Assembly: GCA_018057825.1 (NCBI GenBank)
Contig: JAGPCY010000051.1
Span: 1-59,479, forward strand
Length of the DNA: 59,479 nucleotides
From: Kofleriaceae bacterium
GTDB taxonomy: Bacteria > Myxococcota_A > Polyangia > Haliangiales > Haliangiaceae
Direction of reading: 5' to 3'
The notes beneath the pieces were generated by a model that saw only the letters and a list, made by a program, of their open reading frames with translations, made no database searches and was not told the origin of the DNA. Both the position numbers and the translations under genes were made by a program. Shown piece by piece: positions 1-59,479 of this stretch (positions are counted from its first letter, which is position 1; the number at the start of each line of letters is the position of its first letter).

Positions 1-2
1 TC

Positions 3-107
3 CTGCCGCCACGTCGCTCGCATCGTCGCTACGACCGCGTCGTCAAACGCAAGGACAGTCCCTACGCGCGTAAGTCCACGGCTCACCGGGCGAAAGGCGT
101 TAACTGA
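3..107 (+). CDS. C-terminal fragment of an unknown basic protein
   Basis: An open frame enters from the left edge and stops at TGA 105-107. The 34 visible residues are strongly basic and end in RKSTAHRAKGVN. I do not recognise the family. The fragment has no visible start and is followed by the purine-rich hexanucleotide repeat. The frame could also be chance, since open frames are common at this GC content. Confidence 0.35.
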   Translation: MPPRRSHRRYDRVVKRKDSPYARKSTAHRAKGVN

Positions 108-113
108 CCGGCA

Positions 114-241
114 TTGGAGACCGAGACCGAGGCGGAGACCGAGACCGAGGCGGAGGCCGAGGCGGAGGCGGAGACCGAGACCGAGGCCGAGACCGAGAGG
201 AGGCCGAGACCGAGAGGGAGGGCGAGGCCGAGGCGGAGGGG
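114..241. repeat. GAGACC/GAGGCC hexanucleotide repeat tract
   Basis: About 128 bases are made almost entirely of degenerate 6-base units GAGACC, GAGGCG and GAGGCC. The tract lies between the leftmost fragment and the 3' end of the kinase gene. The same repeat appears reverse-complemented at 29961-30160 inside the tRNA array, so it is a dispersed family in this genome and not a local accident. Confidence 0.85.
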
Positions 242-2296
<2,055 letters not shown>

Positions 2297-2329
2297 GCCG
2301 CGACGATAGCGCGGTCGGCCGCCGCGCGC

Positions 2330-3250
2330 CTACGGCATCGGGAACGACAGCGCGACCGGGACGTGATCGCTCACCTGGCGCTGGTAGCCGGGGTACTGCT
2401 GGCCGAGCGGCACCACTACCGCGTCGCGCGCGCCGACCTCGTCGGCCAGGCCGGCGGTGGTGAGGATGTGATCGATCGCGCTGCCGCTGGGGAGGAAGGT
2501 CGCGGCGCCGGCGTTGGCGGCCGCCGCCGAGCGCAAGACGTAGCGGTCCGCGGCCAGGAGCGGCGCCAGCACGGCCTGGCCGGCTGCGGTGGTGATCCGC
2601 TCGTTGTAGTCGCCCAGCACGATCACCTCGTCCTCGCCGCCGCCGTCGACCTGCGCGCGCAGGTAGGCGTCGAGGCTGCGGGCCGCGGCCGCGCGCCGAG
2701 CGGCGTCCTCGTCGGTGGTGCCGGCCTTCAGGTGGACGCCGATCACGTCGACGGTGAGCGCGCCGACCGTCACCGGGACCCGGAACGGCGGGCGCGGGAA
2801 GCCGTAGCTGTCGGTGACGAACAGGAGCTCGGGCGTGCCGACGGTGGCGATCGCGGGCCGGTAGATGAGGCCGATCTTCTGGTACGAGGTCGGCGTGTAG
2901 CGGTGGGTCGACAGGACCCCGTCGTGCTCGGGCAACCGGGCCAGCAGCTCGTTCCACGCGGCGTCGCTGGCGATCTCTTCGACGACGACCAGATCGAGGT
3001 CGAGGCTGGTGATCAGATCGGCGACGATCGCGGGCGTGTCGGCGGTGGCCGGGAAGTTCTCAATGTTCCAGCACGCCAGATCGAGGGTGGCGGCCGAGCC
3101 GATCGCGGGCACCAGACCCGACAGCGGCGGTCGGTAGCCGTCGATCGCGCCGTCGTCGGGGCCGGCGTCGGCGGTCGCGCCATCTCGCAGATCGCAGCCC
3201 GCCGCCAGGAGCGTGGCGAGGATCACGGCGGCGCGGGCAGTGACGGCCAT
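2330..3250 (-). CDS. Endonuclease/exonuclease/phosphatase-family lipoprotein
   Basis: 306 aa. The start at 3250 gives a signal peptide with lipobox LLAAGC, so the mature protein is probably a lipoprotein. The fold is the EEP/DNase I-like superfamily: the first strand motif CWNIENF, the GVHLKAG strand, the metal/catalytic motif GDYNE and the C-terminal SDHVPV are all present in order. Members hydrolyse phosphodiester or phosphomonoester bonds in DNA, sphingolipids or inositol phosphates. The substrate cannot be told from sequence, but export suggests an extracellular role such as nuclease or lipid hydrolase. It is followed by the kinase gene after 33 nt. The longer open frame extending upstream to about 4.9 kb is a shadow of the FAD enzyme. 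Confidence 0.88.
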   Translation of the reverse strand: MAVTARAAVILATLLAAGCDLRDGATADAGPDDGAIDGYRPPLSGLVPAIGSAATLDLACWNIENFPATADTPAIVADLITSLDLDLVVVEEIASDAAWNELLARLPEHDGVLSTHRYTPTSYQKIGLIYRPAIATVGTPELLFVTDSYGFPRPPFRVPVTVGALTVDVIGVHLKAGTTDEDAARRAAAARSLDAYLRAQVDGGGEDEVIVLGDYNERITTAAGQAVLAPLLAADRYVLRSAAAANAGAATFLPSGSAIDHILTTAGLADEVGARDAVVVPLGQQYPGYQRQVSDHVPVALSFPMP

Positions 3251-3291
3251 GCCTTCGGGTAGCACGGACCGCCGGGCCGCGGCGAGCGCGA

Positions 3292-4905
3292 TCACCCGCC
3301 GCCCGCGATCGCCCGCGCGACCCGGACGCCGTCGAGCGCGGCCGAGACGATGCCGCCGGCGTAGCCGGCGCCTTCGCCGCACGGATAGAGGTCGGCCAGG
3401 CCCGGGCTGGTGAGCGTCGACGGATCGCGCGGCACCCGCACCGGCGACGAGGTCCGCGACTCGACGCCGACCACGATCGCGTCGGCGGTGACGTAGCCGC
3501 GGAGCTGGCGCTCGAACTGCGGGAGCGCGGCGCGCAGGCGGGCCGCGAGGTCGAGGCCCGAGGCGGCCAGCACCTCGCCGACGTCGGTGGCGGTGACGCC
3601 CGGCACATAGCTCGCGGCCGGCGTGGTGGTCGAGCCGCGCCGGGCTACGAAGTCGGTGACCCGGGTCGCCGGGGCCCGCAGCGCGCCGCCGCCGGCGGTC
3701 GCCGCCGCCACCTCGATCCGGCGCTGCAGCTCGATGCCGGCCAGCGGCCCGCGCAGGCCGAGGGCCGCCAGGTCGGCCAGCTCGACCGCGACCACCAGCC
3801 CGCTGTTGGCGTAGGGCGAGTCGCGCCGCGACAAGCTCATGCCGTTCACCACCACGCCGTCGGGCTCGGTGGCGGCCGGGACGATCCATCCACCCGGGCA
3901 CATGCAGAACGAGAACACCCCGCGCGGCCCGTTCGCGCCGTCGGTGGTGTGGGCGATCCGATAGGCGGCGGCGCGCAGCCGCGGGTGGCCGGCGGCGCCG
4001 CCGTACTGCGTGCGATCGATCAGCGCCTGCGGGTGTTCGATCCGGACCCCGACCGCGAACGGCTTGGCCTCGAGGTCGACCCCGACCGCGGCCAGCATCG
4101 GCCAGACGTCGCGGGCCGAGTGCCCGGTGGCGATCACGACCGCGCGCCCGGTGAGCTGGCGGCCGTCGGCGAGCTGGACTCCGGCGGCGCGGCGGCGACC
4201 GCCGTGGTCCTCGACGAGGATCGCGGTGACCTTGGCCGGCAGCTCGAAGCGGACCCCGACCGCCTCGAGGCGTTCGCGCATCGCGGTCAGGACCTTGGGC
4301 AACCGATTCGAGCCGATGTGCGGGCGGGCGTCGACCAGGATGTCGGCCGGCGCGCCGTGCAGCGCGAGGACCTCGATCACGTCGCGGACGTCGCCGCGCT
4401 TGTGGGCCCGGGTGTAGAGCTTGCCGTCGGAGTAGGTGCCGGCGCCGCCCTCGCCGAAGCAGTAGTTGCTGTCGGGATCGACGCGGCCGTGCTGGGTCAG
4501 GCCCTTCAGGTCCCGGCGCCGCGCCTGCACTAGCTTGCCGCGATCGACGACGATCGCGGCGATCCCGGCGCGCGCGAGCTGGTACGCGCAGTACAGACCC
4601 GCCGGACCGGCGCCGACGACGATCACCGGGTCGCCGGCGACCGCGATCGGGTGGGGCGCGCCCAGGGCCGGCGGCGCGTCGGGCCGGGCGCCGACCGTCA
4701 GGTGGAACCGCACCCGGTGGTGGCGCGCGTCGATGGCGCGGCGGCGGACCTCGAGGAGCGGGAGCTGCGCCGGCTCGACCGACAGCTTGTCGGCCACCGC
4801 GGCCCGGACCTCGGGGGCGTCGGCCTCGAGGCTGGGCGCGTCGAGGGGCAGGTCGAGCTCGAGCTCGAGGTCGTCGTCCCAGCTCGCCGGCTCGGGCGCG
4901 GTCAT
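3292..4905 (-). CDS. FAD-dependent dehydrogenase (COG2509-like)
   Basis: About 537 aa from ATG 4905, which has AGGA nine bases upstream; a GTG at 4923 is the longer alternative. A short N-terminal domain precedes a Rossmann dinucleotide fold with VVGAGPAGLYCAYQLA around residue 95. The family signature CFGEGGAGTYSDGKL follows, then the second flavoprotein motif VVIATGHSARD and a C-terminal GEGAGYAGGIVSAALDG segment. This is the uncharacterised NAD(P)/FAD-dependent oxidoreductase family found in many bacteria; the electron acceptor and substrate are unknown. It lies 41 nt upstream of the lipoprotein gene on the same strand but looks functionally unrelated. Confidence 0.9.
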   Translation of the reverse strand: MTAPEPASWDDDLELELDLPLDAPSLEADAPEVRAAVADKLSVEPAQLPLLEVRRRAIDARHHRVRFHLTVGARPDAPPALGAPHPIAVAGDPVIVVGAGPAGLYCAYQLARAGIAAIVVDRGKLVQARRRDLKGLTQHGRVDPDSNYCFGEGGAGTYSDGKLYTRAHKRGDVRDVIEVLALHGAPADILVDARPHIGSNRLPKVLTAMRERLEAVGVRFELPAKVTAILVEDHGGRRRAAGVQLADGRQLTGRAVVIATGHSARDVWPMLAAVGVDLEAKPFAVGVRIEHPQALIDRTQYGGAAGHPRLRAAAYRIAHTTDGANGPRGVFSFCMCPGGWIVPAATEPDGVVVNGMSLSRRDSPYANSGLVVAVELADLAALGLRGPLAGIELQRRIEVAAATAGGGALRAPATRVTDFVARRGSTTTPAASYVPGVTATDVGEVLAASGLDLAARLRAALPQFERQLRGYVTADAIVVGVESRTSSPVRVPRDPSTLTSPGLADLYPCGEGAGYAGGIVSAALDGVRVARAIAGGG

Positions 4906-4969
4906 CGGCCGGCATCCTGCCACGGCGCTGGTCGCCGCGGGCCGGGCGTGGTCGACGATCGCCCGGTCG

Positions 4970-6421
4970 TCACGCCGAGGCGCGCGGGCGCGGCCCGCGG
5001 GTGGCGAGGTCGTGGGCGAGGTGGCCGAGCAGATCGAGGGCGCTGGCGATCCGCGGCGTGAACGGCTGGCCGCACGACAGCCGCACGCACGAGGTGAAGC
5101 GCTGCTGGCGAGCCGAGAACACCGGGCCGGGCGCGATCGCGACGCCGCGGGCCAGCGCGCGCTCCTGCAAGATCAGCGCGTCGACCGCGCCGGGCAGCTC
5201 GACCCACAGGACGAAGCCGCCGCGCGGCGCCGACACCCGCGTGCCCTCGGGCAGACGGGCGATGACCTCGTCGCGGTAGCGCGCGACCTGACCGGCGACG
5301 ACGTGGCGCAGCCGGCGCAAGTGGCGATCGTAGCCACCCGACGCCAGCATCTCCGCGACCGCCATGCCGGGCAGGGTCGGGTTGGCCAGCGACTGCGAGA
5401 ACTTCAGGCGTTCGACCAGGTCTTGATAGCGGCCGGGGGCGATCCACCCGACCCGATAGCCGGGCGCCAGGGTCTTCGACACCGAGCCGCACAGGAGCAC
5501 GCGGCCGTCGCGATCGAAGGCCTTGACCGGGCGCGGCCGCGTGCCGTCGAAGCACAGCTCACCGTAGACGTCGTCCTCGATGATCGGCACGTCGTGGCGG
5601 ACCGCGAGCTGGTACAGCCCGGCGCGGGCGTCGTCGGGCATGACCGAGCCCAGCGGGTTGGCCGCGGTCGGCATCGTCACGATCGCGCGGATCGCGGTGG
5701 CGCGCAGCGCGGCGTGGAGCGCCGCCAGATCGATGCCGTCGCGCGGGTGGGCCGGGACCTCGACCACCCGCAGGCCCAGGGCCTCGATGGTCTGGAGGAT
5801 GCCGAAGAAGGTCGGCGACTCGACGACCACCGCGTCGCCCGGCCGGGTCACCGCGCGCAGCGCCAGCGTGATCGCCTCGGTCGCGCCGATCGTCGCGACG
5901 AAGTCGTGCTCGGTCAGCGGCGCGCCCCACGACACCGAGCGGCGGGCCAGCGCCCGGCGCAGCGTGATCAGGCCGGGCGGGGTGTCGTCCTTGGCGCCCA
6001 GGGTCGTGACCTCGCGGGCCAGCGCGGCGGCGATGCGGTTGAGCGCCGCGACCTTGAGTGTCGCCGGATCGAGGTAGGCGGCGGCCAGCGGCACCACGCC
6101 GGGGTCGCGCAGCGCGGTCAGCAGGCGGGTGATGCCGTCGGACACCGCCGGGCGGGTCGCGGTCACCGACTTGCGCGGCGGCCGCGGCGCGTCGCCGCCG
6201 TCGGCGTGGCGGCGCACGAAGTAGCCCGACTTGGGGCGGGCCTCGACCAGGCCGGCGCCCTCGAGGCGGTCGTAGGCCGCGACCACCGTCGCGACCGACA
6301 GCGCGCGATCCTCGGCCAGCCGACGCACCGACGGCAGCCGGGCCCCGGCGCGCAGCGCGCCGCGCTCGATCGCGTCGCCCAGCTCGGCGGCGAGCTGCTC
6401 GTAGAGGAAGTCGGCGGGCAT
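4970..6421 (-). CDS. MocR-type GntR regulator with aminotransferase domain
   Basis: 483 aa from ATG 6421. The N-terminal winged helix (about residues 1-75, RLPSVRRLAEDRALS) is a GntR HTH. After a linker comes a fold-type I PLP aminotransferase domain (about 110-470) with ANPLG, the aspartate segment IIEDDVYGEL and the PLP-lysine motif GSVSKTLAPGYRVGW. MocR proteins are transcription factors that sense PLP or amino-acid ligands through this domain; some retain catalytic activity. It is divergently transcribed from the YedA-like exporter, and a 16-bp inverted repeat lies between them, so the exporter is the likely target. Frames upstream of 6421 run into that intergenic region and are not used. 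Confidence 0.93.
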   Translation of the reverse strand: MPADFLYEQLAAELGDAIERGALRAGARLPSVRRLAEDRALSVATVVAAYDRLEGAGLVEARPKSGYFVRRHADGGDAPRPPRKSVTATRPAVSDGITRLLTALRDPGVVPLAAAYLDPATLKVAALNRIAAALAREVTTLGAKDDTPPGLITLRRALARRSVSWGAPLTEHDFVATIGATEAITLALRAVTRPGDAVVVESPTFFGILQTIEALGLRVVEVPAHPRDGIDLAALHAALRATAIRAIVTMPTAANPLGSVMPDDARAGLYQLAVRHDVPIIEDDVYGELCFDGTRPRPVKAFDRDGRVLLCGSVSKTLAPGYRVGWIAPGRYQDLVERLKFSQSLANPTLPGMAVAEMLASGGYDRHLRRLRHVVAGQVARYRDEVIARLPEGTRVSAPRGGFVLWVELPGAVDALILQERALARGVAIAPGPVFSARQQRFTSCVRLSCGQPFTPRIASALDLLGHLAHDLATRGPRPRASA

Positions 6422-6450
6422 GGGCGCAGTGTATCGGGCGCGATCGCGCG

Positions 6451-6545
6451 CGACCAGCACAGTTCGACCCGCCGTCGGGTGGCACAGCCCCGGCCGCGGC
6501 ATCTGTACGGGCACGAGCTCGGTCCGTCGCGAACTGTGCTGGTCG
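6451..6545. promoter_or_regulatory. Inverted-repeat operator candidate between MocR and exporter genes
   Basis: Two perfect 16-base arms, CGACCAGCACAGTTCG at 6451-6466 and its reverse complement at 6530-6545, are separated by 63 bases. They sit in the 178-nt divergent intergenic region. The wide spacing fits a dimer contacting two sites with looping, as proposed for MocR regulators; binding is inferred. Confidence 0.5.
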
Positions 6546-6599
6546 GCCGCCGGGGCGCTGTGCCTGGTCGCTGGCGCCGGCCGTGGCAACCTGGGCGCG

Positions 6600-7523
6600 A
6601 TGTCCACCGCGGCGACCAGGACGCGCACCCACCTGTACCTCGCGCTGGCCGCGGTCTACGTGATCTGGGGCTCGACCTACCTGGCCATGCGGATCGCGGT
6701 CGAGACCCTCCCGCCCATGCTGATGGGGGCCGGCCGGTTCGTGCTGGCCGGCGCGCTCCTCGGTGGGCTGGCCCGGGTCACCGGCACGCCGTGGCCGCGG
6801 CCGCGGCAGTGGCTGGCCGCGGTGCCGATCGGCGCGCTCCTGTTCGTCGGTGGCAACGGCCTGGTCGCGCTGGCCGAGACCGAGGTGTCGTCGGGGCTGG
6901 CCGCCCTGGTGTGCGCGACCATGCCGCTGTGGATGGCGGCCTTCGCGGCGCTGGCCGGCGAGCGGCCGCAGGCCCGCGAGTGGCTGGGCATCGCGCTGGG
7001 CCTCGCCGGGGTCGGGCTCCTGGTCGGCGGCGCCGAGCTGTCGGCCACGCCGACCGCGACCGCGATCCTGTGCGGCTCGCCGCTGGCCTGGGCGCTGGGC
7101 TCGCTCCTCGCTCGGCGCTGGTCGGCCGGGACCGGGCTGCACGCCGCCGCCGCGCCGATGTTGACCGGTGGGGTGTGCCTGCTGATCGCGGCGCTGGCCC
7201 GCGGCGAGACCTGGCCGGCCGCGCCCAGCGCGCGCTCGCTCGCGGCCTGGGTCTACCTGCTCGTCCTCGGCTCGCTGGTGGCGTTCTCGGCCTACGCTTG
7301 GCTCCTCAAGCACGCGCGCCCGGCGGTGGCCACGAGCTACGCCTTCGTCAACCCGGTCTTGGCGGTGCTCCTCGGCGTCGTCCTGGCCGGCGAGCCGTTG
7401 ACCGCGGCGACCGCGATCGCGGCCCCGCTGGTGATCGCGGCGGTGGTGCTGGTGACCGCGCGGCCGCGGCCGCGACCGACCGCCCCGGCCGCCCCGGTTG
7501 GGGCCACGCCCATCGAGGCGTGA
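6600..7523 (+). CDS. yedA: EamA/DMT-family exporter, YedA-like
   Basis: 307 aa from ATG 6600, with ten predicted hydrophobic segments in two EamA repeats. It carries the family's first-helix motif VIWGSTYLAMRIAVETLPP and the mirrored second half ATSYAFVNPVLAVLLG. The sequence pattern is closest to E. coli YedA, an inner-membrane drug/metabolite exporter whose substrate is not well defined. It is divergent from the MocR-type regulator, which commonly controls such exporters of amino acids or related amines, so export of an amino-acid-like compound is a reasonable inference. Upstream frames from 6420 overlap the operator region and are excluded. Confidence 0.9.
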   Translation: MSTAATRTRTHLYLALAAVYVIWGSTYLAMRIAVETLPPMLMGAGRFVLAGALLGGLARVTGTPWPRPRQWLAAVPIGALLFVGGNGLVALAETEVSSGLAALVCATMPLWMAAFAALAGERPQAREWLGIALGLAGVGLLVGGAELSATPTATAILCGSPLAWALGSLLARRWSAGTGLHAAAAPMLTGGVCLLIAALARGETWPAAPSARSLAAWVYLLVLGSLVAFSAYAWLLKHARPAVATSYAFVNPVLAVLLGVVLAGEPLTAATAIAAPLVIAAVVLVTARPRPRPTAPAAPVGATPIEA

Positions 7524-7529
7524 GCGCGC

Positions 7530-8357
7530 TCAGCCCTGGGCGCGCCGGCCGACCAGCTTGTCGACCTGGGCCTGCATCCGCCGCTTGACCCGATCGCCGA
7601 GCGCGCGCGGCGCCAGGCGCTCGAGGCCCCAGGCCGCCCAGGCCTCGGGCCCGACCGGTCGGATCGCGGCGTCGGTGCCGAGCACACCGACGATCGCGTC
7701 GGCCACCCGGGTCGGCGGCCAGCCCTTCTGGAACTGCCGCCGCGCCGCCGCGCGCAGGCCCTCGCCCTGCGCGAACAGTCCGCCGTCGATGATCGCGGTG
7801 TTGATCATCCCCGGGCAGATCGCGGTCGCGCGCACGCCGGTTGTGGCCAGCTCGGCCCGCATCGACAAGGTCATGCCCAGGACCGCGTACTTCGACGCCT
7901 GGTACGCGACCACCCGCGCGGTCGGGAAGAAGCCCAGCATCGAGGACAGGTTGACGACGTGGCCGCGCCCGCGCGCGACCATCGCCGGCACGAAGTAGTG
8001 GCAGCCATAGACCACGCCCATCAGGTTGACGCGCAGCGTTTGATCCCAGTCGGCCAGCGGGGTGTCGAGGATGCCGCCCGACTGGCCGATGCCGGCGTTG
8101 TTGACCAGGACGTCGACGCCGGGCTGGAGCCGGTGACAGGCCTCGGCCAGGGCCGCCATCGCCGCGCGATCGCCGACGTCGACCACCTCGGCCAGCGCGA
8201 CCGCGGCCCCGAGCTCGGTCGCCACCGCGTCGAGGCGCGCGCGATCGACGTCGGTGATCACCACCCGCGCGCCCTTGGCGGCCAGGGCGAGGGCGGTGGC
8301 GCGACCGATGCCGCTGCCGGCGCCGGTCACGACCGCGAGCGCGCCGTCGAGCTTCAC
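7530..8357 (-). CDS. Short-chain dehydrogenase/reductase
   Basis: 275 aa from GTG 8357. Classical SDR: cofactor loop TGAGSGIG near residue 12, an aspartate after strand 2 (VVITDVDRA) indicating NAD(H) preference, NNAG, and the catalytic Ser/YxxxK pair in NLSSMLGF and VAYQASKYA. The C-terminal 45 residues are basic and helical, probably membrane-associated. The start codon overlaps the stop of the preceding metal-dependent-hydrolase gene (GTGA, 8354-8357), so the two are translationally coupled. The pair is divergent from a TetR gene and resembles lipid or alcohol oxidation modules; the true substrate is unknown. Confidence 0.92.
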   Translation of the reverse strand: MKLDGALAVVTGAGSGIGRATALALAAKGARVVITDVDRARLDAVATELGAAVALAEVVDVGDRAAMAALAEACHRLQPGVDVLVNNAGIGQSGGILDTPLADWDQTLRVNLMGVVYGCHYFVPAMVARGRGHVVNLSSMLGFFPTARVVAYQASKYAVLGMTLSMRAELATTGVRATAICPGMINTAIIDGGLFAQGEGLRAAARRQFQKGWPPTRVADAIVGVLGTDAAIRPVGPEAWAAWGLERLAPRALGDRVKRRMQAQVDKLVGRRAQG

Positions 8358-9253
8358 GCCAGCCCCCGGGCGGTCGCCAGCTCGGCGCCAGCGGCGTCGG
8401 CCTTGGCCAGGAGCTGGCCGGCCAGGTGGTAGTTGTCGTCGTGATCGGGGTGGAAGTCGCGGCGCAGGTAGGCGCGGATGCCGCGCAGGAAGACCCGGCG
8501 GAAGATCGGCTCGGTGGGGCGGGCCTCGCGGATCGAGCGCAGCTCGCGGCGGGCCGCCCGCGGCGACACCCCGTCTTGCCACAAGAGGTACGCGGTCGCG
8601 GTCAGCCACATCGACGCCAGCATCGCGGTCGACATCGCCAGGCCGGCGATGCGCAGCGCGTACGACGAGTTGACCTGCTGGAGCACGTCGAAGGCCACCG
8701 ACTTGTGCTCGAGCTCTTCGGCGGCGTGCCAGTACAGGAGCTGGCGCATCGCCGGGTGGGCGTGCTCGAGGGGCATGTCGGCGGCGGCGCCGGCCGCCAT
8801 GATCGCGGTGTAGTGCTCGGCGGCGGCGGTCGCGGCCAGGCGCAGGGCCGGCGGCGCCACGCGCTCGAGGAGCGTGTAGCTCAGCCACTCGTAGACCTTG
8901 AGGAAGCGATCGATCTCGTAGCCCTGGGCCCGCATGGTCGCGAAGAAGTCCTCGTGGGAGCGGGCGTGGCGCCCCTCCTGGCCGCCGAAGCCCTTGATCG
9001 CGGCGCGCAGCGCCGGGTCCTCGATCCGCTCGAGGTAGTGATAGACCGAGCGCACGAAGAACCGCTCGCCGGCCGGGAACAGGAGGTTGACGCCGTTGGA
9101 GATCTGGGTCGGGACCGCCAGGCCGGCGAACCAGTGCTTGGGCACGTCGGCGAACTCGCGCGGGCCCGAGCGCGGGGCGATCGGCGGGCGGGCGGCGGAC
9201 GATGCGGCCGGGGCCGCGGCGGGGGTGGTCGACGACGGGTGGGTGGTGATCAT
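8354..9253 (-). CDS. Metal-dependent hydrolase of the PF10118 family
   Basis: 299 aa. After a disordered N-terminus of about 35 residues comes an all-helical domain with diiron-type ligands: GFGGQEGRHARSH, EHYTAIM and HAAEELEHKSV. This is the DUF/PF10118 'predicted metal-dependent hydrolase' family, ferritin-like in its ligand spacing, found beside SDRs and TetR regulators in Proteobacteria and Actinobacteria. The reaction is not established; a role in hydrophobic substrate or lipid metabolism is inferred from context. It heads the two-gene unit with the SDR (4-nt overlap), and its promoter region contains the palindrome at 9304-9324. Confidence 0.88.
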   Translation of the reverse strand: MITTHPSSTTPAAAPAASSAARPPIAPRSGPREFADVPKHWFAGLAVPTQISNGVNLLFPAGERFFVRSVYHYLERIEDPALRAAIKGFGGQEGRHARSHEDFFATMRAQGYEIDRFLKVYEWLSYTLLERVAPPALRLAATAAAEHYTAIMAAGAAADMPLEHAHPAMRQLLYWHAAEELEHKSVAFDVLQQVNSSYALRIAGLAMSTAMLASMWLTATAYLLWQDGVSPRAARRELRSIREARPTEPIFRRVFLRGIRAYLRRDFHPDHDDNYHLAGQLLAKADAAGAELATARGLA

Positions 9254-9303
9254 CGGTGCACTCGACGGGCAGTCCGGCCCGCTCGCAGACCCAGTATGGT
9301 GCT

Positions 9304-9324
9304 CTATTGACCGGCGGTCAATAG
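9304..9324. promoter_or_regulatory. TetR-type operator palindrome
   Basis: Perfect palindrome with 9-base arms CTATTGACC and GGTCAATAG around GGC. It lies 51 bases upstream of the hydrolase start and 76 upstream of the TetR start, in the divergent intergenic region. The TTGACCG-n-CGGTCAA form is typical of TetR-family sites. Autorepression and repression of the hydrolase-SDR unit are inferred. Confidence 0.65.
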
Positions 9325-9399
9325 GTGATCGTCATCGGCCCGTGCGCGGGGGGCGGCGCCCGGTTGCGGTCGCGCCCGGCCCCGCGGTACCCATGAGGC

Positions 9400-10095
9400 G
9401 TGGGTCTCCCTCGCACCCCGGGACGGCGCGTCGCCCGCGCGGTGGCGCGAGCGTTGACCAAGCCGCGGCCACGGCGGCGGGTCCGCCTCGACAACGACGC
9501 TCGCCGCGCCCAGCTCCTCGAGGTCGGTCGCAAGACCTTCGCCGAGCGCACCTACGACGAGGTCTCGATCGACGACCTGGCGCGATCGGCCGGGATCTCG
9601 AAGGGGCTCCTCTACCACTACTTCCCGACCAAGCGCGATCTGTACGTCGCCGGGCTGCGCGCCACCGCCGACGAGCTCCTGACCAAGACCGTGGCCGCGG
9701 CCGCGCCGCACCTGCCGCCCCTCGAGCGGATCCGCGCCGGCCTCGACGCCTACCTCGACTTCGTGATCGCCCACGCCCGGCCGTTCTCGGCGCTGCTCCG
9801 CGGCGGCATCGGCTCTGATCCCGAGGTGGTCGGCGTGATCGAGTCGACCCGGACCGCGTACGTCGAGCGCCTGCTCACCGATACCGAGAGCACGCCGCTG
9901 GCGGTGGCCGCGGCCTCCGAGGTGCCCCTGGTCCGCATCGGCGTCCGCGGCTGGCTCGGCTTCGTCGAGGCCGCCAGCCTCGAGTGGCTCCAGCTCGGTC
10001 GCCCCGATCGCCGGGCCTTGCGCGACCTGTTGATCGACACCTTGCTGGCGACCCTGCGCACCGTCCTCGGGCCGTCGACCTCGGGGGCCTGGTGA
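9400..10095 (+). CDS. TetR-family transcriptional regulator
   Basis: 231 aa from GTG 9400, although the first 30 basic residues make a downstream start possible. The HTH region (about 31-80) reads ARRAQLLEVGRKTFAER then SIDDLARSAGISKGLLYHYF, a clear TetR_N domain. The C-terminal helical domain would bind a small, probably hydrophobic ligand. It is divergent from the hydrolase-SDR pair with a palindrome between. Its stop overlaps the GTG start of the next gene (GTGA at 10092-10095), so it also heads the peptidase-like operon downstream and probably controls both directions. Confidence 0.93.
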   Translation: MGLPRTPGRRVARAVARALTKPRPRRRVRLDNDARRAQLLEVGRKTFAERTYDEVSIDDLARSAGISKGLLYHYFPTKRDLYVAGLRATADELLTKTVAAAAPHLPPLERIRAGLDAYLDFVIAHARPFSALLRGGIGSDPEVVGVIESTRTAYVERLLTDTESTPLAVAAASEVPLVRIGVRGWLGFVEAASLEWLQLGRPDRRALRDLLIDTLLATLRTVLGPSTSGAW

Positions 10096-11879
10096 CGCGC
10101 GTCGTCGTGACCCCGCGCGGGGTCTACCCCGAGGTCGCGATCGACGGCCGCGGCCGGCTGACCTCGACCCGCGGCGCCCTGACCTGGTTCGGCGACGAGT
10201 TCACCTCGGGGCTCGAGCACTGGGCGATCGCCGCCGACACCGTCGGCCAGGCCCTGGCCGCGCGGGCCCGGGTGCCGCGGCCGTGGTTGGCCCGGCTGGT
10301 GGCGCGCATCGCCGGCGAGCGGGTCCGTCACCGCGGCCAGCGCCGGCTGCGCTTCGAGGCCGCGGCCGCCACCGTGCTCCTCGACGTGTTCGAGGCCACG
10401 GCCCGCCGGGATCGCGCGCTGGCGACCGACGTCCTCACCCTCTACGGCGACCTCTTGCACCGCACGACCTCGCACCGCCTGCGGGCCTCGATGGTGGCCA
10501 ACCTCGAGCGGGTCCGGCGCCTCCTCGACGACGCCGGCCGGGTGCTCCTGGCCAGCGGGCGGCAGCGCGTGACCCCGACGAGCCCGCCGTATCGGGCCTG
10601 GTTCGCCGACGGACGACGCGAGGTCCACCTGGTGTGCCAGGTGCAAGACGAGTTCTTCGTGTCGTGGCAGGGCGTGGCCGAGCGCCTGGGGTTCCAGCTC
10701 CGGCGCCGACGCGGCGCCCACCGCCTGCACTACGTGCGCACCGACGTCGTCGACGGCGTGACCACGACCTTCCACCTCGACTACCGGATCAAGGCCGAGG
10801 GCATCTTCGCGGCGATGGACGATCCCGCGGTCGACGGCGTGATCTTCCTCGGGCACTCCGACTGGTGGGCCCGGGTGCCGCGCAACCTGGCGCGCGATCG
10901 CGGCACCGGCGACGGCCGCGACAAGCTGCTGGTGCTGGTGCTGTGCTTCGGCAAGCATTTCTTCAATGCGCTGCGCGAGCGGTTCCCGCGCGCCCACCTG
11001 ATCACCACCAAGGATCCGACCGAGGATCCCGAGGACGAGGCGATGTTCGCTCACCTCCTGGCCGGCCTGGCCGCCGGGCAGAGCTGGGCCGAGATCCGCC
11101 GCGCCAGCGTCCGCGATCGCCGGACCGCCGACAACTTCATCTTCCCCGGCGACGCCGGCTACGTCGCCGGGATCCAGGACGAGGATCGCGACGGTCGCAT
11201 CGATCGCCACGATCGCTTCTGCAACGTCGCCGGCTATCGCGATCTGGCCCCGGCCACCGGCGAGGCGGCCTTCGTCCCCGATCCGCCTCATCTCCACCCG
11301 CGCGGCGTCGACCTGGCGCCCCGCGAGCTCGACGGCGCCAAGGTCCTCGAGGCGGCGCTGATGGTGAACTCGCTGTCGTACGACAACCAGTTCCTCGATC
11401 AGGTCAACCAGGATCAACGGGTGGTGGCGGCCGGCTGGCACGTCCCGGCCCCTGGCGACTTCCGCTGCACCCGCATCACGCGGGCGCGGCGCGACGGTCG
11501 GCCGATCGTCCGGCTGTCGTGCAGCATCCGCTACGCCCGCGCCGCGCAGCCGGCGTTGACCGCGATCGTGGTCTACGAGGCCTGGCAGTTCTTCGCCGCG
11601 CAGCTCGAGACGCCGCTCGATCCGATCGACGCCGCGCTCATGGGGCTCATGCTGGTGGCCCACGCCCTGGTCAACGCCAACTACGGCGAGCACGCCGCGT
11701 ACTTTCGCGCCTTCGTCCGTCGCTACGGCTTCCCGTCGCGGCTGCCGCTGGCGCGGGTGCTGCGTCACGTCGAGGCCGATCACGCGTGGGAGTCGGGCGG
11801 CCGCAAGGCGATCCGCGCGCTGCGCGCCGAGCTGACGCCGCTGCAGATCGCGCGGCTGACCAGGCTCCTGCATGGCTGA
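10092..11879 (+). CDS. Unknown protein with possible caspase-fold (His/Cys dyad) domain
   Basis: 595 aa from GTG 10092, overlapping the TetR stop by 4 nt. I do not recognise a named family. Seen directly: a hydrophobic strand ending in His (DGVIFLGHSDWW, about residue 250), then about 30 residues later a strand ending in Cys (KLLVLVLCFGKHFF). That is the strand-His, strand-Cys order of caspase/gingipain/clostripain-fold peptidases. A DEDRDGRIDRHD acidic loop (about 360) looks like a calcium-binding site. No signal peptide or membrane helix is visible. Its 3' end overlaps the M28 gene by 8 nt, so the two are probably co-translated. A peptidase function is inference; a noncatalytic domain is possible. 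Confidence 0.7.
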   Translation: MTRVVVTPRGVYPEVAIDGRGRLTSTRGALTWFGDEFTSGLEHWAIAADTVGQALAARARVPRPWLARLVARIAGERVRHRGQRRLRFEAAAATVLLDVFEATARRDRALATDVLTLYGDLLHRTTSHRLRASMVANLERVRRLLDDAGRVLLASGRQRVTPTSPPYRAWFADGRREVHLVCQVQDEFFVSWQGVAERLGFQLRRRRGAHRLHYVRTDVVDGVTTTFHLDYRIKAEGIFAAMDDPAVDGVIFLGHSDWWARVPRNLARDRGTGDGRDKLLVLVLCFGKHFFNALRERFPRAHLITTKDPTEDPEDEAMFAHLLAGLAAGQSWAEIRRASVRDRRTADNFIFPGDAGYVAGIQDEDRDGRIDRHDRFCNVAGYRDLAPATGEAAFVPDPPHLHPRGVDLAPRELDGAKVLEAALMVNSLSYDNQFLDQVNQDQRVVAAGWHVPAPGDFRCTRITRARRDGRPIVRLSCSIRYARAAQPALTAIVVYEAWQFFAAQLETPLDPIDAALMGLMLVAHALVNANYGEHAAYFRAFVRRYGFPSRLPLARVLRHVEADHAWESGGRKAIRALRAELTPLQIARLTRLLHG

Positions 11880-14691
11880 GGCGGGCGGCTGGTCGGTCCT
11901 GGCGCGCGAGCCGACCGCGTGGGACGACGGCGCGCCGCCGCCCGTGCCGGCGTACTCGGAGTTCCTGCCGGCGCCGCTCGTCGCGCGTAAGCCGACCGGG
12001 GCGTGGACCGACGAAGTGAGGATCGAGGGCGACGAGCACGGCTGGCGGATCCCGGCCCGCGAGGCGATGCGCGAGCTGACCCCCGGCCTGGCCGCGGTGG
12101 CGGCGGCGCTGGCCCCGCGCCTGATCGCCTTGGCGGCTGGCGTCGATCGGGTTCCCGGGCTGTCGCGCGATCTGCTCGACGGCAACCCGTACCTGCCGCC
12201 GGCGCCGCTGCCGGGCCCGCCGGCGCTGGCCGTGGTCGGCCTGGCCCTGACCCGCACCCAGGACGACAAGGGGCGCGTGCGCTGGACCCTCCTGGGCGGC
12301 AGCGAGCGCGGCCCGGCTGCGGCGTGGTGGGCCGGTCTGTTCACCGCGCCCGGACGCGCCGTCGCGGCGACGAGCGCAGCGACCCGCCTCGCGGCCCTGG
12401 CCGGGGTCGCCGCGACCACGGTCGCCGGTCTGGCGCGCGCCGGCGTGCGCATCCTGCCGATCGGTGATCGGCCGAGCGGCGATGGCGCGCCGTGGTTCGG
12501 CGATGACGCCGCGCTGATCCCGCCCTCCCTGGCGCCCCTGATCGTCGACGGTGCGGGCGCGGCCCGGGCCCGCGTGATCGTCACCTTTCGTCCGTGGGCG
12601 GCCTTGCCGCCGGCGGTCCAGGCCGCGGCCGCGACCGGCGCGGTCCGGCTGGCCCCGGCCCCGGCGTCCTTGGTCTTCGCCGGGCACCGCGGCTATCGCC
12701 GCCTGGCCGTCGAGCTCGACGCGGCCATGCAGCTCCCGCTCCTGCGCGCCTTGCCCGAGGGGCTGGCCGGCCTGCGGGTGCCGCCGTCGGGATGGATCGA
12801 TCAGGGCGGCCACGCCGGGCCGGTCAGCCACGGCGGGGGGCCGACCCGCCTGCGCCGCCCGCACCGCTGGCAGCGGGTTCGCCGCGACGCCGACGATCAC
12901 GCCGCGCTCGACTACGACGACGCGGTCGCCGACGCGCTGTTCTCCACCGACCCGGTGCGGCTCGGGCTCTACGACAAGCCGATCGCGCGCAACGCCCAGG
13001 TCTGGACCAGCGACTACCGCCTGGTCCTCGACGGGCCGACCGCCGATCGCGCAGCGATCGCCGCCGCGGCGCGCACCGTCTCTGGCGGCGGCCACTTCGG
13101 CTATCGCCTGGCCTGGCCGGCGATGATGGTCGGCGCGCGATCGGTGGTGTGGCATCGGCCCTTGGTCTTCGCGCTGACCGACGGCGCGGCGCCGCGCGAG
13201 CTCGGCGACGGCTCGCTGGTCGCGACCGCCCCCGGTCGGCCGCCGATCGAGCTGTGGCCGCGGGCCGACGAGCGCCCGGCCTGGCGCGCGATCGAGCGCG
13301 GCTTCGCCGACCACCACGAGGCGCGCTACGACGTCCGCAAGCTCCTCGACGCGCGGGCCCGCCTGGGCGCGCCGCTCGCGCCCAGCCTGGCGACCCGGCT
13401 GGTGTCGGCCGATCGCGACGCCCGTTGGTCGACCTGGCGTCGTCGGCTGCCCGGGCACGCCAGCGCTCCGCGGGCCGCGGCGCCCGCGCTGCGGGCGATC
13501 GATCGCGCGGTGGCCGAGCGCGAACCGCCGGCGGTCGCGGCGGCGACCTTCGCGGCGACCGCGACCCGCGACTTCGAGCTGCGCTACTGGCGGACCATCG
13601 CCGGCCTGGCCCACGCCACCTGGCGGGCCAAGAACAACGCCGACGGGGTCGCGCCGGCGGGGCCGGGCCGCGATCTCGATCCGCTCGCCGACGAGCTGGC
13701 GCGCCGTCACCAGGCCGCGATCGCGCGCCACGGCCTGATCGGGCGCGCGGTGGTCGGCCACCAGTGGTTCCGCTGGACCACCGACTTCGACCTGCCGTGG
13801 TCCCAGGGCTGGGTGCACAACCAGCTCCACGGTCCCCGCGAGCGCAACGTGGTGTGCGTGATCCCCGGCCGCGAGCGCGGTCGGGCCTGGGTCCTCGCCG
13901 ATCACTACGACACCGCGTACATGGAGGACGTCTACGACGGCAAGCTGCGCGGGCTGGCGCCCGGCACCCGCCACGCCGCCGCCGGCGCCGACGACAACCA
14001 CAGCGCGACCGCGGCGCTGCTCCTGGCCGCCGACGTGCTCCTGCCCCTGGCGGCCGCCGGCCGCCTGACCCACGACGTCTGGCTCGTGCACCTGACCGGC
14101 GAAGAGTTCCCGGGCGACAGCCTGGGCGCGCGCCACCTGGCCCGGGCGCTGGCCGCCCGCACCCTCGAGCTGCACGAGCACGGCAGCGACCGGCGGATCG
14201 ACCTGCGCGGCGTCGAGTTGGCCGGCGCCCTGATCATGGACATGATCGCCCACAAGGACGACCGCGCCGGCGAGCGCTTTCAGATCTCGCCCGGCGATGG
14301 CGCCGCGGCGATGCACCTGGCCGCCGCGCTCCACGCCTCGACCTTGGCCTGGAACCGCGGCGCCGCGCGCTGGAACCGCGCGCCGGCCCGGGCCGCGGCC
14401 CGGCCCTATCGTCGACGCGCGCGCGGCGTGGCCCCGCCGGCGGTGGCGCCGCACCCGATCGTGGTCGGCGAGCTGCGGCCGCACTGGCACTGGTCGTCGA
14501 CGGTCTTCAATACCGACGCCCAGTGCCTGAGCGATCTCGGCCTGCCGGTGGTGCTGATGATGGAGCACTACGACATCGATCGCCGCGGCTACCACGACAC
14601 CCTGGACACCCTGGCCAACATCGATCTCGACTTCGGCGCCGCCCTGGCCGCGATCGCGATCGAGACCATCGCCCGGCTGGCGTCGGGCTGA
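11872..14691 (+). CDS. Large protein with C-terminal M28-type zinc aminopeptidase domain
   Basis: 939 aa. The last about 300 residues carry M28 peptidase ligands in order: the first zinc His in WVLADHYDT, the bridging Asp in AGADDNHSATAA, the catalytic Glu-Glu in LVHLTGEEFPG, an Asp in IMDMIAHKDD and the last His in RRGYHDTLDT. These fit a di-zinc exopeptidase core. The first about 600 residues are of unknown fold, are rich in Ala and Arg, and show no signal peptide, so the protein looks cytoplasmic. Most M28 enzymes are 300-500 aa, so the extension is large. ATG 11872 lies inside the caspase-like gene (8-nt overlap), making a TetR/caspase-like/M28 operon. The substrate is unknown. Confidence 0.85.
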   Translation: MAEAGGWSVLAREPTAWDDGAPPPVPAYSEFLPAPLVARKPTGAWTDEVRIEGDEHGWRIPAREAMRELTPGLAAVAAALAPRLIALAAGVDRVPGLSRDLLDGNPYLPPAPLPGPPALAVVGLALTRTQDDKGRVRWTLLGGSERGPAAAWWAGLFTAPGRAVAATSAATRLAALAGVAATTVAGLARAGVRILPIGDRPSGDGAPWFGDDAALIPPSLAPLIVDGAGAARARVIVTFRPWAALPPAVQAAAATGAVRLAPAPASLVFAGHRGYRRLAVELDAAMQLPLLRALPEGLAGLRVPPSGWIDQGGHAGPVSHGGGPTRLRRPHRWQRVRRDADDHAALDYDDAVADALFSTDPVRLGLYDKPIARNAQVWTSDYRLVLDGPTADRAAIAAAARTVSGGGHFGYRLAWPAMMVGARSVVWHRPLVFALTDGAAPRELGDGSLVATAPGRPPIELWPRADERPAWRAIERGFADHHEARYDVRKLLDARARLGAPLAPSLATRLVSADRDARWSTWRRRLPGHASAPRAAAPALRAIDRAVAEREPPAVAAATFAATATRDFELRYWRTIAGLAHATWRAKNNADGVAPAGPGRDLDPLADELARRHQAAIARHGLIGRAVVGHQWFRWTTDFDLPWSQGWVHNQLHGPRERNVVCVIPGRERGRAWVLADHYDTAYMEDVYDGKLRGLAPGTRHAAAGADDNHSATAALLLAADVLLPLAAAGRLTHDVWLVHLTGEEFPGDSLGARHLARALAARTLELHEHGSDRRIDLRGVELAGALIMDMIAHKDDRAGERFQISPGDGAAAMHLAAALHASTLAWNRGAARWNRAPARAAARPYRRRARGVAPPAVAPHPIVVGELRPHWHWSSTVFNTDAQCLSDLGLPVVLMMEHYDIDRRGYHDTLDTLANIDLDFGAALAAIAIETIARLASG

Positions 14692-14763
14692 TCGCGTGGC
14701 AACTGACGATCGTGCGCCGAATCCGCGTGCACCGCCGGCGCCTGTGGTTACTTGTAGCGCGTC

Positions 14764-15723
14764 ATGCTCGACGCCGGGTTTCTCCTCGCTGGACTGGTCC
14801 TCCTGTATTTCGGTGCCGAATGGTTGGTCGCCGGTGCGGCCGCGCTCGCGCGCTCGTACGGGATCTCGGCGCTCCTGGTCGGCCTGACCGTGGTCGCCTA
14901 CGGCACGTCGGCCCCCGAGCTGGTGGTCGGGATCCGCGCCGCGGCCACCGATCAGGGCGCGATCGCGCTCGGCAACGTGATCGGCTCGAACATCGCCAAC
15001 CTCGGCCTGATCCTCGGCCTGACGATGGTGATCTTGCCGGCGGCGATCGACCGCAGCCTGGCCCGGCGCGAGGTGCCGGTGCTCGTGATCGCCACCGCTC
15101 TGGTGCCGCTGACCTTGCTCGACGGGACGATCGCGCGCTGGGAGGCCGGCGGGCTGATCGCCCTGGCGATCCTGTACTCGGCGGTGATGATCGGGACGGC
15201 CCGGCGAGGGTCGGTGGCCGACGCCGGCGAGGTCGAGGCCGCCGCCGAGGCGGCGGTCGGGTTGAGCGCGCCGACCGAGCGCTGGCGGATGGCGGCGCGC
15301 GCCGCGGTCGGCCTCGGCCTCTTGATCGTCGGCGGCGATCTGCTCGTGCGCGGCGCGACCGGTCTGGCCCGCGAGGCCGGGCTTAGCGATCGGCTCATCG
15401 GCCTCACGATCGTCGCGGTCGGGACGTCCTTGCCCGAGCTCGCGACCTCGGTGATCGCCGCGGTCCGCGGACACTCCGACATCGCGATCGGCAACGTCAT
15501 CGGCTCGAACATCTTCAACGTGCTCTTGATCGGCGGCGGCTCCGGGCTGATCGGCGGTCTGGGGGCGCCGATCGATACGCTCGCCGTCGACCTGATCGCC
15601 CTCGGGGGGCTGACCGCGCTCGCGGCCGCGGTCCTCGCGACCCAGTCGCGTTTCGGCCGGGCCCCGGCGGTCGCCCTCCTGACCGGCTACGTCGGGTTCC
15701 TGGTCGCGCTGATCGCCGGCTGA
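14764..15723 (+). CDS. yrbG: Calcium/sodium antiporter, YrbG-like
   Basis: 319 aa inner-membrane CaCA-family exchanger. Two inverted repeats of five helices each contain the alpha-repeat motifs: VAYGTSAPELVVG with GNVIGSNIANLGL in the first half, and VAVGTSLPELATS with GNVIGSNIFNVLL in the second. These conserved Glu and Asn/Ser residues bind the cation. The length matches YrbG-type K+-independent antiporters. It starts 72 nt after the M28 gene and is probably an independent unit. Confidence 0.95.
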   Translation: MLDAGFLLAGLVLLYFGAEWLVAGAAALARSYGISALLVGLTVVAYGTSAPELVVGIRAAATDQGAIALGNVIGSNIANLGLILGLTMVILPAAIDRSLARREVPVLVIATALVPLTLLDGTIARWEAGGLIALAILYSAVMIGTARRGSVADAGEVEAAAEAAVGLSAPTERWRMAARAAVGLGLLIVGGDLLVRGATGLAREAGLSDRLIGLTIVAVGTSLPELATSVIAAVRGHSDIAIGNVIGSNIFNVLLIGGGSGLIGGLGAPIDTLAVDLIALGGLTALAAAVLATQSRFGRAPAVALLTGYVGFLVALIAG

Positions 15724-15733
15724 CCGCCCCGGC

Positions 15734-15761
15734 TTGACGGCGGAGGCGTGTCCGCTATATC
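15734..15761 (+). promoter_or_regulatory. Sigma-70-like promoter giving a leaderless hydrolase mRNA
   Basis: TTGACG at 15734-15739 and TATATC at 15756-15761 are 16 bases apart. Only 7 bases separate the -10 element from ATG 15769, so transcription would begin at or next to the start codon. A GGAGG at 15742-15746 is too far from this ATG to serve as its ribosome site. Confidence 0.5.
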
Positions 15762-15768
15762 AGATGGC

Positions 15769-16323
15769 ATGCGTCCACGCTTGTTCGTCCCCGGCTGGGG
15801 AGGCTCCGGTCCCGAGCACTGGCAGACCCGCTGGCAGGCGCAGATGCGTGGCGCCCGCCGGGTCGAGATGCCCGACTGGTTCGCCCCTGCGCGCGGCCCG
15901 TGGCTGGCGGCCCTCGACCGCGCGGTCGCGGCGATCATCCGCGACACCGGCCAGCGGCCGATCGCGATCGCGCATTCGCTGGGCTGCATCGCGGTGGCAG
16001 CCTGGGCCGCCGAACAGCGCGTGCCAGGGCTAGCCGGGGCGCTCCTGGTGGCGCCGTCGGACGTCGAGCGGGCCGATGCGGCGGCGGTCTTGCGCGAGTT
16101 CGGACCGGTGCCGCGGGCGCGCCTCGGCTTTCCGGCGCAGGTCGTGGTGTCCGACGACGATCCGTATGTCGAGCTGGCGCGGGCCCGGGCCTTCGCCGAG
16201 GCCTGGGGCGCCGGCCTGACCGTGGTGCCGGGCGCCGGCCACCTCAACGTGGCGTCGGGGCACGGCGAGTGGCCGGCGGGCCTGGAGCTGCTGCGTCAGC
16301 TCGCCCTGGCGCCGGCGGCATGA
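15769..16323 (+). CDS. RBBP9/YdeN-family serine hydrolase
   Basis: 184 aa alpha/beta hydrolase. The N-terminal RLFVPGWGGSGPEHWQ motif, nucleophile elbow IAHSLGC, acid in VVVSDDDPYV and catalytic His in VPGAGHLN match the RBBP9/YdeN family of small cytoplasmic serine hydrolases; their substrates are mostly unknown. ATG 15769 is preferred over GTG 15748 because a promoter ends just upstream, implying a leaderless message. The last 80 bases overlap the 3' end of the convergent cytochrome gene. Confidence 0.9.
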   Translation: MRPRLFVPGWGGSGPEHWQTRWQAQMRGARRVEMPDWFAPARGPWLAALDRAVAAIIRDTGQRPIAIAHSLGCIAVAAWAAEQRVPGLAGALLVAPSDVERADAAAVLREFGPVPRARLGFPAQVVVSDDDPYVELARARAFAEAWGAGLTVVPGAGHLNVASGHGEWPAGLELLRQLALAPAA

Positions 16324-17431
16324 GCGGTGGGCACGTCGGCAGGTCGTCGACGGCGGTCCGCCACGCCAAGAGCTGGGTCGCGGTCGCCTCGCTCGGCGCG
16401 CGACCCGGCCGCGGGAACTCGTCGGCGGTGAAGACGTAGGTCAGCGCGAGGTTGATCGGCTCGGTGCGATCGAGCGGCAGCTCGCCGTCGGCCAGCGCCG
16501 CTAGCTCGAGCGTGAACCGCCGCACCACCTTGGGCGGGATGGTCGAGTCCCACACCGTGCGCTTGCCGCCGTCGTCGGCTGGCTCGTAGCGTCGGCCGAA
16601 GAAGCCCTCCCACAGCCCGGCCGGGGTCGACGACCGCCACACCCGCAGGAGCAGGTGCCGGTGGACGTCGCCGGTCGGGACCCGATGGCCGGCCTCGGCG
16701 TTCTCGACCTCGACGGTGAGCTGGTCGCCGCTGCCGCACCACCGCACCGCCAGCGCCGCGCCCAGCATGCCGGGGTCGTGGGCGCCGGGGAAGCCGTGGC
16801 CGTGGCGGGTCGCGTGGCAGGTCAGGCAGCCGGCCGGGGCGTCGGCGTAGGGCCCGGCCGCGAACGAGCTGACCGTGGTCTGCATCGGGTGGTCGGTCAG
16901 CGCCACCGCGTGGCCGGCGCCGTCGAGGCGCGGGAAGGGGAACTCGTGGCAATCGGCGCAAAACGAAGGTGTGCCGAAGGTCGGATCTTCGACAGTATCG
17001 TGCGGCGAGGCCGCGGCCCGCCGCGCCGCCACCAGCCGGCCGCCGCGGACGTGGCACGCCGCGCAGCCGACGCCCTGATCGGCCAGCCGGGGGTCGCCGG
17101 CGGCCAGGTCGCGCTGCTGGGCGTCGGTCGGCGCGTGGCAGTTCACGCACCACGGCTTGGGCGCCTGCTGGTACTCGCGCTGGAAGATGCCGTTGGTCCA
17201 GGCCTGACCGTGGCGGCTGCGGCGCCACTCGTCGACGATCGCGGCGTGGCAGGCGACGCAGGTGGTCGCGTCGGTGAGCTCGGGCGCGGTCGTCCCGACG
17301 GCGATCGCCTGCTGACCGCCGGGGCCGCGGACCTGCCAGGCCGGCGGCGGCGGCTCCGGGGCGCCACGCGCGCAGCCCGCCGCCGCGGCCGATGCCACCG
17401 CGATCGCGACGCCCAGGACGACGCGGGTCAT
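16244..17431 (-). CDS. Multiheme c-type cytochrome lipoprotein (five CxxCH)
   Basis: 395 aa from ATG 17431. The signal sequence ends in lipobox-like AAAAGC, so it is probably a periplasmic-face lipoprotein. Five CxxCH heme sites are visible in order: CVACH, CVNCH, CAACH, CADCH and CLTCH, within residues about 55-220, spaced as in cytochrome c554-like multiheme proteins. The C-terminal 170 residues have no heme motif and contain a HRVPTGDVHRH segment typical of this family's beta-rich tail. It presumably carries electrons in respiration or detoxification; the partner is unknown. It lies 10 nt downstream of the NADase-type domain protein (same operon) and overlaps the convergent RBBP9 gene by 80 nt. 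Confidence 0.9.
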   Translation of the reverse strand: MTRVVLGVAIAVASAAAAGCARGAPEPPPPAWQVRGPGGQQAIAVGTTAPELTDATTCVACHAAIVDEWRRSRHGQAWTNGIFQREYQQAPKPWCVNCHAPTDAQQRDLAAGDPRLADQGVGCAACHVRGGRLVAARRAAASPHDTVEDPTFGTPSFCADCHEFPFPRLDGAGHAVALTDHPMQTTVSSFAAGPYADAPAGCLTCHATRHGHGFPGAHDPGMLGAALAVRWCGSGDQLTVEVENAEAGHRVPTGDVHRHLLLRVWRSSTPAGLWEGFFGRRYEPADDGGKRTVWDSTIPPKVVRRFTLELAALADGELPLDRTEPINLALTYVFTADEFPRPGRAPSEATATQLLAWRTAVDDLPTCPPLMPPAPGRADAAAPGPPATRRAPTPR

Positions 17432-17441
17432 GGTCAGCCGT

Positions 17442-18785
17442 TCACGGCGCCGCCGCCGGGCTGGCCTCGAGGCGCACGCCCTGGGCGAGGATCGCGCGCC
17501 CGCCGGCCACCAGCGGGCGTTCGCCGCCGGCCCAGCGATAGCCGTCGATCGCACCGGGATTGACCACCAGGGCCAAGCGCCCGTCGGCGCCGAACACCAG
17601 GAGCTCGAGGGCGGCGCTGGGATAGGTCCCCTCGCGCCCCTCGACGCGACCGCACCGCCCGATCACCAGGGCGCGCAGCGTGGCCGGGCCGCCCGAGGCC
17701 GGCAACCGCTTGGCCCAGGTCACCGACTTCTTGCAGCGCTTGTCGACGGTGTCGACGAACTGGGTCGGGGTCTTGCCGCCCTTGACGTCGAGGGCGCGCA
17801 GGTTGGCGGTGTCGAGGAAGGCGGCGCGGCCGTCCTGGGGCAGGCGCAGCGCGCGGTCGCTGAACCACGGGCCCTCGAAGCCCGCCACCTGGCCGAGGTC
17901 CGGGCGCTCGAAGCCGTCGGCCACCGGCAGCGCCGTCTTGGCCCGCGGCGCCACCTGCACCGTCGGCAGACGGTCGAGCTCGGCCACCGTCTGTTGCCCG
18001 ACCGCGATCGCCTCCTGCCAGGGCTTCCACGCCGGATCGGCGGCCGCCGCCGCGAGCATCCCGGCCAGATCGCAGTTGTCGCAGTCGACCTGGCCCTCGG
18101 TCGAGGTCACCTGGTAGCTCGCGTGCAGCGGGAGCGCGACGCCGGCGCTGCTCCACGCCTTGGCCGCCGCGATCCGACCGGCCCGCCACGCCAAGAGCGA
18201 CTTCTTCTTGCTCTTCTCGAAGGTCGGGTTGTCGGCCGTCGTCGACGAGGCGTACACCGCGACGTCGCTGATGCACAGGTCCTGGTACTTCGTGCCCTCG
18301 TAGACCGAGCCGACCCGCAGCTCGATCGCGCGCAGCGCGCCGACCGGCTGGCTGACGATCACCTCTTGCCAGCCGTCGCTGTCGGTCAACGTCGCCTTGA
18401 CCTCGGCCCGCGACGGCAGGAGGCGCACGACCACGTCCTTGGCACGGGCGTTGGCTGCGAACAGCTCCTTCGACTTCTGGTACCCGTTGCGGATCTTCAG
18501 GCGGACCCGGGTCGTCCCGTCGAGGGGCGTGACCTGCAGGCGCACCCACTGGCCGGCGCCGCTGCCCGGCACGCCCTCGACCCACGCCGTCTTCGGATCG
18601 TCATCGCCGACGTAGTTCGGGTGGTAGTTCTCGACGAACCGATTCCAGTCGCCCCACAAGAACGAACTCGCGTCGATCGCGTCGGAGTAGAGCCGTCGCT
18701 CGACCGGCTCGCCTGCCGCTGCCACCCCCGCTCCCATCACCACCGACGCGAACACGAGACCCGCAAAGCCGTGCTGGAGCTTCAT
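17442..18785 (-). CDS. Secreted protein with NADase-type glycan-binding (discoidin-like) domain
   Basis: 447 aa with an N-terminal signal peptide cleaved after about residue 24 (VAAAGEP). Residues about 35-165 resemble the discoidin-like domain annotated as NADase-type glycan-binding: NYVGDDDPKTAWVEG, GQWVRLQV, RLKIRNGYQKSKELF and the later ISDVAVY. The remainder is a lysine-rich and then Ala-rich region with two CDNCD-type cysteines, of no known fold. Probably an exported carbohydrate- or surface-binding protein. It is co-directional with and 10 nt upstream of the multiheme cytochrome gene. Its promoter region abuts the hairpin repeats at 18.9 kb. Confidence 0.8.
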   Translation of the reverse strand: MKLQHGFAGLVFASVVMGAGVAAAGEPVERRLYSDAIDASSFLWGDWNRFVENYHPNYVGDDDPKTAWVEGVPGSGAGQWVRLQVTPLDGTTRVRLKIRNGYQKSKELFAANARAKDVVVRLLPSRAEVKATLTDSDGWQEVIVSQPVGALRAIELRVGSVYEGTKYQDLCISDVAVYASSTTADNPTFEKSKKKSLLAWRAGRIAAAKAWSSAGVALPLHASYQVTSTEGQVDCDNCDLAGMLAAAAADPAWKPWQEAIAVGQQTVAELDRLPTVQVAPRAKTALPVADGFERPDLGQVAGFEGPWFSDRALRLPQDGRAAFLDTANLRALDVKGGKTPTQFVDTVDKRCKKSVTWAKRLPASGGPATLRALVIGRCGRVEGREGTYPSAALELLVFGADGRLALVVNPGAIDGYRWAGGERPLVAGGRAILAQGVRLEASPAAAP

Positions 18786-18898
18786 CGCGCCATACTACGC
18801 CCGAAACCCACCCACTATTGCAGCCTCGGTCACCTCTAGCGCCCACCTCTCCGACCTACAGCGACGCGTTTCGGCCCTGCGGCTAGCGTTCTGCCGCC

Positions 18899-19232
18899 GC
18901 CCGAGGTCACCACCTCCCCGCGCTGAACCTCCAACGCGCCAGAGGCGCGCGTCTCGGAGTGGAGGCTCGTCGGGGACCTGGCCCCGACGAGGAGAGGTTT
19001 GGCGACAAACCTCCCCAAAAAATGTTTGCCCGAGGTCACCACCTCCCCGCGCTGAACCTCCAACGCGCCAGAGGCGCGCGTCTCGGAGTGGAGGCTCGTC
19101 GGGGACCTGGCCCCGACGAGGAGAGGTTTGGCGACAAACCTCTCCAAAAAATACAGGCGCGCGTCTCGGAGGGGAGGCTCGCTGGGGCTTCGCCCCAGCG
19201 AGGGGAGGTTTGGCGACAAACCTCCCCAAAAA
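18899..19232. repeat. Tandem paired-hairpin repeats (129-bp period)
   Basis: Two nearly identical copies begin at 18899 and 19028 (period 129) and a shortened third spans about 19156-19232. Each holds two adjacent stem-loops: a perfect 10-bp stem CTCGTCGGGG/CCCCGACGAG around ACCTGG, then GAGGTTTG-GCGA-CAAACCTC followed by an A-run. The same two-stem design recurs reverse-complemented at 37.0-37.5 kb. No gene is seen in this 450-nt interval; the frames crossing it are repeat translations. Confidence 0.85.
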
Positions 19233-19234
19233 GT

Positions 19235-20842
19235 TCAGAAGGGCACGGCCCGCGTCTCGCAGCGCGCGAACACCGTGTCGATGCAGGTCCAGGTGCCGTC
19301 GGGGTTCGGGGTGCAGGTGCCGGTGTAGATCGGCGCACAGCTCGGCTGGCTGACGCACGCGAACTCCGAGTCGAGCTCCTCACACCGGGTCGGCGTGCCG
19401 CCGCAGTGATCGGCTGGGATGCAGTAGCCGGTGTAGCAGCCCCCGGACACGCCGGGCTGGGTGCCGGGCGGGCACACCGGCGGCGGCATCGCGCAGTCGG
19501 CCTCGGCGCAGGTGCCGGGATCGTCGGGCACGCACTCGCCACGGCACAGCTCCGGGCAGCCGGCCGGGTCGTCGCACGGCATCGGCAGGCAGCTCTCGAC
19601 GCAGTGGGTGCCCGGGCCGCAGTCGATCGCGGCGCAGCCGGCGCCGGCGTCGGGAACGCAGGTCGCGGTGCACTCGTCCATCATGCCCGGCGGCAGGCTC
19701 GGGTCGGCGGCGCACTGCAGCTCGCAGTGCGAGCCCGGGGCGCAGAAGGTGTCCTCGCAGGTGGTCGGCGGGTTCGGCACGCAGAACGGCTCGCACGCGC
19801 TCTCGCAGCCCGAGCCGTCGGGGAGCGGATCGCACGGGTGGCAGCGCTCCTCGCAGTGCGCGTCCGGGCCACACTCGAAGCCCTCGCACACGCCGGGTTG
19901 GACGAGCTGGCACTCGAAGTGGCACGGCTGGCCGCACGCCGGGTCGCCGGGGTAGCCGCACGGCGGGCAGACCTCGACGCACACGCTGTTGGGCGGGCAC
20001 TCGAGCGGGCAGAAGGTCTCGTCGGGGACGCAGGTCGCGGTGCAGGTGCCAGGACCGACCGGCGCGTCCTCGGCGCCCGAGCCGTCCGAGCCAGTGCCGG
20101 TGTCGCTGCACACCTCTTCGCAGTGGAAGCCGGGGCCGCAGTCGATCGCGGCGCACGAACCGCCCGACGGCACGCACTGGCCGAAGCACACCGCGGGGCA
20201 ATCGGCGCCACCGCCGCCACAGCCGGGCGGCGGCTGGCAGTCGCCCTGGCTCACCGTGCACTCGAAGCCGGTCGGGCAGTCCTCGTTGGCGTAGCAGCCC
20301 TGGGTGATGGGCTCCGGCTCGCACGCGACGAACACGCCGGTGCCGCTGTAGCCGTCGTCGGGGCGATCCTCCCCGGAGTAGATCGCGACGCAGTCGTTGT
20401 GGCGCGAGCAGCCGTAGCCGTCGAGGCCCTGGCAGGCCTCGCCGGGCGCCGCCGGACCCGACGGCGCGATGCCGACGCAGCCCGAGAAGGTGCGGAAGCC
20501 CGGCGCGCTCGGGTCGGTCTGGAGGTACGTCGCGCGACACTCGGGCGCGGCGAAGCACGACAGCTCGTCGAGCCCCTCGCACGCGGTGAAGCACTGGGCC
20601 CAGTCGACCGGCGCCGGCGCCCCGAAGCTGTCTTCGGCCGCTCCGGCCGGGACGGCGTCGCCGCAGTTCGGTCCACCGCCGATGAACTCGCACTGGTTGG
20701 TCTGCGGGTTGCGGAGTCCGGCGGCCTCCGCCGCCCCCTCCCACAGGCAGTCGTCGTCGTCGCCACCGAAGTAGAGGGTACAGCCGGAGGCGGTGGTCGC
20801 GACGGCGGCGGCCACCAGGGTTCGACAGAGCCAGCGGGTCAT
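19235..20842 (-). CDS. Cysteine-rich secreted lipoprotein with tandem Cys repeats
   Basis: 535 aa from ATG 20842, preceded by AGGAG with 6-nt spacing. A signal peptide with lipobox ATTASGC indicates a lipoprotein. The mature part is packed with Cys (roughly one in ten residues) in irregular repeats such as CAAIDCGPGxHC, CTATCVP and CEGFECGPDAHC. They resemble the Cys-rich/EGF-like repeat proteins common on myxobacterial surfaces. No catalytic motif is seen; an adhesin or structural surface role is inferred. Its 3' end sits 2 nt from the hairpin repeat block, and the gene stands alone, divergent from the DUF2760-Hsp70 pair. Confidence 0.82.
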   Translation of the reverse strand: MTRWLCRTLVAAAVATTASGCTLYFGGDDDDCLWEGAAEAAGLRNPQTNQCEFIGGGPNCGDAVPAGAAEDSFGAPAPVDWAQCFTACEGLDELSCFAAPECRATYLQTDPSAPGFRTFSGCVGIAPSGPAAPGEACQGLDGYGCSRHNDCVAIYSGEDRPDDGYSGTGVFVACEPEPITQGCYANEDCPTGFECTVSQGDCQPPPGCGGGGADCPAVCFGQCVPSGGSCAAIDCGPGFHCEEVCSDTGTGSDGSGAEDAPVGPGTCTATCVPDETFCPLECPPNSVCVEVCPPCGYPGDPACGQPCHFECQLVQPGVCEGFECGPDAHCEERCHPCDPLPDGSGCESACEPFCVPNPPTTCEDTFCAPGSHCELQCAADPSLPPGMMDECTATCVPDAGAGCAAIDCGPGTHCVESCLPMPCDDPAGCPELCRGECVPDDPGTCAEADCAMPPPVCPPGTQPGVSGGCYTGYCIPADHCGGTPTRCEELDSEFACVSQPSCAPIYTGTCTPNPDGTWTCIDTVFARCETRAVPF

Positions 20843-21073
20843 GGCGGTCTCCTGCGGGGAGGTAGAGGATGATAGGCGAAAACGCACGGTGATCGGAGCC
20901 GAACCACGAGCAAGCCTCAGGCCACCGTCGTCGGGGTTGGTAACGAGTTGATCTGTCAGCGCCGGGTGGGCGCGGGTGCGCCATCCGTCACGGATCGGGC
21001 CTCGGGCGATGACAGATTTCCGAGGCTTGACTTGAGGGTGATCGCGGTTTACCCACGCCCGGAGATCGCATCC

Positions 21074-21720
21074 ATGTCCCGTATCGGCCTGGCGTTTTCG
21101 TCCTTCTTCCGCCTGCTCTTCGGCAAGCCCCTGCGGCCCGAGGTCGCGGCGTTCCTGCCCGAGCCGGCGCGCTTGCCGCCGCCGGCCGACCCTGGGCCCA
21201 AGGCCGCCAAGCCCGAGCCCGCCGACCCGGGGCCCAAGGCCGCCAAGCCCGAGCCGGCCGACCCTGGTCCCAAGGCCGCCAAGCCCGAGCCAGGGGCCCG
21301 GCCCGAGCCGGCCCCGGCGCCGCGCAAGGCCGACGGCAACGCCCACCGCGACGGCGCGTTGGCCCTGCTCGCGCTGCTCCAGCGCGACGGCCGCCTGATC
21401 GACTTCCTGCGCGAGCCGCTCGACGGCTTCTCCGACGCCGACATCGGCGCCGCCGCGCGCGACGTCCACCGCGGCTGCAAGAAGGTCCTCGATCAATACG
21501 TGACCCTCGAGCCGGTCATGGCCGGCGCCGACGACGCGCCGGTGACGGTGCCCAAGGGCTTCGACCCCGCCGAGGTCCGCCTGATCGGCGAGGCCAAGGG
21601 CGAGCCGCCGTTCCGCGGCGCCCTGCGCCACCACGGCTGGCGCGCGACCAAGGCCCAGCTGCCGACGTTGACCGACGGCGTCGATCGCACGATCGTCGCG
21701 CCGGCCGAGGTCGAGCTGTC

Positions 21721-21724
<4 letters not shown>
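21074..21724 (+). CDS. DUF2760 domain protein
   Basis: 216 aa from ATG 21074 with GGAG about 9 nt upstream. The N-terminus has an amphipathic FFRLLFGKPL segment. Then comes a Pro/Lys/Glu linker made of three 12-residue repeats ADPGPKAAKPEP, encoded by a 36-bp tandem DNA repeat at about 21185-21296. The C-terminal about 120 residues match DUF2760 (LLALLQRDGRLIDFLREPL, RDVHRGCKKVL, TLEPV). DUF2760 genes typically precede a divergent Hsp70 gene, as here: the stop overlaps the Hsp70 start (GTGA, 21721-21724). A co-chaperone-like role is inferred, not shown. Confidence 0.9.
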
Positions 21725-23487
<1,763 letters not shown>

Positions 23488-23521
23488 TCGCCGCGCCCGC
23501 CGCGCCCGCCGCGCCGCGCGA

Positions 23522-25177
23522 TCACCGCGCCAGGATCGCGATCGACGAGCCGGGCAGCTCGACTCGGAACGCGTTGGTCGCCACCGGCGTCAGCGCGGCG
23601 CCGGCGGTGATCGTCGCGCCGGCCGCGGTCAGGTCCCAGCGGTCGAGGCGATCGAGCGTGCGAGGCGCGGCCACCGTCAGGCCCACCGTGACCGGTCCCG
23701 GGTCCTTGTTGATGAGCACGATCACCTGGCGACCGCCGAAGTCGTCGTCGGACGCGTAGGCCGTGACCCGGGCGACGTCGGAGGTGGCGGCCGCGACGCT
23801 GGTGCCACCGAAGCGCGCCCCGGCGCCGTCGTAGTTGGTGAACACCCGCAGCCCGGCGAGCAGGAACCGCTCCTGGGCCGGCGAGCGCAAGAGCCACAGG
23901 GTCGCCAGGCCGACCCGCTCGCGGCCGAACACCCCGAGCACGTCGGCGGTGGCCAGGGCCCCGCTCACGTGATCGCCGCCGCCGTAGTTCCACTCCGAGA
24001 ACGCCAGCGCTGGCGCGGTGCCGTCGCCGCCGAGCTGCTCGCGCAGCCACGGCAAGAGCGCGATCGGCCCGCCGACCACGTCGCGGACGATCCAGCTATC
24101 CTCGGCGTAGGTCGGATCCCACAGCGACCGCGGCGCCTGGACCCGGGCCGCCGCGCCGGCCGCGCCGCTGGCGTCGCTGATGCGCACGCCGTCGCCGCGG
24201 GCCTCGGGATACCAGTGCAGATCGAGGTAGTCGATCAGGCGGCGTCCAGCGCTGGCCTCGGCGGCGCGGATCGCCGCCAGGAAGGTCGGGATGAACGGCC
24301 GCCCGGCGCCGTCGGGCGCGCTCTGCAGGTTCAGGTAGCCGGCGTAGCCGTAGCTGACGAAGCCCAGGACCTCGGCGGCCGGCCAGGCGTCCTTGACCGC
24401 CGCGGCGTAGGCCAGCGTGCGCTCGGTCAGCTCGGCGTAGGTCACCGGCTGCGGGTGGATGCGGGCGTGGGTCGACGACCACAGGTCGGGTTCGTTATCG
24501 AGATCGACCAGGACCCGGACGTCGCCCCAGGTCCGCCGCAGGTAGTCGATGGCCTCGTCCTGGTAGACGTCGCGGTCGGTGAGGTCGGGGCTGGCCGCGA
24601 ACGGTCGGCCCTTGCGGGCGTGGTTGGCGACGAAGCGCGTGGTCAGGTAGTCGGCGCCCGAGTTGCGGACATCGCCGACGCAGGCCGGCGGGCCCTGGCC
24701 GCCGTCGCCGCGGTCGTCGTGATCGGCGGCGACGTGATCGACGATCGGCACGGTCACCAGCGCGGCGGTGCCGCGGGCGCGGGCGTCGTCGAGGAGCTCG
24801 CGGTAGGCCGCGGCCGGCGGCGAGCCCGGGCCGCCGAAGGTTCGATCGTTCTGGTGGCAGTAGTCGCTGCCGGCGTTGGAGGCGTTGTTCTCCCAGTTGT
24901 ACGCGGTCAGGCGGTTGCCGCCCGCGCGCACCACGGTCGGCCGATCGCGCGCGACGTCGGCGCCGCCGTTCACGCCGTAGATGAGCGGCGAGATCGCGAC
25001 TCGCGCGCGATCGACGCGGACGTCGACCCGGAGGTCGGCGGCGCCGGGATCGCCGGGCTCGACGATCGTCCCCAGGTCGCCGTCGACGCCGGCGTCGGTC
25101 GCGGTCGAGCCGCCGTCGTCGCCTCCGCAGGCCGACAGCGAAGTGAGGGCGGCGGCGACGAGCAGCGGGGCGCGCAT
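23522..25177 (-). CDS. Glycoside hydrolase family 44 lipoprotein
   Basis: 551 aa. The signal peptide with lipobox LSAC is followed by an Asp/Gly-rich linker and a GH44 catalytic barrel. The general acid/base Glu lies in VDLDNEPDLW (about residue 230) and the nucleophile Glu in LAFSEWNYGG (about 365). Other family landmarks are ISPLIYGVNGG, the AYNWENNASNAG substrate loop and DYLDLHWYPE. GH44 enzymes cleave beta-1,4-glucans such as cellulose, xyloglucan or mannan. As a surface lipoprotein it would attack plant-type polysaccharide at the cell exterior. It stands alone, convergent with the Hsp70 gene. Confidence 0.93.
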   Translation of the reverse strand: MRAPLLVAAALTSLSACGGDDGGSTATDAGVDGDLGTIVEPGDPGAADLRVDVRVDRARVAISPLIYGVNGGADVARDRPTVVRAGGNRLTAYNWENNASNAGSDYCHQNDRTFGGPGSPPAAAYRELLDDARARGTAALVTVPIVDHVAADHDDRGDGGQGPPACVGDVRNSGADYLTTRFVANHARKGRPFAASPDLTDRDVYQDEAIDYLRRTWGDVRVLVDLDNEPDLWSSTHARIHPQPVTYAELTERTLAYAAAVKDAWPAAEVLGFVSYGYAGYLNLQSAPDGAGRPFIPTFLAAIRAAEASAGRRLIDYLDLHWYPEARGDGVRISDASGAAGAAARVQAPRSLWDPTYAEDSWIVRDVVGGPIALLPWLREQLGGDGTAPALAFSEWNYGGGDHVSGALATADVLGVFGRERVGLATLWLLRSPAQERFLLAGLRVFTNYDGAGARFGGTSVAAATSDVARVTAYASDDDFGGRQVIVLINKDPGPVTVGLTVAAPRTLDRLDRWDLTAAGATITAGAALTPVATNAFRVELPGSSIAILAR

Positions 25178-25186
25178 GCCCCGACT

Positions 25187-27475
<2,289 letters not shown>

Positions 27476-27535
27476 GGCTCGACCCTACTCCGATCTGCAG
27501 TCGACGGCGCGCGCCGGCGGCGGTAGCCTGGAGTC

Positions 27536-27769
27536 ATGAAGATCGAGATCTACTTCTGCTCGATGTGAGGCTATCGCGCCAAGGCGGCCCGTGCGGCTGC
27601 CCAGATCGAGAAGGCCTTCGGCACCAAGCCCAGTCTCCACCACGGCGGGCGCGGCGAGTTCACGATCCGCGTCGACGATCGGATCGTGTTCGACAAGGCC
27701 ACGCGCGGTGGCTTCCCGACCGACGGTGAGGCGGTCGACGCGGTGCGGGCCGTGGTCGCCGGCGGGTAG
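27536..27769 (+). CDS. SelW-like (Rdx family) selenoprotein with in-frame UGA
   Basis: 77 aa if TGA 27566-27568 is read as selenocysteine; TAG stops at 27767-27769. It starts MKIEIYFCSM, then U, then GYRAKAARAAAQIEKAFG and an RGEFTIRVDDRIVFDK strand. This is the thioredoxin-fold Rdx/SelW/SelT family, where the redox motif is CxxC or CxxU: here Cys-Ser-Met-Sec sits exactly at that position. The downstream frame stays open with family-like sequence for 66 codons, and a SECIS-like hairpin follows the UGA. Standard gene finding would miss the gene or truncate it after 10 codons. The cognate selA/B/C/D genes are not in this window. A Cys homologue or pseudogene is the alternative. Confidence 0.85.
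27583..27601 (+). promoter_or_regulatory. Bacterial SECIS-like hairpin after the in-frame UGA
   Basis: A 7-bp stem GGCGGCC/GGCTGCC with one G-U pair encloses a 5-base loop CGTGC. The loop begins 22 nt after the UGA, with G at its second position. This fits the general bacterial SECIS pattern (stem-loop 16-37 nt downstream, G among the first two loop bases). SelB binding is inferred. Confidence 0.6.
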
Positions 27770-27781
27770 GTCGCCTGCGGG

Positions 27782-28168
27782 TCACCGGGAGGCGGCCGCG
27801 CGCTCCCGCGCCAGCGCCAGCCAGCGTCCGACGATCGAATCCGGCCGGGCCTCGATCGACGGCACGGCCGGGCTCGCGGCAGCGGTGGGTGCCGCGGTCA
27901 ACGCGTTCGGCGCGGCCGGCATGGTGGGCGCGGTGGGCTTGGCCGTCGGTGTGACGGCCGACGTCGCGGTCGGCGTCGACGCCGCGCCGACCGCCGGGGT
28001 CATCGGCACGCGGAGGTCGCAGCGGACGCCTTCGGGAGCGCCGAGGCACCAGGTCTTGCCGAGGACGGTGAAGGCGCGGCCGGCCCGCTCCGCATGGGCG
28101 GGGACAGCGGCCGTGGTCCCCAGCGTGAGGATCGAGGCGAGGGCGAGGGCGAGGGTGGAACGACGCAT
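27782..28168 (-). CDS. Small secreted protein, Ala/Pro/Thr-rich
   Basis: 128 aa from ATG 28168 with a strong AAGGAG ribosome site about 8 nt upstream. A clear signal peptide ends at VPAHA. The mature protein begins with a short domain with two cysteines (TWCLGAPEGVRCDLRVP), then about 60 residues of Ala/Pro/Thr repeats and a basic C-terminal helix (IVGRWLALARERAA). I do not recognise a family. It is convergent with the selenoprotein (12 nt apart) and divergent from the esterase-like lipoprotein at 28395. Confidence 0.75.
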   Translation of the reverse strand: MRRSTLALALASILTLGTTAAVPAHAERAGRAFTVLGKTWCLGAPEGVRCDLRVPMTPAVGAASTPTATSAVTPTAKPTAPTMPAAPNALTAAPTAAASPAVPSIEARPDSIVGRWLALARERAAASR

Positions 28169-28394
28169 GGCTCTCTCCTTTCTTCTCGGGTGGGTCGGCG
28201 CCGCGCGGCTTTGGCAACTCACCGGGCCTGCGGCGCCGTAGCCGCGACCATGTGCACGCCGGTCGCGGTCGGCAAGGGGGGGCGCGCACGTCCCGCCACG
28301 CCGGCGCCGCCGGGACCTCGCGGTCCCGGTGACCGCCCCGCGCCGCGTCCAGGGTTGGCCTCGGGCCGGCACGGCACCTGCAAAATCCCCCGCC

Positions 28395-29876
28395 ATGCGC
28401 CACGCCATCTTCGCCTGCTGGTTCGTCGCTGCCTGCGGCAACGTCGCGACGCCGAGTGCGCTCGACGCGGGCGGCGACCCCGACGGCGGTTCGGCCGCCG
28501 ATGCCGCGCCGCCGCCCGACGCCGCGGTCGCCCCCGACGCCGCGCCGGCGCCGTGGATCGGCGATGTCCTGGACTGCGGGACCCCGGCCGCCGCCGGTGG
28601 GCTGGCCCCCGGCAGCGAGCTGCAGCGGGTCGACCTGGACCCGATCGCCTTTCCCGGGGCGGTGTGCAACGACGGCACCCGCGGGTTCTTCTACGTCCGC
28701 CCGGCCGCGACCGCGGCGGCCCGCGACCGCTGGGTGATCCAGCTCCAGGGCGGCGGTGGCTGCGGCAGCGCCGATAGCTGCGCGGCCCGCTGGTGCTCGG
28801 TCGACACCAACTTCGGCATGACCCAGATGACCAACACGCTGTCGCCGGCCCGCGGCATCAACGGCCAAGGCCTCCTGGCCCGCGGCGGTGCGCTCGGGGA
28901 GCCCAACGCCCTCGGCGACGGCAACCAGGTCTTCATCCGGTACTGCTCGAGCGACGTCTGGGCCGGGACCGCCGGCCCGGTCGAGGTCGACGGCCACCAC
29001 CCGGTGTCGGGCGCCCCCGTGCGCTTCCGGATCGCGTTCGCCGGCGCCACGATCCTCGACGCCGTGCTCGCCACCTTGCGTCGCGACGGCGCGGCCCCGC
29101 CGCCGTACACCCTGGGCGGTGCTGCGATCGAGCTGCCCGACCTCGATGACGCCACGGCGGTGGTCCTGGCCGGCGCCTCGGCCGGCGGCGCCGGCACGAT
29201 CCGGAACGCCGATCGCGTGCGCGACTACCTGCGCGCCCACAACCGCGGCTGCGGCGGCGCGGCCTGTCCGCTCGCCTACCTGGCGATCATCGACTCGATC
29301 CTGAAGCCCGACCTCGCCGACCTCGACTGGACGAACGCCCGGCCATGCACCGAGGGCGGGTTGTGCTCGTATCAGGCCGCCATGGTCGCCGACGACGGCG
29401 CCCTCCACGGTCGCCTACCCGAGGCGAGCTGCCTCGCCTGGCACGCCGCCAACGCCCCGGCCACCGCCTGGCAATGCAACGACGACGGCCACCTGGTGCG
29501 GTCGCACCTGACCTCGCCGTTCGTCGTGCGGATGGGCCTGACCGACGAGCTGATCTCGTCGAACCTGATCGACGCCGGGTTCGCGGTGCCCGGTCGGGGA
29601 CCGCTGACGGTGCCGCTCTTCGCCGAGCTGGTGGCCAGCGAGCTGTTGGCGTTGCCCGGCTCGAGTCCCGAGGAGCCCTTCGCCCGCCCGCCGGCGGTCT
29701 ACGGCCCGCGGTGCGACAAGCACGAGACCCTGTCGAGCGACGAGGCCACCTTCGGTGTCACCGTGGTCGCCGCCGGCGCGCCGCGGACCTTCGGGCAGGT
29801 GATCGCGGCGTTCCTGGGCGCGGGTGGGCCGACGGCCGCCGTGTGGGCCGCCGGCGATCCGATCGACTGTCAGTGA
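28395..29876 (+). CDS. Pectin acetylesterase/Notum-family lipoprotein
   Basis: 493 aa from ATG 28395. The signal peptide ends in lipobox VAAC and is followed by an Asp/Ala/Pro linker. The alpha/beta hydrolase domain has the family's oxyanion motif IQLQGGGGCGSADSCAAR, the nucleophile elbow VLAGASAGGAG and a late His region near CDKHETLS. Plant and bacterial PAEs and animal Notum share this layout and remove acyl groups from polysaccharides or proteins. An exported carbohydrate esterase fits the nearby GH44 lipoprotein, though they are 3 kb apart. Its stop is 1 nt from the first tRNA of the minus-strand array. Confidence 0.85.
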   Translation: MRHAIFACWFVAACGNVATPSALDAGGDPDGGSAADAAPPPDAAVAPDAAPAPWIGDVLDCGTPAAAGGLAPGSELQRVDLDPIAFPGAVCNDGTRGFFYVRPAATAAARDRWVIQLQGGGGCGSADSCAARWCSVDTNFGMTQMTNTLSPARGINGQGLLARGGALGEPNALGDGNQVFIRYCSSDVWAGTAGPVEVDGHHPVSGAPVRFRIAFAGATILDAVLATLRRDGAAPPPYTLGGAAIELPDLDDATAVVLAGASAGGAGTIRNADRVRDYLRAHNRGCGGAACPLAYLAIIDSILKPDLADLDWTNARPCTEGGLCSYQAAMVADDGALHGRLPEASCLAWHAANAPATAWQCNDDGHLVRSHLTSPFVVRMGLTDELISSNLIDAGFAVPGRGPLTVPLFAELVASELLALPGSSPEEPFARPPAVYGPRCDKHETLSSDEATFGVTVVAAGAPRTFGQVIAAFLGAGGPTAAVWAAGDPIDCQ

Positions 29877-29877
29877 G

Positions 29878-29949
29878 TGCCCACGGCGGGAGTCGAACCC
29901 GCACCGTCGGGTTGAAAAGCCGACGTCCTGGCCGCTAGACGACGTGGGC
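29878..29949 (-). tRNA. tRNA-Glu(TTC)
   Basis: Last gene of the array in transcription order. Acceptor GCCCACG/CGTGGGC, loop TTTTCAA giving anticodon TTC, T-loop TTCGACT. The innermost anticodon-stem pair is C-C mismatched. CCA is not encoded. The convergent esterase gene ends at 29876. Confidence 0.85.
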
Positions 29950-29960
29950 GTAGTGCCACC

Positions 29961-30160
29961 GGCCTCGGTCTCGGCCTCGGTCTCGGTCTCGGTCTCGGCC
30001 TCGGTCTCAACCTCAACCTCGGCCTCGGTCTCGGCCTCGGCCTCGGTCTCCGTCTCGGCCTCGGTCTCGGTCTCGGCCTCGGTCTCGGCCTCGGTCTCGG
30101 TCTCGGTCTCGGCTTCGGTCTCGGCCTCGGCCTCGGTCTCGGCCTCGGCCTCGGCCTCGA
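29961..30160. repeat. GGTCTC/GGCCTC hexanucleotide repeat tract inside the array
   Basis: 200 bases of near-perfect 6-base units (TCGGTC, TCGGCC; reverse complement of GAGACC/GAGGCC) between tRNA-Glu and tRNA-Arg. It is the same family as the tract at 114-241 in opposite orientation. No gene is seen in it. Confidence 0.9.
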
Positions 30161-30231
30161 TGGTGCCGCCGGGCGGAATCGAACCGCCGCACCGGGCTTC
30201 GGAGACCCGGGTCGCATCCGTGCACGGTGGC
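30161..30231 (-). tRNA. tRNA-Arg(CCG), short D-arm
   Basis: Loop CTCCGAA gives CCG; stem CGGGT/GCCCG; T-loop TTCGATT; CCA encoded. The D-arm is reduced to a 3-bp stem with a 4-base loop, and acceptor pair 4-69 is an A-C mismatch, so it is a non-canonical tRNA. Confidence 0.75.
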
Positions 30232-30232
30232 G

Positions 30233-30309
30233 TGGAGCCCGTCGAGGGAGTCGAACCCTCCTCTCTCCCGTACCAGGGGAGCGTGTCCAGCCGGGAGCAC
30301 TGGACGGGC
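30233..30309 (-). tRNA. tRNA-Thr(GGT)
   Basis: Acceptor GCCCGTC/GACGGGC, anticodon stem CTCCC/GGGAG, loop CTGGTAC, T-loop TTCGACT, discriminator T, CCA encoded. Position 8 is C instead of the usual T. Confidence 0.85.
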
Positions 30310-30316
30310 GAGTACG

Positions 30317-30388
30317 TCGGGACCGAGAGGATCGAACTCTCCACGATCGCCGTGTGGGGGCGACCTCACCTCCAGGTGACTGATCCCG
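30317..30388 (-). tRNA. tRNA-Val(CAC) with C33
   Basis: Acceptor CGGGATC/GGTCCCG, stem TCGCC/GGCGA, loop CCCACAC giving CAC with C instead of T at position 33. The D-stem is TCACC/GGTGA with a 4-base loop. T-loop TTCGATC; no CCA. Confidence 0.8.
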
Positions 30389-30390
30389 TC

Positions 30391-30464
30391 TGGAGCGTCC
30401 GCCCGGAGTTGCACCGGGGTGATGCGGGTTGCAGCCGCAGGCCTCGCTGCTCGGCCACGGACGC
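30391..30464 (-). tRNA. tRNA-Cys(GCA) with T-loop TGC
   Basis: Acceptor GCGTCCG/CGGACGC, stem TGCGG/CCGCA, loop CTGCAAC, CCA encoded. The T-loop is TGCAACT, so position 55 is G where T (pseudouridine) is near-universal. Confidence 0.83.
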
Positions 30465-30468
30465 GGAG

Positions 30469-30540
30469 TGGACTCGGGGGGACTCGAACCCCCATCGCTG
30501 CCGTGCGAGGACAGCATCCTGCCTTTGGAAAGACGAGCCC
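30469..30540 (-). tRNA. tRNA-Ala(CGC)
   Basis: Acceptor GGGCTCG/CGAGTCC with one G-T pair, stem CTGTC/GGCAG, loop CTCGCAC, T-loop TTCGAGT. The D-arm pairs poorly (TCC/GGA only). No CCA. Confidence 0.78.
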
Positions 30541-30559
30541 GAGCGAAGTCTCGGTGTAG

Positions 30560-30632
30560 CGGCCCCGAAGGGAATCGAACCCTCCTCGTGCTCATAGACA
30601 GTGAGCCAACGTCGCCAGACGTATCCGGGGCC
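30560..30632 (-). tRNA. tRNA-Asp(GTC)
   Basis: Acceptor GGCCCCG/CGGGGCC, stem GCTCA/TGAGC, loop CTGTCTA, with T instead of a purine at position 37. D-stem ACGTC/GACGT with a 4-base loop. T-loop TTCGATT; no CCA. Confidence 0.83.
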
Positions 30633-30752
30633 AGGCGTCCGCGGTGGTCGCGCGCGCAGGATCGCGCGCGCGGTCGTGGACGTGGCGCGGCCATGGCCGC
30701 GCCGGGAGATGAACGACGCACGTCATCGGCGCGCTCCAGACGACGGAGCGCG

Positions 30753-30826
30753 TGGTGGAACCGGAGGGAGTCGCACCCTCGTCGCCGACACGCCAGGCCG
30801 GCATTCTCCTCCTGAACTACGGTCCC
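30753..30826 (-). tRNA. tRNA-Ala(GGC) with T-loop TGC
   Basis: Acceptor GGGACCG/CGGTTCC, anticodon stem CCGGC/GTCGG, loop CTGGCGT, CCA encoded. T-loop TGCGACT has G55. The 120 nt between this gene and tRNA-Asp hold only GC-rich palindromes such as GGCGCGGCC/GGCCGCGCC. Confidence 0.83.
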
Positions 30827-30871
30827 GAGCAGGTGAGCGCGCGCGACCGAGTGCCGGGCGCGCGGACGTCG

Positions 30872-30942
30872 TGAGGCCGGGAGGACTTGCACCTCCATCG
30901 CCGGCATGTCGCACCGGCGCTCTGCTCTTGAGCTACGGCCCC
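30872..30942 (-). tRNA. tRNA-Val(GAC) with C33 and T-loop TGC
   Basis: Acceptor GGGGCCG/CGGCCTC, D-stem GCTC/GAGC, anticodon stem CCGGT/GCCGG, loop GCGACAT giving GAC with C33. T-loop TGCAAGT has G55. The D-loop AAGAGCA lacks the usual GG. No CCA. Confidence 0.78.
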
Positions 30943-30961
30943 GTCACGGACGGTGAGGCGG

Positions 30962-31046
30962 CGGAAGGAGGGGGACTCGAACCCCCAACGTCAGCGATGA
31001 CGCACGCGATTAGCACTCGCGCTCCTCGTCCGGTCGGACTCCTTCC
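30962..31046 (-). tRNA. tRNA-Ser(GCT), long variable arm
   Basis: 85 nt class II tRNA. Acceptor GGAAGGA/TCCTTCC, stem CGCGA/TCGCG, loop GTGCTAA, variable hairpin GTCA/TGAC, T-loop TTCGAGT, discriminator G. No CCA. The most canonical of the array with tRNA-Ser(CGA), Asn and Tyr. Confidence 0.88.
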
Positions 31047-31051
31047 AGTTT

Positions 31052-31117
31052 GGGCCCGCGAAAACCCAGCTCGGCCGAACTCGCGGTCGTCGACCGACGT
31101 GTTCATTTCGCGGGCCC
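31052..31117 (-). ncRNA. Candidate 66-nt structured RNA with 12-bp terminal stem
   Basis: GGGCCCGCGAAA at 31052-31063 and its perfect reverse complement at 31106-31117 close a 42-base loop containing a CGGTC/GACCG hairpin. It lies between the two tRNA-Ser genes. The 12-bp helix matches the length of an acceptor plus T-stem minihelix. The strand is assumed from the array; expression is unknown. Confidence 0.35.
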
Positions 31118-31131
31118 TGACGTTCCAGAAG

Positions 31132-31222
31132 CGAAGGGGGAGGGAGTTGAACCCCCAAGGCACCTCGCGGTGCTCGCGCGGTTTTCGAGACCGGCGCCGT
31201 CGCCACATCGGCTTGCCCCTCC
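31132..31222 (-). tRNA. tRNA-Ser(CGA), long variable arm
   Basis: 91 nt class II tRNA. Acceptor GGAGGGG/CCCCTTC, loop CTCGAAA, variable hairpin GCACC/GGTGC, T-loop TTCAACT. The outer anticodon-stem pair is C-C. No CCA. Confidence 0.85.
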
Positions 31223-31335
31223 GGGGCGTGGGGCGGGCCCCCACGCGGGCGGTCGCGGACGGCGGTGCATCAGCCGCCGCGGCCGCGGTCGCCACCACGC
31301 CGGGGCAGGTGCGCCCACCGCCGGCGTCGTCACGG

Positions 31336-31884
<549 letters not shown>

Positions 31885-31974
31885 CGGCCGTGATGCTTCC
31901 TTTCACCGGTTCTTGAGACAGCGCGCGGTCCGGCCGGCGCGCGCCATCGGCCCGCATCGTGCGGGCAAGCTTCG

Positions 31975-32048
31975 TGTCGCCGAGAGGATTCGAACCTCCA
32001 CTGGATGACTTCTCGAGCCACCGACTCTGCCAGTTGGTCTACGGCGAC
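31975..32048 (-). tRNA. tRNA-Leu-like (GAG), short variable loop, C33
   Basis: Acceptor GTCGCCG/CGGCGAC, stem GTGGC/GTCAT (two G-T pairs), loop TCGAGAA giving GAG with C33, T-loop TTCGAAT. The variable loop is 5 nt, unlike the long arm of normal bacterial tRNA-Leu. No CCA. Confidence 0.7.
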
Positions 32049-32054
32049 GGGACG

Positions 32055-32128
32055 TGCCTTCGGCGGGAGTCGAACCCGCAGCGCGCGAGGTTTGAGCTCG
32101 CTGACTCTGCCGATTGGTCTACGAAGGC
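32055..32128 (-). tRNA. tRNA-Leu-like (CAA), short variable loop
   Basis: Acceptor GCCTTCG/CGAAGGC, stem GCGAG/CTCGC, loop CTCAAAC giving CAA, 5-nt variable loop, T-loop TTCGACT. The D-region shares GACCAA-n-GGCAGAGTC with its two neighbours, pointing to local duplication. No CCA. Confidence 0.78.
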
Positions 32129-32132
32129 GTCG

Positions 32133-32206
32133 TGTCCTCGGTGAGATTCGAACTCACACTGCCCGGATTCTGAGCCCGGTGACTCCTGCCGTTGGTCTAC
32201 GAGGAC
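32133..32206 (-). tRNA. tRNA-Leu-like (CAG), short variable loop
   Basis: Acceptor GTCCTCG/CGAGGAC, stem CCGGG/TCCGG, loop CTCAGAA giving CAG, 5-nt variable loop, T-loop TTCGAAT. Same scaffold as the two genes downstream. No CCA. Confidence 0.78.
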
Positions 32207-32214
32207 GAAAAGGG

Positions 32215-32359
32215 CCTGGCGGCACCACGAACCGGATCGCCACTGCATTCGCGATCCCGAACCGCGCGCTCGATGAGCCTCCTCCAGCGGCCCACCCGCG
32301 GTTGGGGCGGGGGTGGGGCGAAGGTCGGACGAGGCGCCGATCCGGTTCGTGGGGCCAGG
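32215..32359 (-). ncRNA. Candidate Y RNA (Ro60-associated, YrlA-like)
   Basis: 145-nt RNA whose ends pair: CCTGGC/GCCAGG (6 bp, 32215-32220 with 32354-32359), an asymmetric internal loop, then a perfect 15-bp helix CCACGAACCGGATCG (32225-32239 with 32338-32352). On the minus strand the helix is followed by CCCTTTT, a terminator-like U-run. Inside the 98-nt loop, CGCGG-TTCGGGA-TCGCG forms a 5-bp T-arm mimic. Y RNAs are defined by such a terminal helix with an internal loop, and bacterial YrlA types carry a tRNA-like module. A Ro60 gene in the same array supports the call. A riboswitch or a decayed tRNA pair is the alternative. Confidence 0.5.
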
Positions 32360-32363
32360 AGAG

Positions 32364-32435
32364 TCAGGGTGGCAGGACTTGCACCTGCAGCCACTCGGTC
32401 CCGAACCGAGCAATCTTCTATTGAAATACACCCTG
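32364..32435 (-). tRNA. tRNA-Pro(CGG), T-loop TGC
   Basis: Acceptor CAGGGTG/CACCCTG, stem CTCGG/CCGAG, loop TTCGGGA with G37, T-loop TGCAAGT (G55). The D-loop is only 4 nt. No CCA. First of three or four Pro-anticodon genes in the array. Confidence 0.8.
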
Positions 32436-32437
32436 GG

Positions 32438-32511
32438 AGTGATCGGTGGGACTCGCACCCACTAGGACGAGGGTCACGGCCTCGCGCCTCGACGACTTCG
32501 GCCTCGATCAC
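32438..32511 (-). tRNA. tRNA-His(GTG) with C33 and T-loop TGC
   Basis: Acceptor GTGATCG/CGATCAC, stem CGAGG/CCTCG, loop CCGTGAC giving GTG with C33, T-loop TGCGAGT (G55). The base before the acceptor is C and the discriminator is T, so the usual G-1:C73 His identity pair is absent. Confidence 0.8.
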
Positions 32512-32513
32512 GG

Positions 32514-32584
32514 TCCACCCGGGAGGGATCGCACCTCCGTCGCTCGGTTATCGGCCGAGTGCTCTGCTGTTGAGCTACGGGTGG
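32514..32584 (-). tRNA. tRNA-Ile(GAT) with C33 and T-loop TGC
   Basis: Acceptor CCACCCG/CGGGTGG, D-stem GCTC/GAGC, stem CTCGG/CCGAG, loop CCGATAA with C33, T-loop TGCGATC (G55). The D-loop AACAGCA lacks GG. No CCA. Only 2 nt separate it from tRNA-His. Confidence 0.82.
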
Positions 32585-32612
32585 GCAGGCGCGGCGGCGC
32601 GCCGAGCCCGTG

Positions 32613-32688
32613 TGGTAAGGATGGCCGGACTTGCACCGGCGACCTCGTGGTCCCGGACCACGCGTTCTGCTGCTTGAACTACATCCTT
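32613..32688 (-). tRNA. tRNA-Pro(CGG) with C33 and T-loop TGC
   Basis: Acceptor AAGGATG/CATCCTT, D-stem GTTC/GAAC, stem CGTGG/CCACG, loop TCCGGGA giving CGG with C33, T-loop TGCAAGT (G55), CCA encoded. Its anticodon duplicates that of the gene at 32364. Confidence 0.82.
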
Positions 32689-32722
32689 GAGAAGTGGCCG
32701 CGCGGCCGTGGGCGCCGCGCGC

Positions 32723-32798
32723 TGGTAAGGGTGGCCGGAATCGCACCGACGGCCTCACGGTCCCCGACCGTGCGTTCTAACTACTGAACTACACCCTT
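32723..32798 (-). tRNA. tRNA-Pro(GGG) with C33 and T-loop TGC
   Basis: Acceptor AAGGGTG/CACCCTT, D-stem GTTC/GAAC, stem CACGG/CCGTG, loop TCGGGGA giving GGG with C33, T-loop TGCGATT (G55), CCA encoded. A clear paralogue of its neighbour at 32613. Confidence 0.82.
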
Positions 32799-32805
32799 GT
32801 GACGG

Positions 32806-32930
32806 AGCAGGTGGCCGGATTCGAACCGGCGGCCGACTGGTGGGTATCCAATAACCATCCTGCGGCCGGCCCGCTCGCGCGGACGAGGGTCTTGCTGGAC
32901 GGAGTCGCTCTACCGCTGAGCTACACCTGC
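32806..32930 (-). tRNA. tRNA-like gene with 53-nt insertion, anticodon ACC (Gly?)
   Basis: Acceptor GCAGGTG/CACCTGC and D-arm GCTC-AGCGGTA-GAGC are normal, as are T-arm GCCGG-TTCGAAT-CCGGC and a 5-bp anticodon stem ATTGG/CCAGT with loop ATACCCA. Between position 26 and the anticodon stem lies an insertion (32853-32905) whose ends can pair (CCGTCC/GGATGG). The identity is tentative; C37 is odd. Either a processed intron-like segment, a fusion of two halves, or a pseudogene. Confidence 0.55.
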
Positions 32931-32942
32931 TGATCTCCTGCG

Positions 32943-33063
32943 TGCAGACGGCCGGATTCGAACCGGCATCTCGAGGTCCCTAACCTGTAACCCTCACGCG
33001 CCGGCCCGGTGACGGGCGAGAATTGGCGAGGGTATTCGTGTCCTGCCGTTAGACGACGTCTGC
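32943..33063 (-). tRNA. tRNA-like gene with 50-nt insertion, anticodon AGG (Pro?)
   Basis: Acceptor GCAGACG/CGTCTGC, D-arm GTC/GAC, T-arm GCCGG-TTCGAAT-CCGGC. The loop TTAGGGA reads AGG but the stem ACAGG/CCTCG has only three pairs. The insertion 32989-33038 sits at the same D/anticodon junction as in the neighbour and also forms a hairpin (ACCCTC/GAGGGT). Identity uncertain. Confidence 0.5.
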
Positions 33064-33116
33064 GTGTCGCCAGCTCGTGGCCGGCGCGGTCGGGGTGAAC
33101 GGTCACCCCGCGTTCG

Positions 33117-33186
33117 TGGCAGCGGAGGGAGTCGAACCCTCGCCGTCGCGGTTATGAGCCGCGCGGCCTCACCGGAGGTCGCTGCA
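33117..33186 (-). tRNA. tRNA-Met(CAT), mismatched first pair
   Basis: Stem CGCGG/CCGCG and loop CTCATAA give CAT; T-loop TTCGACT. Acceptor TGCAGCG/CGCTGCC leaves T1-C72 unpaired, an initiator-like feature. The D-loop is 4 nt (CCTC-CGGT-GAGG). No CCA. Confidence 0.75.
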
Positions 33187-33195
33187 TGTCCATCG

Positions 33196-33264
33196 CACAC
33201 CGCCGAGGGATCGAACCTCGCGCTTGGGGGTTGGAAGCCCAGCCCGGCCCAGCCGGAGCAGTGT
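33196..33264 (-). tRNA. tRNA-Gly-like (TCC), degenerate
   Basis: Acceptor ACACTGC/GCGGTGT, D-stem CGGC/GCCG with a 3-base loop, loop CTTCCAA giving TCC. Only three of five anticodon-stem pairs form. T-loop TTCGATC; no CCA. Duplicates the anticodon of the gene at 35672; probably decayed. Confidence 0.6.
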
Positions 33265-33295
33265 AGGTCGCGCTCCGTCGCCGGATGCGCGCGGG

Positions 33296-33365
33296 TACCA
33301 CCGGAAGGACTCGAACCTTCGCCAGCGACGTTCGTAGCGTCGTGTCCCATCCTCGGAACGGTGGC
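33296..33365 (-). tRNA. tRNA-Arg(ACG)
   Basis: Acceptor GCCACCG/CGGTGGT, stem CGACG/CGTCG, loop CTACGAA, T-loop TTCGAGT. The D-stem TTCC/GGGA follows the acceptor directly, so the usual 8-9 linker is missing or shifted. No CCA. Confidence 0.75.
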
Positions 33366-33613
33366 AGGTCGCACGCCGGCCTCCTGACGGCCGGTGCACG
33401 CGTGGGCGAAGCGCCGCCGAGTGGCGACGCGCGTGACGTCGGAGCGTCCGCACCGACGGGGTCAGGCCCGTCGGCCGTTGACACGCGCCGGCCACCTTCG
33501 GGGAGGTGCGCCCGGCGCTCGCTAGCTCGGTCGCCCGAGTGTCGCTACCTTAGGCCCGTTAGAGTACGAGAACCAACGTCGTTCGGCCCAGGCCGGCCGG
33601 GTGGCCGGCGTCG
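33366..33613. other. 248-nt noncoding gap with strong hairpins
   Basis: No tRNA or reading frame is recognised between tRNA-Arg(ACG) and tRNA-Glu(CTC). It contains an 8-bp hairpin CCGACGGG/CCCGTCGG near 33453-33474 and a nested stem GCGCCGG/CCGGCGC around CACCT/AGGTG near 33486-33519. It could be a structured RNA or the remains of lost tRNA genes. Confidence 0.4.
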
Positions 33614-33686
33614 CGCGCCTGGGGGGAATCGAACCCGCCATTGCCGGTTTGAGGGACCGGAGGACTGGCCGTTGTCCGACAGGCGC
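33614..33686 (-). tRNA. tRNA-Glu(CTC) with C33
   Basis: Acceptor GCGCCTG/CAGGCGC, D-stem GGAC/GTCC, stem CCGGT/ACCGG, loop CCCTCAA giving CTC with C33, T-loop TTCGATT. One C-C mismatch in the T-stem. No CCA. Confidence 0.8.
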
Positions 33687-33690
33687 ATCG

Positions 33691-33763
33691 AGGGTCCGGC
33701 GGGACTCGAACCCGCACCTCGCCGGTTAACAGCCGGCCGCTCAGCCAGTTGAGCTTCAGACCC
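33691..33763 (-). tRNA. tRNA-Asn(GTT)
   Basis: Acceptor GGGTCTG/CGGACCC, D-stem GCTC/GAGC with GG in the loop, stem GCCGG/CCGGC, loop CTGTTAA, T-loop TTCGAGT. Near-canonical. Discriminator T; no CCA. First tRNA downstream of the Ro60 gene. Confidence 0.88.
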
Positions 33764-33835
33764 AGATCGTCGACGGGGCTGGGACACCGTCGACGTGCGT
33801 GTTGAGGCGGCCCGCGCGGGCCCGATCGTCGCCGA

Positions 33836-35473
33836 TCAGGCGCGCGCGAAGTCGCCGATGACCGCGGGGGTCGCGGCGTCGAACCCGACGACGTCCAGCA
33901 TGCCGGCGTCGTTGGGATCGGCGATCGAGAACCCAGTCGAGGTCATCCCCACCACCACCACCTTCGCCGCGATGCCGCGCGCGTTGCGGTACGCGCGGAT
34001 CGCCTGGGCCGGGTGCACGCTCCCGGCCCACGTCTCGTTGTCGGTGTAGATCACGAACGTGTCGACCTCGACCCGGTTGCGCTCGGCCCAGATCATGGGC
34101 AGCGCGCAGTCGGTGCCGCCGAACGGCAGCTTGTCCACCTGGCGGCAGACGTCGTCGAGGCGCTGGCGCGGCGAGATCGCCAGCTCCTTCAGGCCACTGT
34201 CACCACCACCCCACTTGCCGCCGTAGCCGCCGGGGGCGGCGGTGAAGGCGACGAACTGGTGGTGGCGCTCGGTCGCCGCGGTGACCAGGGCCATCGCGGC
34301 CGAGCCGACCCGCGGGGTCAGGCCCGGCACGCCGGCGATCGCGCCGCCGGCCATCGAGCCCGACACGTCGAGCGCCAGGAGCGTGCGCTTGCCCGACGGC
34401 ACCACCGCGGCGAACGCGTGGTAGAAGGCGGCGTCGAGGGCGTCGACCACCGCCGCCACCGGCGCCCAGGTACCGGCGCCGCGGGCGCCGTGCCCCGACC
34501 GGTAGGTCGTGAGCGCGGCCAGCACGGCGATCGGGTGGACCTTGGCCTTGCGCAGCCGGTCGCGATCGCCGAGGCGATCGATCACGGTCCGCGCGGCCGC
34601 GCTGCCGGACTTGAGCAGCCCGACCCGGGTCATGGTCGCGAGGTTGCGGATCATGGCCGTCATCGGCATGTCGGCCAGGAGCGCCTCCCAGATCTCGGCG
34701 AAGGTCAACCAGGTGGTCGGCACCGCCTCGCGCGGGAGGCGGTGGGTCCGCACCAGCGCCGCGGCGGTCGCCACGTCGGTGGCGCGCTTGAGCTCCTCGG
34801 TCGCCGCCACCAGCGCCAGCGCCTCGTCGGCGCGAGCGGCGTCGGTCAGCGCGCCCGAGGTGACCCAGGCGAACAGCCGGTCGTGGGACGGCGAGGCTGC
34901 GCGCGGGTGGGCCAGCCGCAACAGGTCGCGGGTCGACCAGCCGTCGCGGTTGCCGTACTTCACGAGCTGGTAGGCCAGGTCGCGGGCCGGGCGATCGTTG
35001 AACCAGGCCGCGACCGCCTTGCGCATGCCGCGACCCCAGCCGCCGAAGCCCTGGGCGTAGGCCGCGAAGTGCAGGAGGTGCGTGCCGGTCCGGCACACGG
35101 CCGGCAGCGCGGCGTAGGCGGCCTTGCGGGTCGCCTCGTCGCCGAGCTTGGCGCACATCGCCAGCACGAAGATCGCGGGGTCGGCCTTGGGCGCCCGGCC
35201 GGCGGTCGCGATCGCGACCACCTGCTGGACCACGCGGGGACCGTCCGCGGTCAGGCAGCGGCGGACCGCCGCCGCGTTGTCGATCGTCAGCGCCTTCTCG
35301 GTGATGTAGAAGGTGCCGCCCTCGCTGCCGAGGACCAGGAACCGGTCGAGCCGGGCCCAGTCGTCGAGCGCCCAGACGTACCCGCCGGCGGCGTTGGCCA
35401 CCTGGGCGGTGCCGAGGATGGGCTGATCCTGCGGCGTGGCCTTGGTCGAGACGTGCTTGGTGAACTTGAACAT
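33836..35473 (-). CDS. rsr: Ro60/TROVE-domain RNA-binding protein (Rsr-like)
   Basis: 545 aa from ATG 35473, with GGAGAA about 7 nt upstream. The N-terminal TROVE domain (about 20-330), a ring of HEAT-like helices that binds misfolded RNA ends and Y RNA, shows GGYVWALDDWARLDRFL, ALPAVCRTGTHLLHF, VKYGNRDGWSTRDLLRLAHP and MIRNLATMTRVGLL. The C-terminal von Willebrand A domain has a metal site: DVSGSM, a distal Thr/Asp in GGTDCALP and an IYTDNETW strand. Bacterial Ro60 with Y RNA guides exoribonucleases and assists RNA quality control. The gene is embedded between tRNA-Thr(CGT) and tRNA-Asn, co-directional with the array, so it is probably transcribed with it. No rtcB or rtcR is visible nearby. 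Confidence 0.94.
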   Translation of the reverse strand: MFKFTKHVSTKATPQDQPILGTAQVANAAGGYVWALDDWARLDRFLVLGSEGGTFYITEKALTIDNAAAVRRCLTADGPRVVQQVVAIATAGRAPKADPAIFVLAMCAKLGDEATRKAAYAALPAVCRTGTHLLHFAAYAQGFGGWGRGMRKAVAAWFNDRPARDLAYQLVKYGNRDGWSTRDLLRLAHPRAASPSHDRLFAWVTSGALTDAARADEALALVAATEELKRATDVATAAALVRTHRLPREAVPTTWLTFAEIWEALLADMPMTAMIRNLATMTRVGLLKSGSAAARTVIDRLGDRDRLRKAKVHPIAVLAALTTYRSGHGARGAGTWAPVAAVVDALDAAFYHAFAAVVPSGKRTLLALDVSGSMAGGAIAGVPGLTPRVGSAAMALVTAATERHHQFVAFTAAPGGYGGKWGGGDSGLKELAISPRQRLDDVCRQVDKLPFGGTDCALPMIWAERNRVEVDTFVIYTDNETWAGSVHPAQAIRAYRNARGIAAKVVVVGMTSTGFSIADPNDAGMLDVVGFDAATPAVIGDFARA

Positions 35474-35536
35474 GGCGATTCTCCGGCCCGCGGCGCGGGC
35501 GCTGTGACGGCGGGCGCGGGAGTCGCGCCGACGGGG

Positions 35537-35609
35537 AGCCAGTCGGAAGGATCGAACTTCGAGCGTCCGCTTACGGGGCGGCGCCTCGCCCCAGCGAGGA
35601 GCGACTGGC
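35537..35609 (-). tRNA. tRNA-Thr(CGT) with C33
   Basis: Acceptor GCCAGTC/GACTGGC, an unusually long 6-bp D-stem CCTCGC/GCGAGG with a 4-base loop, loop CCCGTAA giving CGT with C33, T-loop TTCGATC. The anticodon stem has four good pairs. No CCA. Confidence 0.75.
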
Positions 35610-35671
35610 AGGACGCGGACAAGGCGCGGCCGAGGGGGCGTCGGAGTGATAACCCTCGGCCTTCGGCCCGC

Positions 35672-35745
35672 TGGAGCGGCTCGCGGGACTTGCACCCGCA
35701 CGACCAGGTTGGAGGCCTGGGCTGCTGCTGTTACACTAGAGCCGC
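35672..35745 (-). tRNA. tRNA-Gly(TCC) with C33 and T-loop TGC
   Basis: Acceptor GCGGCTC/GAGCCGC, stem CCAGG/CCTGG, loop CCTCCAA giving TCC with C33, T-loop TGCAAGT (G55), discriminator T and CCA encoded. The D-stem has one mismatch. Confidence 0.8.
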
Positions 35746-35767
35746 GTTGGGCCCCGGCGTGGGCCCT

Positions 35768-35841
35768 TGGAGCAGGTGGCGGGAATCGAACCCGCGATCC
35801 CGGCATGGCGTACCGGTGTGTCACCACAACACTTCACCTGC
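35768..35841 (-). tRNA. tRNA-Gly(GCC) with C33
   Basis: Acceptor GCAGGTG/CACCTGC, D-stem GTGT/ACAC, stem CCGGT/GCCGG, loop ACGCCAT giving GCC with C33, T-loop TTCGATT, discriminator T and CCA encoded. Its acceptor stem is identical to the insertion-bearing gene at 32806. Confidence 0.82.
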
Positions 35842-35921
35842 GGTGGTGGCGCTAGGGTCGCTAGGCCACCGGCGAGTCGTCGACGCGTTCGGCGCACGTC
35901 GCGCGTCGACGCTCGTGTTCG

Positions 35922-35996
35922 TGGGTCGGGTGGGAATCGAACCCACGTCGAGGCGGTTTAAGAGACCGCTGCAAAGCCAGCGTTTGCTACCAACCC
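35922..35996 (-). tRNA. tRNA-Lys(CTT)
   Basis: Acceptor GGGTTGG/CCGACCC, D-stem GCAAA/TTTGC, stem GCGGT/ACCGC, loop CTCTTAA, T-loop TTCGATT. Near-canonical. No CCA. Confidence 0.88.
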
Positions 35997-36001
35997 GTCG
36001 G

Positions 36002-36074
36002 TCTCACCCTCTGGAATCGAACCAGAACCTCCTGGGCTTCAGCCAGGCGCGCAGACCACCTACGCGAGAGTGAG
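36002..36074 (-). tRNA. tRNA-Phe(GAA)
   Basis: Acceptor CTCACTC/GGGTGAG, stem CCTGG/CCAGG, loop CTGAAGC, T-loop TTCGATT. D-stem of three pairs. No CCA. The 175 nt upstream to tRNA-Gln hold GC-rich hairpins and no recognised gene. Confidence 0.83.
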
Positions 36075-36249
36075 AGAGTTGACGCGCCGCGGGGGCGGCG
36101 CGCGGCACCCGAGGGGGTGCCTGCTCTGGGCGCCCCTTGGCAGGACGCCCACGTCGTTCATCTCTTCGATTGTCAGGGAGCAGGCCGCGTCGTCGACGGA
36201 GCGCGGACACACCAGGGGCGTGGCCGCGGTCGCGCGACGGCGCGAGCGG

Positions 36250-36322
36250 TACCGGACCCAGGGGTCGAACCTGGAGTCTCGCGGGTCAGAGCCGCGCGTC
36301 TTGCCGATTAGACGAGTCCGGT
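36250..36322 (-). tRNA. tRNA-Gln(CTG)
   Basis: Acceptor ACCGGAC/GTCCGGT, D-stem GTC/GAC, stem CGCGG/CCGCG, loop CTCTGAC, T-loop TTCGACC. No CCA. Confidence 0.86.
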
Positions 36323-36379
36323 GCGTGTCGATGGCAATGTGAGGACAAGCACGGCAGTCGGGACTGCCGTGGATAGACG

Positions 36380-36464
36380 TGGGGCGTCCAGGAATCGAAC
36401 CTGGCGGGCGATGAACGCGGCGGTTTTACGGACCACCTCGCCTGCCATAGCGAGCTACCGCCCC
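36380..36464 (-). tRNA. tRNA-Tyr(GTA) with C33
   Basis: First gene of the array in transcription order, 85 nt. Anticodon stem GTGGT/ACCGC, loop CCGTAAA giving GTA with C33; short class II variable hairpin GCG/CGC; T-loop TTCGATT. The last acceptor pair is G-A. No CCA. Confidence 0.84.
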
Positions 36465-36475
36465 GGCGTGACGTG

Positions 36476-36524
36476 GAGGAAACGCAGAAGGAGACGTAGA
36501 GGGAAACGCAGGAGGAAACGCAGA
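36476..36524. repeat. Short GGAAACGCAG direct repeats
   Basis: Three copies of GGAAACGCAG plus one variant (GGAGACGTAG) lie in the leader between the array's first tRNA and the hairpin at 36526. They are AT-richer than the surroundings. Their role is unknown; processing or protein-binding sites are possible. Confidence 0.5.
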
Positions 36525-36525
36525 A

Positions 36526-36556
36526 AGGGCCACCTGGGTGCTGCCCGGGTGGCCCT
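36526..36556 (-). terminator. Strong hairpin with short U-run in the array leader
   Basis: On the minus strand AGGGCCACC and GGTGGCCCT pair with an inner CCGGG/CCCAG-type stem, followed by TTTCTG. It could end the small upstream open frame at 36580-36765 or attenuate transcription into the tRNA array. The U-run is short, so termination is uncertain. Confidence 0.35.
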
Positions 36557-36579
36557 CGTGGTGCTCGTGGTGAGACGAG

Positions 36580-36765
36580 CTACGTGAGGACTCCGGGCCT
36601 GGTACCGTTCCGATCGAGCTTGGGCTGGCGGGCGAAGGACCCTTCGCCGTCGGCCTTGGCCTCGACGGTGCACGGCGCCATCACGCGGGCGCTGCTGGCG
36701 CCGTGGGCGTGATAGCCACACCAGCCGAAGGCTGGCGCGTGCGTTTGAAGGGCATGGATCGACAT
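36580..36765 (-). CDS. Possible small protein in the tRNA-array leader
   Basis: 61 aa frame from ATG 36765, MSIHALQTHAPAF to a GTRPGVLT end, with two cysteines. There is no good ribosome site and no recognised family. It lies on the array strand between the predicted promoter (36940-36968) and the first tRNA and is followed by the hairpin at 36526-36556. It may be a leader peptide or a chance frame. Confidence 0.25.
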   Translation of the reverse strand: MSIHALQTHAPAFGWCGYHAHGASSARVMAPCTVEAKADGEGSFARQPKLDRNGTRPGVLT

Positions 36766-36939
36766 GGCGAGGAGCTGGTGTTGGTGTTTACGTGCGCGTT
36801 CGGTGCAGTGATGAAGCAGTGAGGAATCGGTTGCGGGCTCTGACGTCCGAGGAACGCTTCCGTTCCAAAAAACTTTCGACCCCGATCCCGTTTTCGTTCG
36901 GCCGCGGTCACCCGTGGGCTCGCGCGACAAGTGACTACC

Positions 36940-36968
36940 TTCCTAATGGTCGGGCGCGAGAAAGTCAA
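36940..36968 (-). promoter_or_regulatory. Candidate promoter of the tRNA/Ro60 array
   Basis: On the minus strand TTGACT (36963-36968) and TAGGAA (36940-36945) are 17 bases apart, inside the locally most AT-rich stretch (about 36760-37015) directly upstream of the array. It would give a leader of about 470 nt before tRNA-Tyr. Confidence 0.4.
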
Positions 36969-37015
36969 ACACCATTTTTGAGAAACTTCGATGTTGGCTT
37001 GTCGCTTGGCGTTTT

Positions 37016-37480
37016 CTCTGGAGAGGTTTGTCACCAAACCTCTCCCCGTCGGGGCCAGGTCCCCGACGGGTCCCCTCTCCGAGCTCTTGGAGAGGTTTGT
37101 CACCAAACCTCTCCTCGCCGGGGCCAGGTCCCCGGCGAGCCTCCTCTCCGAGACGCGTCCCTCCGGTCCGCCGCGCCCCTCCGGGGCGCGGTGCTGCAGC
37201 GTGAGCGTTGGGAGACCTCGAGGCCTCTCCTCGCCGGGGCCAGGTCCCCGACGGGTCCCCTCTCCGAGACGCGTCCCTGTGCTTTCTGGAGAGGTTTGTC
37301 ACCAAACCTCTCCCCGTCGGGGCCAGGTCCCCGACGGGTCCCCTCTCCGAGACGCGTCCCTCCGGTCCGCCGCGCCCCTCCGGGGCGCGGTGCTGCAGCG
37401 TGAGCGTTGGGAGACCTCGAGGCCTCTCCTCGCCGGGGCCAGGTCCCCGGCGAGGGCGTCTCGGAGAGGCTCCTCCGGTC
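37016..37480. repeat. Paired-hairpin repeat block (same family as 18.9 kb)
   Basis: Repeated modules of GGAGAGGTTTGTCACCAAAC-type hairpins followed by a GC stem around CCAGGT (CGTCGGGG/CCCCGACG or CGCCGGGG/CCCCGGCG). A longer unit with CCTCCGGTCCGCCGCGCC and a CTGCAGCGTGAGCG segment recurs at about 37141 and 37341 (period about 200). This is the reverse complement of the module at 18899-19232. The rest of the interval 36766-37659 holds the array promoter and no supported gene. Confidence 0.85.
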
Positions 37481-37659
37481 GGCTGGAGGTGCAGCGGGGG
37501 TGGGTGGCGACCTCGGACGGACGGCATCTTGGAGACGTTTGGCACCGAGCTGCGACCGGCCGGTCCGCTGGAGGTTCAGCGTGCCCACGCGGCGCAACCC
37601 GGCAACTTCCCTCGCGCCGTCGCTGGCGCCGGCCGCGGGCGTCGGCTACATCCGCTGCC

Positions 37660-40449
<2,790 letters not shown>

Positions 40450-40467
40450 CGCCGGCCGGCGGCGCGC

Positions 40468-42522
40468 TCACGGCGTGACGGTGACGATCAGCAGATCGTC
40501 GTCGAGGGGCGCGGCGCCGACGTGGGCGCGGACCGCGGCCAGCGCGGCCGCGCCGAGCTCGCCGCGTCCGCTGGTGGCCAGCTCGCGCAGGGTCCGCTGC
40601 AGCCGCCGCTCGCCCCAGGCTGCGCCGCTGGCGTCGCGGGCTCCGGCCACGCCATCGCTCGGCACGACCACCAGGTCGCTGGGCAAGAGCGGGTAGCTGG
40701 TCTCCGCGGCCCGCCAGTCGGGATCTCCCAGCGGCGCACCGCGTCCGACCAGGGCCACCAGCTCGGTGGCGCCGTCGCCGGCGCGCACCAGGTAGCCGCC
40801 GCGATGCCCGGAGACCGCGAAGACCACCCGCCGGCCGGCGCCGTCGGGTTCGACCACCGCCAGCGCCGCGGTGACGCGGTGGCGGCCGCCGTCGATGCCG
40901 CGCACCACGTGGTGGAGCCGCGTGAGCAGCTCGGTGGCGGTCGCGCTCGGGCCCGCCAGCCCGACCGCCGCCGCGCACGCGCCGACCACCGCCGCCGACA
41001 CCAGGGCGGCCGAGGTGCCCCGGCCCGCGACGTCGCCGACCAGGACGACCGGGCGACCGTCGGGCAGGGCGCCGGTGAACCAGAGATCGCCGGCGACCCG
41101 GGTCGCTGGCTGGTAGCTGATCGCGATCTCGACCCCACCGATCGCCAGGCGGCCGCTGGAGGCCCGGGCCTGGCGCACGGCGTCGGCTAGCTCGACCTCG
41201 CGGGTGAGCGCGGCCTGGGCGTCGATGGCCTGGTGCAGCTCGACCACGCTGTAGGCCCGCGCCACCGCCGGGCCGAAGGGCTCGAGGAGGGCGCGCGCGC
41301 CGTCGCGCAGGGTCCGGCCCTCGGCGACGTCGCCGACCACCAGCCCGACGAGCTGATCGCGCTCACACAGCGGCACCACCACGTCGCAGCCTTGGTCGGC
41401 CAGCCAGGCCAGGATCGCGCCGCGCTCCCGGCCCAGGCGCTCGCTGGCGAGATCGGCGAGGGCGAAGGGCCGGGCCATCCGCACCAGGAAGTCGCGCACC
41501 ACGGGCGGCGGCGTGTCGGTGGTGGCGCGCACCACGCGCGGGTGGTCGAGGACCGCGGTCGCCGACAGGAAGCCGAGCGCGGCCGCGGTGATCTGACGCT
41601 CGTCCTCGGCCAGGTCGAGCTCGGCGTGGAGGCGATCGAGCGCGCGCGCCTGATCGGTGCGCGGCCCTGGGGCCTCGGCCAGCTCGACGGTGCGACCGAG
41701 CGCGATCGTCGCGGCCGCGATCGCGCCGCCGGCCAGCGCCAGGATGAGCGGGCGATCGGTGGTCGCGACCAGCGCGACGAGCGCGAGGTACGCGGCGGCC
41801 AGGATCGCCGCCTCGAGGAGGGCGCCGCGGTCGAGGCCACGACGCCGCAGGACGTCGCCGCGGCTCATCGCGTACAGCGACAGCCCGGCGGCGGCCAGGC
41901 TCGGCACCCAGGAGAACGGATAGACCCCGAACCAGCCGTAGGTCAGGAAGACGTCGCTCACCGCGAGCACCGCGAGGACGCCCACCGCGCCGACCGCGCG
42001 CCGCGAGCCGGCGCCGACCAGCCGCGCCACCGGATCGCCGCGCCCGGCCCACAGGCCGTAGCCCACGCACACCGGGATCGCGGCGACGAACAGCCCGTAG
42101 AGCACGCCGGCCCGCGGGTAGGGCAGGCCCCACGGCGTCGGCGCCAGGTCGGCGACGACCCAATCGGTCGCGCCGCACATCGCCATCAGGCCGCCGTTGA
42201 CCACGAACGAGCCGATCAGCACGCGGCGATGCTCGTCGATCCGCCCGGCCACGCCGAGCAGCACCAGGAGCAGCCCCGAGCCGACCGCGGCCAGCGGCAT
42301 GAAGCCGGCCCGCGCCAGGGCCACGCTGGGCGCGCCATCGACGACGCTGGCGTTGAGCGCGGTCGTCAGCGCCCACGGCAGCGCGCACGCCCCGATCACG
42401 ATGAAGCCGAGGCGGACCGCGGCGTCACCGCGCGACAGCGCCGGCACGATCGCCAGGACCGCCAGGGCCAAGGCGAGCACCGCGAACGGGACCGCGACGA
42501 GCTGGAAGCCGAGTTCGACCAC
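40468..42522 (-). CDS. Membrane SpoIIE-type PP2C phosphatase with GAF-like region
   Basis: 684 aa. The N-terminal about 260 residues hold seven or eight hydrophobic helices (7TM-type sensor). A soluble GAF-like segment (about 300-430, with CDVVVPLCERDQLVGLVVG) and a short coiled region follow. The SpoIIE/RsbU phosphatase domain (about 470-684) has the metal motifs VLVGDVAGRGTSAAL, VPSDGVAGARD and DDDLLIVTV. Such proteins dephosphorylate anti-anti-sigma factors in partner-switching or other Ser/Thr phosphoproteins. Three Hanks kinases in the window are possible counterparts, but no STAS or RsbW gene is adjacent. It is convergent with the DUF3731 Hsp70 gene (18 nt apart). Confidence 0.9.
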   Translation of the reverse strand: MVELGFQLVAVPFAVLALALAVLAIVPALSRGDAAVRLGFIVIGACALPWALTTALNASVVDGAPSVALARAGFMPLAAVGSGLLLVLLGVAGRIDEHRRVLIGSFVVNGGLMAMCGATDWVVADLAPTPWGLPYPRAGVLYGLFVAAIPVCVGYGLWAGRGDPVARLVGAGSRRAVGAVGVLAVLAVSDVFLTYGWFGVYPFSWVPSLAAAGLSLYAMSRGDVLRRRGLDRGALLEAAILAAAYLALVALVATTDRPLILALAGGAIAAATIALGRTVELAEAPGPRTDQARALDRLHAELDLAEDERQITAAALGFLSATAVLDHPRVVRATTDTPPPVVRDFLVRMARPFALADLASERLGRERGAILAWLADQGCDVVVPLCERDQLVGLVVGDVAEGRTLRDGARALLEPFGPAVARAYSVVELHQAIDAQAALTREVELADAVRQARASSGRLAIGGVEIAISYQPATRVAGDLWFTGALPDGRPVVLVGDVAGRGTSAALVSAAVVGACAAAVGLAGPSATATELLTRLHHVVRGIDGGRHRVTAALAVVEPDGAGRRVVFAVSGHRGGYLVRAGDGATELVALVGRGAPLGDPDWRAAETSYPLLPSDLVVVPSDGVAGARDASGAAWGERRLQRTLRELATSGRGELGAAALAAVRAHVGAAPLDDDLLIVTVTP

Positions 42523-42606
42523 CCACGGGGGAGCCTACTCCGCGCCTGCGCCCAGCGAAACGCCGACCCGCCGACCCCGGCGGCGACGGCGCCATGGTAC
42601 CTTGGG

Positions 42607-43293
42607 ATGTCCGTGTCCCGTCGCGCCGCTCGCATCCGCGCCGCTCTGGCGGCCACCGTCAGGCCGGTCGGCGCCGATCTGTTCGTGTGCCAGACCCGCG
42701 ACGTGTCCAACGTCGGCTGCTTCCTCGACACCGCGTTGCCGCTCGAGCCTGGCACCCAGGTCCAGATCACGATCTTCGATCGGACGCGGGGCGCGCCGGT
42801 CGAGATCGACGGCGAGGTCACCCGGGCCCTGACCGGCCCCCACCCCGGCCTGGGCGTCCGCCTGTACGACCCGCCCGACGAGTGGAAAGTCATGGTCGCG
42901 GTCCTGGCCCACGCCGCGCCGGCCAACGACAAGCCGGCCCGCCGGCTCCGCGTGCTGGTGGTCGGCGACGAGCGGCGCCAGCGCGGCGCCCTGGCGCTCT
43001 ACGTCACCAGCGGCTGGGACGTCCAGTTCGCCACCGATCTCGACGGCACCGTCGAGGCCCTGCGCAGCGTCCATCTCGACGCCGTCATCGCCGAGCACGA
43101 CGTCGCCGACGGCCGGTGGCAACCGGTCCTGACCGAGGCCCGGCGGATGCAGCCGGGGTCGCGCCGCATCGTGCGCGGCGCCCTGGCCGGCCCCGCGCCC
43201 GCCACCCCCCTGGTCCACCGCTTCGTCGATCGCGACGCCGGGCTCGACGCCCTGCTCGACGCCCTGACCGCCGATCTCGGCGTCGGCGGGTGA
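42607..43293 (+). CDS. PilZ-domain protein with degenerate receiver-like C-terminus
   Basis: 228 aa from ATG 42607. Residues about 8-95 form a PilZ-like beta barrel: RIRAALAATVRPVG, TRDVSNVGCFLDTALPL, VEIDGEVTRAL and GLGVRLYDPP. The classical RxxxR and DxSxxG c-di-GMP motifs are partly present (DVSNVG; the Arg pair is uncertain). Residues about 110-228 resemble a receiver fold (LRVLVVGDERRQRGALALYV, DAVIAEHDV) but lack a clear phospho-acceptor Asp. It is probably a c-di-GMP or protein-interaction adaptor in motility or development. It stands 88 nt before the next kinase gene. Confidence 0.8.
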   Translation: MSVSRRAARIRAALAATVRPVGADLFVCQTRDVSNVGCFLDTALPLEPGTQVQITIFDRTRGAPVEIDGEVTRALTGPHPGLGVRLYDPPDEWKVMVAVLAHAAPANDKPARRLRVLVVGDERRQRGALALYVTSGWDVQFATDLDGTVEALRSVHLDAVIAEHDVADGRWQPVLTEARRMQPGSRRIVRGALAGPAPATPLVHRFVDRDAGLDALLDALTADLGVGG

Positions 43294-43381
43294 CCGCGGC
43301 GAGGGCGCCCGACCACGGCGCAACCAGCGACCGTCGGCCCGCGCGCCGCCGGGGTGCGAGGCTGGGCGCCGCGGTGCTACG

Positions 43382-45403
<2,022 letters not shown>

Positions 45404-46399
45404 TCACCGCGCCGGCAGGACCAGCGGCTGCCATCGCAGCTCGCGGCCGTCGGCGACGATCGCGGTGGCGCTGGCGGGCAGGTGGACGCCGTCGGCCCGG
45501 TAGCGCACCACCGGATCGAGGGTGCCAGCGGCGATGCTGTCGACGCTCGGGCCGCGGTCGAGGTCGGCCACCACCGGCGCGCCGTCGAGCGGCGCGTGGA
45601 TCACCAGCGCCACCGGCGCGACCGCCGGGGTCAGGGCCGGATCGCCGGCGTGGACGCCGCCGGCCATCCGATCGCCGGCCCCGCCCTGGGGCGCCCGCGG
45701 GCTCACCAGGATCACCGGGCGCTCGGCGGCGCGCGCGGTGGCCGCCGCGATCACCGCGGTCGCGTCGGCCAGCTCGTGGGCGCAGCCCTCGTCGCCGGCG
45801 GCCAGCCGGGCTCGGTGGCCGGCGCCCGGGAGGGTCGCGATCACCGCCGGACCGGCGTCGAGCACCCGCACGGCCGCGCCGTCGACGATCGCGGCGCCCC
45901 CCGCCGCCAGCCCGGCGACCGCCGCGCGGTGAGCCGGAAAGGCCTCGGCTTCGCCCGGCACCGCGACCGTGAGCCAGCGCGGATCGACCACCGCGCCCAG
46001 GGCCGCGGTCAGCTCGGCCTCGGAGGTGCCCATGCCGCCGACGGTCACGACCACCTCGATCTGGGCCGCCGCCAGGGCCGCGCGCAGCCGCGGCTCGGCG
46101 ACCCCGCGGGCCTCGGCGACCGCCGCCAAGCGTAGCTCGCCGCCCGCGCTGGTCAGGCCGAGGGGCGTCGGGGTCCAGCGCCGGTCGCCGACCGTCACCT
46201 CCGCCGACGCCGGCGCCGGCAGCGCCGCGCAGCGCCACGGCGCGCGGATCGCCTCAGCCTCGGTCAGGGCACCGACCAGGGCCGCGGCAGCGGTCGCCCC
46301 GGCGTGGTCGCTGGTCGGCGCGCCGCGTCCACAGGCCACCATCAACCCGGCCAGGGCGACCGCTGGCGCCCCGCACCTCGACGCACCGCGCGAGGTCAC
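45404..46399 (-). CDS. Lipoprotein, possible degenerate metallophosphoesterase-like fold
   Basis: 331 aa from GTG 46399. The signal peptide ends in lipobox LMVAC. I do not recognise the family with confidence. The order of strands (EVVVTVGGMGTSEAEL, WLTVAVPGEAEAF, AAIVDGAAVRVLDAG, PVILVSPRAPQGG) resembles calcineurin-type phosphoesterases with GxxD/GNHD/H ligands replaced, so it would be non-catalytic. The start overlaps the LysM gene stop (GTGA, 46396-46399), placing it third in the kinase-LysM-lipoprotein operon, where it may act in the envelope. Confidence 0.7.
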   Translation of the reverse strand: MTSRGASRCGAPAVALAGLMVACGRGAPTSDHAGATAAAALVGALTEAEAIRAPWRCAALPAPASAEVTVGDRRWTPTPLGLTSAGGELRLAAVAEARGVAEPRLRAALAAAQIEVVVTVGGMGTSEAELTAALGAVVDPRWLTVAVPGEAEAFPAHRAAVAGLAAGGAAIVDGAAVRVLDAGPAVIATLPGAGHRARLAAGDEGCAHELADATAVIAAATARAAERPVILVSPRAPQGGAGDRMAGGVHAGDPALTPAVAPVALVIHAPLDGAPVVADLDRGPSVDSIAAGTLDPVVRYRADGVHLPASATAIVADGRELRWQPLVLPAR

Positions 46400-47312
46400 G
46401 GCGCGGCGTCACTGACCTGGCCGCCCGAGCGCTGCCACACCGCGGTCACCCGCGGCGAGAACCGGTAGGCCGACATCGTGGTCTTGGGGCGCCGCTCGAG
46501 GACCCGGGTGAAGGCCGCGCGCGCCGAGTCGTCGTCGTCGAGCGCGACGTAGGCCGCGCCCAGGAGCTGACCCAGCTCGGCGGCGCGCGCGCCGTCGATG
46601 AAGTCGAGCTCGACCGCGATCAGCTCGCGCTTGACCTCGGCGTAGGCCCCGGCGCGCCAGGCGGCGCGGGCGCGCGGCAGGACCCGGGTCGCCAGCTCGG
46701 TCATCTCCTCGCGCTTGTGGGTGCGGGCCTTGGACTCAGCGTCGATCGGCGGCATCGCCGAGGCCCGGACCTTGACGTGGTTGATCGGCACGACGATCGA
46801 CTCGCCGGCGGCCAGGGCGTCGCGGTCGAGGAAGTTGTAGCCGCGCAGGAGCTTGGCGTTGTCGCTCGCGCCGAAATACGCCGCAGCGATGTCGGCCAGG
46901 GACTCCGGCCCGGCCGCGGTGTGGACGACGTGGAACGGGATCGTGAGCGGCGCCCCGGCCGCCAGGCTGTCGTCGACCGCCAGGCCGTTGAAGGTCGCCA
47001 GGTAGCGGGCGCGGCGGCGGTCGCCCAGGTACGTCTGGGCCAGCCCGTCGAGGGTGTCGCCGACCGCCGCGGTCACGGTGCGCGACACCGGGATGCGGAT
47101 CTTCTCGCCCGGCTTGAGGGGCCGCGGGTGATCGAGCTTGTTGGCGACCAGGATGAAGACCGCGTGGTTGCGATCGCCGTAGTACTCGGCGGCCAAGAGC
47201 GCGAAGGTGTCGCCGGGCCGGACCTTGTACGTGACGTAGTCGCGGTCGGCCTGGGCCGCGCCGGCTAGCACCGCCACCAGGAACAGAGCGCGTAGGGCGG
47301 TCATCGGCAGGG

Positions 47313-47316
<4 letters not shown>
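46396..47316 (-). CDS. Secreted LysM-repeat protein
   Basis: 306 aa from ATG 47316, preceded by AAGGAGG with 6-nt spacing. A signal peptide cleaves near AGAAQA. Three LysM-like modules follow: YKVRPGDTFALLAAEYYGD ending LKPGEKIRIP, a second with VGDTLDGLAQTYLGD, and a third ending GESIVVP. The C-terminal about 110 residues are helical and TPR-like. LysM binds peptidoglycan, so this is probably a periplasmic cell-wall protein. The ATG overlaps the stop of the upstream kinase (ATGA, 47313-47316) and its own stop overlaps the next gene, giving tight coupling. Confidence 0.92.
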
Positions 47317-48659
<1,343 letters not shown>

Positions 48660-48707
48660 CGTCGGCGCAGTGTACACCGGTCGGCGGCGCGCCGGGGCCG
48701 ACGGCGC

Positions 48708-50375
48708 TCAGCAGCCGAGGATCGTCGGATCCTGGGCCACCGCCAGGACCCAGGCCCGATCGATCTTGGCGTGCCACGTGCCGGTCACGCACTGCGGCGG
48801 CGTCAGGTCGGCGTCGGGAGGAGGCGAGGTCCCCGGGGCCGGGATGTTGTAGGAATTGACGCCGGCCACACACAGGCCGGTCCACGGGGTCTGGCCGACG
48901 AACACCGGCCCACCCGAGTCGCCCTGGCACACGATCGCGGTCAGATCGTCGCGGCCGTCGATCACCGGCACGCCGCGCTGGCTGAAGTGCCAGCCGACGA
49001 CCTCGCTCACGGTGTGTTGCCCGAAGTGCAGGTGGTTGCCGCCGGGGTGGGCGAAGGAGCGTCCCCACCCCGCGGTGGTGAGGCCGCCGACCGGCGCCTG
49101 GCTGTCGCGCACCGCCGCCCGCGGACCGTCGAGCGGCGCGTCGAGACGCACCACCGCTAGATCGGGGGCCCACCACGACACCGGCCCGGCGTACTGGGCG
49201 AGCGAGTAGCCGGGGTAGAGGACGTAGCGGCCGGTGACCAGGAGCTGGCCCGGTCGCCCGACGTAGGCGATCGCTGCGCTGGTGCCGCAGTGCGCGGCGG
49301 TCAGGAGCGTGCGGGCGCCGATCAGGGTGCCGCTGCACACCTGCCCGGTCGACGCTTGGACCTGGTACACCCCTCCCAGGCTCGCGACCACCAGGGACGA
49401 GGTCGCGGGCGTGCCGAACTCGACCCCGTCGACCGCCATCCGCCAGCTCTTGGTGTGGGCCCCGACCGCGTTCGCCGTCACCGTCATGGTGAACGGGTAG
49501 GTGCCGCCCGGACCGACGTCGTAGAGCATCGTCTTCGTCGAGCCATCGTCGCCGCGCAAGGTGTAGCGACCGGCGCGCCAGGTGGTCGTGCCGGTGTTGG
49601 TCATCCGCACCACCGTCTCGGCCGATTCGCCCAGGACCAGCGTCCGGCGTAGGTCGGTCGTGCCGGTGGCGCCGTCGAAGCCGCCGCTGGCGCAGCTCAC
49701 CGTGCGCGGCGACCAGAACAGATCGGTGCCAGCGCCGACCGCGCGGGCCCGCACGGCGTGGCTGCCGATCATCGTCGACGCGTAGGTCCAGGTGAAGCCG
49801 GCGTAGCCGCCGCCGAACCCCGCGGCGGCGACGTCAGGGCGGAACTGGTTGGCCAGCACCGTGGCCGCCAGCGCGCCGTCGACGAAGAGCTGCACCTGTT
49901 GTGAGCTGTTCGGTTGCTCCGGCGAGTAGACCCAGCCGGTGGCGCGGGTGCAGTTGGCGTCGTCGAGGAAGCCGAAGTAGTTGATGGCCGGCGCGGCGCA
50001 CGAGATCGTCTTCGGCGACCAGAACAGATCCGTGCCGGCGCCGACCGCGCGGGCGCGCACGCTGTGCGTGCCGTAGTACGGCGCCGGGTACGTCCAGGTG
50101 AAGCCGTAGTAGCCGGTGCCGAAGCCGGCGGCGGCGACGTCGGGGCGGAACTGGTTGGCGACCACCGTCGTCGCCAGGGCGCCGTCGACGTAGATCTGCA
50201 CCTGCTGCGCGGTCGCGGTCTGCTCCGGCGAGTAGACCCAGCCAGTGGCGCGGGTGCAGTCGGCGTCGTCGAGGAAGCCGAAGTAGTTGATGGCCTGGGC
50301 CTCGGCGCGCGACGGCGCGACGAGACCGACGAACAGGAGCAAGACCCAGAACACAGGACGCAGGGTGAGACGCAC
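48708..50375 (-). CDS. Secreted trypsin-like serine protease with duplicated N-terminal domain
   Basis: 555 aa from GTG 50375 with GGAGG five to six bases upstream. The signal peptide cleaves near RAEAQA. Two near-identical about 95-residue modules ([50 protein letters not shown]) come first, then an NBR1-type Ig-like domain ([21 protein letters not shown]). The S1 protease domain (about 325-555) has a complete triad: [23 protein letters not shown] and QGDSGGP. It is probably an exported predatory or nutritional protease. The open frame running on to 52.6 kb is a shadow of clpP/clpX. Confidence 0.92.
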
Positions 50376-50455
50376 GAAGACCTCCGGACCGGGGTAGGGG
50401 GCCGAGCCTACGTCATCGGTCCGCGACCCACCCGAAAGGCCAGGCCAGCCGTGCG

Positions 50456-50484
50456 TTGCGCCCCGGCCGGTCGCCCCGTACAGT
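50456..50484 (+). promoter_or_regulatory. clpP promoter, probably leaderless
   Basis: TTGCGC (50456-50461) and TACAGT (50479-50484) are 17 bases apart. The ATG of clpP is only 8 bases beyond the -10 element, so the message would start at or within two bases of the ATG. No ribosome site lies in between. Confidence 0.5.
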
Positions 50485-50492
50485 CGGGGCAC

Positions 50493-51107
50493 ATGGACAT
50501 CAAGAACTACCTGATCCCGACGGTCATCGAGCAGACCCACCGCGGCGAGCGCGGCTGGGACATCTTCTCGCGGCTGCTCAAGGAGCGGATCATCTTCTTG
50601 GGCTCGGCGATCAACGACGACGTCGCCAACGTCGTCATCGCCCAGCTCCTGTTCTTGGAGTCCGAGGACCCCGACAAGGACATCATGATCTACATCAACT
50701 CGCCGGGCGGTCACGTCACGGCGGGCATGGCGATCTACGACACCATGCAGTGGGTCCGGTGTGACGTCGCCACCGTCTGCATGGGCCAGGCCGCGTCGAT
50801 GGGCGCGTTCCTCCTGGCCGCCGGCGCCAAGGGCAAGCGCTACGCCCTGCCGCACGCCCGGGTGATGATCCACCAGCCGCTGGCCGGCTTTCAGGGGCAG
50901 GTCACCGAGATCGAGATCCACGCCCGCGAGCTCCTGAAGACCCGCGAGACCTTGAACCGCCTGCTGGCCAAGAACACCGGCCAGCCGATCGAGAAGATCC
51001 AGGCCGACACGGAGCGCGACTACTTCATGAGCTCCGAGGCGGCCAAGGAGTACGGCTTGATCGACGAGGTCTTCGTCCGCAAGCCCGAGGGCAAGGACAG
51101 CAAGTAG
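50493..51107 (+). CDS. clpP: ATP-dependent Clp protease proteolytic subunit
   Basis: 204 aa, standard ClpP length. Catalytic Ser in [11 protein letters not shown], His in [10 protein letters not shown] and Asp in [11 protein letters not shown]-type position (here [10 protein letters not shown]); the handle [20 protein letters not shown] is present. It forms the tetradecameric cytoplasmic peptidase chamber used by ClpX. It is immediately upstream of clpX (6-nt gap). There is no tig gene upstream, unlike in E. coli; the protease gene is divergent instead. Confidence 0.98.
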
Positions 51108-51113
51108 GGCGGC

Positions 51114-52361
<1,248 letters not shown>

Positions 52362-52368
52362 GTTGCTT

Positions 52369-53262
52369 GGAGGGTTTTTCGAAAAAACCCTCCCCCAGCA
52401 TTCGCTGGGGCCCCCTCCCAAAACGATCCGACCTGGTCTCGGGCACCAGCGATCGGTGTGAGCCGCGGTGGTGGGGCGTGAGGGTCGACGTTCAGCCGCT
52501 GTCTGCTTCAGCGCGGGTGGTTGGTGTCCTCGGACAGACCCTCCCCCAGCATTCGCGAGAGCAGCGAACGGCTTGCATGCCGTCGCGAGGCGCGGACGTG
52601 TGAGGCAGATCCGGGCGCACGCCCGAAGCGCAGTGAGGAGTGTAGTCAACTACACGACGAGCGAGCATCGGACGTACGGCCGGAGGTGCCCACACGGCCG
52701 CGTCGCAGCAGGCATGCAAGCCGTTCGTTGCTCTAGGCCCCCCTCCCAAAACGTCCGGATCGCGGGATCGCCGCCGTCGGTGTGACCGGTGGTGGTGGGG
52801 CGTGAGGGTCGACGTTCAGCCGCTGTCTGCTTCAGCGCGGGTGGTTGGTGACCTCGGACAGACCCTCCCCCAGCATTCGCGAGAGCAGCGAACGGCTTGC
52901 ATGCCGTCGCGAGGCGCGGACGTGTGAGGCAGATCCGGGCGCACGCCCGGAGCGCAGTGAGGAGTGTAGTCAACTACACGACGAGCGAGCATCGGACGTA
53001 CGGCCGGAGGTGCCCACACGGCCGCGTCGCAGCAGGCATGCAAGCTGTTCGTTGCTCTAGGGCCCCCTCCCAAAACGATCCGACCTGGTCTCGGACACCG
53101 GCGATCGGTGTGACCGGTGGTGGTGGGGCGTGGGGGTCGGCGTTCAGCCGCTGTCTGCTTCAGCGCGGGTGGTTGGTGTCCTCCGACAAGACCCTCCCCC
53201 AGCATTCGCGAGAGCAGCGAACGGCTTGCATGCCGTCGCGAGACGACGTGCGTCAGCGCGGG
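52369..53262. repeat. Tandem hairpin repeats with nested inverted-repeat element
   Basis: A first short unit (52369-52410) has GGAGGGTTTTT/AAAAACCCTCC and CCCAGC-ATTC-GCTGGG stems. Then come two about 325-329-bp units (from about 52411 and 52740) and a truncated third (about 53064-53262). In the longer units the CCCAGCATTCG stem is split by about 180 bp bounded by 24-base inverted repeats (GAGAGCAGCGAACGGCTTGC and its near-perfect complement, 52555-52579 and 52710-52734). A GTGTAGT-CA-ACTACAC hairpin lies inside. No gene is supported between 52362 and 53349. Confidence 0.85.
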
Positions 53263-53349
53263 TGGTTGGGTGGGGGCGCTGGGCGATCGCCACGATGGAA
53301 GGGGTTGGTGACGTTGCGACGACGGAAGGACGCGCGGCATCGTGTCGAC

Positions 53350-53817
53350 ATGCCGAAGATCGACCTCGCCACCGCGCCCCACGGTCAGGGGACGCGCTAT
53401 CCCGAACCCCACGCTGGACCGTGTCGCGACCGCACCTGGGTCCGGCTGGGTGACGCGGTGGGCCTGACCCAGTTTGGCGCCAACCTGGTGACGCTGCCGC
53501 CGGGGGCCTGGTCGAGTCAGCGCCACTGGCACGCCAGCGAGGATGAGCTCGTCTTCGTCGTGGCCGGCGAGCTGGTACTCGTGACCGACGGCGGCGAGCA
53601 GGTGCTACGAGCGGGCGACGCGGCGGGCTTCCCGGCCGGGGGGCGCGACGGCCATCATCTCCAGAATCGCTCAGCGGCGGACGCGCAGTTCCTGGTCATC
53701 GGCACCCGCACCGAGGACGACTGGGGTGAGTACCCAGACATCGACATGGCCTTTCGCCGCGTCCCAGGTGGTGGCGCCGCCTTCCTTCACAAGGACGGCC
53801 GGCCCTACGGGACATGA
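53350..53817 (+). CDS. Cupin-domain protein
   Basis: 155 aa from ATG 53350; upstream frame extension is repeat DNA. A single cupin barrel carries metal ligands in motif 1, RHWHASEDELVFVVAGE (His, His, Glu), and motif 2, AGDAAGFPAGGRDGHHLQN (His). This subfamily of small cupins includes sugar-binding and transcription-linked proteins; the ligand is unknown. It stands alone downstream of the repeat block and appears complete. Confidence 0.88.
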   Translation: MPKIDLATAPHGQGTRYPEPHAGPCRDRTWVRLGDAVGLTQFGANLVTLPPGAWSSQRHWHASEDELVFVVAGELVLVTDGGEQVLRAGDAAGFPAGGRDGHHLQNRSAADAQFLVIGTRTEDDWGEYPDIDMAFRRVPGGGAAFLHKDGRPYGT

Positions 53818-53872
53818 GGCGCGCGGCATGAGATGGCAGGCGGGGGTCAGTCGATCTCTGATACAGTGAGGC

Positions 53873-54472
53873 GTGTTCCGCAATACGGTCTTTGCCCTCG
53901 CGGTTCTCGCCTCGACGCCTGTCTATGCACAGCCCGGGACCGCGCCGGGGCCCGAACCGACTCCGGTTCAGCCGCCGCCTCCTGCGGCCATGGTGGTGGC
54001 GCCGGCGCCAGCCCCTCCGCCGGCACCGGGCGGGCGGTCGCCATCGGTCGGGCTCGGGCTGGCGATCGCCGGGACCATCGTGCCGGTGGTCGGCTTCGGG
54101 ATCGGCCTGGGCATCGACGACGACGACGTCTCGTCGCGAGTGGTGATCGTCTCGACGGTCAGTGGCCTGGTGTTGCCCTCGCTCGGCCTCATCTACGCCG
54201 GGCAGAAGCGCTCGCTCGGCCAGTACCCGCGGGTCGCCGCGCTGGGCGCGCTGGTCCTCGGCGCCCTCCTCGATGGGCTCGGGAACTCCAGCGAGGCTGG
54301 GACGTGGTACGGCATCACCGGCGCGCTCTACGGTCTCGGGTCGGCCATCGATATCGCGATGACGCCGGCTGCCGTTCGTCGCTACAACGCTCGGCGCGCT
54401 GGAGGCGGCGTCACGGTGATGCCGATGGTGGTCCACGGCGGCGGCGGCCTCGCCGTCGGCGGCGCGCTGTAG
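53873..54472 (+). CDS. Small Pro-rich membrane protein
   Basis: 199 aa from GTG 53873. The signal peptide cleaves near VYAQP, followed by a Pro/Ala-rich stretch of about 40 residues. Three to four hydrophobic segments follow (VGLGLAIAGTIVPVVGFGIG, VVIVSTVSGLVLPSLGLIY, AALGALVLGALLDGLG, YGITGALYGLGSAIDIA), then a Gly-rich tail. Proteins of this layout are frequent and uncharacterised in myxobacteria. No neighbours give a role. Confidence 0.75.
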   Translation: MFRNTVFALAVLASTPVYAQPGTAPGPEPTPVQPPPPAAMVVAPAPAPPPAPGGRSPSVGLGLAIAGTIVPVVGFGIGLGIDDDDVSSRVVIVSTVSGLVLPSLGLIYAGQKRSLGQYPRVAALGALVLGALLDGLGNSSEAGTWYGITGALYGLGSAIDIAMTPAAVRRYNARRAGGGVTVMPMVVHGGGGLAVGGAL

Positions 54473-54946
54473 CGGCCGCCGCTGCGCTCGGGCTGGGTGG
54501 AGCGCGCCGCGCGTTCGGCGGTTCTCTCGAGGTCGGCGAGCGCCATCGTGTCCGGCCGGCCGGACATGGGGCGGCGGGGTGGCTGTCCGGGTTTGTCCGA
54601 ACTTCGGACGAAACCGGACGCGGTGTCCGAAATCCGGCCACGGCCGAGTGAGGTAACGCGGGCTTGCGGCTGGCACGCCGCCTGCTTTACCTCGTGAGGT
54701 CGGACGGGTGGCCGTCGGACGGACGGGACGGTGGGACGGTGGGACGGAGGAGGAACGGAGGAGCGGAGGGGGGAGGAGCGGAGGGGGGGGGACAAGGGGA
54801 GGAGAGTTGGCGGGGCGCGGGTGTCGCGGTGGTCGTGGCGTGGGGCAGGTGGTCGAGTGAGTTTCTGGGCTCGGGGCGGTGCGCGGGCGCGTGGCCGAAG
54901 GCGCGCGTCGGTTCTCTGACAATTGAAGCGTGAAGGTGGCGGCCGG
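54473..54946. other. 474-nt intergenic region with G/A-rich tract
   Basis: No gene is seen between two convergent genes. It contains a palindromic stretch with TCCGAA/TTCGGA elements near 54590-54630. A strongly purine-biased tract follows (about 54705-54835; runs of GGACGG, GGAGGA and nine consecutive G), which could form a triplex or G-quadruplex and block converging transcription. Confidence 0.6.
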
Positions 54947-55516
54947 TCAGGCCGTTCGCCCGGCCAGGCCGAGCTCGGTCGCGTGGGGGCGCAGCGCCTC
55001 GATGACGAAGGCGAGGTGCTCGTCGAGGGGGACACCCAGGAGGGCGGCCCCGGCCGCCACCTCATCGCGATCGACCGTGGCGGCGAATCGCCGGTCCTTG
55101 AGGCGCTTCTTCACCGAGGCGACCTCAAGGCTGGCGATGCCGTCGGGGCGGACCAGGCAACACGCCATCACAAAGCCGGTCGGCTCATCGCAGGCGACCA
55201 GCGCGCGATCGAGGGGGCTGTCGTACGCGACGCCCCACCGCGTGTAGTGGGCCGACACGGCGTGAGCGAGGTCATCGCGGCCGCGGGTGCGTAGCCAGGC
55301 GACGATGCGGTGCGGGTGGTCGTCAGGCCACCGCTCGTAGTCCGCGTCGTGCAGCATGCCGGCGATGCCCCAGGCCTCGACGTCGGCGTCGTGGCCACCG
55401 TAGCGGGGCGCCGCGGCGCGCATGACGAGCTCGACCGCACGGGCGTGGCGACGCAGCGAGTCGCCGGTGGTCCATTCGCAGAGCAGGGCCCAGGCCTCGT
55501 CGCGTCCAAGCGTCAT
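54947..55516 (-). CDS. HD-domain phosphohydrolase
   Basis: 189 aa from ATG 55516. The metal motif H-HD-D is visible: His in SLRRHARAVE, the HD pair in AGMLHDADYE, a further His in DDHPHRIVAW and a later Asp in ALVACDEPTG. This is a small cytoplasmic HD hydrolase of the HDIG-like type often annotated 'hydrolase'; the substrate (nucleotide or phosphoester) is unknown. It lies 65 nt downstream of the RiPP-like operon's last gene on the same strand and might be its fifth member, but the gap makes this uncertain. Confidence 0.87.
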   Translation of the reverse strand: MTLGRDEAWALLCEWTTGDSLRRHARAVELVMRAAAPRYGGHDADVEAWGIAGMLHDADYERWPDDHPHRIVAWLRTRGRDDLAHAVSAHYTRWGVAYDSPLDRALVACDEPTGFVMACCLVRPDGIASLEVASVKKRLKDRRFAATVDRDEVAAGAALLGVPLDEHLAFVIEALRPHATELGLAGRTA

Positions 55517-55581
55517 GCCCGAGGATACCTCGGTCGGTGGATCGGGCCCGAGGTCGTGCGACGGACGAACGCCCGGCGCGC

Positions 55582-56409
55582 TCAGTGGGTCGAGAACGCC
55601 ACGGTGCCGGCCGCGTAGGCTGACATCGCGTCGGCGTCCCAGGCGCCCATCACCAGCGAGATCTGGTTGTCGAGGTAGGTGTCGAGGCCGGCCAGCCAGC
55701 GCGCGGGATCTACCAGCTCGATCGGTCCGTTGAGCTGGTAGGTTCGCGTCTCGATGAAGTACATCGAGGTGGTCCGGTGGTCCTGCGGATCGTCGAGCTC
55801 GAGCTCGCTGATGCGCCGGGTCAAGCCGGCGCGCGCCACTGGATCCTTGGTGATCTCCAGGTCGGAGCGCAGGGTGGCCAGGCGCGCGGCGCGGAATGCG
55901 GTGGCGTCGGTCATCCCGAGCGCCTCTTGCATGAGCTGGGTGCCGTAGGAGAACCCGGCGGTCCGGCGTTTGGCCAGGAGCGCCGGTGGCACGGTGTACA
56001 CGGTGGCCTCGGGGTGGCCAGGGTCCAGGTAGTCTCGGCGGCGAAAGCGAAACTCGCCCTGCGTCAAGGCGAGATCGAAGGGCTCGAGGGCCTCGATGCC
56101 TTGGTCCATGACCACGTCGTTGACCGACTCGAACAGCGGGGCGCTCAGGAAGTCCACGCGGGCGCCGATCAGGGGATGGGACGGGACGGCGACGCCGTCG
56201 ATCGAGACCGCATGGACCGCCAGCCCGATCGCAGGGCCGTGGGTCCGCGGGGCGACGGGGGCGGAGGTCCGCAAGACCCGGTCGAGGTCGGGCTCGCCGG
56301 GCAGGGCGAAGGTGTAGCCGGACAGGCCGCGGGTCTCATCGGGTGGATCGGCGTTGGTCGCGAGTCGAACCTGGACCCAACCGGCGAAGGAACAGACGAT
56401 GAGGCTCAT
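55582..56409 (-). CDS. Unknown protein of the RiPP-like operon
   Basis: 275 aa from ATG 56409, overlapping the ferritin-like gene's stop by 4 nt (ATGA). I do not recognise a family. No signal peptide or membrane helix is visible. The N-terminal half is beta-rich (SLIVCSFAGWVQVRLATNAD, GLSGYTFALPGEPDL, GLAVHAVSIDGVAV); the second half has a charged helix (TLRSDLEITKDPVARAGLTR) and a final SMYFIETRTYQLNG strand. Position as fourth gene of the borosin-like operon suggests a tailoring, carrier or partner role for the ferritin-like enzyme. This is inference only. Confidence 0.8.
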   Translation of the reverse strand: MSLIVCSFAGWVQVRLATNADPPDETRGLSGYTFALPGEPDLDRVLRTSAPVAPRTHGPAIGLAVHAVSIDGVAVPSHPLIGARVDFLSAPLFESVNDVVMDQGIEALEPFDLALTQGEFRFRRRDYLDPGHPEATVYTVPPALLAKRRTAGFSYGTQLMQEALGMTDATAFRAARLATLRSDLEITKDPVARAGLTRRISELELDDPQDHRTTSMYFIETRTYQLNGPIELVDPARWLAGLDTYLDNQISLVMGAWDADAMSAYAAGTVAFSTH

Positions 56410-57725
56410 GGGTTGGCCGCCGCGTAGGCGCGCATGCGCTCGGTGAGGTAGGCGGTGTTCTTGGCGATGAACGCGACCCGCGGCGGCACGTCGTCCTGCT
56501 TCGCCAGATCGGCGAAGCCTTCGGCGAGGTGGGCGAACCGCTCGACGAGCTGGACGTGAAAGCTCTTGCGGTCGCGGTAGGTGCGGATCGGACCGTCGAG
56601 CTCGAACGTGAACGCCGCGCTGTGGACCCCGTCGCCCGCGGGGAGCTGGACCAAGATCTCGCCCAGCGGGCGCACCACCGTGGTCATGAGCGGGAAGAAC
56701 GCCACCGACTGGTACATCGCCAGATCGGCGGCCGTGGCGTCGGTGGCGCCGTACAGGCGTGACAGCAAGAGCAGGAGCAGCTCGTAGGCGCGGGCGCCCA
56801 GCGTCGCGAGGGCGACGGCGCGTGGATCGCGGAACTGGCACACCGCCACGGCTGGGTTGATGTCGCCGTGGTTGCAGCTCACCGGGTTGGCCGGCACCGG
56901 GCGCAGCGCCGCGGCGCGGACCTCGGGCGACAAGGTGGCCCAGGTCTCCCGCATCGCCTTGACCCGGGCGTAGTGCGAGGTCGCGTCGGCGGCGACGCCC
57001 GCGAACATCGCGCGCCCGGCGGGATTGGCCGCCATCATGGGGTGGGTCGCGCCCTCGCCTTGGACCCGGATGAGGTCGATGGCCGCGAGCGCCGTCTCCA
57101 GGTCCTTCACCCGCAGGAGCGTGATGTCGTACCAGATCTGCCCGGGTGACGCGCCGAAGGAGCTGTTGTCGAGTTGCTGCGACGCGGGGTTGAGGAACAG
57201 GTTGGCGGCGGTCAGGGCCCCGGGGCTGCCGAGGGTGACGAACCCGGCGCGCAAGCGCTCGTAGATCTCGGCGACCGACGAGTAGTACGCGGCCGGTGCA
57301 TGGCCGGGCGGTTCATCGCACGGTTGCTCGAGGTGCTCGGCCAAGGCGAGGAACGGCTCGCCAAACGGCAGGAGCGCCAGGGGCAGCTCGAGCTGATAGT
57401 AGAACGGTGGCAAGGGCAGGCTCGGTCGGTCGAAGTTCGGCGGCGCGCCGATCGCGACCAACATGTTCGAGACCAGCCCGAGGTGCTCCATCTCCTGCCG
57501 GGCGATGAGCAGGAGATCGATCGCGAAGCCCCGGATGGTCTCGCTGTCGGCTGGCGATAGCGTCGGGGCCATGAAGTCCAGCGAGAAGGCCGCATAGAGG
57601 TACTGGCACATGATCGCGTGCTCGATCTCCGCGGCCAGACCGAGGGCGTCGATCAGATCCTCGCGCGTCTTGATGGGAGCGATCGGTGGCGGCGCGTGGA
57701 TCGCCGCGAGGCGGTCGAGGCTCAT
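56406..57725 (-). CDS. Ferritin-like protein (VioB/iminophenyl-pyruvate dimer synthase type)
   Basis: 439 aa from ATG 57725, overlapping the methyltransferase stop by 4 nt. The N-terminal about 230 residues match the ferritin-like domain of VioB-type proteins (PF12902): LAAEIEHAIMCQYLYAAFSL, LLIARQEMEHLGLVSNML, YYQLELPLALLPF and later THPMMAANP. The Glu/His positions (EIEH, EMEH) would bind a metal pair. VioB-type enzymes couple amino-acid-derived imines, while other members occur in RiPP and pigment clusters. The C-terminal about 170 residues have no clear family. Being between the N-methyltransferase and an unknown gene suggests oxidative tailoring of the peptide; the reaction is unknown. 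Confidence 0.87.
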   Translation of the reverse strand: MSLDRLAAIHAPPPIAPIKTREDLIDALGLAAEIEHAIMCQYLYAAFSLDFMAPTLSPADSETIRGFAIDLLLIARQEMEHLGLVSNMLVAIGAPPNFDRPSLPLPPFYYQLELPLALLPFGEPFLALAEHLEQPCDEPPGHAPAAYYSSVAEIYERLRAGFVTLGSPGALTAANLFLNPASQQLDNSSFGASPGQIWYDITLLRVKDLETALAAIDLIRVQGEGATHPMMAANPAGRAMFAGVAADATSHYARVKAMRETWATLSPEVRAAALRPVPANPVSCNHGDINPAVAVCQFRDPRAVALATLGARAYELLLLLLSRLYGATDATAADLAMYQSVAFFPLMTTVVRPLGEILVQLPAGDGVHSAAFTFELDGPIRTYRDRKSFHVQLVERFAHLAEGFADLAKQDDVPPRVAFIAKNTAYLTERMRAYAAANP

Positions 57726-58522
57726 CGGGGTTCTCCGAGTACGAACGGCCGCGGGTCGAGGCCGAGCCGGCGCACCATTGTGGGGTCGGCCGCCCGTCGC
57801 TCGCGCGGAGGGACGAACAGCGTCGACGCCGTCGTCAGCGCCGCGCGCGGCAGCGCGGCCAGGGGCAGGTGCTCGATCCGGGGGCGGCCGGTCGGGAGCT
57901 GGGGCGCTTCGTAGATCACGACCAGGTGCTGGTCGCCGTAGTGCGGGCGCAGCTCGTCGACCAGGACCTGGAGGTTGTCGGCGTTGGTGCGGCCCGGGTT
58001 CCAGGTCAGGTCGCCGACCATGCCGACCTGCCACAGGATGAGCGCCGAGGAGGGATCGAAGCGTCGGCGGTACACCAGGAAGTCCGTGACCTCGAACTGG
58101 GCGCAGCCTACGACCGCGGGATCGAGGCCGAGGTCGGCGAACAGGCAGTCCTCGGCCGAGACCCCGGGCTCCATGATGGCGCGGAGCCCTTCGGCGCGAG
58201 CTCGGCGGATCGCGTCGTGCGACGGGTAGACGAACACCCCGGGGTGGCCATAGAACGCGGCGCAGACCGTCTGGCCGGCGCGAACGCCGGCCAAGATGGC
58301 CTGGGTCATCGCCTCGTAGGTGTCGTGCCGAGGTCGTCCGATCGCATAGAACCGCGCCAGGGACTCGGCGCGCGGGTTGAGCGTATGGATCTCCTGGGTG
58401 GTGATGGCATCGGCGGTCACGTAGTGCACGACGTCGGCGCGCGCGATCCAGGCGCGCGCGTCGTGGGTCAGGTGCCCGATCGCCTTGATGCCGGTTCCGA
58501 CGACGACGAGGAGGCCGCTCAC
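57722..58522 (-). CDS. Split-borosin-type peptide backbone alpha-N-methyltransferase
   Basis: 266 aa SAM-dependent enzyme of the tetrapyrrole-methylase fold, from GTG 58522. Landmarks of bacterial split borosin methyltransferases such as SonM are present: LLVVVGTGIKAIGHLT, catalytic-region Arg/Tyr in GRPRHDTYEAM, the SAM loop AFYGHPGVFVYPSH, EPGVSAEDCLFADLGLDP and a tail IYEAPQLPTGRPRIEHLPL. The family methylates backbone amides of a ribosomal precursor and normally recognises a separate precursor with an alpha-helical leader. The start overlaps the stop of the repeat-protein gene by GTGA, and its own stop overlaps the ferritin-like gene by ATGA. Lack of the fused clasp domain marks it as a split type. 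Confidence 0.92.
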   Translation of the reverse strand: MSGLLVVVGTGIKAIGHLTHDARAWIARADVVHYVTADAITTQEIHTLNPRAESLARFYAIGRPRHDTYEAMTQAILAGVRAGQTVCAAFYGHPGVFVYPSHDAIRRARAEGLRAIMEPGVSAEDCLFADLGLDPAVVGCAQFEVTDFLVYRRRFDPSSALILWQVGMVGDLTWNPGRTNADNLQVLVDELRPHYGDQHLVVIYEAPQLPTGRPRIEHLPLAALPRAALTTASTLFVPPRERRAADPTMVRRLGLDPRPFVLGEPR

Positions 58523-59479
58523 TTGTGGTCGTCGGTCGGCTTGTCGCCGGTCGGGGTGGGCGCCGCTGGCTGCGCAGCGTAGATGGCCGCGGTGGTCGCA
58601 GACTCGGCGCCAGCCGTGGGTTGGGTGGCGTAGATGGCGGCGGGCTGGGCGGCGTAGATCGCGGCCGGCTGGGCGGCGTAGATGGCGGCCGCGCTGTGAG
58701 CCTCGTTGCCGGCGGCGTAGATGGCGGCGGTGCGCGAGGCGTAGATGGCGGCGGGCTGCGAGGCGTAGATCGCGGCGGGCTGCGAGGCGTAGATCGCGGC
58801 GGGCTGCGAGGCGTAGATCGCGGCGGGCTGCGAGGCGTAGATCGCGGCGACGCTGTGGGCCTCATTGCCGGCGGCGTAGATGGCGGCGGTGCGCGAGGCG
58901 TAGATGGCGGCCGGCTGGGAGGCGTAGATGGCGGCGGGCTGCGAGGCGTAGATGGCGGCGGGCTGCGAGGCGTAGATCGCGGCGGCGCTGTGGGCCTCAT
59001 TGCCGGCGGCGTAGATGGCGGCGGTGCGGGAGGCGTAGATCGCGGCCGGCTGGGACGCGTAGATGGCGGGGGCGGCCGTCGACGACTCGGTGCCAGAGGC
59101 GTAGATGGCGGCGGGCTGCGAGGCGTAGATCGCCGGGGCGGCCGTCGACGACTCCGTGCCAGAGGCGTAGATGGCAGCGGGCTGCGAGGCGTAGATCGCC
59201 GGGGTCGTGGTCGAGGCCTCGGCTCCGGCGGCGTAGATCGCGGCGGTCGCCTGGCTCTCGCGGCCACCCGCGGCATAGATGGCAGCGGGCCGCGAGGCGT
59301 AGATCGCCGGTGTCGTCGGGGAAGCGGCGTAGATCGCGGCCGGATGCGTGCAGTAGATGGCGGCCGGGTGCGAGGCGTAGATGGCGGCCGGGTGCGAGGC
59401 GTAGATGGCGGCCGGGTGCGAGGCGTAGATGGCGGCCGGGTGCGAGGCGTAGATGGCGGCCGGGTGCGAGGCGTAGATG
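58519..59479 (-). CDS. Repeat protein, probable multi-core borosin precursor (5' end outside window)
   Basis: At least 320 residues; the start is beyond the right edge. The protein consists of units AAIYASQP, AAIYASHP, AAIYASRT and longer AAIYAAGNEAHS or AIYASGTESSTAAP spacers. I count 32 Ile-Tyr repeats, arranged in blocks of several AIYASQP followed by AIYASRT and an AAGNEAHS spacer. It ends in a short acidic/basic tail TPTGDKPTDDHK. The stop overlaps the start of the split borosin methyltransferase, which implies co-translation. Such short Ile/Tyr/Ala cores are plausible methylation substrates; 32 copies would be extreme. A structural repeat protein is the alternative. A long Ser/Pro/Arg frame over the same DNA is a shadow. 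Confidence 0.85.
   Translation of the reverse strand, partial: IYASHPAAIYASHPAAIYASHPAAIYASHPAAIYASHPAAIYCTHPAAIYAASPTTPAIYASRPAAIYAAGGRESQATAAIYAAGAEASTTTPAIYASQPAAIYASGTESSTAAPAIYASQPAAIYASGTESSTAAPAIYASQPAAIYASRTAAIYAAGNEAHSAAAIYASQPAAIYASQPAAIYASQPAAIYASRTAAIYAAGNEAHSVAAIYASQPAAIYASQPAAIYASQPAAIYASQPAAIYASRTAAIYAAGNEAHSAAAIYAAQPAAIYAAQPAAIYATQPTAGAESATTAAIYAAQPAAPTPTGDKPTDDHK

Follow-up and report, generated by a model that had tools for sequence, protein, structure and literature searches.

Does the reading frame at 27536-27769 of the window (the whole stretch of 59,479 nucleotides analysed, from a Kofleriaceae bacterium) encode a selenoprotein, with the UGA that interrupts it read as selenocysteine (Sec)? 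The initial annotation had claimed an unrecognised SelW-like selenoprotein here, in an ATG-to-TAG frame with one TGA, and such a frame is present on the plus strand. The features under discussion are the following.

27536..27769, + strand: selW-like gene (Rdx family), 77 residues, Sec most likely at residue 11, stop TAG
27557..27568, + strand: codons of the CxxU redox motif, Cys8 (TGC), Ser, Met, Sec11 (TGA)
27566..27568, + strand: in-frame UGA, codon 11, most likely read as selenocysteine
27583..27601, + strand: predicted bacterial SECIS hairpin, stem 27583-27589/27595-27601 (7 bp), loop CGUGC 27590-27594

The ORF runs from ATG 27536 to TAG 27767-27769, with a single in-frame TGA at codon 11 and 66 codons thereafter; its read-through product is MKIEIYFCSMUGYRAKAARAAAQIEKAFGTKPSLHHGGRGEFTIRVDDRIVFDKATRGGFPTDGEAVDAVRAVVAGG. 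An in-frame TAG lies 12 bases upstream of the ATG, which leaves 27536 as the sole start ahead of the UGA. Beyond the UGA, in-frame starts occur only at 27686 or later, none of which would save the family region. The gene is missing from the standard-code list of ORFs of at least 60 residues, in line with the claim that gene callers miss it; standard-code gene calling would truncate or lose it.

The read-through protein matches the Rdx family PF10262 with 58.2 bits (cut-off 22.6, E 9.3e-16) over residues 2-71, that is, across the UGA, which agrees with the claim of 66 family-like codons past this codon. It also exceeds the cut-off of TIGR02174 (43.2 bits against 34.2), and scores 65 bits against the NCBIfam SelTWH_Campy equivalog NF041051, below its cut-off of 88. 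Cys8, residue 11, G37, G40, F60 and P61 are invariant across 23 aligned homologues. The organism's own genome (8.9 Mb in 84 contigs, 99.7% complete) holds no other Rdx match at E<=1.

Since TGA is one base away from TGC and TGT, a pseudogene or a sequencing error, by which a Cys codon turned into TGA in one genome, could produce such a frame. The homologues argue against it. Rdx matches were obtained in 24 of 35 genomes of the same order (25 matches in total); exactly one TGA is found in 24 of these matches, the 25th (L046) covering profile positions 27-72 only, so that the UGA is present in 24/24 matches that cover the site. A CxxU protein could be read out from 23 of the 25 loci. L046 and L047 are two gene pieces at contig ends of one genome (G019) and were dropped from A1, A2 and A4; the L047 piece shows the UGA, and the L046 piece lies outside the site. 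A scan of contigs with five close relatives as queries yielded 16 loci, all 16 with TGA at the site, most of them labelled in the database records as Myxococcales, Kofleriaceae, Polyangiaceae, Acidobacteria/Acidobacteriota, Blastocatellia, Pyrinomonadaceae, Candidatus Eisenbacteria or Planctomycetota. The protein downstream of the TGA is conserved as well, and the hairpin covaries, as described below. Because the UGA is conserved in independent genomes, a chance TGA or a sequencing error is excluded for practical purposes, and the probability left to this explanation is negligible.

The samples behind these comparisons are defined as follows. L123 carries the UGA but has one inserted residue, and A4 does not include it; L111-L114 and L116 were left out as repeats, their SelW proteins being identical to loci already included (DNA identity was checked for L034/L116 only). 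From the phylum, 16 loci (L086-L099, L101 and L102) were picked by hand out of a longer list. L091, together with L078, L081 and L082, the last three among the 30 top-scoring phylum loci (L056-L085), was missed by the motif filter; 27 of these best 30 loci have CxxC with a different flank. At L086 (contig C546 of G161), a tandem SelW-like pair was observed, in which one copy has Cys (TGT) and the other Sec (TGA) at the same position. In the order, the phylum and the scanned loci, homologues thus carry Sec or Cys at the Rdx site where the UGA had been claimed, and the situation named in advance as refuting the claim, homologues with neither residue there, does not hold.

A working Sec pathway had been predicted for the organism, with the lack of sel genes named as the other refuting outcome. 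At the gene level the prediction is borne out, as all four genes are present: selA (524 bits), selB (276 bits, above cut-off), selC (tRNA-Sec, 75.4 bits as compared to a cut-off of 47; reported by ARAGORN as tRNA-SeC with anticodon TCA) and selD (305 bits). The selB ORF also matches the winged-helix models SelB-wing_2 and SelB-wing_3 and the SelB beta-barrel. The selD gene (L020 266-1348, contig C18) itself has one in-frame TGA, in the context YARGGGUAAK, with the hairpin GGACCU-CGUGC-AGGUCC 26 nt past it; its pentaloop CGUGC is identical to that of selW. A formate dehydrogenase alpha-like (FdhA-like) gene (L103, C58:145423-147336; 586 bits, below the cut-off of 666) likewise has one TGA, in the context NRTUHAPSVVGL, and a hairpin with the loop GGUCU is predicted after it. 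The hairpins after the selD and fdhA UGAs thus each have a G[G/U] loop. The UGA positions in selD (GGGU) and fdhA (NRTUHAPSV) are known Sec sites of those families. The match to the first 51 positions of the FdhA profile lies in another frame, at a distance of about 2.7 kb. Within these families, three UGA genes were found in the genome, namely selW, selD and fdhA, and together with selABCD they make up a complete selenocysteine gene set in a Kofleriaceae lineage. Co-occurrence with selA was set aside as evidence: selA is matched in 22 of 24 genomes with the selW gene and in 9 of 11 without it, and is uninformative because it is nearly universal in the order.

A UGA that is read through could also have been reassigned in this lineage to one of the standard amino acids, Trp for example, rather than to Sec. 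Yet UGA terminates 14 of the 23 selW ORFs of the order and 3 of the 4 Pfam-supported window genes inspected, the site is Cys in Cys-type homologues, and the genome has a tRNA-Sec with a TCA anticodon. Given the use of UGA as a terminator and the Cys homologues, reassignment is very unlikely, with a probability close to nil.

The hairpin had been claimed 14 nt downstream of the UGA and is located exactly there, at 27583-27601, with 14 nt separating the UGA from the 7-bp stem. The bacterial SECIS model, as given in the Fig 2 legend of PMC13188914, allows a loop of 3-9 nt, a stem of 4-16 bp, a G at loop position 1-2, a spacing of 16-37 nt and an energy of <= -7.5 kcal/mol. The selW hairpin has a 5-nt loop with G at position 2 followed by U, a 7-bp stem, a spacing of 21 nt and an energy of -12.3 kcal/mol, and nothing in it falls outside that model. 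Folding energy was rejected as evidence for the hairpin, as the single-sequence energy is not above chance (z -0.52; 62 of 200 shuffles of this GC-rich sequence fold as well).

Support for the hairpin comes instead from covariation among the homologues. In the order set of 23 sequences, 93.5% of the stem cells are paired, the figure for shuffles being 83.1%, and 0/500 shuffles attained the covariation score. The enlarged set, comprising these 23 and 25 other sequences (48, of which 47 distinct), comprises 329 cells, of which 90.9% are paired (shuffles: 77.3%); its covariation score was reached by none of 500 shuffles and none of six slid versions, and five pairs have changed on both sides, accounting for 35 such cells. 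As the hairpin sequences are related, the shuffle counts are not probabilities. Column pair 21-33, which joins third codon positions (mostly of Ala), occurs as CG, UG, GC, UA, GU and AU, column pair 24-30 alternates between CG and GC, and the outermost pair is not formed in 11 of the 47 distinct sequences. A less strict search, which took whichever hairpin was best in a given relative, was left unused, its hit not always being the aligned hairpin.

The codon in the loop bears on whether RNA or protein is under constraint. It is NG[G/U] in 48/48 SelW homologues and encodes Arg, Ser or Gly. Among the order set, all 20 Arg loop codons are CGU or CGG; in the remainder of these ORFs the two account for 40 of 122 Arg codons, and CGC is the commonest (66/122). 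We read this pattern as selection on RNA. Cys-form Rdx genes were also tried as a control for the loop and rejected as a poor one, because 27 of 28 have Trp (TGG) there and TGG also reads NGG. Their stem cells are paired in 50.0% of cases, as compared to 90.9% in the Sec set, but 27 of the 28 belong to another subfamily. The Cys copy of the L086 tandem pair has AGC as its loop codon, a single case. A broader proposal, to which we give an even chance, is that in this SelW lineage the hairpin, and not the protein, fixes the codon eight triplets past the UGA; this codon would have to be NG[G/U], and therefore the residue would drift among Arg, Ser and Gly only. The lineage would span at least four phyla (by record labels, in a small sample), keeping Sec almost without exception, with Cys only in extra paralogues. 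Silent and amino-acid-changing substitutions in the 48 SelW SECIS elements offer a means to separate RNA from protein constraint.

The surroundings of the gene are not conserved and therefore give no functional lead. A divergent malic enzyme/phosphotransacetylase gene (25187-27475) adjoins selW, and was seen beside it in only one (L027) of the 57 related loci, many of which come with about 1.5 kb of flank. Elsewhere in the window, 29877-36464 holds 27 closely packed tRNA genes, every one of them on the minus strand; two are tRNA-Pro genes that share the anticodon CGG. Hexamer arrays with CGGCCT/CGGTCT-like and GAGACC/GAGGCC-like units lie at 29960-30159 and 117-239, and similar repeats precede selD at the start of L020. 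A long degenerate 24-base tandem repeat (58622-59479) runs into the contig end.

The Rdx match, the sel genes, the conserved UGA and the covarying hairpin together make it very probable that SelB decodes this UGA as Sec. It is almost certain that this Myxococcota (Kofleriaceae) bacterium has here a selW-like selenoprotein gene, present in single copy and with its UGA decoded as Sec, and the reading of an unrecognised SelW-like selenoprotein stands. By analogy with the established Sec pathway, translation would begin at 27536, SelA would form Sec on Ser-tRNA(Sec) with selenophosphate supplied by SelD, and Sec would be inserted at codon 11 because SelB, loaded with Sec-tRNA(Sec), would bind the G-U loop of the hairpin, 21 nt past the UGA. 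The product would be a small protein of the thioredoxin (Rdx) fold. Its Cys8-x-x-Sec11 pair is most likely a thiol/selenol redox centre, judging from the family; the presence of Sec where a thioredoxin-like fold has a thiol points to such a redox role. Release factor 2 competes for Sec UGAs, and a qualification compatible with Sec decoding is that the UGA often terminates, the selenium supply governing the gene and mainly a 10-residue peptide being made when selenium is short; we consider this rather improbable.

By sequence, the best solved relative is C17orf37 (PDB 2ljk, E 1.2e-8), also known as MIEN1, a eukaryotic Cys protein; several bacterial SelW-related structures rank behind it. C17orf37 has CxxC where the selW-like protein has CxxU, and its function need not be common to both. 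The Cys-type Rdx proteins (PDB 2p0g, 2fa8, 3dex) belong to the same family by sequence and have the redox pair in the same place, with Cys instead of Sec. Unlike the selW-like gene, the Cys-type Myxococcota loci form a longer subfamily with an RWLLRAAW-like sequence after the motif.

Bacterial SelW-like proteins with CxxU are described in the consulted sections on the Sargasso Sea set (PMC1088965) and on Deltaproteobacteria (PMC1794560, including its Table 4), and a review table has the entry 'SELENOW-like, pfam10262, CxxU' (PMC9312934). The string 'Myxococc' is absent from the main text of the last two articles, and no titles on Myxococcota selenoproteins were found in the open-access literature, a search that says little because it covers that literature only. 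As far as these sections describe it, the bacterial SELENOW-like selenoprotein has in common with the selW-like gene the Pfam family, the CxxU motif, a small single domain and a SECIS just after the UGA, whereas the present gene differs from the published set in its lineage, Kofleriaceae (Haliangiales) of the Myxococcota. The bacterial CxxU SelW-like family is thus already known, and what is new is a well-supported example of it in a Kofleriaceae bacterium.

Follow-up and report, generated by a model that had tools for sequence, protein, structure and literature searches.

The tRNA array and its Ro60 gene

The window analysed here, meaning the whole stretch of 59,479 nucleotides, is one contig (C80) of an 8.9-Mb assembly whose relatives include Kofleriaceae (Myxococcota) MAGs. 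Between positions 29877 and 36464 the minus strand carries a tRNA array of 27 tRNAs (ARAGORN), together with an HNH endonuclease gene and a gene encoding Ro60, the RNA-binding protein whose RNA partners are the Y RNAs, the latter gene product matching the Ro sixty-related protein RSR (PDB 2nvo) with an E-value of 1.3e-126. The array features considered below are as follows.

31336..31884, minus strand: HNH endonuclease gene (Pfam HNH_5, 1.9e-15)
32215..32359, minus strand: the target RNA, inside-out and Y-RNA-like, between tRNA-Pro(CGG) and tRNA-Leu(CAG)
32807..32930, minus strand: second tRNA-bodied Y RNA
32944..33063, minus strand: tRNA-bodied Y RNA
33404..33589, minus strand: core-outside Y RNA with an effector resembling 23S rRNA helices 69-71
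33836..35473, minus strand: Ro60 (Rsr) gene (Pfam TROVE 1.7e-44, vWA_Ro60 5.4e-62)
35617..35669, minus strand: short core-outside Y RNA in the Ro60 leader, GGGCCG..GGUUAUC..CCUUGUCC

Near-full-length Ro60 is present in 19 of the 55 relatives searched, and most of these 19 Ro60-bearing loci contain an array of like kind with tRNAs on the strand of Ro60. The HNH gene is present at 14 of 19 relative loci. Dense tRNA genes accompanied by an HNH gene are likewise found in the Mycobacterium tRNA array units, although the Kofleriaceae array differs from these in having Ro60 and several Y RNAs embedded within it; a text search of the Mycobacterium tRNA-array paper for TROVE and Y RNA found neither (PMC5966550). 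An HSP70-related protein with DUF3731 (36991-40449, plus strand) adjoins the array on the opposite strand. A probable tRNA-His (anticodon GTG) at 32437-32510 (minus strand), which is absent from the ARAGORN output, lies in a spacer that shows 96% identity with the nearest relative, G003.

The Ro60 gene is located 1.48 kb from the target RNA on the same strand, in agreement with the approximately 1.5 kb of the original prediction. That the target RNA occupies the only large gap in the array, as was also claimed, does not hold, since structured RNAs are found in the gaps at 32799-33115 and 33367-33612 as well.

Structure and conservation of the target RNA

The target RNA abuts tRNAs on both sides. 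Its two ends form the 6-bp and 15-bp helices that had been described, separated by an internal loop that is asymmetric as claimed, with 1 nt (32353) on one side and 4 nt (32221-32224) on the other. In the shorter helix CCTGGC pairs with GCCAGG on the minus strand, and the loop closed by the helices contains the hairpin noted earlier.

32354..32359, minus strand: 5' arm of the 6-bp terminal helix, pairing with 32215-32220; no pair lost in G003
32338..32352, minus strand: 5' arm of the 15-bp helix, CCACGAACCGGATCG (partner 32225-32239), 15/15 pairs kept in G003
32250..32266, minus strand: conserved 5-bp hairpin CGCGG-TTCGGGA-TCGCG, stem kept in G003

The RNA has a GC content of 76%. Folding of 32207-32362 on the minus strand gives -83.0 kcal/mol (z -3.29), with none of 200 shuffles as good, and the plus strand of the region folds more weakly (z -1.91). 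The U-run reported after the helix does exist on the array strand as the T-run CCCTTTTC, directly 3' of the RNA, but it comprises four T only, tRNA-Leu begins right after it, and it was not scored as an intrinsic terminator. A search of 32100-32500 found neither an intrinsic terminator nor a promoter-like site.

In G003 a homologue is found at the same place before the same tRNA-Leu; it aligns over 147 ungapped columns and folds at z -4.47. Forty of 41 pairs are kept in both sequences and one is broken, a recurrence that is more than chance. Four of the 41 pairs are changed on both sides, three of them in an apical helix at the centre of the RNA and one, from A-U to C-G, in the 15-bp helix. 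A lack of compensatory change in this helix had been set as the refuting outcome for the prediction, which withstands the test: a single pair of the 15 differs on both sides, and no pair is broken. The number of such changes falls from four to one when partners are slid by one column. Since a count of four is likewise attained in 33 of 500 letter shuffles, and only two sequences are compared, we regard these changes as supportive rather than conclusive. In the same comparison the target is 82% conserved, against about 88% for the tRNAs, and most spacers are near shuffle level. A DNA search of 30 family genomes identified G003 as the sole true homologue, and a family-wide search with a model of the target gave convincing matches in G000 and G003 only. 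The next best match of this model (G021 C400, 38.4 bits) lies away from any tRNA and resembles protein-coding sequence, and was judged to be due to chance.

A recurrent motif taken as the Y core and its candidate counterpart in the target RNA

Inspection of the gaps in all arrays revealed repeated occurrences of GGGCCG-n-GGUUAYC, mostly with CYUYGYCC ahead. Genomes of many phyla have this core motif (CYUYG-hairpin-GGGCCG...GGUUAYC) upstream of Ro60. Among 63 loci outside the Kofleriaceae (Actinomycetota, Polyangiaceae and others) it is present no more than 1 kb upstream of Ro60, on its strand, at 41, and matches within this distance number 78 on the strand of Ro60 versus 0 on the other. An RNA of Mycolicibacterium wolinskyi that carries the motif matches Rfam YrlA with an E-value of 4e-7, below the gathering score. 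Because of the strand distribution and this YrlA match, we take the motif to be the bacterial Y-RNA core, and from its distribution, together with the placement of the Ro60 binding site of Y RNAs in the lower stem (PMC4726728), we infer that it is the Ro60-binding site.

Many of the cores in these arrays sit inside RNAs that have D- and T-arms and in which the two ends form a full tRNA acceptor stem. A tandem artefact was rejected as the source of such core-inside RNAs, several of which stand alone between ordinary tRNAs. Nineteen core-inside RNAs, with 93.7% paired cells and a covariation score of 0.301 that none of 500 shuffles equalled, were used to build a covariance model, R1, from which the target was excluded; also left out were L022_12870, in which the core was misplaced by MAFFT, and one long-loop core. 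Both tRNA-bodied RNAs of the window are training members of R1, scoring 48.6 bits (32944-33063) and 41.3 bits (32807-32930, which also matches Rfam tRNA with 48.9 bits), and both pair 7/7 in the acceptor stem. The former RNA has acceptor, D- and T-arms, and in both RNAs the Y core replaces the anticodon arm. tRNA bodies with the same replacement were also observed at L071 7908-8032 and 8037-8160 and in Minicystis rosea. Sorangium cellulosum is another carrier of core-inside RNAs.

When R1 was run over the window, the target RNA ranked third, after these two RNAs, with a match to its centre whose parts are listed here (all on the minus strand).

32272..32336: candidate Y core of the target (R1 with filters off: 24.0 bits, E 7.3e-4 across 59 kb)
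32331-32335 / 32277-32281: H1, GCCUC/GAGGC
32319-32323: conserved CUUCG
32311-32317 / 32291-32297: apical helix, with three pairs changed on both sides in G003
32288-32293: conserved GGGCCG
32272-32276: UCAUC, replacing UUAYC

The homologue in G003 matches R1 with 18.6 bits (E 0.0048). Across the whole genome the match to the target falls short of significance (18.5 bits with filters, E about 2), so that it depends on location, and its support is position, homologue and paralogue. The paralogue is an element adjoining the homologue in G003, found with the target model (26.3 bits, E 0.0068 in 375 kb), which keeps the intact core GGGUUAUC; because of this intact core, the target is likely to be a duplicate whose core has diverged. 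One homologue and one paralogue are the known relatives of the target.

The target and its G003 homologue agree in GGGCCG, CUUCG and most of H1, and H1 has one G-A mismatch in G003. GGUUAYC reads GCUCAUC in the target and GAUCACC in G003. In vertebrate Y RNAs Ro60 binding is abolished by changes of conserved nucleotides (PMC4726728), and the altered UUAYC, which could mean that Ro60 binding has been lost, is our chief doubt. The terminal helices of the target contain neither half of the Ro60 motif, and its candidate core is internal. Identification of this RNA as a Y RNA is supported as regards kinship, given that a core model built without the target matches its centre and that the G003 paralogue has an intact core, but not as regards the YrlA layout that had been proposed.

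A probable inside-out Y RNA and its alternatives

Structure, covariation, core match, paralogy and synteny, which the sequences show directly, are the basis of the reading that we favour, according to which the target is probably, if by no means securely, an inside-out Y RNA whose core has diverged, co-transcribed with the array and putatively bound by Ro60. The ends of the RNA, comprising the 6 + 15 bp helix and the hairpin, would be the effector, and the internal Ro60-type core would be capped by the variable apical hairpin. If the RNA is co-transcribed with the tRNA array, it may be set free when the flanking tRNAs are processed, by cleavage at the 3' end of tRNA-Pro and at the 5' end of tRNA-Leu; this is the simplest route because tRNAs abut the RNA on both sides and 32100-32500 contains no promoter- or terminator-like site. 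The Ro60 protein that the array encodes would then occupy the internal core, and the long outer helix would stay exposed and may act as a tether or effector.

The alternative that survives best, although we think it unlikely, is a repurposed or decaying Y RNA that arose by tandem duplication, an origin to which the intact paralogue in G003 points, and that no longer binds Ro60 through its core. Its long helix would have taken on another role, for instance as a spacer or as a site at which RNase III cleaves the array transcript. The departure from UUAYC in both species, set beside its retention in the G003 paralogue, would fit such decay, as would the R1 score of the target, the weakest of the three core-inside RNAs in the window; against it, GGGCCG, CUUCG and most of H1 have not changed, length is constant over the 147 columns and the apical helix has been maintained through three changes on both sides. 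Still less probable is that the RNA is a structured spacer or terminator with no relation to Y RNAs, within a GC-rich tRNA array, and that the core model matches it by chance. The high GC content (76%), the genome-wide E-value of about 2 and the U-run after the helix are what this explanation would lead one to expect, but it has to contend with the 0 terminators in 32100-32500, the tRNA-Leu directly after the RNA, the core E-value of 7e-4 within the window, the covariation with G003 and the paralogy with an RNA whose core is intact.

A YrlA-type Y RNA, with terminal helices that bind Ro60 and a centre that mimics tRNA by way of a T-arm, is very improbable, for although terminal helices with an asymmetric loop, a nearby Ro60 gene and the TTCGGGA hairpin speak for it, 32215-32359 gives no match to the YrlA model (RF02553) at E<=10, has no D-arm and no conserved T-loop, and lacks the GGGCCG/CYUYG motif at its ends. 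The hairpin, although present in the loop at 32250-32266 (minus strand) as described, is not supported as a T-arm copy: its loop has no A58, and TTCGGGA becomes TTGGGGA in G003. Rfam searches at gathering and permissive thresholds left the target without a family match. Weak YrlA matches at 32773-32835, 32880-32997 and 30892-31012 overlap tRNAs or bridge the two tRNA-bodied Y RNAs, and were rejected.

The inside-out Y RNA that we favour shares with YrlA/bacterial Y RNA (RF02553, PDB 6CU1) its proximity to Ro60 and the combination of a Ro60-type core, putative in the target, with a separate effector. In known bacterial Y RNAs, however, the core is formed by the two ends of the transcript (PMC8394870) and the tRNA module is circularly permuted (PMC11472068), the effector occupying the middle, whereas the putative Ro60 site of the target is internal, at 32272-32336, an inversion of that arrangement. 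The target also differs from YrlA in having no D-arm, conserved T-loop or Rfam match. Core-outside Y RNAs upstream of Ro60 (Mycolicibacterium, Actinomyces, others; L082, L078, L085) likewise carry the GGGCCG...GGUUAYC motif on the Ro60 strand, but the halves of their core are in the opposite order to those of the target, with the effector between them. The tRNA-bodied Y RNAs found in arrays of the Kofleriaceae and Polyangiaceae (32944-33063, 32807-32930; L071 7908-8160) are core-inside and belong to the same array; they have a complete acceptor stem, D- and T-arms and an intact GGUUA, in contrast to the 6 + 15 bp helix and diverged core of the target.

The core-outside RNA at 33404-33589 carries the helix 69-71 sequence CCGUAACUAUAACGG..CCUAAGGUAGCGA in its effector. 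Counterparts occur in relatives at L022 11120, L023 11128, L025 11108, L028 11437 and L033 4991 (coordinates in Ro60-sense orientation), of which the L033 copy is identical to E. coli 23S rRNA at 29/29 positions. Copies in L028 and L035 vary in length downstream of the helix 69-71 sequence, and CAGGCTGTCTC, which continues some copies, is presumably also 23S rRNA-like. The effector of the target gave no long match in its own genome when sought as a copy of a known RNA, in an assembly that has no 23S rRNA match.

Taken over the whole array, these RNAs raise the possibility, which we put forward tentatively and with more doubt than confidence, of modular Ro60 guide RNAs, in which one core, in either topology, is joined to differing mimics of translation RNAs. 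The mimics might be un-permuted tRNA bodies, 23S rRNA helices 69-71 and the long-helix module of the target, on equally tentative grounds. If this were so, the array would supply RNAs that aim Ro60 at enzymes or toxins acting on tRNA and rRNA, or that serve as decoys for them. A core inside an un-permuted tRNA body, alongside an RNA that copies 23S rRNA, would mark the Ro60 core as a module that can be moved between RNAs, and comparison of natural effectors on one core would make the purpose of Y-RNA effectors testable. A literature search, which covered the central Y RNA papers incompletely, returned no description of the Y RNA variants of this array.

Two further kinds of element were observed. 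Core-inside Y RNAs of a mini-helix type are present at L022 11853, L028 11977 and L033 6692 (Ro60-sense), and seem to combine an acceptor helix with a T-arm but to lack a D-arm. A CUUGCCC-hairpin-GGGCCG element at 31942-31969 (minus strand), between tRNA-Leu(GAG) and the HNH gene, is a partial look-alike of the Y core, and its counterpart at L022 6230-6257 (minus strand) displays a compensatory change.
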